A stretch of 34,716 bases of DNA from Methanobacteriota archaeon (GCA_002731655.1 PCCI01000018.1:15545-50260), one strand, 5' to 3'; positions 1 to 34,716 are shown, numbered from the stretch's first letter. Notes: generated from the letters alone by a model not told the origin. A program made the numbers and translations.

Positions 1-591
1 TACTCGGCGCCCGGCAACTACTCGGTCACGTTGGTAGTCACCGACGCCGAGAACCTTACGGCAACAGCTTCAACGTGGGCCGAAGTGCGGCTGCGCAACT
101 ACAGCGTCGGCTTCAGCGAAACCACCCGCACAGTGACCGTTCCGGACTGGACAGCGGAGGGCGACATGACCGAATGGCTCGAAACGCTGCCCTACAACGT
201 TACCAGCGTCACCCTCCGCCTCGAGTGGAGCGAAGATGAAGCGGCGGATGCGCTGGGGCTCTTCCCCGACGATTTCGAGCTGCGAGGCGACAGCGCCTGG
301 GGCGCCCGCGAGACGGCGCGCTCGACCAGCGGCGACCTCTCGGTCAACTTCACGGTCCTCGACTCAGCCCCGGCCGCGCGCGAGATGGAGGGCGAGTCCG
401 GCGCCGACATCTACGCGCAGTTGCTGGCGGGCGGCGACTTCAGCGGCAAGGGGGGCGGTGACTGGACGCTAGCGGTAACCTGCCACAACGCCCCCTCGAT
501 TGGTTTGGTGTTCGACCTTGACAACGGCAACGACTGGGTGCTAACGCTCCAGTACAGTTACTACTTCGCGACCGTGGTCGAGCTGGCCTGA
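1..591 (+). CDS. C-terminal part of a PKD-domain protein (5' end outside window)
   Basis: The reading frame is open from base 1, so the start lies upstream of the window. The first residues (APGNYSVTLVVTDAE) are the typical last strands of a PKD domain, an Ig-like fold found in archaeal surface and secreted proteins. About 150 residues follow that I do not recognise: Trp-rich, acidic and beta-like, with alternating hydrophobic residues, ending in a Tyr-rich strand just before the TGA. No C-terminal membrane anchor is visible, so the protein is either secreted or anchored at the missing N terminus. The stop lies two bases from the stop of the convergent propeller gene. A TTG at 31 could be read as a start, but it would cut the PKD domain in half and is unlikely. 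An extracellular location is inferred from the PKD domain only. Confidence 0.7.
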   Translation, partial: YSAPGNYSVTLVVTDAENLTATASTWAEVRLRNYSVGFSETTRTVTVPDWTAEGDMTEWLETLPYNVTSVTLRLEWSEDEAADALGLFPDDFELRGDSAWGARETARSTSGDLSVNFTVLDSAPAAREMEGESGADIYAQLLAGGDFSGKGGGDWTLAVTCHNAPSIGLVFDLDNGNDWVLTLQYSYYFATVVELA

Positions 592-593
592 AA

Positions 594-1940
594 TTACTCG
601 ATATCCTCTAGCAGCTTCAACAGCTCGGCAAAATATTCGAGCGTTGCCAGCGCCGGTCCGTACTGCGCGTCGCTGCGGTTGGCGCTGCGCAGCGGCTCGT
701 ACGCTTGTCGCACCGCTCCCTCGATATCGTCCGGGTTGGACTTGCGCGCGAGGTAGTAGCGGCAGACCGCCAGGTTGTGCCAGCCGCGCGGTTCGTCCGG
801 CGCGACCTGCGTTGCGCGCTCGTAATGCTCGGCTGCGCGCGCGAAGCGGCCCCCCCGCCAGGCGACGTTCCCGAGCCGCAGGTAGTTGCGCACGTCCTCC
901 TTCACCATCTCGGCGGCGAATTCGCGGAATTCGCCGCCCTCGCCCGCTGTGCCGGTTACGGGTGGCGTGGCGGTGCCGGGCTCGTAGTTGCCTAGCCCGC
1001 TGGTGTCGGGCTCGATGTCGCCGAACATGCCGAAGCCGAACAGGTTATCCTCCTCGGGCTCCGCTGCGGGAGCTGGCGTCGCCGCCGGCACGACCGTGTC
1101 GGTTATGTCCATCTGGTAGGCGACCACGTCGGTGCCGGTGCCGGCGACCGCCAGCGCGAGGCTCGCGCTGCAGCTCACCGAGGTAAGCTCGCCGCCCGGC
1201 CGCCGCACTGCCAGCGCGTCGCCCGCCGGCGAGAGCCGGTAGATGCAGCCGTCGTGCGAGGCGGCCAGCACCCCGCCGTCGGTGGTCGGGCAGACTGCGC
1301 GCACGTAACCGTCAGTCAGGTATTCCCAGCGCTCCTCGCCGCTGCCGTCGAGGCAGTGCACCTTGCGGTCCCAGCCGCCGAGGAAGACGCGCCCGCCATC
1401 CTCGCTGATGGCGGCGTCCCACAGCGAGTCGCCACGCTTCTTCTGCCACAGCAAGGCTCCCTCGCCATCGAGGCAGAAGAGCTGCTCGTCCCCGCAGGCG
1501 ATAATTCGCGACCCGGCGCGCGAGACACTGACGCCGACCATCGCGCGCGCGGTTTCGTACTCCCAGACCAGGATGCCGCCATCGGTGTAGAACGCGACCG
1601 AGTCGCCGGTGCCGGTGGCGATGAAGTTGCCGCCGGGGTCCATCGCTAAAGACCAGACCGACTTGCCAAGTGGCTGTTCCCACTCGAGCTCCCCCGCGCG
1701 GGTGAACGTCCGCAGCTGGCAGTCCTGGCTACCGCACACAATCAGCTGCCCGTCGCGCGAGACTGCGACGCCGTGGATGCCTTCGCCCAGCTTGCGTTGC
1801 CATAGCAGCGCTCCCTCCCCGTCCGAGACGGTGAGGTTTCCATTGCGGTCCCCCGCAACGATGGTCGAGCCATCGGCGGCGACCGCCAGGCTGAGGGCCG
1901 GACCGGGCAGGACCAGCCGGAATCGGGACGTTTCGGGCAT
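594..1940 (-). CDS. Beta-propeller (WD40/PQQ-like) protein with C-terminal TPR
   Basis: A 448-residue protein. Residues about 10-300 hold roughly seven repeats of about 40 residues built on patterns such as 'AVSRDGQLIVCGSQD' and 'GALLWQ/GEERWEY', as in WD40 or PQQ-like propellers. A Pro/Ala/Glu-rich linker containing the acidic stretch EEDNLFGFGMFGD follows, then a TPR-like helical region (NYLRLGNVAWRGGRFARAAEHYERA). There is no signal peptide or membrane segment, so it is probably a cytoplasmic scaffold. I chose the ATG at 1940 because it begins the first repeat and lies about 27 bases after an ATAAATA box at 1964-1970. The frame extends up to 2132, but that extension is Arg/Cys-rich, not propeller-like, and would overlap the promoter. 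It is convergent with the PKD gene and divergent from the large surface-protein gene. Partners and exact role are unknown. Confidence 0.82.
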   Translation of the reverse strand: MPETSRFRLVLPGPALSLAVAADGSTIVAGDRNGNLTVSDGEGALLWQRKLGEGIHGVAVSRDGQLIVCGSQDCQLRTFTRAGELEWEQPLGKSVWSLAMDPGGNFIATGTGDSVAFYTDGGILVWEYETARAMVGVSVSRAGSRIIACGDEQLFCLDGEGALLWQKKRGDSLWDAAISEDGGRVFLGGWDRKVHCLDGSGEERWEYLTDGYVRAVCPTTDGGVLAASHDGCIYRLSPAGDALAVRRPGGELTSVSCSASLALAVAGTGTDVVAYQMDITDTVVPAATPAPAAEPEEDNLFGFGMFGDIEPDTSGLGNYEPGTATPPVTGTAGEGGEFREFAAEMVKEDVRNYLRLGNVAWRGGRFARAAEHYERATQVAPDEPRGWHNLAVCRYYLARKSNPDDIEGAVRQAYEPLRSANRSDAQYGPALATLEYFAELLKLLEDIE

Positions 1941-1963
1941 GGGCGGCGGCGCAAGCCCTGAGC

Positions 1964-1970
1964 TATTTAT
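1964..1970 (-). promoter_or_regulatory. TATA-like box for the propeller/TPR gene
   Basis: On the minus strand this reads ATAAATA, centred about 27 bases ahead of the ATG at 1940. That spacing places transcription start at or next to the start codon, giving a leaderless mRNA. Confidence 0.5.
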
Positions 1971-2030
1971 CCGCTTGCCCCGCCACCTGTTTTCCTGCAC
2001 GCCGGGAAGGCGCTTTACCGAACAAGTAAA

Positions 2031-2038
2031 TTTAAATA
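2031..2038 (+). promoter_or_regulatory. TATA box for the 1491-aa surface protein
   Basis: TTTAAATA lies in the most AT-rich stretch of the intergenic region. Transcription would start near 2060, leaving an untranslated leader of about 60 bases before the ATG at 2123. This differs from the leaderless spacing elsewhere in the window. Confidence 0.55.
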
Positions 2039-2073
2039 AAGTCCTTGGGTATGAAGGCGCTACGAGAGAGGTC

Positions 2074-2095
2074 AGTCCGCCCATTACGGAGGACT
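2074..2095 (+). promoter_or_regulatory. Hairpin in the 5' leader of the surface-protein gene
   Basis: AGTCCGCC (2074-2081) and GGAGGACT (2088-2095) pair over eight positions with one internal G-A mismatch around a six-base loop. The hairpin falls inside the inferred leader, about 28 bases before the start codon and upstream of the Shine-Dalgarno site. It could affect mRNA stability or translation; no function is shown. Confidence 0.4.
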
Positions 2096-2112
2096 TCAGT
2101 CTCACGCAAAAA

Positions 2113-2117
2113 AGGTG
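2113..2117 (+). promoter_or_regulatory. Shine-Dalgarno site AGGTG
   Basis: AGGTG sits five bases before the ATG at 2123 and complements the CACCT of the archaeal 16S 3' end. It decides the start: the frame is open further upstream (TTG 2045, ATG 2051) but those codons have no such site and would put an Arg-rich extension ahead of the signal peptide. Confidence 0.6.
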
Positions 2118-2122
2118 TAAAT

Positions 2123-5100
2123 ATGCTGACACGTCGGCCGGAACAACTATTGGCAGGTATCCTGATTGTGACGGTGATAGCCGTCATCGCTGCAGGTTAT
2201 GCGCAGGGACATCAGGGCGGAGATATTGACCCAGGCTATTCCAGCGCGCCAGGTGATAATGACTGCACGTCATGCCACACCGACGCTAATCCCAACGATG
2301 GTGAGAGTTCGCTGGACGTAACGCTCAGCGTTGCAGAGTACGTGCCCGGCGAGGACGTAGACATCGACGTAACTGTGAGTGGCAGCGGTCACGACAAGTT
2401 CGGTTTTGAGATGGTGGTTATCAACGGTAATGGCGACTCAGTCGGCAATTTCTCGATTGAGGTGGGCGATATAACCCTCGTTACCGCTTCGGATGGTTAC
2501 GACTACATCATGAGCAACTCCGAAGATGACGGAGACGAATCTTTGTCGTGGGAGTTTGTTTGGGCACCCTCAGACTACCATGGGGACGTCACCTTCTACA
2601 TAGCCAGCATGAGCTGTATCTGGCTCGATGGCACGGAGGAGTGTCAGGTCGGAGACGAGGAAGCATGGGACCTGAGCCGCCCGCTGGTCCAGCAGAACCG
2701 CGCCCCGACTCTCACGGACGGCCAAGTTTCCCCGGGAGAAGCCAACTGGCCTATCTCCGCGAGTGACACGGTGGGTTTCCAGGTCACCTACACCGACCTT
2801 GACGGCGACGCTCCCAGTGAGGTACTCCTCTTTGTCGATGATACCGGATACCCAATGACTTCCTCCAGCAGCAACGATGGTGATTACACCAATGGCGAGA
2901 ATTACGAGTACGCCTTCACCCTAGCGGTAGATATTGGCCTCGGGATGCACACCTACTACTTCACCAGTTCTGACGGGGAGGACGACGCAACCTCCGATAC
3001 CTACGATGGCCCTCGCGTTAATGACGAACCGGTCCTGAGCTCTATTACGGCAACACCCTCAACGGTACCACTACCAGTAGACCCCGCCACGGTTACCGTC
3101 ACCTATACCGACGCTAACGACCAGGCACCCAGTGCGATAACGCTCTGCGTCGGCGACGACGACCTGAGCGATGGCTGTGACGGCACCGCAGTACCGATGT
3201 TCGCCTCCGACCCAAACGATGGTGACTACACCGACGGTAAGCAGTACGAGCACAGCCAGGTATTCGCAGCTGGTAAGACGGTGTTCGCTGCCAGTTCGAA
3301 CGACAGCATGGATGATTCCAACGCGGTCGCCGGCTCAGTCTGGGTCCGCACCGATATTCCGTGGCTGACCGACGCGGCAGTTTCGCCAGCCAGCGGCGGC
3401 GAGAACGACAACTTCAACTTCTCGGTCCGCTACCACGAGTACAACGGCACCAACGCCTCAACCATCAGCGTGACGGTCGGCAGCAATTTCTTCTCGCTCT
3501 CACGCACCAACGCCTCGGAGAGCCCGGCTGACGCCGCTGGCGCCGAATATGCCTACACCGGCACCATGGCTTGGGGCACCCATTCCGTGGCTTTCGACGC
3601 CAACAATGGTGCCAACGACGCCGCACAGCTTTCGGGCGGCTCGATTGCGGTCAACGACGCGCCGGCCTTCACGGCCAACGGGACTGTAGAACGTGCCGGT
3701 GACACCTACACCTTCACTGCCAGCGCCAGTGACATTAACGAGGACGATGGGGATTCACTTACAGTTTCGGCCGACCTCCAGCACTATGGAACCCTCACGC
3801 TCAACGACAACAGTGATGGTACCTATTCAGCCACGCTTGACCTGTTAGACCTCATTGACCGTGGTGGCACTCGCACTGTTACCTTCAGTGCCACCGACAG
3901 TGTCGGTGCGCCCGCAACCGGCGACGCCGGGACAGCGAGCTTCTTCGTCGACTATGTCGGCGGCGCAGACCTAGACGATCCGGCAGATACCTCGGGCGCG
4001 CCGGGCGACCGCACAATCACCTTCACGATTACCAACAGCGGCAACGCCGATGACACCTACACCATCGGTGCCAGCAACTTCGCGAGCTGGGACCTGAGCT
4101 TCCCGGCGACGGTTGACGTAGCCTACGACAGCTCAGCCACCTTCGACCTGACGCTCAGCGTCCCCTTCTTGGCCTACGGTGTTCCGAACCAGATTGACGT
4201 CGATATCGCGTCGCAGAACGACGGCACCGCGACCGATGCGCACAGCATGATTTATTCAGTCGGGCTAGTGCAGGACGTCGCAGTCACCGCAGTTTCCAGC
4301 ACGCAGGAAGGCGCACCGGGCAGTTCCACGATCCACACCTTCACGGTGCAGAACACCGGTAACTACGATAACACGTTCGTAATTTCAACCAGTGGAAGCT
4401 GGTCCTCATCTGCTTCCTCCAGCGGGATGAGCCTCGGCATGGGCGAGGTGCGGCTAGTTACGGTCACGCACGACGTCCCCGCAGGCGCAGCGCACGGTGC
4501 GGGCGACACGGTAACGCTCACCGCGACCGGCGGCGCTTCCGACAGCGACTCGGCCGACAGCAGCGCCGGGCTGGTGACTGGCTCGAGCATAACGCTCGGC
4601 ACGGTTTCCGCAGCGTATCCGGGCGACTCCTTCCAGATTTCCGGCACCGTCACCAACACCGGTAACGGTGACGCAACCTACTCCTTTGGTATCAGCGGCA
4701 ATAGTGAGGCCAATGGCTGGGCGTTGCTGAACACCACCTCCACCGGCGTACTCACTGCCGGCGCCAGCTTCGACTTCCGCGTCTGGATTAATGTCCCCGA
4801 AGATACTCCGGCTGGTGGCAGTTATTCTATATCGACTGCAACTGACGATGACAGCGCAAGCGCGACAATCGACATTTCCAGTGATGCGCGGAGCGCAGGC
4901 GTGAGCGCGGCTGATGACAGCTTCCAGCTCAACCCCGGAACTTCGGCGACCACGGTTGTTACAGTGACCAATACCGGCAGCGTCGCGACCGACTACACCA
5001 TAGTCGTCACTGCGGGCCACGACAACCTGCGTTTCTCGACAACCAGCTTCCGCATCGACAAGAGCGGTTTCCGGACGGTCCAGTTGACCGTCATGGTCCC

Positions 5101-6598
5101 GGCTGGCGCGACCGCGGCGAGCTCCGCCGGTTTCACAGTCACGCCGTCGATTGACGGTACTGGCGCTTCGCAGACCATCTCGATTACCCCCAACCTGCCG
5201 CAGGACATCTCCGGCTGGTCGCTCAGCACGGGCGGCACCATGGCCGGCTCCGCGCACATCTTTGCGCTGAGCGACGCCGCAGCGGGACTGACGATTGACT
5301 GGGACTTCGGTGACGGAGCCAGCATTGTTGACGGCGGCGCCTCGCAGGACCACACCTACGATATGGCAGGCGACTACACCATCTCGTTAGTCGCAACCGA
5401 CAGCCTCGGACAGGTCACGAGCTTTAGCGCGCCGGTAACTGCCGCTAACAGCGCACCCTTGGTCCCGGCACCCTCGGTGAGTGTGGATGAGGGCATCACG
5501 ATTGACGGCAACACCGTCAGCGTGGTCGAGGAGCACACAGTCGAGTTTGTCCTGGCAGTCCCGACCGATGGCGACGGCAGCATCGCGATGTTGGTGGTCG
5601 ACTTCGGCGATGGCTCGCAAATTTCCTTCAGCGGCAGTGACCTGACTGGTCAGAGCACGCTGAACCTGAAGCACGCCTATGCGGCGCCCGGCACCTATCA
5701 GGTGCAGGTCACCGCAGTTGACAACTCTGGTGCGGTGACTACCACTGTGGCTCAGGAAGTAGTGGTGGCGGAAGCCCAGAGTGTAATGGTGGCAGACAAC
5801 TGGAACCGCAGCTTCATCGTTCTGGTGGGCGGACTGGTTTTGGGTCTGCTAATGGCCGCCGCAGCGTATAACGTCCGCACGAGCGGATTTACTGGTGAAA
5901 GCATGAACAAGCAAGAAAGAGCACGTCTGGCAGAAGTCGAACAGAGCCTTGAGACCTCCAAGGGTCGCGAGGAACTGCTCGAGGTAGCAGCTTACGACGC
6001 ATCTCGCGTCGCGACCAAGCTGGAGGCCCACCTTTCGGCCTTCAACGAAATACTGGTCAAGGCCCAGCAGATTGCCGCCACCGAGCGGCTAGCCGAACTG
6101 GAGGCTGCCGAGGCAGCCGAAACCGCGGCAGCGGAACAGCTCGAGCTTGACATGGCCGACCCCGACATGGAATTGCTCGCCGAGCGGTTCCACGGTACGC
6201 TGACCAGACTGGTCGACACCCGCACCGAACTGGGGCAGATTGAGGAACAGCTGGCGTACGTGCTCAAGATGGAGCGCGATGAGCAGTTCTCCAAGCTTAC
6301 CGAGATTACCAAGGCATACGAGTCAACCCAGCGTAAGATTGAGGCTATCGAGTCTGTCCGCACTGCGCGCGAGGAGGCGCGGGAGGAGACCAGTCTGATG
6401 GACCTCCTGAGTGCTAGCGGTGCCGCGGTTTCCTCTGACGACGACTTCGGCTTCGCTGACGACTACGACGACGAAGTAGGCGACGACGACGAAGAGTATG
6501 AGGTCGAAATCTACGAGGACGAGGACGGTTCCTTCTACTACATCGACCCCGACTCGGGCGAAGAAGTTCCCTGCAACGAAGACGGCAACCCGCTCTGA
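2123..6598 (+). CDS. 1491-aa membrane-anchored multidomain surface protein
   Basis: A signal peptide occupies residues about 1-29 (RR followed by a hydrophobic core). Next comes a domain with the pattern SSAPGDNDCTSCH around residues 41-53, then YVPGEDVDIDVTV and FGFEMVVI, matching the 'choice-of-anchor V'/Reeler-like secreted domain; CTSCH is also a c-type haem motif. Three Ig-like repeats follow (pattern GDYT.G..Y and G.H.YYF), then about four NEW3/CARDB-like repeats (TITNSGNADDTY, TVQNTGNYDNTF, TVTNTGNGDATY, TVTNTGSVATDY) and two PKD-like domains (DWDFGDG, VVDFGDG). A transmembrane helix lies near residue 1230. Past it are about 180 residues of charged coiled coil and a strongly acidic tail, which would be cytoplasmic. 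The gene looks less GC-rich than its neighbours. It probably joins the cell exterior to an internal partner; ligand and partner are unknown. Confidence 0.88.
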   Translation: MLTRRPEQLLAGILIVTVIAVIAAGYAQGHQGGDIDPGYSSAPGDNDCTSCHTDANPNDGESSLDVTLSVAEYVPGEDVDIDVTVSGSGHDKFGFEMVVINGNGDSVGNFSIEVGDITLVTASDGYDYIMSNSEDDGDESLSWEFVWAPSDYHGDVTFYIASMSCIWLDGTEECQVGDEEAWDLSRPLVQQNRAPTLTDGQVSPGEANWPISASDTVGFQVTYTDLDGDAPSEVLLFVDDTGYPMTSSSSNDGDYTNGENYEYAFTLAVDIGLGMHTYYFTSSDGEDDATSDTYDGPRVNDEPVLSSITATPSTVPLPVDPATVTVTYTDANDQAPSAITLCVGDDDLSDGCDGTAVPMFASDPNDGDYTDGKQYEHSQVFAAGKTVFAASSNDSMDDSNAVAGSVWVRTDIPWLTDAAVSPASGGENDNFNFSVRYHEYNGTNASTISVTVGSNFFSLSRTNASESPADAAGAEYAYTGTMAWGTHSVAFDANNGANDAAQLSGGSIAVNDAPAFTANGTVERAGDTYTFTASASDINEDDGDSLTVSADLQHYGTLTLNDNSDGTYSATLDLLDLIDRGGTRTVTFSATDSVGAPATGDAGTASFFVDYVGGADLDDPADTSGAPGDRTITFTITNSGNADDTYTIGASNFASWDLSFPATVDVAYDSSATFDLTLSVPFLAYGVPNQIDVDIASQNDGTATDAHSMIYSVGLVQDVAVTAVSSTQEGAPGSSTIHTFTVQNTGNYDNTFVISTSGSWSSSASSSGMSLGMGEVRLVTVTHDVPAGAAHGAGDTVTLTATGGASDSDSADSSAGLVTGSSITLGTVSAAYPGDSFQISGTVTNTGNGDATYSFGISGNSEANGWALLNTTSTGVLTAGASFDFRVWINVPEDTPAGGSYSISTATDDDSASATIDISSDARSAGVSAADDSFQLNPGTSATTVVTVTNTGSVATDYTIVVTAGHDNLRFSTTSFRIDKSGFRTVQLTVMVPAGATAASSAGFTVTPSIDGTGASQTISITPNLPQDISGWSLSTGGTMAGSAHIFALSDAAAGLTIDWDFGDGASIVDGGASQDHTYDMAGDYTISLVATDSLGQVTSFSAPVTAANSAPLVPAPSVSVDEGITIDGNTVSVVEEHTVEFVLAVPTDGDGSIAMLVVDFGDGSQISFSGSDLTGQSTLNLKHAYAAPGTYQVQVTAVDNSGAVTTTVAQEVVVAEAQSVMVADNWNRSFIVLVGGLVLGLLMAAAAYNVRTSGFTGESMNKQERARLAEVEQSLETSKGREELLEVAAYDASRVATKLEAHLSAFNEILVKAQQIAATERLAELEAAEAAETAAAEQLELDMADPDMELLAERFHGTLTRLVDTRTELGQIEEQLAYVLKMERDEQFSKLTEITKAYESTQRKIEAIESVRTAREEAREETSLMDLLSASGAAVSSDDDFGFADDYDDEVGDDDEEYEVEIYEDEDGSFYYIDPDSGEEVPCNEDGNPL

Positions 6599-7227
6599 AC
6601 CTGGAGTGGTGGTGGCCGCTGCAGGCGCGCCTTGAACGTGAGTTTGGCCACGATCCGCGACGCGAAGCGGTAGCCTTGCGGTTGCTGCAACGACTCGGCC
6701 GCCCGTCAGGTGAGCTGCCGCAATTCCGGGGCCGCAGCGTGGTCATCGTCGGTGCGGGGCTGCGCCCGGGCGAAGCACTTCCGCGTGGCGCGCTGGTCGC
6801 CGCCGACGGTGCGGTGCGTGCCTGCCGCGAGCGCGGGCGCGTGCCGGCGCTGGTGGTGAGCGATCTGGACGGCTACCGCGACGACTTGCACTGGGCCCTC
6901 GCCGGCGACGCGGCGCTGGTAATCCACGGTCACGGCGACAATCTGGCGGCGCTTGGCGAATGGCTGCCGCGGCTGCAGCCGGCGGCGCTGACCGCGGGGC
7001 ATCCTGCCGTGGGGGTGGCTTGCTGGGGTGGCTTCACCGATGGTGACCGCGCTGTGCTGGCGGCGCTCGCCATGGGCGCGCGCCGCGTGCGGTTGGCAGG
7101 CTTCCGTTTCGATGCCGTGGGCCCCTACTCGGGACGCAGTCGCGGTCGGCTCAAGCGACGCAAGCTGGCGTGGGCGCAGCGCATCCTGCGCGCAGCCGCG
7201 CGGGAATATCCGGCGCTCGAGTTCTAG
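6595..7227 (+). CDS. mptE: MptE-like 6-hydroxymethyl-7,8-dihydropterin pyrophosphokinase
   Basis: Archaeal MptE-type (DUF115) enzymes transfer pyrophosphate from ATP to 6-hydroxymethyl-7,8-dihydropterin on the route to folate or methanopterin-type C1 carriers. Visible motifs in order: VVIVGAGLRPGE, ALVAADGAV, LVVSDLDG, VIHGHGDN, GFTDGDRAVLAALAMGARRVRLAGF. The family's N-terminal helix (here EWWWPLQARLEREFG) is coded from about base 6601, ahead of the first TTG at 6676, and no ATG, GTG or TTG lies in frame between the stop at 6499-6501 and 6676. I therefore place the start at CTG 6595, which overlaps the previous stop as CTGA, like the ATGA/GTGA/TTGA overlaps elsewhere in the window; CTG 6601 is also possible. 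Length (210 aa) suits the family. The stop shares CTAG with the convergent ABC gene. The function call is good; the start codon is uncertain. Confidence 0.78.
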   Translation: MNLEWWWPLQARLEREFGHDPRREAVALRLLQRLGRPSGELPQFRGRSVVIVGAGLRPGEALPRGALVAADGAVRACRERGRVPALVVSDLDGYRDDLHWALAGDAALVIHGHGDNLAALGEWLPRLQPAALTAGHPAVGVACWGGFTDGDRAVLAALAMGARRVRLAGFRFDAVGPYSGRSRGRLKRRKLAWAQRILRAAAREYPALEF

Positions 7228-7940
7228 CCCACAAGCCGGATGAACGCGTCCTCGAGCGTGGGGCTCGAGGTCGAGCTGAGCAGCTCCGGTACGGTCCCGA
7301 CCGAGAGCAGCCGCCCATGGTCGATGACTGCAATACGGTCGCAGAGCGATGAGGCCATCTCAGTGATGTGAGTCGAGAGCAGCACTGTATGGCCGCCCTG
7401 CGAGAGGTTGCGCACCCACTCCTTCAGCAGCCGCGTATAGCGCGGGTCGAGCCCGGCCGCCGGCTCGTCGAGCAGCACCACTTCGGGGTCATGCACCAGC
7501 GTCATCGCAATCGCCAGCTTCTGCCGCATTCCCTTTGAGTAGGTGCCGACCTCGGACTGCATCTGCCCGCCAAGGCCTAGCGCTTCGCTGTAGTATTTCG
7601 CACGCTGCCGCAGCAGCTTGGGCGAGAGCTTGCGCAGCGCCCCGACCAGCTCGAGCATTTCCATCCCGGTCAGCCGGTCGTACAGAACGGGATTTTCAGG
7701 GAGATACCCCAGCATCGCCTTCGCCTGTAGCGGTTTGCGCGCCAGGTCCACCCCCGCGACGCTCACGCTACCGCGCGTCGGCTTGAGCAGCCCGCAGAGC
7801 ATCTTGATGGTCGTTGACTTCCCGGCGCCGTTGCTCCCGAGCAGCCCGAAGACTTCACCGCGGTGGATCTCGAAGCTGATGTCGCGCACCGCGCACAACT
7901 TTCCGTAGTAGCGCGTTAGCCCCTGGACCTGAATCACCAC
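7224..7940 (-). CDS. ABC transporter ATP-binding protein (CcmA/ABC-2 type)
   Basis: A 238-residue nucleotide-binding subunit with every expected motif: Walker A GSNGAGKST, Q-loop region LGYLPENPVLYDRLTG, signature YSKGMRQ, Walker B VVLLDEPAAGLDP and the switch histidine in LLSTHITEM. It resembles the CcmA/multidrug/ABC-2 class, which drives export through a separate permease. No permease gene lies next to it, so its partner and substrate are unknown. The frame is open to an ATG at 7976, but GTG 7940 (or 7937) starts directly at the first beta strand (VIQVQGLTRYYG) and lies 22-25 bases from a TATTTA box. The longer start would put that box inside the coding region and overlap the neighbour's promoter. 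The stop overlaps the mptE stop by four bases (CTAG). Confidence 0.88.
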   Translation of the reverse strand: MVIQVQGLTRYYGKLCAVRDISFEIHRGEVFGLLGSNGAGKSTTIKMLCGLLKPTRGSVSVAGVDLARKPLQAKAMLGYLPENPVLYDRLTGMEMLELVGALRKLSPKLLRQRAKYYSEALGLGGQMQSEVGTYSKGMRQKLAIAMTLVHDPEVVLLDEPAAGLDPRYTRLLKEWVRNLSQGGHTVLLSTHITEMASSLCDRIAVIDHGRLLSVGTVPELLSSTSSPTLEDAFIRLVG

Positions 7941-7958
7941 GACCCATTCCTGCCCGGC

Positions 7959-7965
7959 TAAATAG
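7959..7965. promoter_or_regulatory. TATA element shared by two divergent genes
   Basis: The plus strand reads TAAATAG and the minus strand CTATTTA. Its centre is about 24 bases from the plus-strand ATG at 7986 and about 22-25 bases from the minus-strand GTG at 7940/7937. No other AT-rich box lies between the two starts, so one element may serve both directions. Confidence 0.5.
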
Positions 7966-7985
7966 ACGCGGCCCATTTGGAGCCA

Positions 7986-8291
7986 ATGGCCGGGGCTGCG
8001 CTCCAGGCGAGTGAGGACATGACGCTACTCACGCTGCGCGTGGCTCCCGGCGCCAGCCGCGACGCACTCGGGGAATTCGACGAGTGGCGCGGGGCGCTGA
8101 CGGTCAGGGTCAGCACGCCCGCCAGTAGCGGGCGCGCTAACCGTGCCCTGCTGAGGCTGCTCGAGCGCGAACTAAGGCTCGAACCCGGCAGCGCCGAACT
8201 GCTGCGCGGCCACCGCTCGCGCTCAAAGCAGGTGCGACTGCCGCTACCGTACGATGAGGCGACCAATCGCCTGGCGGGAGCGCTGCGTTGA
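7986..8291 (+). CDS. DUF167 (YggU/UPF0235) family protein
   Basis: A small protein of about 101 residues. Its core matches DUF167: LTLRVAPGASRDAL near the N terminus, then ALTVRVSTPASSGRANRALLRLLERELRL and the basic strand GHRSRSKQVRLPL. DUF167 proteins are small alpha/beta proteins of unknown biochemical role in bacteria, archaea and eukaryotes. ATG 7986 is preferred because it stands about 24 bases from the TAAATAG box at 7959-7965. ATG 8019 (MTLLTLRV) is a real alternative: it begins exactly where the conserved domain does and follows GTGAGG. The last four bases overlap the TTG start of the Toprim gene (TTGA), so the two are almost certainly translated together. Expression is probably tied to the divergent ABC gene through the shared box. 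Confidence 0.8.
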   Translation: MAGAALQASEDMTLLTLRVAPGASRDALGEFDEWRGALTVRVSTPASSGRANRALLRLLERELRLEPGSAELLRGHRSRSKQVRLPLPYDEATNRLAGALR

Positions 8292-8683
8292 ACGACGCCG
8301 AACGGTTCGAGGCGCTGGAACGCTGGCTCGAAAAAATTGAGGAATTCCCGGGACCGGTAATCATAGAGGGTCAGCGCGACATCGCCGCGCTGGCCCGCTT
8401 CTGCGAGCTGCAGCTGGTTTCGCTCAACAGTGGAAACTCTGTGCTGCAGACCGTCGAGGGGTTGGCTGCGCAACTGGGGTCGCGCGGCCGCTTCGCCATC
8501 CTGACCGACTGGGACCGCACCGGCGGCCGGCTGGCGCGCAAGCTTGCCGAACTCGGTCGCGCCAGCGACCTGCAGCCCGACCTGGAACTGCGGCGCGAAC
8601 TGGCGCTGATTTCGCGCGGCGATATCAGCTGCGTCGAGGAGCTGCCGGCGCTGGAGCGCAAGCTGCGCAGCCGTCAGGCTTAA
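8288..8683 (+). CDS. Small stand-alone Toprim-domain protein (COG1658-like)
   Basis: A 131-residue protein consisting of little more than a Toprim fold. The catalytic Glu motif is visible as VIIEGQRDIAAL (residues about 23-34) and the DxD motif as ILTDWDRTGGRLARKL (about 77-92), followed by ISRGDISCVEEL. This is the pattern of archaeal small primase-like/RNase M5-like Toprim proteins, which bind Mg2+ and act on nucleic acids; the substrate of this group is not established. The TTG start overlaps the stop of the DUF167 gene (TTGA). No ATG or GTG lies nearby in frame, and the Toprim core begins only about 20 residues later. The pairing suggests a shared RNA- or DNA-related role, which is inference. 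Confidence 0.8.
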   Translation: MNDAERFEALERWLEKIEEFPGPVIIEGQRDIAALARFCELQLVSLNSGNSVLQTVEGLAAQLGSRGRFAILTDWDRTGGRLARKLAELGRASDLQPDLELRRELALISRGDISCVEELPALERKLRSRQA

Positions 8684-8714
8684 ACCGCAGCAGGCCTCCA
8701 CCGCGCCGGTCGCA

Positions 8715-10061
8715 ATGGAAGCGTCGTCGTCCGGAACCGCTACACCCGCCGCGCACGGTATCGCGGCGACCAGCGTCCACGAAGTTTTGCGGCGGCACCA
8801 GCTGGTTGACGGCTACGACGTCGTGCTAGACTTGGAGCAGTCGCACGGCGCCTGGCTCTACGACGCGCGCACCGAGTCGGAATTCCTCGACTGCTTCACT
8901 TGCTTCGCCTCGTGGCCGGTGGGCTACAACCACCCGATGTTACAGACTCCGGAATTCCTCGCGAAAGTGCGCGCGGTCGCCACCGCTAACCCCGCTAATT
9001 CCGACCTTTACACCCGGGAGATGGCCGGCTTCGTCGAAGCGTTCGCGACCCGCGCCACTCCCTCGGGCTTCCCGTATCACTTCTGGGTCGCCGGCGGCGC
9101 GCTGGCGGTCGAAAACGCGCTCAAGACGGCGTTCGACTGGAAGGCGCGCAAGCTGGGGCGCACCGACTTTGGGGCCGACGTAAACGACATCGTAATCCTG
9201 CACCTGCGCGATGCATTCCACGGCCGCAGCGGCTACACCCTCTCGCTGACCAATACCGTGCCCGACAAAATCGGGCTCTTCCCCAAGTTCGACTGGCCGC
9301 GGGTCCACAACCCGACTATCGAGTTCGGCCCCGACGGCGAGGTCGCCAACGACATCGCCGCCGAGGAAGCACGCGCTTGCGCCGAAATCGAGGCCGCCTT
9401 CGCGCAGCACGGTGACCGCATCGCCGCCATCCTGCTCGAGCCACTGCAGGGCGAAGGCGGCGACAACCACTTCCGCCCCGAATTCTTCGCGGCATTGCGC
9501 GGCTACGCCGACTCGCGCGAAGCGCTACTGATTTACGACGAAGTGCAGACCGGCTTCTGGGGGTCGGGCAAGCCGTGGCTCTGGCAGCACCATGACGTCG
9601 CGCCCGATATCGTCGCCTTCGGCAAGAAAACGCAGGTTTGCGGCATCTACTGCTCGGAGCGCATTGATGAAGTTGCCGACAACGTCTTTCAGATGTCGGG
9701 CCGCATCAACTCCACTTTCGGCGGCAACCTGACGGATATGGTGCGCTGCCAGCGTTTCCTCGACATCATTGAGGCCGAAGGCCTCGGCGAGAACGCCGCC
9801 GTGCGGGGCGCCGAATTGCTGGCTGGGCTGCGCACACTGGCGCGCGAGACCGGCGGCTTCAGCAACGTGCGCGGTGTCGGCAGCCTCATCGCTTTTACGC
9901 TGCCGTCGGCGGGGGAGCGCGACGCGCTGATGGCCTCGCTGGCAGCGCAGAAGGTGATGGCGCTCAAGTCCGGCGCCAACTCAATCCGTTTCCGGCTGCC
10001 GCTGGTGATTGCGGCCGACGAGATTGTGGAGCTGCTTTCGCGTGTCCGTGCCGCTCTCTAG
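8715..10061 (+). CDS. lat: L-lysine 6-transaminase (lysine epsilon-aminotransferase)
   Basis: A 448-residue class-III PLP-dependent aminotransferase. It should move the epsilon-amino group of lysine to 2-oxoglutarate, giving glutamate and 2-aminoadipate semialdehyde, which cyclises to piperideine-6-carboxylate (EC 2.6.1.36). Family-specific segments: CFASWPVGYNHP, FWVAGGALAVENALKTAFDWK, AFHGRSGYTLSLTNT, LLEPLQGEGGDNHF, YDEVQTGFWGSGKPW, the PLP-lysine motif AFGKKTQVCG (near residue 300), and STFGGNLTDMVR, which is diagnostic of LAT over other class-III enzymes. The ATG at 8715 is the natural start; a CTTAAAC box at 8679-8685 would give a leader of about 9 bases. The stop shares CTAG with the convergent hutH. 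The next enzyme, aminoadipate-semialdehyde dehydrogenase, is not in the window. LAT is best known from actinobacteria, so lateral origin is possible. Confidence 0.92.
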   Translation: MEASSSGTATPAAHGIAATSVHEVLRRHQLVDGYDVVLDLEQSHGAWLYDARTESEFLDCFTCFASWPVGYNHPMLQTPEFLAKVRAVATANPANSDLYTREMAGFVEAFATRATPSGFPYHFWVAGGALAVENALKTAFDWKARKLGRTDFGADVNDIVILHLRDAFHGRSGYTLSLTNTVPDKIGLFPKFDWPRVHNPTIEFGPDGEVANDIAAEEARACAEIEAAFAQHGDRIAAILLEPLQGEGGDNHFRPEFFAALRGYADSREALLIYDEVQTGFWGSGKPWLWQHHDVAPDIVAFGKKTQVCGIYCSERIDEVADNVFQMSGRINSTFGGNLTDMVRCQRFLDIIEAEGLGENAAVRGAELLAGLRTLARETGGFSNVRGVGSLIAFTLPSAGERDALMASLAAQKVMALKSGANSIRFRLPLVIAADEIVELLSRVRAAL

Positions 10062-11578
10062 GCCAGCTCACCGACGGCCGCCTCGACCGCGCTGGTGATG
10101 TCGGGCGAGCGCAGCAGCGGCACCAGCCGGTTGTGGTCGCGGTAGAGCGGCCGGTCCTCGTCAAGGTGCGAAACGTGCTTGCGAATTACCCCGCGTGCGG
10201 CAGCGGTGCCGGCCGCCGGCTCGTCGCCGCGCAGGTCTAGCGCCTGCGCGGCGGCCATCATCTCAATGGCGAGCACGCCGAAGCAGTTGTCGAGAATCTG
10301 CTGTGCTTTCTGCATCGTGGTCAGCCCCATCGAGACGAAATCCTCCTGGTCGGCGGCGGCGGGGATGGACTGGTTGACGGCGGGGTGCGACAGGATGCGC
10401 GCTTCGGCAATCAGCGCGTCGGCAGTGTATTGCGCCAGCATCATCCCTGAGTGGAGCCCCGGCTTCTCGCTCAGGAAGGGCGGCAGCCCCGCCGAGAGCG
10501 CAGGGTTGGTGAGCCGGTTCAGCCGTCGCTCGCTCAATACGGCAATCATGCTCAACCCGGTCGCGACCATCTCTAGCGGCAGTGCGACCGGTGTGCCCTG
10601 GAAGTTGGCGCCCGTGAGCACCTCCTTCTCTTCGGTAAGGAATATGGGATTGTCGCCGACACCGTTCAGCTCGGTCTCCACTTCGCCGATGGCGTGGCGC
10701 ACTGCGTCGCGCAGTGCGCCCGCTACTTGCGGCGTCGAGCGCATCGAGTAGGCGTCCTGCACCTTCTCGCCGTGCGCCGCCAGGATGGGGCTGTCAGCCA
10801 TCAGCTTCCGCAAGTTGCCCGCCACTTCCTGCGCGCCGCGGAAGCCGCGCAGTTCGTGCAGTCGCGCGTCGTATGGCTTTTGGTTGGCGAGCAGCGCCTC
10901 GAGCGTCATCGCCGCGGCGATGTCGTGCAGCTTGAACCAGTGCTGCGTGTCGTGCAACAGCAGCGCCGCCCACGCTGTTAGCACGTTCGAACCGTTAATC
11001 AGTGCCAGCCCGTCGCGCGCCTCGAGCTCGAGCGCCTCGAGTCCCGCTTTCGCCAGGGCAGCGGTGGCGTCCATCCGCTCGTCGCGGTAGAACGCCTCGC
11101 CCTCGCCCATCAGGCAGAGCGCTACCTGCGACATCGGCGCCAAGTCGCCGCACGCGCCGACCGAGCCTTTCTCGCACGCGACCGGCGTCACCCCCGCGTT
11201 CAGCGCGCCGACGAGCGCGTCGGTCACCGCTGGCCGCCCCCCGGAGTGGCCGTGGCAGTGGACATTGGCGCGGCCGCACATCGCGCCGCGCACGACAGCC
11301 GCCGGCAGCGGCTCGCCGATGCCAGCGGCGTGCGAATAGACCAGGAAGCGCTGGAAGTCGCGCAGCTCGTCGGGCGTCAGCGTATGCTCGGAGAACTCAC
11401 CGATGCCGGTAGTGATTCCATACATCACCTCGTGCGCGGCGATTTTCTCTTCCAGCATGGCGCGGTTGGCAGCGATACGCTTTCGCGCCGCGGGCGCCAG
11501 CGAGACGCTCGCGCCGTCGCTCGCGACTCTCGCGAGCAGCCCAATCGTGAGCGAACCGCCGTCAAGCTCGACTTTCAC
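10058..11578 (-). CDS. hutH: Histidine ammonia-lyase with Ala-Cys-Gly MIO triad
   Basis: This enzyme removes ammonia from L-histidine to give urocanate, using an MIO group made by cyclisation of an internal Ala-Ser-Gly. About 506 residues carry the family motifs: YGITTGIGEF (catalytic Tyr), YSHAAGIGEP, GHSGGRPAVTDALVGALNAGVTPV, GSVGACGDLAPMSQ, LINGSNVLTAWAALLL, QDAYSMRSTPQV, SERRLNRLTNPALS and QEDFVSMGL. The Ser-His pair in YSHAAG is the known histidine-selecting motif (tyrosine and phenylalanine lyases have His-Leu or Phe-Leu). Unusual points: the triad serine is cysteine (codon 11150-11152), and the usual EDHVSM reads EDFVSM. GTG 11578 is chosen because it starts the conserved protein and lies 24 bases after a CTTTATAAT box; the frame extends to 11713 but would overlap the divergent TPR gene. 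No other hut gene is in the window. Confidence 0.87.
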   Translation of the reverse strand: MKVELDGGSLTIGLLARVASDGASVSLAPAARKRIAANRAMLEEKIAAHEVMYGITTGIGEFSEHTLTPDELRDFQRFLVYSHAAGIGEPLPAAVVRGAMCGRANVHCHGHSGGRPAVTDALVGALNAGVTPVACEKGSVGACGDLAPMSQVALCLMGEGEAFYRDERMDATAALAKAGLEALELEARDGLALINGSNVLTAWAALLLHDTQHWFKLHDIAAAMTLEALLANQKPYDARLHELRGFRGAQEVAGNLRKLMADSPILAAHGEKVQDAYSMRSTPQVAGALRDAVRHAIGEVETELNGVGDNPIFLTEEKEVLTGANFQGTPVALPLEMVATGLSMIAVLSERRLNRLTNPALSAGLPPFLSEKPGLHSGMMLAQYTADALIAEARILSHPAVNQSIPAAADQEDFVSMGLTTMQKAQQILDNCFGVLAIEMMAAAQALDLRGDEPAAGTAAARGVIRKHVSHLDEDRPLYRDHNRLVPLLRSPDITSAVEAAVGELA

Positions 11579-11597
11579 GCGCGGCCACCTCACCCGG

Positions 11598-11606
11598 ATT
11601 ATAAAG
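11598..11606 (-). promoter_or_regulatory. TATA box for hutH
   Basis: CTTTATAAT on the minus strand, centred about 24 bases before GTG 11578. GAGGTGG also lies a few bases ahead of the start, so either leaderless or Shine-Dalgarno initiation is possible. Confidence 0.6.
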
Positions 11607-11625
11607 CGCTGTTCGGGGCAGCGGA

Positions 11626-11631
11626 TTTTAA
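11626..11631 (+). promoter_or_regulatory. TATA-like box for the first TPR gene
   Basis: TTTTAA centred about 24 bases before GTG 11652, back to back with the hutH promoter. Confidence 0.5.
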
Positions 11632-11651
11632 CTGCCCCTCGCTGGCGACCT

Positions 11652-12773
11652 GTGCCTATCGACGACAGCAACCATGCCGACGAGCTGCGCGCGGAAGGGC
11701 TGGCCGAGCTCAAGCTGGGCCACTACCGCCGCGCCCGCCGCACGCTCGAGAAGGCGCTGGCCGCCAAGCCGGGAAGCAAGCGGTTGCAGCATGACCTCGG
11801 TAAGGTGCACCTCGCGGCGGGGCAGCCGGCAGCGGCGCTGGCGGAGCTCGACCAGATTCCCGATGCAGTTTCGCACTCGGAAATCATGTGGAAGGACCGC
11901 GCGCTGGCGCAGCTGCTGCTCGGCGACCCCGCAGAAGCGCTGGCGTGCGCCGAGCGCTCGCTCAAAATCAAGCCGCGCTACGTTGCAGCGCACGTCCTGA
12001 AAGCGCGCGCCCAGCAGGCACTCGGTGACGGCACAGCGGCGTTGGCGACGCTCGACGCTGTCGCTCGCGGGAAACCGGATCGCGAGCTGCTCTACCGCCG
12101 CGGCAAGCTACTCCACGCGATGGGGCGCTACAACGACGCTCTGCAGGATTTCGACGCCATCCTCACCCGGCGTCCGCGCGATTTGGCGGCGCTCGAGGCG
12201 AAGGGGCTGGCGCACGACCAGCTCGATGAGCCGGGCGCCGCGGCGGAGGCGCTGCAACAGAGCCTCGAGGCCGAAGACGAAGTGGTCTACAACGACCGCG
12301 GCGTTGCGCTCTCGCGGCTGGGCTACAACCATCGCGCCATCGAGAGCTACCGGCGGGCGCTGGCGGCCAACCCGCGCTACGCCACCTGCTGGTTCAACCT
12401 CGGCAAGGCTCTCTTCCGCGTTGGGAACCTGAAGGAGGCGCTGCAGGCGTTCACCCGCGCGACCGAGCTGAATCCCAAAAACCGCTCGGCGTGGAACAAC
12501 CGTGGCGTGACGCTGCGGCAGCTCAACCGCATCGAGGAGACCATCCCCTGCTACGAGCGCGCTATCGAGCTGAAGGAGGATTACGCCTGGGCGTGGCACA
12601 ATAAGGGCTACGCGCTCGAGCTGCTCGACCGTCCCCGTGAGGCGCTCAAGTGCTACCAGAACACGCTGGCGCACGAGTCGGGCCACGAGCACCACGACGG
12701 TTCCGAGTGGGGGCGGTTGATGGAAGATACCAATAAGGCGATAGTGCGCATTGAGCTAATCCTGGAAAACTGA
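11652..12773 (+). CDS. TPR-repeat protein (about 10 repeats)
   Basis: A 373-residue protein almost wholly made of 34-residue tetratricopeptide repeats; I count about ten. Clear examples are LRAEGLAELKLGHYRRARRTLEKALAAKP near the N terminus (split here only by naming), then NDRGVALSRLGYNHRAIESY and WFNLGKALFRVGNLKEALQA. TPRs form superhelical protein-binding scaffolds. There is no signal peptide or membrane segment, so it is presumably cytoplasmic. The frame is open from 11403, but the upstream part lies over the hutH 5' end and is not TPR-like. GTG 11652 begins a normal TPR N terminus and stands about 24 bases after TTTTAA. Its TGA overlaps the next gene's ATG by one base (TGATG), so the two TPR genes form an operon. 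The binding partner is unknown. Confidence 0.85.
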   Translation: MPIDDSNHADELRAEGLAELKLGHYRRARRTLEKALAAKPGSKRLQHDLGKVHLAAGQPAAALAELDQIPDAVSHSEIMWKDRALAQLLLGDPAEALACAERSLKIKPRYVAAHVLKARAQQALGDGTAALATLDAVARGKPDRELLYRRGKLLHAMGRYNDALQDFDAILTRRPRDLAALEAKGLAHDQLDEPGAAAEALQQSLEAEDEVVYNDRGVALSRLGYNHRAIESYRRALAANPRYATCWFNLGKALFRVGNLKEALQAFTRATELNPKNRSAWNNRGVTLRQLNRIEETIPCYERAIELKEDYAWAWHNKGYALELLDRPREALKCYQNTLAHESGHEHHDGSEWGRLMEDTNKAIVRIELILEN

Positions 12774-14494
12774 TGCCTGACGTCGCGGAGTTGGTGGAAC
12801 AGGGCGAGGCGCTGGTCCGCGAAAGGAAATTCCGCAAGGCGATTTCCTGCTTCCGCAGGGCGGCGGACTTGGCGCCGGAGGACCCTTCGCTCCACAACAG
12901 CATCGGTATGGCCGAGATGGCGCGCCGCAACCCCGCCCGGGCACTGCGCGCCTACCAGCGGGCGTGCGAGTTGGCGCCCGACATCGCGCGCTACTATGTG
13001 CGTCGCGGCGACGCGCTGCAGCGTCTAGAGCGCTACGCGCAGGCAGTCGAGGCGTACGGCCGCGCGCTGGAGCTGGAGCCGCGCAACGCGCCGGCGTGGA
13101 ACAACCGCGGCTTTGCCAACTTCATGCTCGATCGCTGGAACGAGGCGATGCGCTGCTACGACGAGGCGATGCGCGCCGACCCCACCTACGCGGTGGCGTG
13201 GTACAACTACGGCTACACGCTGCAGCTCTCGGGGCGGCTGGCGGACGCCAAGGATTACTATCAGCGCGCCGTAGAACTGGACCCACGCGACAAGATTGCG
13301 TGGAATAATCTCGCCAACGTCCAGTATAACCAGGGCGAATACGAGCTCTCCATCGAGTTCTACCAGAAATCACTCGATATCGACCCGGAATACGTCATCG
13401 CCGTCAACAACATCGGCAATGCACTCGATCACTTGGACCGCTACGAGGAGGCCATTCTATACCACGAGCAGGCGCTCGAAATGGATCCCACATTTCACTA
13501 CGCTTGGATGGCCAAAGGCCGCGCGCTGGCGCGGCTCGGCCGCCCCGAGGAGGGTCTCGAGTTCTTGGAGACGGCGCTCGAGCTCGAGGACGGGGACCCC
13601 GACTACCACGAGGCGCTGGCGCGCAGCCTGCTGGCGCTCGGCCGCCCCGATGAGGCACGGCGCACGCTGAATCTTGGCCTGGCGGCCGACGGTCAGCACG
13701 TCATGTGCTGGGTCGCGCTGGGCGACACCAGCCGCGAGCGCGGCGAGACCCGGCACGCACTGCAGTGCTACGACGAGGCGGTGCGCGCGATGGACAATCA
13801 GGCGCGCAACCGCATGCGCGACCTGGACTGGATGGAGAAAGGCAAAATCCTGGTCAACGCCGGGATGTTGGACGAGGCGGCGCGGCAATACACCAACGCG
13901 CTGGTCGCGCATCCCGAGTCGGCGCGCGCGCGCTTCCGGCTGGCGGAGTCGATGCTGGAACTGGACCGCAACGAGCAGGCGCTGTCGCTTATCGAAAACG
14001 CGCTCGAGCTGCAACCCGGCTCCCGCTCCGGTCGACTGCTTCTGTCGCGCGCGCAGGAGTGGGATGCTGCGCGCAAAACACTCGCCGATTTGCAGGCTGA
14101 ATTTCTTGACGATGAAAATATAAAGTGCCAGCTGGGACTGCACCTTGCTTCGCGCGAGCCGGAAGCGGCGCTCGTGTACCTGTCGCTCGACGACCCAGAT
14201 TTGGCGCTGGCGCGCTGTGGTTGCCTGCACGCGCTCGACCGCAGCCGCGAAGCGCAGGCTGCGGCCGAAGCCGCAACGGCGCTCGCGCCGTCGCGGCTCG
14301 AGGCGTGGCTGGCGTTGGGCTGGAGCGCGCTCGAAAATGGCGATGCGCAACGCGCCAGCGAAGCATTCGACGGCGCACTTGGCTGCGGAGCCGCCGACCC
14401 GGAAGCGCTGGCGGGCAAGGTGGCGTCGCTCGAAGCGCTGGGCAAGCCGGCCGACGAATTGCGTCGCTTATTGGTCGAGACGGAACTGGCCTAG
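12773..14494 (+). CDS. TPR-repeat protein (about 15 repeats)
   Basis: A 573-residue protein of about fifteen TPRs, running from residue 1 (VAELVEQGEALVRERKFRKA) to near the C terminus. Repeats 3-8 are close to consensus (WNNRGFANFMLDRWNEAMR, WNNLANVQYNQGEYELSIEF, VNNIGNALDHLDRYEEAILY). The C-terminal repeats from about residue 440 are more degenerate and include one short unit (EPEAALVYLSLDDPDLALARCG). It has no signal peptide, membrane helix or catalytic domain. The ATG overlaps the preceding stop by one base (TGATG). Similarity of layout with the upstream gene suggests an old tandem duplication followed by expansion. The stop shares CTAG with the convergent glycosyltransferase gene. Likely a cytoplasmic scaffold; partner unknown. 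Confidence 0.87.
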   Translation: MPDVAELVEQGEALVRERKFRKAISCFRRAADLAPEDPSLHNSIGMAEMARRNPARALRAYQRACELAPDIARYYVRRGDALQRLERYAQAVEAYGRALELEPRNAPAWNNRGFANFMLDRWNEAMRCYDEAMRADPTYAVAWYNYGYTLQLSGRLADAKDYYQRAVELDPRDKIAWNNLANVQYNQGEYELSIEFYQKSLDIDPEYVIAVNNIGNALDHLDRYEEAILYHEQALEMDPTFHYAWMAKGRALARLGRPEEGLEFLETALELEDGDPDYHEALARSLLALGRPDEARRTLNLGLAADGQHVMCWVALGDTSRERGETRHALQCYDEAVRAMDNQARNRMRDLDWMEKGKILVNAGMLDEAARQYTNALVAHPESARARFRLAESMLELDRNEQALSLIENALELQPGSRSGRLLLSRAQEWDAARKTLADLQAEFLDDENIKCQLGLHLASREPEAALVYLSLDDPDLALARCGCLHALDRSREAQAAAEAATALAPSRLEAWLALGWSALENGDAQRASEAFDGALGCGAADPEALAGKVASLEALGKPADELRRLLVETELA

Positions 14495-15612
14495 GTCGAA
14501 AGGGCCGCTTCCAGCACCTGCTCGATTTTCTCCGCGACGCGTGGCCAGGCGAATTCGCGCTCGGCGCGTTCGCGCCCGCGCCTCCCCATCTGCCGCGCGC
14601 GCTCGGGGTAATCCCAGATGTTTTCCAGCGCGCCAGCGAGTGCGTCGGGGTCGAGCGGCTCGACGATATGCCCCTCTTCGCCGGTGATGACGTCGCGCAC
14701 GCCGGGAATGTCGCTCAACACGAGCGGCTTGCCCGACGCCATGCCTTCAAGGCCGACGATGCCGAACGCCTCGAGCCGCGACGTCGACGGCAGCACGACG
14801 GTGTCGCAGGCGGCGTAGTAGGCGGGCAGCCACGCGTCGCCGATGGGGCCGGTGAAGACCACCCGCTCCCCGAGCCCCTTACTGCGCACCAGCCTCTCGA
14901 GCCAGCCGCGGTAGGGGCCGTCGCCCACCACTACCAGCCGCCCCCGTTCGAGCCGCGATAGCGCGCGAATAAGGATGTCGACCCCCTTGTGCGGCACCAG
15001 CCGCCCGACGAAGAGCGCCAGCGGCTCTCCTTCGGGCGAGAGTCGGCTGCAGAGATGCTCGCTGTTGTTCGAAGGGTGGAAGCGATCGGTGTCGACCGCG
15101 TTGGGCACTACCTCGACCTCCTGGTTCCAGAGCGCGCGCGAAGTGGCGGCGTAGCTTTCAGTAGTCGAGATAATGCGCTTCGCGGCTTGCAGCGGGCGCT
15201 TCCCAGCATAGCGCTGGTAGCCGCGCACCATCAGCGAGCCGAGCCGGCCGCGCAGTTCCAGGTCGCAGTGGTAGGTGATGACTAGTGGCTTCCCCGCCCG
15301 CGCCGCGCCACGCGCGGCGAACAGCTCGGTGAAAGGGGGTGGCGAGTGGACATGCACCACATCTGCCTCGGTCGCGGCGATGTGCCCGCCAAAACCGGGG
15401 GCGACCGGGGTGTTGAACAGGTTCAGCCATTGCGTCACCCGGTTCACTGGCAAGCCACGCACCGTCTCCTGCTCTGGCATGCGCGCGTAGCGTGAAGTGA
15501 CGACCTCGACGGTGTGGCCGCGCTGTTGCAGGTGCATCGACAGCCCTAGCACGTGCGACTCGACACCACCGTAGTGGGGGTGGAAGTAGGGCGTTACTTC
15601 GAGAATCCGCAT
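14491..15612 (-). CDS. GT4-family glycosyltransferase
   Basis: A 373-residue GT-B fold glycosyltransferase. The N-terminal half opens with MRILEVTPYFHPHYGGVESH, the acceptor-side Gly-rich loop typical of GT4 enzymes. The C-terminal half has LALFVGRLVPHKGVDILIRAL, VVVGDGPYRGWLERLV and the donor-binding E-x7-E motif in EAFGIVGLEGMASGKPLV. GT4 enzymes move a sugar from a nucleotide donor with retention of configuration. The gene directly follows a GlmU-like sugar-nucleotide synthase: its ATG overlaps that gene's stop by one base. It probably uses a sugar made nearby for surface glycan or glycolipid assembly. The exact sugar and acceptor cannot be read from sequence. No membrane helix is seen, so it would work on the cytoplasmic face. 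Confidence 0.9.
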   Translation of the reverse strand: MRILEVTPYFHPHYGGVESHVLGLSMHLQQRGHTVEVVTSRYARMPEQETVRGLPVNRVTQWLNLFNTPVAPGFGGHIAATEADVVHVHSPPPFTELFAARGAARAGKPLVITYHCDLELRGRLGSLMVRGYQRYAGKRPLQAAKRIISTTESYAATSRALWNQEVEVVPNAVDTDRFHPSNNSEHLCSRLSPEGEPLALFVGRLVPHKGVDILIRALSRLERGRLVVVGDGPYRGWLERLVRSKGLGERVVFTGPIGDAWLPAYYAACDTVVLPSTSRLEAFGIVGLEGMASGKPLVLSDIPGVRDVITGEEGHIVEPLDPDALAGALENIWDYPERARQMGRRGRERAEREFAWPRVAEKIEQVLEAALST

Positions 15613-16826
15613 CAGAGTATCCGGGAGCCGGCCGCCCAGCTGCCCGAGACGACGCGTCCGGGGCCGACAATCGTCCCTTCGCCCAGGACGGTGCCGACAT
15701 TGAGCGAAGCGTTGATGCCGGTCTTGACGTCGTCGCCCAGAATGACGCCCAGCTTGCGCAGCCCGCTGTCAACCCGCTCGCCGCGGATGATGGCGTAGAC
15801 GTTGGCGCCGTCGTGGCGCAGGTTGGCAACCTTGGTCCCCGAACCAAGGTTGCAGTCGCGCCCCAGGATGGAATCGCCGACGTAATTGTGGTGCGGCGCC
15901 TTGGCCCCGTCCATCAGAATTGAATTCTTCACTTCCGAAGCACCGCCTACTTTCACCCCGGCGCCCAGCATGGTCGCACCGCGGATGCAGGCGTTCGGCC
16001 CGACGGTCGCACCGGGGCCGACCCATACCGGGCCTTCGATGCGGCTGCCCGCCTTGATTATCGCCCCGGCGGCGACGTGCACCGCTCCCTCCAGCACCAC
16101 ACCCTCTTCGACGGTTCCCTCGATGGATGGCTCCATCCGCGTGAGCAGCAGCGCGTTCGCCGTCAGCAGGTCCCACGGCCGCCCTAGGTCGAGCCAGTCG
16201 CCCTCAACGTCGACGACCGCGACCTGCTTTGCAATCGCCTCCAGCGCAGTCGTCAGCTCGAATTCGCCGCGCGGCGACCGCTCCAGCCTCTCTAGCGCCT
16301 CGAAAATGGAAGGCGCGAAGCGATAGATGCCGGCGTTAATTTTGCCCAGTCCTTCAGCGCCTTTCTCGATGATGCTCGCCAGTTTTCCCTCGCGCGCCTT
16401 TACCAGTCCGTATCTGCTGCAGTCTGCGACCTGCGCGACCGCCATGGCGTGCACGGATTTTGCGCTGGCGAGCGCCCGCAGCGTTTCGGTCGTGACGAGC
16501 GTGTCACCATTCAGGCAGAAGAAATTGCCATCCAGCTTCCCGGCCGCCTGCGCCACCGCATGGCCGGTGCCGAGCTGCTCTTCCTGCACCAGGAAATCCA
16601 GCTCGAGCCCGAAGCGCTGGCCGTCGCCGAGCGCCTCGTGCACCTCGCGCATGCGGTAGCCCACCAGCACCGCCACGTGCGTTACGCCAGCCTCGGCCAG
16701 CGCGCGCAGCTGGTGCTCCAGAAACGGTGCGCCGCCGGCCGGCAGCAGCGGCTTCGGCAGCCGCGCCGTCAGCGGACGCATGCGGGTGCCCTTGCCAGCG
16801 GCGAGAATCAGCGCCTGCTCAGCCAA
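15612..16826 (-). CDS. GlmU-like bifunctional sugar-1-P nucleotidylyltransferase/acyltransferase
   Basis: A 404-residue two-domain protein. Residues 1 to about 230 form a nucleotidyltransferase with ILAAGKGTRMRPLT, the KPLLPAGGAPFLEHQL lysine motif, FFCLNGDTLV and GKINAGIYRF. Residues about 245-404 form a left-handed beta-helix (hexapeptide pattern VLEGAVHVAAGAIIKAGSRI and ASLNVGTVLGEGTIVGPG). This matches archaeal GlmU/ST0452-type enzymes, which make UDP-GlcNAc (or dTDP/UDP-glucose) and may acetylate the amino sugar first. The ATG at 16826 is the only sensible start and overlaps the gatE 3' end by eight bases; the glycosyltransferase follows with a one-base overlap. Thus donor synthesis and use are likely co-translated. 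The exact sugar specificity is uncertain, so I give no gene symbol. Confidence 0.88.
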   Translation of the reverse strand: MAEQALILAAGKGTRMRPLTARLPKPLLPAGGAPFLEHQLRALAEAGVTHVAVLVGYRMREVHEALGDGQRFGLELDFLVQEEQLGTGHAVAQAAGKLDGNFFCLNGDTLVTTETLRALASAKSVHAMAVAQVADCSRYGLVKAREGKLASIIEKGAEGLGKINAGIYRFAPSIFEALERLERSPRGEFELTTALEAIAKQVAVVDVEGDWLDLGRPWDLLTANALLLTRMEPSIEGTVEEGVVLEGAVHVAAGAIIKAGSRIEGPVWVGPGATVGPNACIRGATMLGAGVKVGGASEVKNSILMDGAKAPHHNYVGDSILGRDCNLGSGTKVANLRHDGANVYAIIRGERVDSGLRKLGVILGDDVKTGINASLNVGTVLGEGTIVGPGRVVSGSWAAGSRIL

Positions 16827-18540
16827 GGAATTCCCCCAGTTTCACCCGTAGCCGCTCGCTCACCAGCGCACCGTCGACCCGGCCGCGGAATTCGCCCATC
16901 ACGGTTCCCATCAGTGGCCCCACCGCCTCCATCCCACGCTGCTGCACAAAGTCCTTGCGCTCTGCGAGCAACTGCTCGATGAACGCGTCCAGCTCGCCCG
17001 CACCGCTCGCTGCCTGCTCCGGCAGCGCTTCACCGCGCGCCAGCGCCGCCAGTGCGTCCTCGACGCCTTCCTTCGCTAGCTTGCCGTCGGCGACCGCCGC
17101 GAGCAATTCCCCGAGCACCGCTTCGGACGGTGCCGGTAGCCTCGCTTTCCGCAGCTCGGGCAACTGGTGCAGCAGCAGTCGCGCGACCGTCTTCGGCGGA
17201 CCGCCCGCCGCAACGAGTGCGTGGAAGCGTGCGTCAAGTCTGGCGCGCACTAGCTGCCCGGCTTGCTGCGCCCCCAGCGGCAGAACCGCGATGCGCTCCG
17301 CGAGCGTCGGCGGCAGCTCGACTGCGTTCCCGGCCAGTCGCAGCGGCGAAATATCGGTCTCGGGATACATGCGTGCCGCGCCCGGCATGGGGCGCAGGTA
17401 GCGGCTGCCGCCCTCGGCCAGCACGCGCCGCACTTCGTGCGGCACGCCGCCCTGCCGCGCGCGGTTGCAGGCGCGCGCCAGCGCCGCTTTGGCAAGCGTT
17501 TTTTTCTCGAAGACCAGTATAAAAGCGTCCACTTTCCTGCAATCGAGCTCGGTGGCGATTACCGCCGCCTCTTCCGCTGAGACGCCGTGCGCCGGCAGTT
17601 CGTCGCTCTGTAGCAGCCCCGCCACGCCGGCGCGGCGCGCGTGGTCGGCCAGCTCGCGCCCCAGCCGCGGGTGGTCTGCTGGGGATTCGGGCGAGCCGAG
17701 CAGACTAGCCCAGCCCGGCAGCCGGCAGCCCCACGCCTCGCGCGATTTCTTCAGCAGCGCCGTAATTTCTATGGCGGGGCCGGGCTCGCACGCTTCGACG
17801 GTGGCGAGTATTGCCTGCCGCTCCATCTCACGCTCGACGACTTGCGGCATTGTTCCGAGGTCCTGGAAGCCTTTCAGCTCGACCCGCACGCCCTGGGGAA
17901 TCGAGACGTTCAAATCCTGTCTTATGGTCCCAAGCCCGCGCCGGACGCGGCAGGCGCGCAGCAGCAGCCCCATCGTGCGCGCCGCCGCCTGCACCGCCTC
18001 GGGCGAGTGGAGCTGCGGCGCAGTCGAAATCTCGAGCAGTGGCACCCCCAGTCGGTCGAGCAGGAACTCGTCCTCGCCTTCACCGCGCCGGCAGGAATCC
18101 TCCTCAAGGCAGAGCTGTTCGATGTCGACGCTGCCGCCGTCGTAGTCGAGCCGGCCGCCAGTGGCGACCAGTGCGGTGCGCTGGAAGCCGGTGGTATTGG
18201 AGCCGTCGACGACCACCTTGCGCATGAAATGTATCTCCTCGAGCGGCTGCGCACCGAGCAGTCCGGCGACCTGCAGTGCGACCTCGACCGCCTCCGGGTT
18301 GGGGCCGCGCGGCGGCTCCTCGTCCGCCTCGACTAGACAGTTGCCGTCGCCCTGGTGGTAGCCGAAATCGCGCACGTTTTCGGCCGCGGCGGCCGCGTCG
18401 ACCTGCCCCATCTCGCTGGCGGTCGCGTGCAGCCTCCGGCTGAAGCCGGGGTCGGGGCTGCCGTCGGCGGCGGGGCAGCTGCAGAAGAGCTTGCCGCAGT
18501 CGAGCTGCTGGTGCACCTCGAGCCCGGCGGTGAGTGTCAC
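16819..18540 (-). CDS. gatE: Glutamyl-tRNA(Gln) amidotransferase subunit E
   Basis: GatE works with GatD to turn Glu-tRNA(Gln) into Gln-tRNA(Gln) in archaea; GatE carries the kinase-like active site and the tRNA-binding tail. The 573 residues show the archaeal GatB/E signature: GLEVHQQLDCGKLFCSCP, a Cys-containing metal-site region (FCSCP and LCLEEDSCR), GFQRTALVATGG, DRLGVPLLEISTAP, IRQDLNVSIPQGVRVELKG, and RMYPETDISPL before the YqeY-like C-terminal helical region ending in MEAVGPLMGTVMGEFRG. The GTG start overlaps the upstream stop (GTGA), and a TTTAAA box 23 bases ahead may add an internal promoter. GatD is not in the window, so the two subunits are unlinked here. The length fits an archaeal GatE without large deletions. 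Confidence 0.93.
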   Translation of the reverse strand: MTLTAGLEVHQQLDCGKLFCSCPAADGSPDPGFSRRLHATASEMGQVDAAAAAENVRDFGYHQGDGNCLVEADEEPPRGPNPEAVEVALQVAGLLGAQPLEEIHFMRKVVVDGSNTTGFQRTALVATGGRLDYDGGSVDIEQLCLEEDSCRRGEGEDEFLLDRLGVPLLEISTAPQLHSPEAVQAAARTMGLLLRACRVRRGLGTIRQDLNVSIPQGVRVELKGFQDLGTMPQVVEREMERQAILATVEACEPGPAIEITALLKKSREAWGCRLPGWASLLGSPESPADHPRLGRELADHARRAGVAGLLQSDELPAHGVSAEEAAVIATELDCRKVDAFILVFEKKTLAKAALARACNRARQGGVPHEVRRVLAEGGSRYLRPMPGAARMYPETDISPLRLAGNAVELPPTLAERIAVLPLGAQQAGQLVRARLDARFHALVAAGGPPKTVARLLLHQLPELRKARLPAPSEAVLGELLAAVADGKLAKEGVEDALAALARGEALPEQAASGAGELDAFIEQLLAERKDFVQQRGMEAVGPLMGTVMGEFRGRVDGALVSERLRVKLGEFLG

Positions 18541-19481
18541 GGTGGCGGATGCTCGCCCGTTTTAAAGGAAAAGGCGTGCTTCTGTCGCTGCAAAAGGATA
18601 AGGGCAATCAACCCCAGGATTGGCCCCACCAGCAGGAATCCGAGCGCCAGCGCGCTGAAGAGCGCCCCGACTTGCGCTGCCAGGAACGAAGTGCGCTGCC
18701 ACGCGGCCCATGCGCCGCCGAGCCCGATGAGCGAGAAGGCGAGTATCAGGAACGGGCACCAAGCAAGCATTCCCTGCAGTAAGGCCTGTTCCGCCTGTTC
18801 CTGCTTGACTGGCGCCCCTTCGCCCTCTAGAAGTATAAACTTGAACAGGTTGGCGCCCTCCGTGGGAGCCATGTCGAGGTCTTGCACATAGACCAAGACC
18901 AACATGGTTCCATTACGGTGGCCCGGTGCGGTAACCTCGAACGTGCGCATGCCGCTGCTCACGGTGGTTGTGTAAGCCCCCGGTTCGCTCGCCGTCAGGT
19001 TGGCGGCTGCGCCGTCGACCAGCAGTGTCACATTGGCCAGCGGTCCGGTGGTGTTGGCGACCTCGACAGTAATCCCGACCTGCTGTTCACCCTCATTCAC
19101 CTCCGGTATGATGTGAACAAACCAGGCGTTTGTCAGTCCGGTGAGCGACGCCGCCAGGATCAGCAGTGCAATTGCGAGCGTTCCGCCCGCCTTCGACTGC
19201 TCGCGCAGCGGCGACCCGCGGTAGCGCGGGTAATCGTCCGGCACAGTTGCGGCCGCGGCTGGCGACTCGCCAGCCGCGCCCGGTCGCTGGGCAGGGGGCC
19301 GGCGCGTCCCGGCTGGTGCCGGGGGACCGGCGGGGACGACCTTCACCGCGTCGCCATCCGGCAGGAACTCGAGTTCGCTGCGGCATTCGCGGCAGATGCT
19401 GGTCGCGCTGGCATCACCGTCGGGTAGCAGGATTGACTGCTCACCCTGGCAGACCGGGCATTCGAAGGCATGGCGGCGCAT
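18537..19481 (-). CDS. Zinc-ribbon membrane protein with extracytoplasmic beta domain
   Basis: A 314-residue protein I do not recognise as a named family. Residues 1-40 form a zinc ribbon (FECPVCQGEQ ... SICRECRSEL). A Pro/Ala-rich linker leads to one transmembrane helix near residue 105 (LAIALLILAASLTGL). Residues about 125-205 look like a carboxypeptidase-regulatory/PEGA-type beta domain (ITVEVANTTGPLANVTLLVDG, GMRTFEVTAPGH), probably outside the cell. Two or three more helices follow (AWCPFLILAFSLIGLGGAW, LFSALALGFLLVGPILGLIALILL). It lies immediately after the SecB-like gene with no spacer and overlaps gatE by four bases (GTGA). A sensor or envelope-assembly role is possible but not shown. 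Confidence 0.75.
   Translation of the reverse strand: MRRHAFECPVCQGEQSILLPDGDASATSICRECRSELEFLPDGDAVKVVPAGPPAPAGTRRPPAQRPGAAGESPAAAATVPDDYPRYRGSPLREQSKAGGTLAIALLILAASLTGLTNAWFVHIIPEVNEGEQQVGITVEVANTTGPLANVTLLVDGAAANLTASEPGAYTTTVSSGMRTFEVTAPGHRNGTMLVLVYVQDLDMAPTEGANLFKFILLEGEGAPVKQEQAEQALLQGMLAWCPFLILAFSLIGLGGAWAAWQRTSFLAAQVGALFSALALGFLLVGPILGLIALILLQRQKHAFSFKTGEHPPP
18561..18566 (-). promoter_or_regulatory. Possible internal TATA box for gatE
   Basis: TTTAAA on the minus strand, about 23 bases ahead of GTG 18540 and inside the 3' end of the upstream gene, where it codes part of its C-terminal tail. It would allow gatE to be transcribed separately. Confidence 0.4.
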
Positions 19482-19928
19482 CTACGCCACTTCGGGGCCG
19501 GCGGTACTTCCGCTGGTTTTGCCCTTGCCTTTCTGGAATTTGACTTGCGGCACTTCGACCTTTACCGGTGGCGGCAGGCCTAGCTTGCGCGCCAGCACGA
19601 AAACTTCGAACGACCCCTGCGACAGGACCGCGTTGTGCACCTCCTCGGCGGCGCCGTCTGGCATTTTGTGGTCGCGCTCCCAGAGCTTCTGCACTTCTTT
19701 CGCGGTTCCGCCGTCGCCGCTGGCGTAGGTGACTTCGCCGTCGAGCTGGACCATTCCCAGCCCGCCGTAGTTTACGGTGTAGCGATATTCGACCGTCGCG
19801 CGTTCCTTGCCGGTGTCACGAATCGAGAGCACGGTAGTGTTGTGGTCAATGCGCACCTGCTGCGGCCGCCCGCTGCGGCGATGGCGCCTTGCCTCGATGC
19901 CGGTGATGCGGAAGCCGCTGACGCCCAT
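19482..19928 (-). CDS. Conserved archaeal hypothetical, SecB-like fold (MJ0357-like)
   Basis: A 148-residue protein. The pattern FRITGIEARRHRR ... VRIDHNTTVLSI ... EYRYTVNYGGLGMVQLDGEVTY, then a short helix (VQKLWERD), HNAVLSQGSFEVFVLARKLGLPPPV and a charged Gly/Lys tail, recalls archaeal proteins described as SecB-like. These have a four-stranded sheet and the C-terminal LPPP motif. If correct, it would bind unfolded proteins before export; the match is from memory of the pattern and is not strong. ATG 19928 lies about 23 bases after an ATTAAA box, so it heads a five-gene operon with a leaderless start. Its stop touches the start of the zinc-ribbon gene with no gap. Confidence 0.65.
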   Translation of the reverse strand: MGVSGFRITGIEARRHRRSGRPQQVRIDHNTTVLSIRDTGKERATVEYRYTVNYGGLGMVQLDGEVTYASGDGGTAKEVQKLWERDHKMPDGAAEEVHNAVLSQGSFEVFVLARKLGLPPPVKVEVPQVKFQKGKGKTSGSTAGPEVA

Positions 19929-19948
19929 GCGGCCGCCACCCGCGCCGG

Positions 19949-19954
19949 TTTAAT
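19949..19954 (-). promoter_or_regulatory. TATA-like box of the five-gene operon
   Basis: ATTAAA on the minus strand, about 23 bases ahead of ATG 19928. No other promoter-like box is seen before gatE, so this probably drives the whole 19928-14491 operon. Confidence 0.5.
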
Positions 19955-19976
19955 CACCTTTGCGCCGGCGCCCACC

Positions 19977-19986
19977 TTTTTTTTAA
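19977..19986 (+). promoter_or_regulatory. TATA-like box for the lipoprotein-like gene
   Basis: A run of eight T followed by AA, centred about 24 bases before ATG 20007; divergent from the operon promoter 25 bases away. Confidence 0.5.
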
Positions 19987-20006
19987 GCCATGCCCGTGCG
20001 CCGCGC

Positions 20007-20435
20007 ATGGACCCCCGCCTCGTGGCGGTTAGCCTGCTGCTGCTGGCCGCGACGCCGAGCTGCCAGGAGCCAAACCCTGCGCGCACCGTCGTCAGCCTAC
20101 AACTCGACTGGGATGGTGAGCAGGCATGGGTCTACATCTATACGACGCCACGGGTGCGGATGGACAACCTGACTATCGCCTTCGGGAACGATATGCTGCG
20201 CGAGCCTGGGGTCTATACGCTCCAGCGTGCGACCGACGCTGTCGAGTTCAGCCTGACGGTCGAGGCGGAGCTCTTGGGCGTCTTCTGGGGCTTCAGCGGT
20301 AACATCATACTCGAGGATCAGGGGCTTGAGGAACCGGAGTATCACGCGCTGGTCGAAATCCCGGTTGAGGACTCCGAACCACGCGAAGAGGACTGGGGGC
20401 TGCCACGCAGCCGCCCGCTGGAGCGACTGCCATGA
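20007..20435 (+). CDS. Putative lipoprotein, unknown function
   Basis: A 142-residue protein with a short hydrophobic signal (LVAVSLLLLAATPSC), where the Cys near residue 19 could be a lipobox cysteine. Archaeal lipoproteins are anchored on the outer face of the membrane by this residue. The mature part is acidic and beta-rich with several Trp/Tyr (VVSLQLDWDGEQAWVYIYTT), with no domain I can name. The ATG at 20007 lies 24 bases after a T-rich TATA box; the frame continues upstream to 19635 but that part is antisense to the SecB-like gene and not protein-like. Its stop overlaps the next start by four bases (ATGA), so it is co-translated with the two-TM protein, and the pair may form a membrane complex. 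Confidence 0.7.
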   Translation: MDPRLVAVSLLLLAATPSCQEPNPARTVVSLQLDWDGEQAWVYIYTTPRVRMDNLTIAFGNDMLREPGVYTLQRATDAVEFSLTVEAELLGVFWGFSGNIILEDQGLEEPEYHALVEIPVEDSEPREEDWGLPRSRPLERLP

Positions 20436-20773
20436 ACCTGCTGCGCGCGCCGCTCAGCTTCCAGCTCACGATTGCCGCCGTGGTTTCCTTCCTGATTTAT
20501 CTGGTGCTGTTCCAGCTCGGTTTCATCAATTACTCAGTCGGTTGGCTACTCACGTTTTACACCTTCGAGGTGTTCACTGTCGCACTCTTTGCGGTGCTGG
20601 GCGGGGTGCTCCTGGGGATGTTCATCGCCACGCGCGCGCTCTCGAGCCAGGGTTTCACACCGTTCGAGGTTTCGATGCTCAAACTACGCGATGATGTGCA
20701 CAACCTGCATGAGGAGGTCCGCCTGCTACGCACGCCGGAACAGGCGGAACCTGAAGAGGAATCTTCGGAGTAA
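20432..20773 (+). CDS. Two-TM protein with cytoplasmic coiled coil
   Basis: A 113-residue protein. Two transmembrane helices are evident, roughly residues 11-32 (FQLTIAAVVSFLIYLVLFQL) and 42-68 (FTVALFAVLGGVLLGMFIAT). They are followed by a charged helix likely to be a coiled coil (LKLRDDVHNLHEEVRLLR) and an acidic tail (EQAEPEEESSE). Both ends are probably cytoplasmic. I do not recognise the family. The ATG overlaps the preceding gene's stop (ATGA). The next gene has its own strong TATA box right after this stop. Confidence 0.72.
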   Translation: MNLLRAPLSFQLTIAAVVSFLIYLVLFQLGFINYSVGWLLTFYTFEVFTVALFAVLGGVLLGMFIATRALSSQGFTPFEVSMLKLRDDVHNLHEEVRLLRTPEQAEPEEESSE

Positions 20774-20776
20774 CCG

Positions 20777-20787
20777 TTTTATAAAAA
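20777..20787 (+). promoter_or_regulatory. TATA box for the 976-aa surface protein
   Basis: TTTTATAAAAA centred about 25 bases before ATG 20807. It is the closest to a perfect archaeal TATA box in the window, fitting a highly expressed surface protein with a leaderless mRNA. Confidence 0.65.
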
Positions 20788-20806
20788 TCGCGGGGGGTGG
20801 CCGCGC

Positions 20807-23737
20807 ATGTCTCACGCGACTCTGTCTGGCGTCATCTTCATTCTGGCGCTGATGCTGCTCTCACCCCTGGCTGGCCTCAGCCTGCCCGGTTCCGACAGCG
20901 GACTGCACCCGGCCAGCAACCCGGACGCAGGCCGTGACCACGGTTCGTACAGCGTCGATATCTACCCGGCCGGCGAAATCGGCCCCGGCGATAACCAGCT
21001 GACGCGTAACCAGAGCCGCACTTTCGAGTTCACGGTCGAAAACACCGGTGGCGATGCAGATACCTATGAAATCACGGCGGTCTGGACCGACAATAACAAT
21101 CTGGGCTGGGAATGCGTAGCCGACGTAGATTCGGTTTCGCTCGCGGCTGGCGCGACCGCGTCGGTCGAGTTCACTTTCTCGACCCCGCGCGCCGGCGTTT
21201 ACGACGGCGCCGAGAAGCAGTTCAAGCTGAATGCCACTTCCACCAATGAAACCACGGTGAGCGACAGCGAGGATTTCAACATCCTTATTGACATGAGCCA
21301 TGCGGTCGACCTCACCATCCGCGGCGACGAATCCATGTCGGCTGAACGCGGCGATATGGTGCGTTTCCAGCTCGACCTGACCAATGTTGGCGACAATAGC
21401 GACAGCTACCGCGTCTCGCTGACCCACGTACCGTGGGACTGGGTCGCAGACTCAGACACGGTCAACATCAACAATGTTGCGGTCGACGAGCTTCGCAGTT
21501 TCTACGTCGATGTCGACGTTCCCGATTCGGCCGAGGAAGACGAGTATGCGCTCATTACCGTGCTAGTAACCTCCAAGGCGACCGGCTTCGACCATATTGA
21601 CGCCGTCCAACAGGTCAACACTACCGTTACCGACGGCCGCACCTACGGGCTGACGCTCACGATTGATACTGGCTCGCAGGAGACCATCCCCGGCAAGGCA
21701 GCCAGCTACTCGCTGACGCTACGCAACGACGGCAACGAGCCGGACAGCTTCGCGCTGGACGCGTCTGCCCTGCCGGCTGGCTGGAGTGGCTCGGTAAACC
21801 CCGATTCGGTCGCCGACCTCGAGCCGGACGCCACTGCTGATATTTCCTTTAGCGTCACGCCTCCTGTGGATGCTGAGGAAGACGACTGGGCGGCCGCTGA
21901 TGTCAGCGCGTGGTCGACCGGCCGCAACCACCACCGCGATTCGGCCGCGACCAATACTTCGGTTCGCATCCCAGTCCGCGGCGTCTCGCTGTCGAGCGAC
22001 GCGGCGGGCAAGGGCGGTACGCCCGGCACGACGGTCAGCTTCACACTTACGCTGGAGAACACCGGCAGCGACCCTGACAGTTACGACCTCTCGCTCACCA
22101 AGCCGCCCACTTGGGACATCTCGCTCTCACAGGTCACGGTCGAGGACCTGGCCGACGGCGGCAGCGCCACCATCACCCTCTCGGGAGTCATTCCCGGCTT
22201 CGCGCACGATACCGATTCGGCTGACGCGACCGTTACCGCCACTTCGCGCGGCAACAGTTCGGTCTCGCAGGCAATTATGGCGACTTTCTCGGTCGACACA
22301 GTCTACTCGATGTCGCTCTCGGTCGACGGCTGGCAGCGCACCGCCAACCCCGGCAACAGCACTACCTTCAGCTTCACTGTCACCAACCTCGGCAACGGTG
22401 TCGAGGACTTCACGATAGACCACACCACCCTGCCGGTGGGCTGGGACGTTAACGGCCTGCCGCACGCCGACCTCGCTGGCGTCAGTGCGTACGGCGGCAC
22501 CGCCTCCTTCCAAGCTACCCTGACTGTCCCAAATGACGAAACCCCGGGCTGGAACAATTTCACGGTCAGCGTCGCCGTCAAGGATAGTTCCTCTATCGAG
22601 CAGCTGCAGTCAATTGCCATCGAGGTCGAGAACTTCGCCGCAATGACTGTCGTGGTCGACCCTGCCGCCGCTAGCAGCGACCCGGGCGCGACTTCCAGCT
22701 ACACTTTCAGCATCACCAATACTGGCAACTCGGGCGACACCTTTGGCTTCTACATCGATGACTTGCCGCCCAGCTGGCAGGTGCAGTACCGGCTCCCGGA
22801 CGGAGGCGCCTACATCAGCCAGATTTCGGTCCCGGTTGGCGAGACGCGGTCGGTCGACATCTTCGTGACTACACTCGCTAGCGACAGTCCGGGCGAGCGC
22901 AGCCTCACCCTCACCGTGCGCTCGGGGCTGAACCAGCGCATCACCCGTGATTCAACGCTTACGCTGACGATTGCCGAGACGCACGGCCTCGAAGTTATGA
23001 CCGGCACCATGGCCAAGGATGGCGGCTCCAACGAGGCGATTCCGTTCTCCTTCACGGTCAGGAACAACGGCAACGCGCTAGACTACGTTTCGCTCCCCAT
23101 TCCGACTCCGCCGCTGAACTGGGAAGCGACGCTCTCGGACACTCAGTTTACCCTCAACCCCGGCGCGAGTAAGACGGTCTACCTGAACCTGCGCACCCCT
23201 GAAGGAGTGTGGGGTGGCAGCCACACCGTCATGGTCACCATCAATTCAGACGAGACCGGTGAGAAGCACACGCTGAATTTCACGGTCACGATTCCAGCCA
23301 GCCCCGGCCTGACGGTAACGCTGGTGCAGAAGAACGACGACGTCAAGGCGGGCGAGGATGGCAGCTTCACCTTCAACCTCTCCAACACCGGCAACACCTA
23401 CGAGCAGATTTCGCTGAAGGTGCAGGGCAAGTATTCCAGCTGGTTCAACCTCCCACAGGCGTCGGTTAACATGGCCCCGGGTGATACGCGCGAGATAACG
23501 GTCATCGCGAGCCCGCCCGGCAATACCCCCACTATGGATACCACCGCTAGCTTCAACGCCACGGTCAGCAGCAACGGTGTCTCGATTCTCAAGTCAATGA
23601 GCCTCAGTGTTGAGGGCGCCCCACCCCCACCGCCGACCGACAATGGTGATGAAGGCGGCTTCTCGATTCCGGGCCCTGGCCTGCTGGCCGCCTTCGGTGC
23701 AGCTGGCGCGGTCGCGCGGCTGCGCCAGCGCCGGTGA
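20807..23737 (+). CDS. 976-aa surface protein with eight NEW3/CARDB-like repeats and C-terminal sorting-like tag
   Basis: A signal peptide covers about residues 1-25 (FILALMLLSPLAGLS). The body holds about eight repeats of roughly 105 residues with the NEW3/APHP pattern 'FTVENTGGDADTYEI ... WEC ... GATASVEFTF'; later copies read TLRNDGNEPDSFAL, TLENTGSDPDSYDL, TVTNLGNGVEDFTI, SITNTGNSGDTFGF, TVRNNGNALDYVSL and NLSNTGNTYEQISL. Many N-x-S/T sites suggest N-glycosylation. The C terminus is a Pro-rich stretch, then GGFSIPGPG, a short hydrophobic segment and RLRQRR, the layout of archaeosortase-type tags. Such proteins form the surface layer or adhesive filaments. The stop overlaps the next start (GTGA). 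The role in this organism is inferred. Confidence 0.88.
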   Translation: MSHATLSGVIFILALMLLSPLAGLSLPGSDSGLHPASNPDAGRDHGSYSVDIYPAGEIGPGDNQLTRNQSRTFEFTVENTGGDADTYEITAVWTDNNNLGWECVADVDSVSLAAGATASVEFTFSTPRAGVYDGAEKQFKLNATSTNETTVSDSEDFNILIDMSHAVDLTIRGDESMSAERGDMVRFQLDLTNVGDNSDSYRVSLTHVPWDWVADSDTVNINNVAVDELRSFYVDVDVPDSAEEDEYALITVLVTSKATGFDHIDAVQQVNTTVTDGRTYGLTLTIDTGSQETIPGKAASYSLTLRNDGNEPDSFALDASALPAGWSGSVNPDSVADLEPDATADISFSVTPPVDAEEDDWAAADVSAWSTGRNHHRDSAATNTSVRIPVRGVSLSSDAAGKGGTPGTTVSFTLTLENTGSDPDSYDLSLTKPPTWDISLSQVTVEDLADGGSATITLSGVIPGFAHDTDSADATVTATSRGNSSVSQAIMATFSVDTVYSMSLSVDGWQRTANPGNSTTFSFTVTNLGNGVEDFTIDHTTLPVGWDVNGLPHADLAGVSAYGGTASFQATLTVPNDETPGWNNFTVSVAVKDSSSIEQLQSIAIEVENFAAMTVVVDPAAASSDPGATSSYTFSITNTGNSGDTFGFYIDDLPPSWQVQYRLPDGGAYISQISVPVGETRSVDIFVTTLASDSPGERSLTLTVRSGLNQRITRDSTLTLTIAETHGLEVMTGTMAKDGGSNEAIPFSFTVRNNGNALDYVSLPIPTPPLNWEATLSDTQFTLNPGASKTVYLNLRTPEGVWGGSHTVMVTINSDETGEKHTLNFTVTIPASPGLTVTLVQKNDDVKAGEDGSFTFNLSNTGNTYEQISLKVQGKYSSWFNLPQASVNMAPGDTREITVIASPPGNTPTMDTTASFNATVSSNGVSILKSMSLSVEGAPPPPPTDNGDEGGFSIPGPGLLAAFGAAGAVARLRQRR

Positions 23738-24402
23738 GTCCCCCGCCCGGCGAACTGGCAGCGCTGCGCGAAGCGACGCTCGAGCAGACTCGCGCTGCGC
23801 TGGCGGAAGCGGTGACGCCCGACCGTGGGCTGCTGCAGGGCGTCAGGGCGCTCGACGAGGCGCTCGAAGCTGAAAACCGGCTCGCCGAACGGCTGGCGCG
23901 CTGGGCGGCGGAAGCGGCTGGCGCAGCGCGGCAGCCACCCGCGGCGGAGCTGCCGCCCGACGCGCCCGAGCCGCTGCGCGAGCTACAGATTGCCTGGCGG
24001 GAGTCCGGAGCGCGCGGTGAGCGGCTGCGCGACTGGCTCGAGGCGCAGGCGCCCGACGTGGCGTCGTCGCTGGCTGCCTTGCTCGGCCCGCTGCTCGCGG
24101 CGCGCGTGATTGCCGCTGCTGGCTCGTTACCGCGGTTGGCGCGACTGCCCGGCTCGACCATCCAGACGCTCGGCGCTGAGCGGGCGCTCTTCGCGCATCG
24201 CGGCGGCGGCGCGTCGCCGCCCAAGCATGGGCTGCTGCTGGCGCATCCGCTGGTGCGCGACGCCCCGCGCCGGGAGCGCGGCCGCATGGCGCGGAGGCTG
24301 GCCGCCAAGGCGGCGATTGCGGCGCGCGTCGACTGCTACGGCGGGGAGCCGTGCGGCGCCGAATTACTGGCGGCACTGGGTTCCGATGACCCGGTTAAAT
24401 AA
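23734..24402 (+). CDS. nop5: Short Nop5-type NOP-domain protein
   Basis: Nop5 is the C/D-box sRNP scaffold that links fibrillarin to L7Ae and the guide RNA for 2'-O-methylation of rRNA. Residues about 105-222 are a full NOP domain: SLAALLGPLLAARVIAAAGS, RLPGSTIQTLGAERALFAH, PPKHGLLLAHPLV and RGRMARRLAAKAAIAARVDC. Residues 1-100 are charged helix that may be the coiled-coil pair. The usual fibrillarin-binding N-terminal domain is missing: archaeal Nop5 is normally about 370-420 residues, this is 222. The GTG start overlaps the previous stop (GTGA), and no in-frame extension is possible because the surface-protein gene occupies the upstream DNA in another frame. Fibrillarin is not in the window. 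The NOP assignment is firm; that this is the organism's only Nop5 is not known. Confidence 0.85.
   Translation: MSPPPGELAALREATLEQTRAALAEAVTPDRGLLQGVRALDEALEAENRLAERLARWAAEAAGAARQPPAAELPPDAPEPLRELQIAWRESGARGERLRDWLEAQAPDVASSLAALLGPLLAARVIAAAGSLPRLARLPGSTIQTLGAERALFAHRGGGASPPKHGLLLAHPLVRDAPRRERGRMARRLAAKAAIAARVDCYGGEPCGAELLAALGSDDPVK
24395..24402 (+). promoter_or_regulatory. TATA box for the DUF368 gene
   Basis: TTAAATAA, centred about 23 bases before GTG 24421. Its last three bases are the stop codon of the Nop5 gene, so the box is embedded in the upstream coding end. Confidence 0.55.
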
Positions 24403-24420
24403 CGGCGGTGCTCAGCGCGC

Positions 24421-25284
24421 GTGCGAATTCCCCCTTTCGCCGCCGGGCTGCTGATGGGCTCGGCCGACGCAGTGCCGGGCATCAGCGGCGGCACGATCGC
24501 GCTGGTGATTGGCCTCTATCGCCGGTTGATTGATTCAATCGCGACGGTGCTGGAATACCCGCGCCGGCGCGATTTCGAGGCGCTACGCGCGCCTCTGGCG
24601 TTCCTACTGCCGCTCGGCCTTGGGATGGCGACCGCCTACTGGCTGATGTCGCGGTTGCTCATCGGCCCCGAAGGCAATCCTGGAATCCTGCTACACGAAA
24701 CCACGGCACCGCTCTGTTATGGCCTCTTCAGCGGCCTCGTGGCGGTCTCGTTGCGCGAGCCGTGGCGCCGCATCGACGCGCCGCAGCGCAAACATCTGGC
24801 GTTCGCCGGGACGGGAGCGGTAGCGACCTTCGTCGTGCTGGGGCTGCCGTTCGCGACGAGCGCGCCGGCCGGCTGGATGCTGCCAGTTGGCGGCGCGCTG
24901 GCGCTGACGGCGATGCTGCTGCCGGGGGTGAGCGGCTCGCTGGTGCTGGTGATGCTCGGCCAGTATGCGACCATCGCCGGCGCGGTGCACGAGCCGCGGC
25001 TGACGCCGCTGCTCTGGTTCGGCAGCGGCGGCCTTGTCGCGGCGCTGGTGGTGGTGCCGCGGCTGCAGCGGCTGCTCATCGAGCGACCAGGGCGCACGCT
25101 AGCGGTGCTCACGGGCGTCATGGCCGGTTCGCTGCGCGCGCTCTGGCCGTGGAAGGCGAGCTACGACGTGCGCGTGGGCGACCTTTCACCGCAGTTTGTG
25201 GGCGAAAACTGGCCCGAAGTGGCGCTGGCGGCGCTACTGGGGGGATTGCTAGTGCTGGCGCTGGAAAGGTTTTCTCGTCGATAG
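24421..25284 (+). CDS. DUF368 (PopT-type) polyprenyl-phosphate translocase family protein
   Basis: A 287-residue polytopic membrane protein with about eight hydrophobic segments. The DUF368 hallmark is present twice as an inverted-repeat-like motif: GSADAVPGISGGTIALVIGLY near the N terminus (given here as its core) and LLPGVSGSLVLVMLGQY in the middle. Bacterial DUF368 members (PopT) return the lipid carrier undecaprenyl phosphate to the inner leaflet; archaeal members probably act on polyprenyl/dolichyl phosphate used for glycan assembly. This fits the surface-glycoprotein and glycosyltransferase genes in the window. GTG 24421 follows a TTAAATAA box by about 23 bases, implying a leaderless transcript. 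The substrate is inferred from the family. Confidence 0.87.
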   Translation: MRIPPFAAGLLMGSADAVPGISGGTIALVIGLYRRLIDSIATVLEYPRRRDFEALRAPLAFLLPLGLGMATAYWLMSRLLIGPEGNPGILLHETTAPLCYGLFSGLVAVSLREPWRRIDAPQRKHLAFAGTGAVATFVVLGLPFATSAPAGWMLPVGGALALTAMLLPGVSGSLVLVMLGQYATIAGAVHEPRLTPLLWFGSGGLVAALVVVPRLQRLLIERPGRTLAVLTGVMAGSLRALWPWKASYDVRVGDLSPQFVGENWPEVALAALLGGLLVLALERFSRR

Positions 25285-25298
25285 ACGAACCGCAGCGC

Positions 25299-25304
25299 TT
25301 AAAT
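25299..25304 (+). promoter_or_regulatory. TATA-like box of the trkA-trkH operon
   Basis: TTAAAT centred about 26 bases before ATG 25328. GGTGAAGG also lies 6-7 bases ahead of the ATG, so the start has both leaderless spacing and a Shine-Dalgarno-like sequence. Confidence 0.5.
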
Positions 25305-25327
25305 CGTACCTTCGGTGAAGGCGCAAA

Positions 25328-26692
25328 ATGCGCGTGGTCATAGCCGGCGCCGGCGACGTAGGTTACCGGGTGGCCCGGGACCTGGTGAATCGCGGCCACG
25401 GCATCAGCATTATCGACTCCGACCCAGCCGCCATCAAGCGGGCGCAGGGGCTCGACGCGCAGGTCATCCAGGGCCACGCTGCGGCGCCGAAGCTGCTCGT
25501 CGAGCAGTCGGGGTTGGCGGAAGCCGACCTGTTCATCGGTGTGACCGGCAACGACATGGTCAACATCCTCGGTTGCACCTTCGCCAAGGCGATTGGCTGC
25601 CGCACGATTGCGCGCGTCAACGAGCCGCAGTTGCTCGACTGGCCGTTCGAGCCTGACCCGCAGGCCGTTTTCGGGCTTGATGCCTATATCAGCCCTGACG
25701 AGCTGGCGATGCACCGCATCTGGCAAATCCTCTCGCGACCGGCACTGACGCGGCTTGAGCACTTCTCGGTTGGCAAACTGCGCATCCTCGAAGTCAGGCT
25801 GGACGACAGCTCGCCTGCGGTGGGCCGCACGCTCGACAGCATCGAGCTGCCACCGCACTGTCGAGTTGTGCTGGTTTCGCGCGACGAGGGCATCATCATT
25901 CCGCGCAGCGAGGAAGTCTTGCTGCCACGCGACCGGCTGCTGGTGCTGCTGAGCGACGTCCACGAACTCGAAGAGCTTTCGGAGTCGCTCGGTGCGCCGA
26001 AGGAAGTTACGGGCGAGGGGAACATCAAGCGGCTGATGATTGCCGGCAGCACGCAGGTTGCCTTGCGGCTGGCCGAACAGGTGGCGCGCCGCTACGACGG
26101 GGTGCAGGTCTACCTCGTCGAGCCCGACCGCGCGCGCGCCGAGGAGGTCAGCGAGCGGCTGTCCGACGACGTGACGGTACTGGTGGGGTCGCCGACTGAC
26201 CGCCACTTCCTGCGTGAGGAGGGGATTCGCCACGAGGATTTGTTTGTCGCGGCGACCGAACGCGAGGATTTGAACATGCTCAGCTGCCTGCTCGCCAAGC
26301 GCGAGGGGGCGCGCCGCACGGTGGCGCTGGTCTACCAGACCGAGCTGGAGCACGTCGTGCAGAACACCGGCGTTGACACGCTCATCAACCCCAAGCGAGT
26401 GGCGGTGACCGCCATTCTGAACCGCGCCACGACGACCGAGGAAATCGAGGCGCTGGAGGAACTGCAGGGCGGCGAAGCGTCGATTCGCGAATTCCTGGTC
26501 AAGGCTGACAATGGCCTAGTGGGGAAGTCCATCGCGAAGCTCGAGCTCCCCGAGGGGAGCATGGTGGCGCTCATCAACCGCGGCGGTGAGCCGTTTTTCC
26601 CCGATGAGGACGAAGTCCTGCGGGGGAGCGACCACCTGCTGGTTTTCACGCTCAAGGGGCAGCTGCCGGCGCTGGAGAAGCTCTTCCGCTGA
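25328..26692 (+). CDS. trkA: TrkA, NAD-binding regulatory subunit of Trk potassium uptake
   Basis: A 454-residue peripheral protein with two RCK units, each an NAD-binding Rossmann domain (TrkA-N) followed by a TrkA-C domain. The first Rossmann loop is VVIAGAGDVGYRVARDLVNRGH with the acidic strand end IIDSD; the second begins LMIAGSTQVALRLAEQVARR near residue 237, where the Gly-rich loop is less canonical, with YLVEPD as its acidic strand end. TrkA-C parts include LEVRLDDSSPAVGRTLDSI and FLVKADNGLVGKSIAKLEL. It gates the TrkH channel in response to NAD(H)/ATP at the inner membrane face. trkH starts two bases after the stop, so they form an operon. Length and architecture match full-size TrkA. 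Confidence 0.94.
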   Translation: MRVVIAGAGDVGYRVARDLVNRGHGISIIDSDPAAIKRAQGLDAQVIQGHAAAPKLLVEQSGLAEADLFIGVTGNDMVNILGCTFAKAIGCRTIARVNEPQLLDWPFEPDPQAVFGLDAYISPDELAMHRIWQILSRPALTRLEHFSVGKLRILEVRLDDSSPAVGRTLDSIELPPHCRVVLVSRDEGIIIPRSEEVLLPRDRLLVLLSDVHELEELSESLGAPKEVTGEGNIKRLMIAGSTQVALRLAEQVARRYDGVQVYLVEPDRARAEEVSERLSDDVTVLVGSPTDRHFLREEGIRHEDLFVAATEREDLNMLSCLLAKREGARRTVALVYQTELEHVVQNTGVDTLINPKRVAVTAILNRATTTEEIEALEELQGGEASIREFLVKADNGLVGKSIAKLELPEGSMVALINRGGEPFFPDEDEVLRGSDHLLVFTLKGQLPALEKLFR

Positions 26693-26693
26693 C

Positions 26694-28262
26694 ATGCGCG
26701 GACGCCTGCTGCTGAGTCTGCTGGGAGTGCTGCTGGCGCTGTTCGGCAGCACCTTCCTGCTGCCGCTGTTCGCGGGGCTGCTGCTGGGTGAGCCACGCGA
26801 GCAGGTGGCGTGGCTCTACGGGCTGCCGCTACTACTCTCGGTCGGTGGCGGGTCGCTGCTCTACTTCCAGTTCCGCAGCGACGAGGAGCTGCGCGACCGC
26901 GAAGCGTTCGCGCTAGTGAGTGTGGCGTGGCTGCTCTTCGCCGTGTTTGGCGCGATACCCTACGTAATGGCGGGCGACATGGCAAGTAGCGACGGTGAGC
27001 CGCTGATGGTGTACGACCTGACGCTGGCTGAGGCGTATTTCGAGTCAATCTCGGGGCTGACGACCACCGGCGCGACCGTTTTCGATTCCTCGGTCGCCAA
27101 CGGCACCACCGACGACGGCTATTTCGCAGCGCCCAAGTCGCTGCTGCTCTGGCGCTCGCAGTCGCAGTGGCTGGGCGGGATGGGAATTATCGTGCTCGCG
27201 ACGGTGGTGCTGTCGCGGCTGCTTGGTGGCGGCATCCAGGTGCTGCGCGCCGAGATGCCGGGAACCGGCGTCACGCGCGTCAAACCGCAAATGGCACAGA
27301 CGGCGCGGCTGCTGTGGGGACTCTACGCCGGCCTCACCGTCGTCGAAATGATGCTGCTGCGCTTCGTCGGCGAGCTGCCGCTCTACGACGCAGTCTGCAC
27401 TGCCTTCTCCAACCTCTCGACTGGTGGCTTCTCGCCGCAGGCGGGCTCGATTGGCGCTTACGACAGCGGCCTTGTCGAAGGCATCGTCATCGCCTTCATG
27501 CTGCTGGCTGGCATCAATTTCGTTCTGCTTTACGGCTTTTTCATAAGCTTGCGCCGCAACGACGAACAGCGGCTTTTGCGGGGCTGGCAGCATCTCTGGA
27601 CCAGTGGCGAGTTCCGCTACTACCTCAGCTTCGTGGGCATTGCGATTTCGCTGGTGGTCATCGGCCTCTGGGCGCCGTTACGGGGCAACGGCTGGACCTT
27701 TGGCGAGGCGCTGCGACCGGCACTCTTTCAGGTGGTCTCGATCCTGACCGGCACCGGCTTCACCTCGCAGGACTACGGCAACTGGGCGGTGGCGGCGCAG
27801 TTCGTGCTGCTGCTGCTGATGTTCATCGGCGGCTGCGCCGGCTCGACCACCGGTGGCCTCAAGATCATCCGCATCGAAATCATGCTCAAGGCGCTCTGGC
27901 GCGAGCTATTTCTCGTGGTCCACCCACGTGCGGTGCGCAAGCTGCGGCTGGGCGCCACGGTGCTCGACGAAACACTAGTGCGCAACGTCGCTGTCTTCTT
28001 CTTCATCTACATCATCCTGTTCCTGACCGGCGCGCTGGTGCTGCTCTACCTCGAACCGGGCTGGGGACTGGTCGATGCGATGGCCGCCTCGATTGCGTGC
28101 CTCAGCAACGTCGGCCCCGGCCTCGGCGCGGTCGGTCCCGGCACCAGCTACGCTGGCCTCTCGAGCGGCACGTTGAGCGTACTCTCGCTGCTGATGTGGC
28201 TCGGCAGGCTGGAGATTATCACCGGCCTGCTGCTATTCTTCCCGGGGACTTACCGCGACTAG
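26694..28262 (+). CDS. trkH: TrkH/KtrB-family potassium transporter subunit
   Basis: A 522-residue polytopic membrane protein forming the ion path of the Trk system. Each of the four pore-loop repeats shows its selectivity-filter glycine: SISGLTTTGATVF, FSNLSTGGFSP, SILTGTGFTSQ and LSNVGPGLGAVGP. Two N-terminal helices precede the first repeat, as in TrkH. The ATG at 26694 follows the trkA TGA by one base, and the upstream open frame (from 26586) is antisense to nothing but lies inside trkA and is not membrane-like. K+ import matters for osmotic balance in marine archaea. No oddities are seen. Confidence 0.94.
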   Translation: MRGRLLLSLLGVLLALFGSTFLLPLFAGLLLGEPREQVAWLYGLPLLLSVGGGSLLYFQFRSDEELRDREAFALVSVAWLLFAVFGAIPYVMAGDMASSDGEPLMVYDLTLAEAYFESISGLTTTGATVFDSSVANGTTDDGYFAAPKSLLLWRSQSQWLGGMGIIVLATVVLSRLLGGGIQVLRAEMPGTGVTRVKPQMAQTARLLWGLYAGLTVVEMMLLRFVGELPLYDAVCTAFSNLSTGGFSPQAGSIGAYDSGLVEGIVIAFMLLAGINFVLLYGFFISLRRNDEQRLLRGWQHLWTSGEFRYYLSFVGIAISLVVIGLWAPLRGNGWTFGEALRPALFQVVSILTGTGFTSQDYGNWAVAAQFVLLLLMFIGGCAGSTTGGLKIIRIEIMLKALWRELFLVVHPRAVRKLRLGATVLDETLVRNVAVFFFIYIILFLTGALVLLYLEPGWGLVDAMAASIACLSNVGPGLGAVGPGTSYAGLSSGTLSVLSLLMWLGRLEIITGLLLFFPGTYRD

Positions 28263-28280
28263 CGTTCCGACAACCGCGAC

Positions 28281-28288
28281 TGATTTAG
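28281..28288 (+). promoter_or_regulatory. TATA-like box for the Ala-rich membrane protein
   Basis: TGATTTAG, centred about 24 bases before GTG 28309 and just after the trkH stop. Confidence 0.45.
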
Positions 28289-28308
28289 CCGCCGTCCACT
28301 GCACCACC

Positions 28309-28845
28309 GTGGGCAAGCAGGCGTGGGCGCGCTACGGGATGAACAAGGCGCGCGGCATGGCGCAGAAGCAGGCGCGCTTCGACGAGGGCGAGGCGGACGG
28401 CCGTGCGGCGGCGCTCGCGGCCGAGGCGGGGGCGGACCGCGACGCGCTTCAGCGGGCGGCGACCGGCGCCGCATGGCGCGAGGCCGAGGCGGCGACCGCC
28501 GCCGCACGCGGGGAGGCGGAGCGACTGGCCGCGTTGGTCACGCCGCAGCGGCGTTCGCGCACGCTGCCATGGCTGACGCTGGCGTCCGCGCTGCTACTGG
28601 CGCTGGCGGCATGGCTCGCCGCCTCGGCAGCGGTCGCGGGAGTGGCGGCGCTCGGTGGTGTTGGCGCGCTGCTGGTCGCTATCCACGGCTTGCGGCAGCC
28701 GATGCGGCTGCCGCAAGTTTCACGCGAGCAGCGCGACGACATATTGCAGCAGGCGCAGGCGGCCGCGCGTGAGGCGGGACTGAAGGCAGCATGGGTTGCC
28801 GGCTGGGAGCAGGGCTGGGCCGCGGGCTGGAAAGAGCGCGACTGA
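28309..28845 (+). CDS. Ala-rich protein with central TM hairpin, unknown function
   Basis: A 178-residue protein I do not recognise. Residues 1-85 are a charged, Ala/Glu/Gly-rich helix with small residues at regular steps (RFDEGEADGRAAAL). Two adjacent transmembrane segments follow (TLPWLTLASALLLALAAWLA and VAGVAALGGVGALLVAIHGL). The C-terminal 50 residues form another helix ending in a Gly-Trp repeat, AWVAGWEQGWAAGWKERD. Both soluble parts should lie on the same side, probably cytoplasmic. The spacing of Gly/Ala resembles GxxxG-type helix packing. GTG 28309 lies 24 bases from a TATA-like box. Codon pattern and GC match neighbours, supporting a real gene. It is convergent with orc1/cdc6, the stops being four bases apart. 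Confidence 0.65.
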   Translation: MGKQAWARYGMNKARGMAQKQARFDEGEADGRAAALAAEAGADRDALQRAATGAAWREAEAATAAARGEAERLAALVTPQRRSRTLPWLTLASALLLALAAWLAASAAVAGVAALGGVGALLVAIHGLRQPMRLPQVSREQRDDILQQAQAAAREAGLKAAWVAGWEQGWAAGWKERD

Positions 28846-28849
28846 AGCG

Positions 28850-30118
28850 CTACATCAGCCGTAGCTGCGGCTGCGCGAAGTGGCCGTCGGCGGCGAGGTC
28901 GAGCGCGCTCGACATGAAAGAGTCGTCGCTGATAATCGGCTGGAGTTCGCTGAATGGCACCGCGGTCGAGATGAAGCGGGTGCGGCCGTGGCGGCCGAGG
29001 CTGGCGACGCGCGCTGAGATGACGCCCTGCATGTCCAGCTCGGAAATGATGCCGCCGATGCGGCGCTGCGTCAGCGCGTCGAGTTCGAAGCGGTTGCATA
29101 TGCGGTAGTAGGTGTCGTAGACGTCGCCGGTGGTCTGCCGGTCGAGCCGCGACTGCGACTCGTTAGCGATTATCGACGCGAGCACCGCCTTGTGCTGGAG
29201 CGGCAGCTGGAGCACCATCTTGCGTACTTGGTCCTGCTCCATCATGCTCTCGGCGCGGTTGACGTAGTCGACCGTCACCTGCCGCAAGCCGTCGCGCTCG
29301 GCCATCTCGGCCGCGATGCGCAGCAGGTCGAGCGCCTTGCGGGCGTCGCCGTGCTCCTGCGCGGCGCGGCCGGCGCAGAGCGAGAGGACCTGCGGGTCGA
29401 GCGCTCCTTCGTGGAATGCCTGCCCAGCGCGCTGGTCGAGGATGTCGCGCAATTGCAGCGCGTTGTAAGGGGGAAAGGTCAGCGACTCCTCGCCGAGCCG
29501 CGACTTGACGCGCGGGTCCAGGAAGGTGGTGAACTTGGTGTCGTTCGAGATGCCGATGAGCGACATGCGCGCGTTGCCGAGGTCGGCGTTGATGCCGGTG
29601 AGGTGGTAGAGCACCTCGTCGCCCGATTTCTTCACCAGTGCGTCGACTTCATCGAGCACCACCAGCGCGATGCCGCCCGCCTCCTCCGCCTTGCGGCAGA
29701 GCGCCGCGTAGACCTGCTCCAGTCGCCAGCCGGTGTGCGGAATCGAGTCCTCCCAGTTGGTGGTGTAGGTCTGCCCGATATTGGCGAGGATGCCATAGGG
29801 CGTGTTGACCCGCTTGCAGTTGATGTGCGCGGTGTGGATAGCCCCCCCGTTAGCGGTGACCTTGTCCTTCAGCTGGTCGCAGATATACTTGGCGACCGCG
29901 GTCTTGCCAGTGCCGGTCTGCCCGTAAATTAGGATGTTGCTCGGCCGCGAACCTTCGAGGGCGGGGCGCAGGATATGCGCCACCTGGTCTATCTCGTCGT
30001 TGCGGTGCGGGAAGTCCTCTGGGACGTAGTCCGAGGAGAGCACGCCGCGGTTGCGGAATATGCGTCCTTCGCCCGTGAGGGCGTCAAAAACGTTACGGGA
30101 AGCTTGCGCTGACTGCAT
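28850..30118 (-). CDS. orc1/cdc6: Orc1/Cdc6 replication initiator
   Basis: An AAA+ ATPase that marks archaeal origins and loads the MCM helicase. About 422 residues: Walker A GQTGTGKTAVAKYI, Walker B VALVVLDEVDALV, sensor-1 region LIGISNDTKF, the sensor-2 area ALDLLRIAAEMAE and a C-terminal winged helix (LDALTQRRIGGIISELDMQGVI) that binds origin repeats. ATG 30118 is taken as the start (MQSAQASRNVF); TTG 30136 would add six residues. A TATAAA-type box at 30166-30171 would put the transcript start about 25 bases upstream of the ATG. The gene lies next to the PolD small-subunit gene, as near Pyrococcus origins. No key residue is missing. Confidence 0.94.
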   Translation of the reverse strand: MQSAQASRNVFDALTGEGRIFRNRGVLSSDYVPEDFPHRNDEIDQVAHILRPALEGSRPSNILIYGQTGTGKTAVAKYICDQLKDKVTANGGAIHTAHINCKRVNTPYGILANIGQTYTTNWEDSIPHTGWRLEQVYAALCRKAEEAGGIALVVLDEVDALVKKSGDEVLYHLTGINADLGNARMSLIGISNDTKFTTFLDPRVKSRLGEESLTFPPYNALQLRDILDQRAGQAFHEGALDPQVLSLCAGRAAQEHGDARKALDLLRIAAEMAERDGLRQVTVDYVNRAESMMEQDQVRKMVLQLPLQHKAVLASIIANESQSRLDRQTTGDVYDTYYRICNRFELDALTQRRIGGIISELDMQGVISARVASLGRHGRTRFISTAVPFSELQPIISDDSFMSSALDLAADGHFAQPQLRLM

Positions 30119-30292
30119 TAGTGGGAACCCGCTCAACCGCGGGGCCGTAGGTATAGCAGTCCGCGTATAAACGCTGCGGACCGGCGCGGCGCGAGAGGCT
30201 GATTTTTAACCCCCCTCTTGCCGCCGTTGCCGGCTGCCCGGGGCGCAGGCGGAGCGCGACTAAATACCACCCGCCGCGCGGTTCCGAGGGCT
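30119..30292. other. Intergenic region beside orc1/cdc6, candidate replication origin
   Basis: This 174-base gap is one of the two largest in the window. It holds three AT-rich islands (GTATAAAC near 30165, GATTTTTAAC near 30201, CTAAATAC near 30259) in otherwise GC-rich DNA, and the short inverted repeat TCCGC ... GCGGA flanking the first. I found no clear origin-recognition-box repeat and no tRNA-like fold. The case for an origin rests on position beside orc1/cdc6 and PolD only. Confidence 0.3.
30166..30171 (-). promoter_or_regulatory. TATA-like box for orc1/cdc6
   Basis: The minus strand reads TTTATA, centred about 50 bases before ATG 30118, giving a leader of roughly 25 bases. It lies within a short inverted repeat (TCCGC/GCGGA), which could also be a binding site for the Orc1 protein itself. 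Confidence 0.4.
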
Positions 30293-30679
30293 TCAGCGGG
30301 GGAGGTTGACGCGGAGCAATTTCCAGTGCACGCGCCCCTCCGTGACAAGCGCCTCGAGCCGCCGCTGGACCGCGGTCGGCCGCGCGTTGCCCGACTTGAC
30401 TTCGACGAAGACAATTTCGCGCGGATTGCCCTCGGCGAGGCCGGGGAAGACAACCAGGTCGACCGGGCTGCCAAGGAAGCGCGCCTCGGTCGGGTCGGCA
30501 GGGAAGTCGGGCAGGAACGGCGCCAGCTGCTCGGCGAACTGGCCGCCCAGCACGCTGCGCGAGCGGCTGATGGCCGCCTGCTCCAGCTGCCGCTTCCGCA
30601 GCCGCCACACCACTTCGCGCCACATCGCGCCGGCGAGCAGCGCCAGCAGTAGCAGGCCGACGATTTCGAGGGGAGTCAT
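30293..30679 (-). CDS. Predicted membrane-tethered endonuclease related to Holliday junction resolvase (COG4741-like)
   Basis: A 128-residue protein with one N-terminal transmembrane helix (PLEIVGLLLLALLAGAMW) and a basic helix, then a nuclease core: GGQFAEQLAPFLPDFPADPTEARFLG, the acidic motif SPVDLVVF and the E-x-K motif EIVFVEVKSGNARPTAVQRR. This is the layout of the archaeal proteins described as secreted/membrane endonucleases distantly related to Hjc. The D ... ExK residues for metal binding are all present. The ATG at 30679 directly precedes the hydrophobic helix; the frame is open to 30775 but the extension runs over the PolD 5' end. It is divergent from the PolD gene. Substrate and membrane side are unknown. 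Confidence 0.8.
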   Translation of the reverse strand: MTPLEIVGLLLLALLAGAMWREVVWRLRKRQLEQAAISRSRSVLGGQFAEQLAPFLPDFPADPTEARFLGSPVDLVVFPGLAEGNPREIVFVEVKSGNARPTAVQRRLEALVTEGRVHWKLLRVNLPR

Positions 30680-30738
30680 GGTGCGCCAGCCGCGTCGGGG
30701 AAAAAGGGGCAACTGTTTTGCCGGCTCCCCCATTAGGC

Positions 30739-32166
30739 GTGAACTTGACCGCGGACGAGCAGGAGGTGGTAGCATGGCTTTCGCAGCGCAACATGCTACC
30801 GTCGCCGGAACTGGTTGAGCGCGTCGTCGCGCATCCCAACGGCCTCGGCTGGCTCGAGCAGTCGTTGCTAGCGCTCGATTCGCCGCAGCTTTTCCTCGGC
30901 CTCGGCGACCTCATCCCCGAACCGGAGGAGCCGACGCCGATTGTCTGCGAGGCGACCGGTGCGCTGCCACCGGTTATCATCCAGCGGCAAATCGGACGCA
31001 CCCGCGCCGACGGTCAATTGCAGAGTTACGTTGCGCTCTTCAACGACCGCTTCCGCACGCTGGCGCGACTGGTGCGACGCGACCCGGCGATGCGCGACGC
31101 GAGTGGGCTGCGGCAGGTCGACCCCGACGGCGAGAGCACGGTGGTCGGGATGGTCGCCGAAGTGCGGCAGCTGCAGGGCGGCCGCGTGCGTGCGGTGCTG
31201 GAGGATCCGGACGGCCGCCTGGCGGTGATGTTTGGAGAGGCGGACGAGGCGAGCCACAATCTGCTCCACGACGAAGTCATCGGGATTTCGGGGCGGTTGA
31301 GCCGGCGCGGTGACATGCTGTTCGCCAATGGCCCCATCGTACGCCCCTATCAGGGTCGCGCCCGCGAGCCGGGACGCGCCGCGGAGCCGTGGACCGCGCT
31401 CTTCATCTCCGACCTGCATATCGGCAGCAACACCTTCCAGCAGGCGCAGTGGGACCGCTTCGTGGCGTGGCTGAATGGCGACGTCGACTACCATCGCGAG
31501 TGGATTCCGCGCCCGGGCTACCTGGTGCTGGCGGGCGACGTGGTTGACGGCATTGACTCCTACCCCGGGCAGGAAGCGGAGCTGGAGATTACCGACGTCT
31601 GGGAGCAGTATGCAGTGATGCAGCGCGAGCTCGAGAAGCTGCCGACCGACATCCAGATCATCATCTTGCCGGGCAACCACGACGCGGTGCGGTTGATGGA
31701 GCCGCAGCTGCCGCTGCCGGGGCGCGTGCAGGAGCGCTACCCGCCTGGCGTCACCTTTACCGCTAACCCGGCGCAGCTCGACCTGGCCGGGGTCAACGTG
31801 CTCTGCTACCACGGCAAGTCGTTCGACGACCTGGTGAGCCTGCGCGACCTGACTTACGACAAGCCGATACTGATGATGAAGGAGCTGCTGCTGCGCCGCC
31901 ACCTTGCGCCGATTTATGGCAGCAAGACCCCGCTCGCGCCCGAGGACCAGGATCATATGCTGATTCGCGAGATGCCCGATATCTTCGTCACCGGCCACGT
32001 CCACTCGTGCGGGGTCGAGCGGCATCGGGGGATGCTGCTGCTCAACCCGGGAACGTGGCAGTCGCAGACCGACTTCCAGCGCATGATGGGGTTCCAGCCC
32101 GACCCCAACCGCGCCATCGCGGTCAACCTGCAGAGCTTCGAGACGCAAGTGCTTGATTTCAACTAG
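30739..32166 (+). CDS. polB: DNA polymerase D small subunit (DP1), exonuclease
   Basis: DP1 pairs with the large catalytic subunit DP2 to form the euryarchaeal replicative polymerase PolD and supplies 3'-5' proofreading. About 475 residues: an N-terminal helical region, an OB-fold (STVVGMVAEVRQLQGGRVRAVLED) and a calcineurin-like phosphodiesterase domain. The metal-binding motifs are all intact: FISDLHIGS, LAGDVVDGID, LPGNHDAVR, CYHGKS and VTGHVHSCG. This separates it from eukaryotic B-subunits, which lost these residues. GTG 30739 starts a typical N terminus (NLTADEQEVV); TTG 30718 is an alternative adding seven residues. DP2 is not in the window. It lies beside orc1/cdc6, separated by the nuclease gene. 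Confidence 0.94.
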   Translation: MNLTADEQEVVAWLSQRNMLPSPELVERVVAHPNGLGWLEQSLLALDSPQLFLGLGDLIPEPEEPTPIVCEATGALPPVIIQRQIGRTRADGQLQSYVALFNDRFRTLARLVRRDPAMRDASGLRQVDPDGESTVVGMVAEVRQLQGGRVRAVLEDPDGRLAVMFGEADEASHNLLHDEVIGISGRLSRRGDMLFANGPIVRPYQGRAREPGRAAEPWTALFISDLHIGSNTFQQAQWDRFVAWLNGDVDYHREWIPRPGYLVLAGDVVDGIDSYPGQEAELEITDVWEQYAVMQRELEKLPTDIQIIILPGNHDAVRLMEPQLPLPGRVQERYPPGVTFTANPAQLDLAGVNVLCYHGKSFDDLVSLRDLTYDKPILMMKELLLRRHLAPIYGSKTPLAPEDQDHMLIREMPDIFVTGHVHSCGVERHRGMLLLNPGTWQSQTDFQRMMGFQPDPNRAIAVNLQSFETQVLDFN

Positions 32167-32225
32167 CGCAACTTGGGTTCTGCCCTCGCTCCACTCGGGC
32201 ATCATCAGCTGCTGGACTTCAATAC
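32167..32225 (+). other. Short spacer after polB with weak hairpin
   Basis: The 87-base gap between polB and the ATP-grasp gene starts with a GC-rich part holding TGCCC ... GGGCA (five pairs, 11-base loop) and ends with the promoter of the next gene. The hairpin is not followed by a T run, so I do not call it a terminator. Confidence 0.25.
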
Positions 32226-32231
32226 TTAATA
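32226..32231 (+). promoter_or_regulatory. TATA-like box for the ATP-grasp gene
   Basis: TTAATA within an AT-rich stretch, centred about 25 bases before ATG 32254. Confidence 0.5.
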
Positions 32232-32253
32232 CCGCCCCAAGCGTGCGCGGCCG

Positions 32254-33288
32254 ATGAGGGTCCTGGTCACCGGCATCGGCGGAAATATCGGCATGGACCT
32301 GGCGCGCAGCCTGCGTCAGGCAGGGCATGCGGTCGTCGGTATCGACATGGACCCACGCAACCTGCTCATCGGGCGGCAGGTCGCCGACGCGGTCCACCCC
32401 GCGCCGCCGGCGCGCGACCCCGGCTACTACGACGCGCTCAACGCGATTATCGCCGACGAGGGCATCGGGTTGGTGCTCTGCAATCCGGACGGCGAGCTGG
32501 GGCTGGTTTCACCGCAGCGCGACCGCCTCGCGGCGCCGCTCTTCGCGCTGCCGGAATCGCTTGTCGCGACCTTCCTTGACAAAGGGCGCACGGTCAAGTT
32601 CCTCGATGGGCTGGCGGCGACGCCACACACGCTGGCGGTGCGCACCGCATTGGACCTCGCGCGCGCCTTCGAGAAGCTGGAGCCGCCGCTCTGGCTGCGC
32701 GCCGCGTCGGGCGCGGGCGGCCGTGGGTCAATCCTGGTGCGCGAGCTGGACGAGGCGACGGCGTGGCTGCATTACTGGCGCGAGCGGCGCTGGAAGTGGC
32801 TGGCGCAGGAATACCTGCCAGGCCGCAATTTCAACTGGACCGGCATCCTGTGGGAAGGCGAGTTGGTCGCCTCCGGCTCGTCGGAGCGGCTCGACTACTT
32901 GATGGCAGCCGCGGCGGTCTCCGGCATCACCGGCAACATCCGCACCGGCCGCACGCTCCACGATGAGCGGCTCAACGTAATCGGCACCGCCATTTGCGAG
33001 CGGCTCGATGGCTCGGGCGCGGTCTCGGTCGACCTGCGTGAGGACCGCGATGGCAACCCGCTTGTTACTGAAATCAACGCCCGCTTCGCGGCGCGTCCCT
33101 GGCTCTACACCGGCGCCGGCGCCAACTTCGCCGCCGCGATTGTCGAGCTAGTTGAAGGGCGCCGGCCGCAAATGTCGCAATTCGACGCGCCGCAGGCGGG
33201 GATGCTCGAAATCCGACAGGTCGATGCCGAGCCAGTCATCATCCCCGAAGCGGAGCTCGATAACTACCGTTTCAGCACCGAGTCATAG
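32254..33288 (+). CDS. ATP-grasp enzyme (carbamoyl-phosphate synthase large-subunit-like)
   Basis: A 344-residue protein. The N terminus is a Rossmann-like pre-ATP-grasp domain (VLVTGIGGNIGMDLARSLRQAGHAVVGIDMD). Residues about 110-300 form the ATP-grasp fold: FLDKGRTVKFL, the Gly-rich flexible loop ASGAGGRGSILV, the adenine-side strand WLAQEYLPGRNFNWTGI, and the metal-binding segment LVTEINARFAARP. ATP-grasp ligases join a carboxylate, via an acyl phosphate, to an amine or thiol. Similar stand-alone CarB-like proteins occur in surface-polysaccharide clusters, often making amide or peptide links to sugars. The neighbour is a glycosyltransferase, which fits, but the substrates cannot be told. 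The 3' end overlaps that convergent gene by 25 bases. The ATG follows TTAATA by about 25 bases. Confidence 0.82.
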   Translation: MRVLVTGIGGNIGMDLARSLRQAGHAVVGIDMDPRNLLIGRQVADAVHPAPPARDPGYYDALNAIIADEGIGLVLCNPDGELGLVSPQRDRLAAPLFALPESLVATFLDKGRTVKFLDGLAATPHTLAVRTALDLARAFEKLEPPLWLRAASGAGGRGSILVRELDEATAWLHYWRERRWKWLAQEYLPGRNFNWTGILWEGELVASGSSERLDYLMAAAAVSGITGNIRTGRTLHDERLNVIGTAICERLDGSGAVSVDLREDRDGNPLVTEINARFAARPWLYTGAGANFAAAIVELVEGRRPQMSQFDAPQAGMLEIRQVDAEPVIIPEAELDNYRFSTES

Positions 33289-34490
33289 AGCCGCGCCAGC
33301 CGCTCGGCCGCCGCGCCCCAGTGGAACCCCGACTCGGCCAGCGCGCGTCCGCGGCGCCCCATCGCGCTGCGCTCCGCCGGCGAGTCACGCAGCTCGCGGG
33401 CGCTGCGCCGCAGCGCCCGCCAGTCGCCCCACGCGAAGGTGGCACCGATTCCCTCGTCGGTAACGAAATGCCCCATCAGCAGCTCGCGGCAGGTGATGAC
33501 CGGCACGCCGGCGCACATCGCCTCGAACAGCTTGTTGGGCGCACTGAGCCGGCTGTTGAGGTTGGCCGGGTCGAGTGCCATCAGCACCGCGTCGGCCTCC
33601 AGCGTGAGCCACGCGATGTCGTCCGGCGGGACCGGGCCGAGGTAGCAGGTGTTGCGTAGCCGCTGGCAGAGGCGCTCCAGCTGCGGCACCAGCGTCCCGA
33701 AGCCGCCAATCTGGAACTCGACGTCGCGCAGCCCCTCGACCGCGAGCGCTGTTTCGAGGATTCCGCGTGACGGTCGTTTCTCGAGAACACCTATATAAAT
33801 AATTTTTAGCTGTTTTCCGGGTTTCCGTGCCGCGACCGCCGCAGCGGGATAATCCTCCAGTCGTTTCAGGTTGCCGACCAGCGCCACACCGTCACGGACC
33901 AGCTCCGACTGCGGCAGTTGCAGGACTGCGAGCGCTTCCTCCAGCGGTGCGCTGAACGGCGCGCCGCGCCCCTCCCGTCGCATTGCAGTAAGTCGTGCGA
34001 AGCCTTGTGGACCGGCCGCCAGCACGCCGTCGCAGTGACGCAGTAGTCGTGCCTCGAGCCGGTGCAGCCGAAGCGTCGCCCGATGCGAGACGGCACCCTC
34101 GACCAGCGCCGGATAATTCTCGTGGCAGTCGTAGACCAGCGGCGAGCGCAGCAGCCGCGCTGTGAACAGGCCGAGCGGCAGCGTGTCGAGGTCGTGCGCG
34201 TGAATCACGAGGTCGCCTCGCAAGGTCAACATCTGCCGCAGGCACCAGCACCAGAAGCGCGGCAGCTCGCGCGCGAACGCCAGCGGTGCGTTGAGCGGGC
34301 AGGCGCGCCGGTAGCGGATGATGCGCCCCCACTCGGCCTGCGACTCGTTGTCGCTGTCGCTGTCGCGGTCCCACGCCAGCAGCGTTACCTTGTGCCCAAG
34401 CGCGGCGAGCGAAGCGGCGGTGTCGGCGACAACCGGCTCGGGCTGTGCGCCGCTGGTGAGGCGGGTGCGCAGCATCACGATATGGGCCAC
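33264..34490 (-). CDS. GT4-like glycosyltransferase
   Basis: A 408-residue GT-B glycosyltransferase. The N-terminal half has HIVMLRTRLTSG, a nucleotide-fold loop, VIHAHDLDTLPLG and VYDCHENYP; the C-terminal half has IIYIGVLEKRPSRGILETAL, FQIGGFGTLVPQLERL, CYLGPVPPDDIAWL and SAPNKLFEAMCAGVPVI, the donor-binding Glu region of GT4-type enzymes. It differs from the other glycosyltransferase in the window and lacks the usual Gly-Gly acceptor loop. GTG 34490 lies about 23 bases after a CTTTAA box. The 3' end overlaps the ATP-grasp gene, and the stop of an upstream gene on the same strand is 35 bases away. Likely role: surface glycan or glycolipid synthesis; sugar unknown. Confidence 0.85.
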   Translation of the reverse strand: MAHIVMLRTRLTSGAQPEPVVADTAASLAALGHKVTLLAWDRDSDSDNESQAEWGRIIRYRRACPLNAPLAFARELPRFWCWCLRQMLTLRGDLVIHAHDLDTLPLGLFTARLLRSPLVYDCHENYPALVEGAVSHRATLRLHRLEARLLRHCDGVLAAGPQGFARLTAMRREGRGAPFSAPLEEALAVLQLPQSELVRDGVALVGNLKRLEDYPAAAVAARKPGKQLKIIYIGVLEKRPSRGILETALAVEGLRDVEFQIGGFGTLVPQLERLCQRLRNTCYLGPVPPDDIAWLTLEADAVLMALDPANLNSRLSAPNKLFEAMCAGVPVITCRELLMGHFVTDEGIGATFAWGDWRALRRSARELRDSPAERSAMGRRGRALAESGFHWGAAAERLARLYDSVLKR

Positions 34491-34510
34491 GCCGCGGGAG
34501 CCTGCGCCGG

Positions 34511-34516
34511 TTAAAG
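34511..34516 (-). promoter_or_regulatory. TATA-like box for the GT4-like gene
   Basis: CTTTAA on the minus strand, centred about 23 bases before GTG 34490, in the 35-base gap after the upstream gene's stop. Confidence 0.5.
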
Positions 34517-34525
34517 AACGCGTTG

Positions 34526-34716
34526 TTATGGGCGGGCAAGTTCGGCGGCGACAAATTGCTCGCGTGCATCGTCGTCAGTGGTGAGCACGACACGATGCAG
34601 CGCGGCCACCATCTGCGCGATTCCGGCGACACCGTCGCGGTAGTCCGGTACGGGCGACCGTACACCTGCCTCGATAATCGATTCGGCCGCTAGCTGCCCG
34701 CTCTCGATAGCCAGCC
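34526..34716 (-). CDS. C-terminal end of an unidentified gene (start outside window)
   Basis: The minus-strand frame is open from the window edge to a TAA at 34526-34528, giving 63 residues. The sequence has normal protein character and the window's codon style (SGQLAAESIIEAGVRSPVP, then YRDGVAGIAQMVAALHRVVL). The 'SGQLAAESI ... SPVPDYRDGVAGIAQMVAALH' pattern recalls the C terminus of Gfo/Idh/MocA-type sugar oxidoreductases, which would fit the glycan genes here, but the fragment is too short to be sure. It is not in the list of long complete ORFs because its start is missing. Confidence 0.5.
   Translation of the reverse strand, partial: LAIESGQLAAESIIEAGVRSPVPDYRDGVAGIAQMVAALHRVVLTTDDDAREQFVAAELARP

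Follow-up and report, generated by a model that had tools for sequence, protein, structure and literature searches.

A Nop5 without the fibrillarin-binding N-terminal domain in one archaeal family

In the archaeal family studied here the only kind of Nop5 is an orthologous protein devoid of the N-terminal domain (NTD). In Nop5 proteins the C-terminal domain binds the L7Ae-RNA complex, the coiled coil is responsible for dimerisation and the NTD binds fibrillarin (PMC3608112). We consider it fairly probable that the protein of this family serves as a lineage-wide minimal scaffold of the box C/D type lacking the fibrillarin dock, and that fibrillarin is either recruited differently or works apart from it. 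The gene first came to attention in a stretch of 34,716 nucleotides from a Methanobacteriota archaeon (GCA_002731655.1, PCCI01000018.1:15545-50260), which is called the window below. The family of the window (f1) probably corresponds to Marine Group III in the class Poseidoniia.

The nop5 gene, its product and its neighbours

A preliminary description of the window, made from the sequence, reported a very short Nop5 with a NOP domain, no usual N-terminal domain and a start overlapping the stop of a surface-protein gene. The analysis bore this out (Table 1). The lack of a visible nop5 promoter, likewise noted there, agrees with this overlap. The Pfam Nop profile aligned with residues 86-203 over profile positions 91-208 of 228 (E 2.4e-32; 112.7 bits with a cut-off of 25.4), and the protein starts directly at the coiled coil. 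Upstream of the GTG the reading frame is open for 27 codons, none of which is ATG, GTG or TTG. In phmmer comparisons residues 96-211 aligned with residues 248-363 of Sulfolobus solfataricus aNop56 and, weakly, residues 11-58 with its residues 117-165, the first coiled-coil helix; residues 1-116 of aNop56, which form its N-terminal domain, had no counterpart in the window protein. The sole NCBIfam match was the aNOP56 equivalog (138.5 bits, E 3e-40), which falls under the cut-off of 452 for full-length proteins. GAEKALF-like and PKHG motifs are conserved at residues 147-166 as invariant columns, and the C-terminal tail usual in other Nop5 proteins is also short or absent.

The AlphaFold2 model of the protein (mean pLDDT 92.8) consists of helices only, arranged as the coiled-coil pair and the NOP domain. 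Its best matches in PDB are Nop5 chains from box C/D RNPs, with 3nvi among the first four. Since 3nvi contains an N-terminally truncated Nop56/58 together with L7Ae and C/D RNA, its match to the model makes RNP assembly without the NTD physically plausible. Two of the three Nop5 modules, the coiled coil and the NOP domain, are kept, and the functions expected of them would be dimerisation and binding of L7Ae on k-turn RNA, respectively.

Table 1. Features of the nop5 region, in window coordinates
Feature	Position	Strand	Basis and remarks
Small protein of 113 aa, conserved; its gene opens the conserved cluster	20432..20773	+	Synteny; no Pfam match
Surface-type protein, 976 aa	20807..23737	+	Pfam: repeated NEW3/CARDB Ig-like domains; PGPG-hydrophobic-RQRR C-terminal tail
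GTGA, nop5 start over surface-protein gene stop (4 nt)	23734..23737	+	ORF coordinates, upstream sequence
NTD-less Nop5/aNop56, 222 aa	23734..24402	+	GTG start, TGA stop; ORF and translation, Pfam Nop, aNop56 structure matches, AlphaFold2 model
Predicted coiled-coil helices, residues 5-62 and 79-109; Nop5 dimerisation region	23746..24060	+	DSSP on the model; weak S. solfataricus match
NOP (L7Ae/k-turn RNA binding) domain, residues 96-205	24019..24348	+	phmmer, Pfam, invariant columns
DUF368 / undecaprenyl-phosphate-translocase-like membrane protein	24421..25284	+	Pfam VCA0040-like, E 2.2e-52; synteny
Potassium-uptake regulator TrkA, a conserved cluster member	25328..26692	+	Synteny
Potassium-uptake membrane protein TrkH, a conserved cluster member	26586..28262	+	Synteny; true start probably 3' of the listed GTG

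The gene order small protein, surface protein, Nop5, DUF368, TrkA and TrkH is conserved in f1. The tie between nop5 and the surface-protein gene, pointed out in the preliminary description, proved to be a conserved position: the surface-protein gene is located directly 5' of nop5 in 17 of the 18 f1 loci, and the remaining locus is truncated by the end of its contig. DUF368 follows directly 3' in all 18. Gene overlaps or very short gaps make it likely that nop5 shares one transcript with the surface-protein gene and is translationally coupled to it.

Distribution of the short form and search for the N-terminal domain

NOP matches were detected in 17 of the 21 f1 genomes (that of the window and 16 more), and in each of the 15 genomes with a whole readable protein its length is 220-252 aa. 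The two others are G013, in which a contig end cuts the gene, and G001, in which it is split into two frames by what looks like a frameshift within the coiled coil (locus L065). Length comparison with relatives, suggested earlier, gave a difference, as the six Nop5 proteins read in the sister families f2 and f3 of the same class comprise 328-337 aa. In the tree the f1 NOP proteins form one group separate from the sister families. Close pairs of f1 nop5 genes gave dN/dS values of 0.09-0.23 (NG86), and the gene is under purifying selection. Relatives in 16 further genomes, together with these values, show that nop5 is not a chance open reading frame.

The window originates from a metagenome assembly of 1.0 Mb that is 81% complete (G000), and all other f1 genomes are metagenome assemblies as well. 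This incompleteness and the broken nop5 of G001 could raise the suspicion of an assembly or gene-calling artefact, that is, of a frameshift or a wrong start concealing a normal N-terminal domain. Such an artefact is highly improbable given that the short form recurs across many genomes and that the DNA 5' of nop5 is the conserved surface-protein gene, which leaves no space for an NTD in any frame. Start positions that are conserved over independent assemblies also argue against the hidden frameshift considered in the preliminary description. In several genomes of the genus g2, for example, nop5 has a TTG start, and the GGAG in front of it lies where the surface-protein gene stops, at the same place in different assemblies.

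The same description had allowed for a full-length Nop5 elsewhere in the genome, of which the short protein would be a paralogue. Contig C31 (locus L081, 13012 bp) of the window's assembly does carry another NOP gene; this gene is likewise NTD-less and has the same neighbours, and the idea of a full-length paralogue was dropped. Contig C31 is 90% identical to genome G003 and 77% to the window (GC percentages 61% vs. 66%). The window contig and the contig carrying L7Ae are each 96% identical to G001. Judging by these identities, C31 is probably a contaminant mis-binned from a sister species, although the estimated contamination is low. Apart from this contig nop5 is single in each genome; G002, which is 97% complete, has one NOP gene only.

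A profile built from 17 archaeal Nop5 N-terminal domains found matches in 23 of 24 sister-family genomes, and the one missed (G022) has no NOP match either. With the same profile there were zero matches at E<=1 in all 21 f1 genomes, a result that a strongly diverged domain could escape. A Nop5 split into two proteins, with the NTD encoded separately, had been put forward as an alternative and finds no support in this comparison.

Nop5 N-termini differ considerably in the phylum. Most of the proteins start with a TKWFGVFL-like strand; the Thermoplasma-type ones (f22) keep the W[YF]G motif in an N-terminal part of approximately 50 residues, and a short haloarchaeal Nop5 keeps approximately 80 residues. 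Within f1, Nop5 proteins of the genus g2 have roughly 35-50 residues before the coiled coil, without the W[YF]G motif, and those of the window and G002 have only approximately 5-10. In a survey of 196 genomes of the phylum the f1 NOP frames (237-277 codons from stop to stop) were placed at the short end alongside f22 and f20. The distinguishing feature of f1 is therefore the missing NTD and not the total length.

These N-termini also bear on the possibility of a dock that goes unrecognised, either a strongly diverged NTD protein acting in trans or the 35-50 residues of g2 functioning as a miniature dock. The NTD is poorly conserved and can be missed by a profile, Thermoplasma-type proteins already have a small one, and both the g2 proteins and those of the C31 type retain residues before the coiled coil. 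We nevertheless regard such a dock as unlikely, as the window protein and that of G002 retain hardly any of these residues, the profile was negative in 21 genomes, and the extra stretch of the longer g2 version was modelled at low confidence with one short helix and zero strands.

Fibrillarin, L7Ae and guide RNAs

L7Ae is present in all 16 f1 genomes searched. Fibrillarin, for which a search had been proposed, was found in 15 of the 21 f1 genomes, and no fibrillarin was found in the window's own assembly. Its absence there is most likely due to incompleteness, because the approximately 96% identical G001 has the gene. Loss of fibrillarin in the lineage was rejected on account of the copies in the relatives. 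In each of the 13 f1 genomes carrying both genes, nop5 and fibrillarin reside on different contigs; in f2 and f3 nop5 adjoins fibrillarin. The f1 fibrillarin loci that were read (L086, L091-L097) contain a topoisomerase VI B gene, then fibrillarin and then a large helicase-like gene. A tRNA-Thr(GGT) gene was seen near fibrillarin in G002 and G008.

The f1 fibrillarins are approximately 194 aa long and keep the catalytic positions K (in SKL), D (QD), K (LK) and H. They are devoid of N-terminal residues found in most other fibrillarins. The f5 genome G159 (L155), in which the fibrillarin N-terminus is similarly short, yet Nop5 has a full NTD, does not support the idea that the two N-terminal parts were strictly lost together. 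The shortening of fibrillarin is not tightly tied to NTD loss, which counts against the scaffold reading.

Guide RNAs were searched for with strict and relaxed versions of the pattern TGATGA-N8-15-CTGA-N2-10-TGATGA. Genomes of f20 and of the Thermoplasma type yielded the full C/D anatomy in non-coding DNA, one instance being a tRNA-Trp intron. A conserved non-coding C/D sRNA of these genomes (L290, L299, L193) carries GACGGGC[GA]GG before box D, which is presumably complementary to a stretch of the CCGCCCGTC type that 16S rRNA is expected to contain. In f1 all the pattern matches examined lie inside long open frames, and a guide candidate common to four genomes was discarded as its variation resembles that of protein-coding sequence. 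No tRNA-Trp was identified among the G002 and G008 tRNAs checked, and the pattern of an anticodon plus C/D boxes, expected of a tRNA-Trp intron guide, gave nothing tRNA-like in f1. The lack of a convincing guide in f1 counts against a guided RNP there, though the scan is insensitive and gave nothing convincing in the sister families either. A tRNA-Met(CAT) with a 31-nt intron was observed in G008 (L256, 287-394), which recalls the intron-containing tRNA-Met of haloarchaea, where C34 is methylated via a C/D guide (PMC2584109).

Of the three alternatives offered by the preliminary description, a reduced C/D complex, a split Nop5 or a NOP protein with another job, the first has the best support: f1 has no Nop5 other than the NTD-less kind, it retains L7Ae and fibrillarin, and its fibrillarin too is shortened at the N-terminus. 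In this scenario Nop5 would have lost, in the f1 lineage, the domain that holds fibrillarin elsewhere. It would still dimerise via the coiled coil and bind L7Ae on k-turn RNA via the NOP domain, giving a minimal RNP core of the C/D type, and it would probably be synthesised by translational coupling behind the surface protein. The short, separately encoded fibrillarin could either make a novel contact with this core or methylate without the canonical dock. In the complexes studied fibrillarin contacts exclusively the Nop5 NTD (PMC7089733), which makes recruitment without that domain hard to picture. According to work cited in PMC7994747, the fibrillarin-Nop5 heterodimer methylates RNA without guides in vitro, with a Nop5 that had its NTD.

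The other job would mean that guided methylation has been lost and that Nop5 now acts as a k-turn or RNA-binding factor, for instance in ribosome assembly or in the control of the surface/transport operon, with fibrillarin working alone or having another task. This would fit the loss of the fibrillarin dock, the move of nop5 out of the fibrillarin operon into a surface/transport cluster and the finding of no guide RNAs in f1. The RNP motifs of the NOP domain and the coiled coil are conserved, however, fibrillarin and L7Ae are retained, and the scan that found no guides was equally unproductive in the sister families. On balance we find such repurposing doubtful.

The more specific form of the minimal-scaffold proposal, in which f1 runs an RNA-guided 2'-O-methylation RNP on the dock-less scaffold and RNA or a new contact brings the shortened fibrillarin to the minimal L7Ae-Nop5-RNA core, can be advanced only tentatively. 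If true, the supposed sole contact of fibrillarin would be dispensable in nature. A lineage without the NTD and with fibrillarin and L7Ae amounts to a natural deletion experiment, and f1 could show if guided methylation depends on the dock, or if Nop5 has a function that outlasts methylation. It also represents a case in which a core RNP gene is relocated from the nop5-fibrillarin operon to a cluster of cell-surface and transport genes.

Comparison with known systems

The Nop5 NTD has been described as an inactivated RuvC domain, which links snoRNPs to Nop-domain nuclease systems (PMC12045711). TasA, the solo Nop protein of TIGR-Tas, likewise has a NOP domain and a coiled coil and no N-terminal effector domain (PMC12045711). 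It consists of a Nop domain without other domains, and a Tas-like effector of this kind was considered in place of Nop5. We hold this to be a very remote prospect for the window protein: its nearest relatives are aNop56/Nop5 proteins, it is a conserved single gene with chromosomal synteny, there is no PHROG match (best E 0.33), and the window contains no tandem repeat or dual-spacer array resembling a guide array, on which ground the identity was rejected.

The small Nop5 proteins of the Thermoplasma type (f22), f20 and a haloarchaeon are also short (260-292 aa) and have a reduced NTD. Their coiled coil is still preceded by approximately 50-80 residues, which include the W[YF]G strand in the f22 and f20 proteins, in contrast to the few residues of the window protein.

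With the archaeal Nop5/aNop56 proteins of box C/D sRNPs (S. solfataricus 3id5/3pla, Pyrococcus 2nnw/3nmu, Archaeoglobus fulgidus 1nt2) the window protein has in common the NOP domain, the coiled coil and the PKHG and GAE-type motifs, and co-occurrence with L7Ae and fibrillarin is common to f1 as well. It differs from them in lacking the fibrillarin-binding NTD and in its short coiled coil and short C-terminal tail, and the f1 nop5 does not adjoin fibrillarin. It is an ortholog by descent, yet an incomplete Nop5. The same content of coiled coil and NOP domain is found in 3nvi, where the N-truncated Nop56/58 is bound to L7Ae and box C/D RNA. That truncation was made in the laboratory, whereas in f1 it is natural and the only form.
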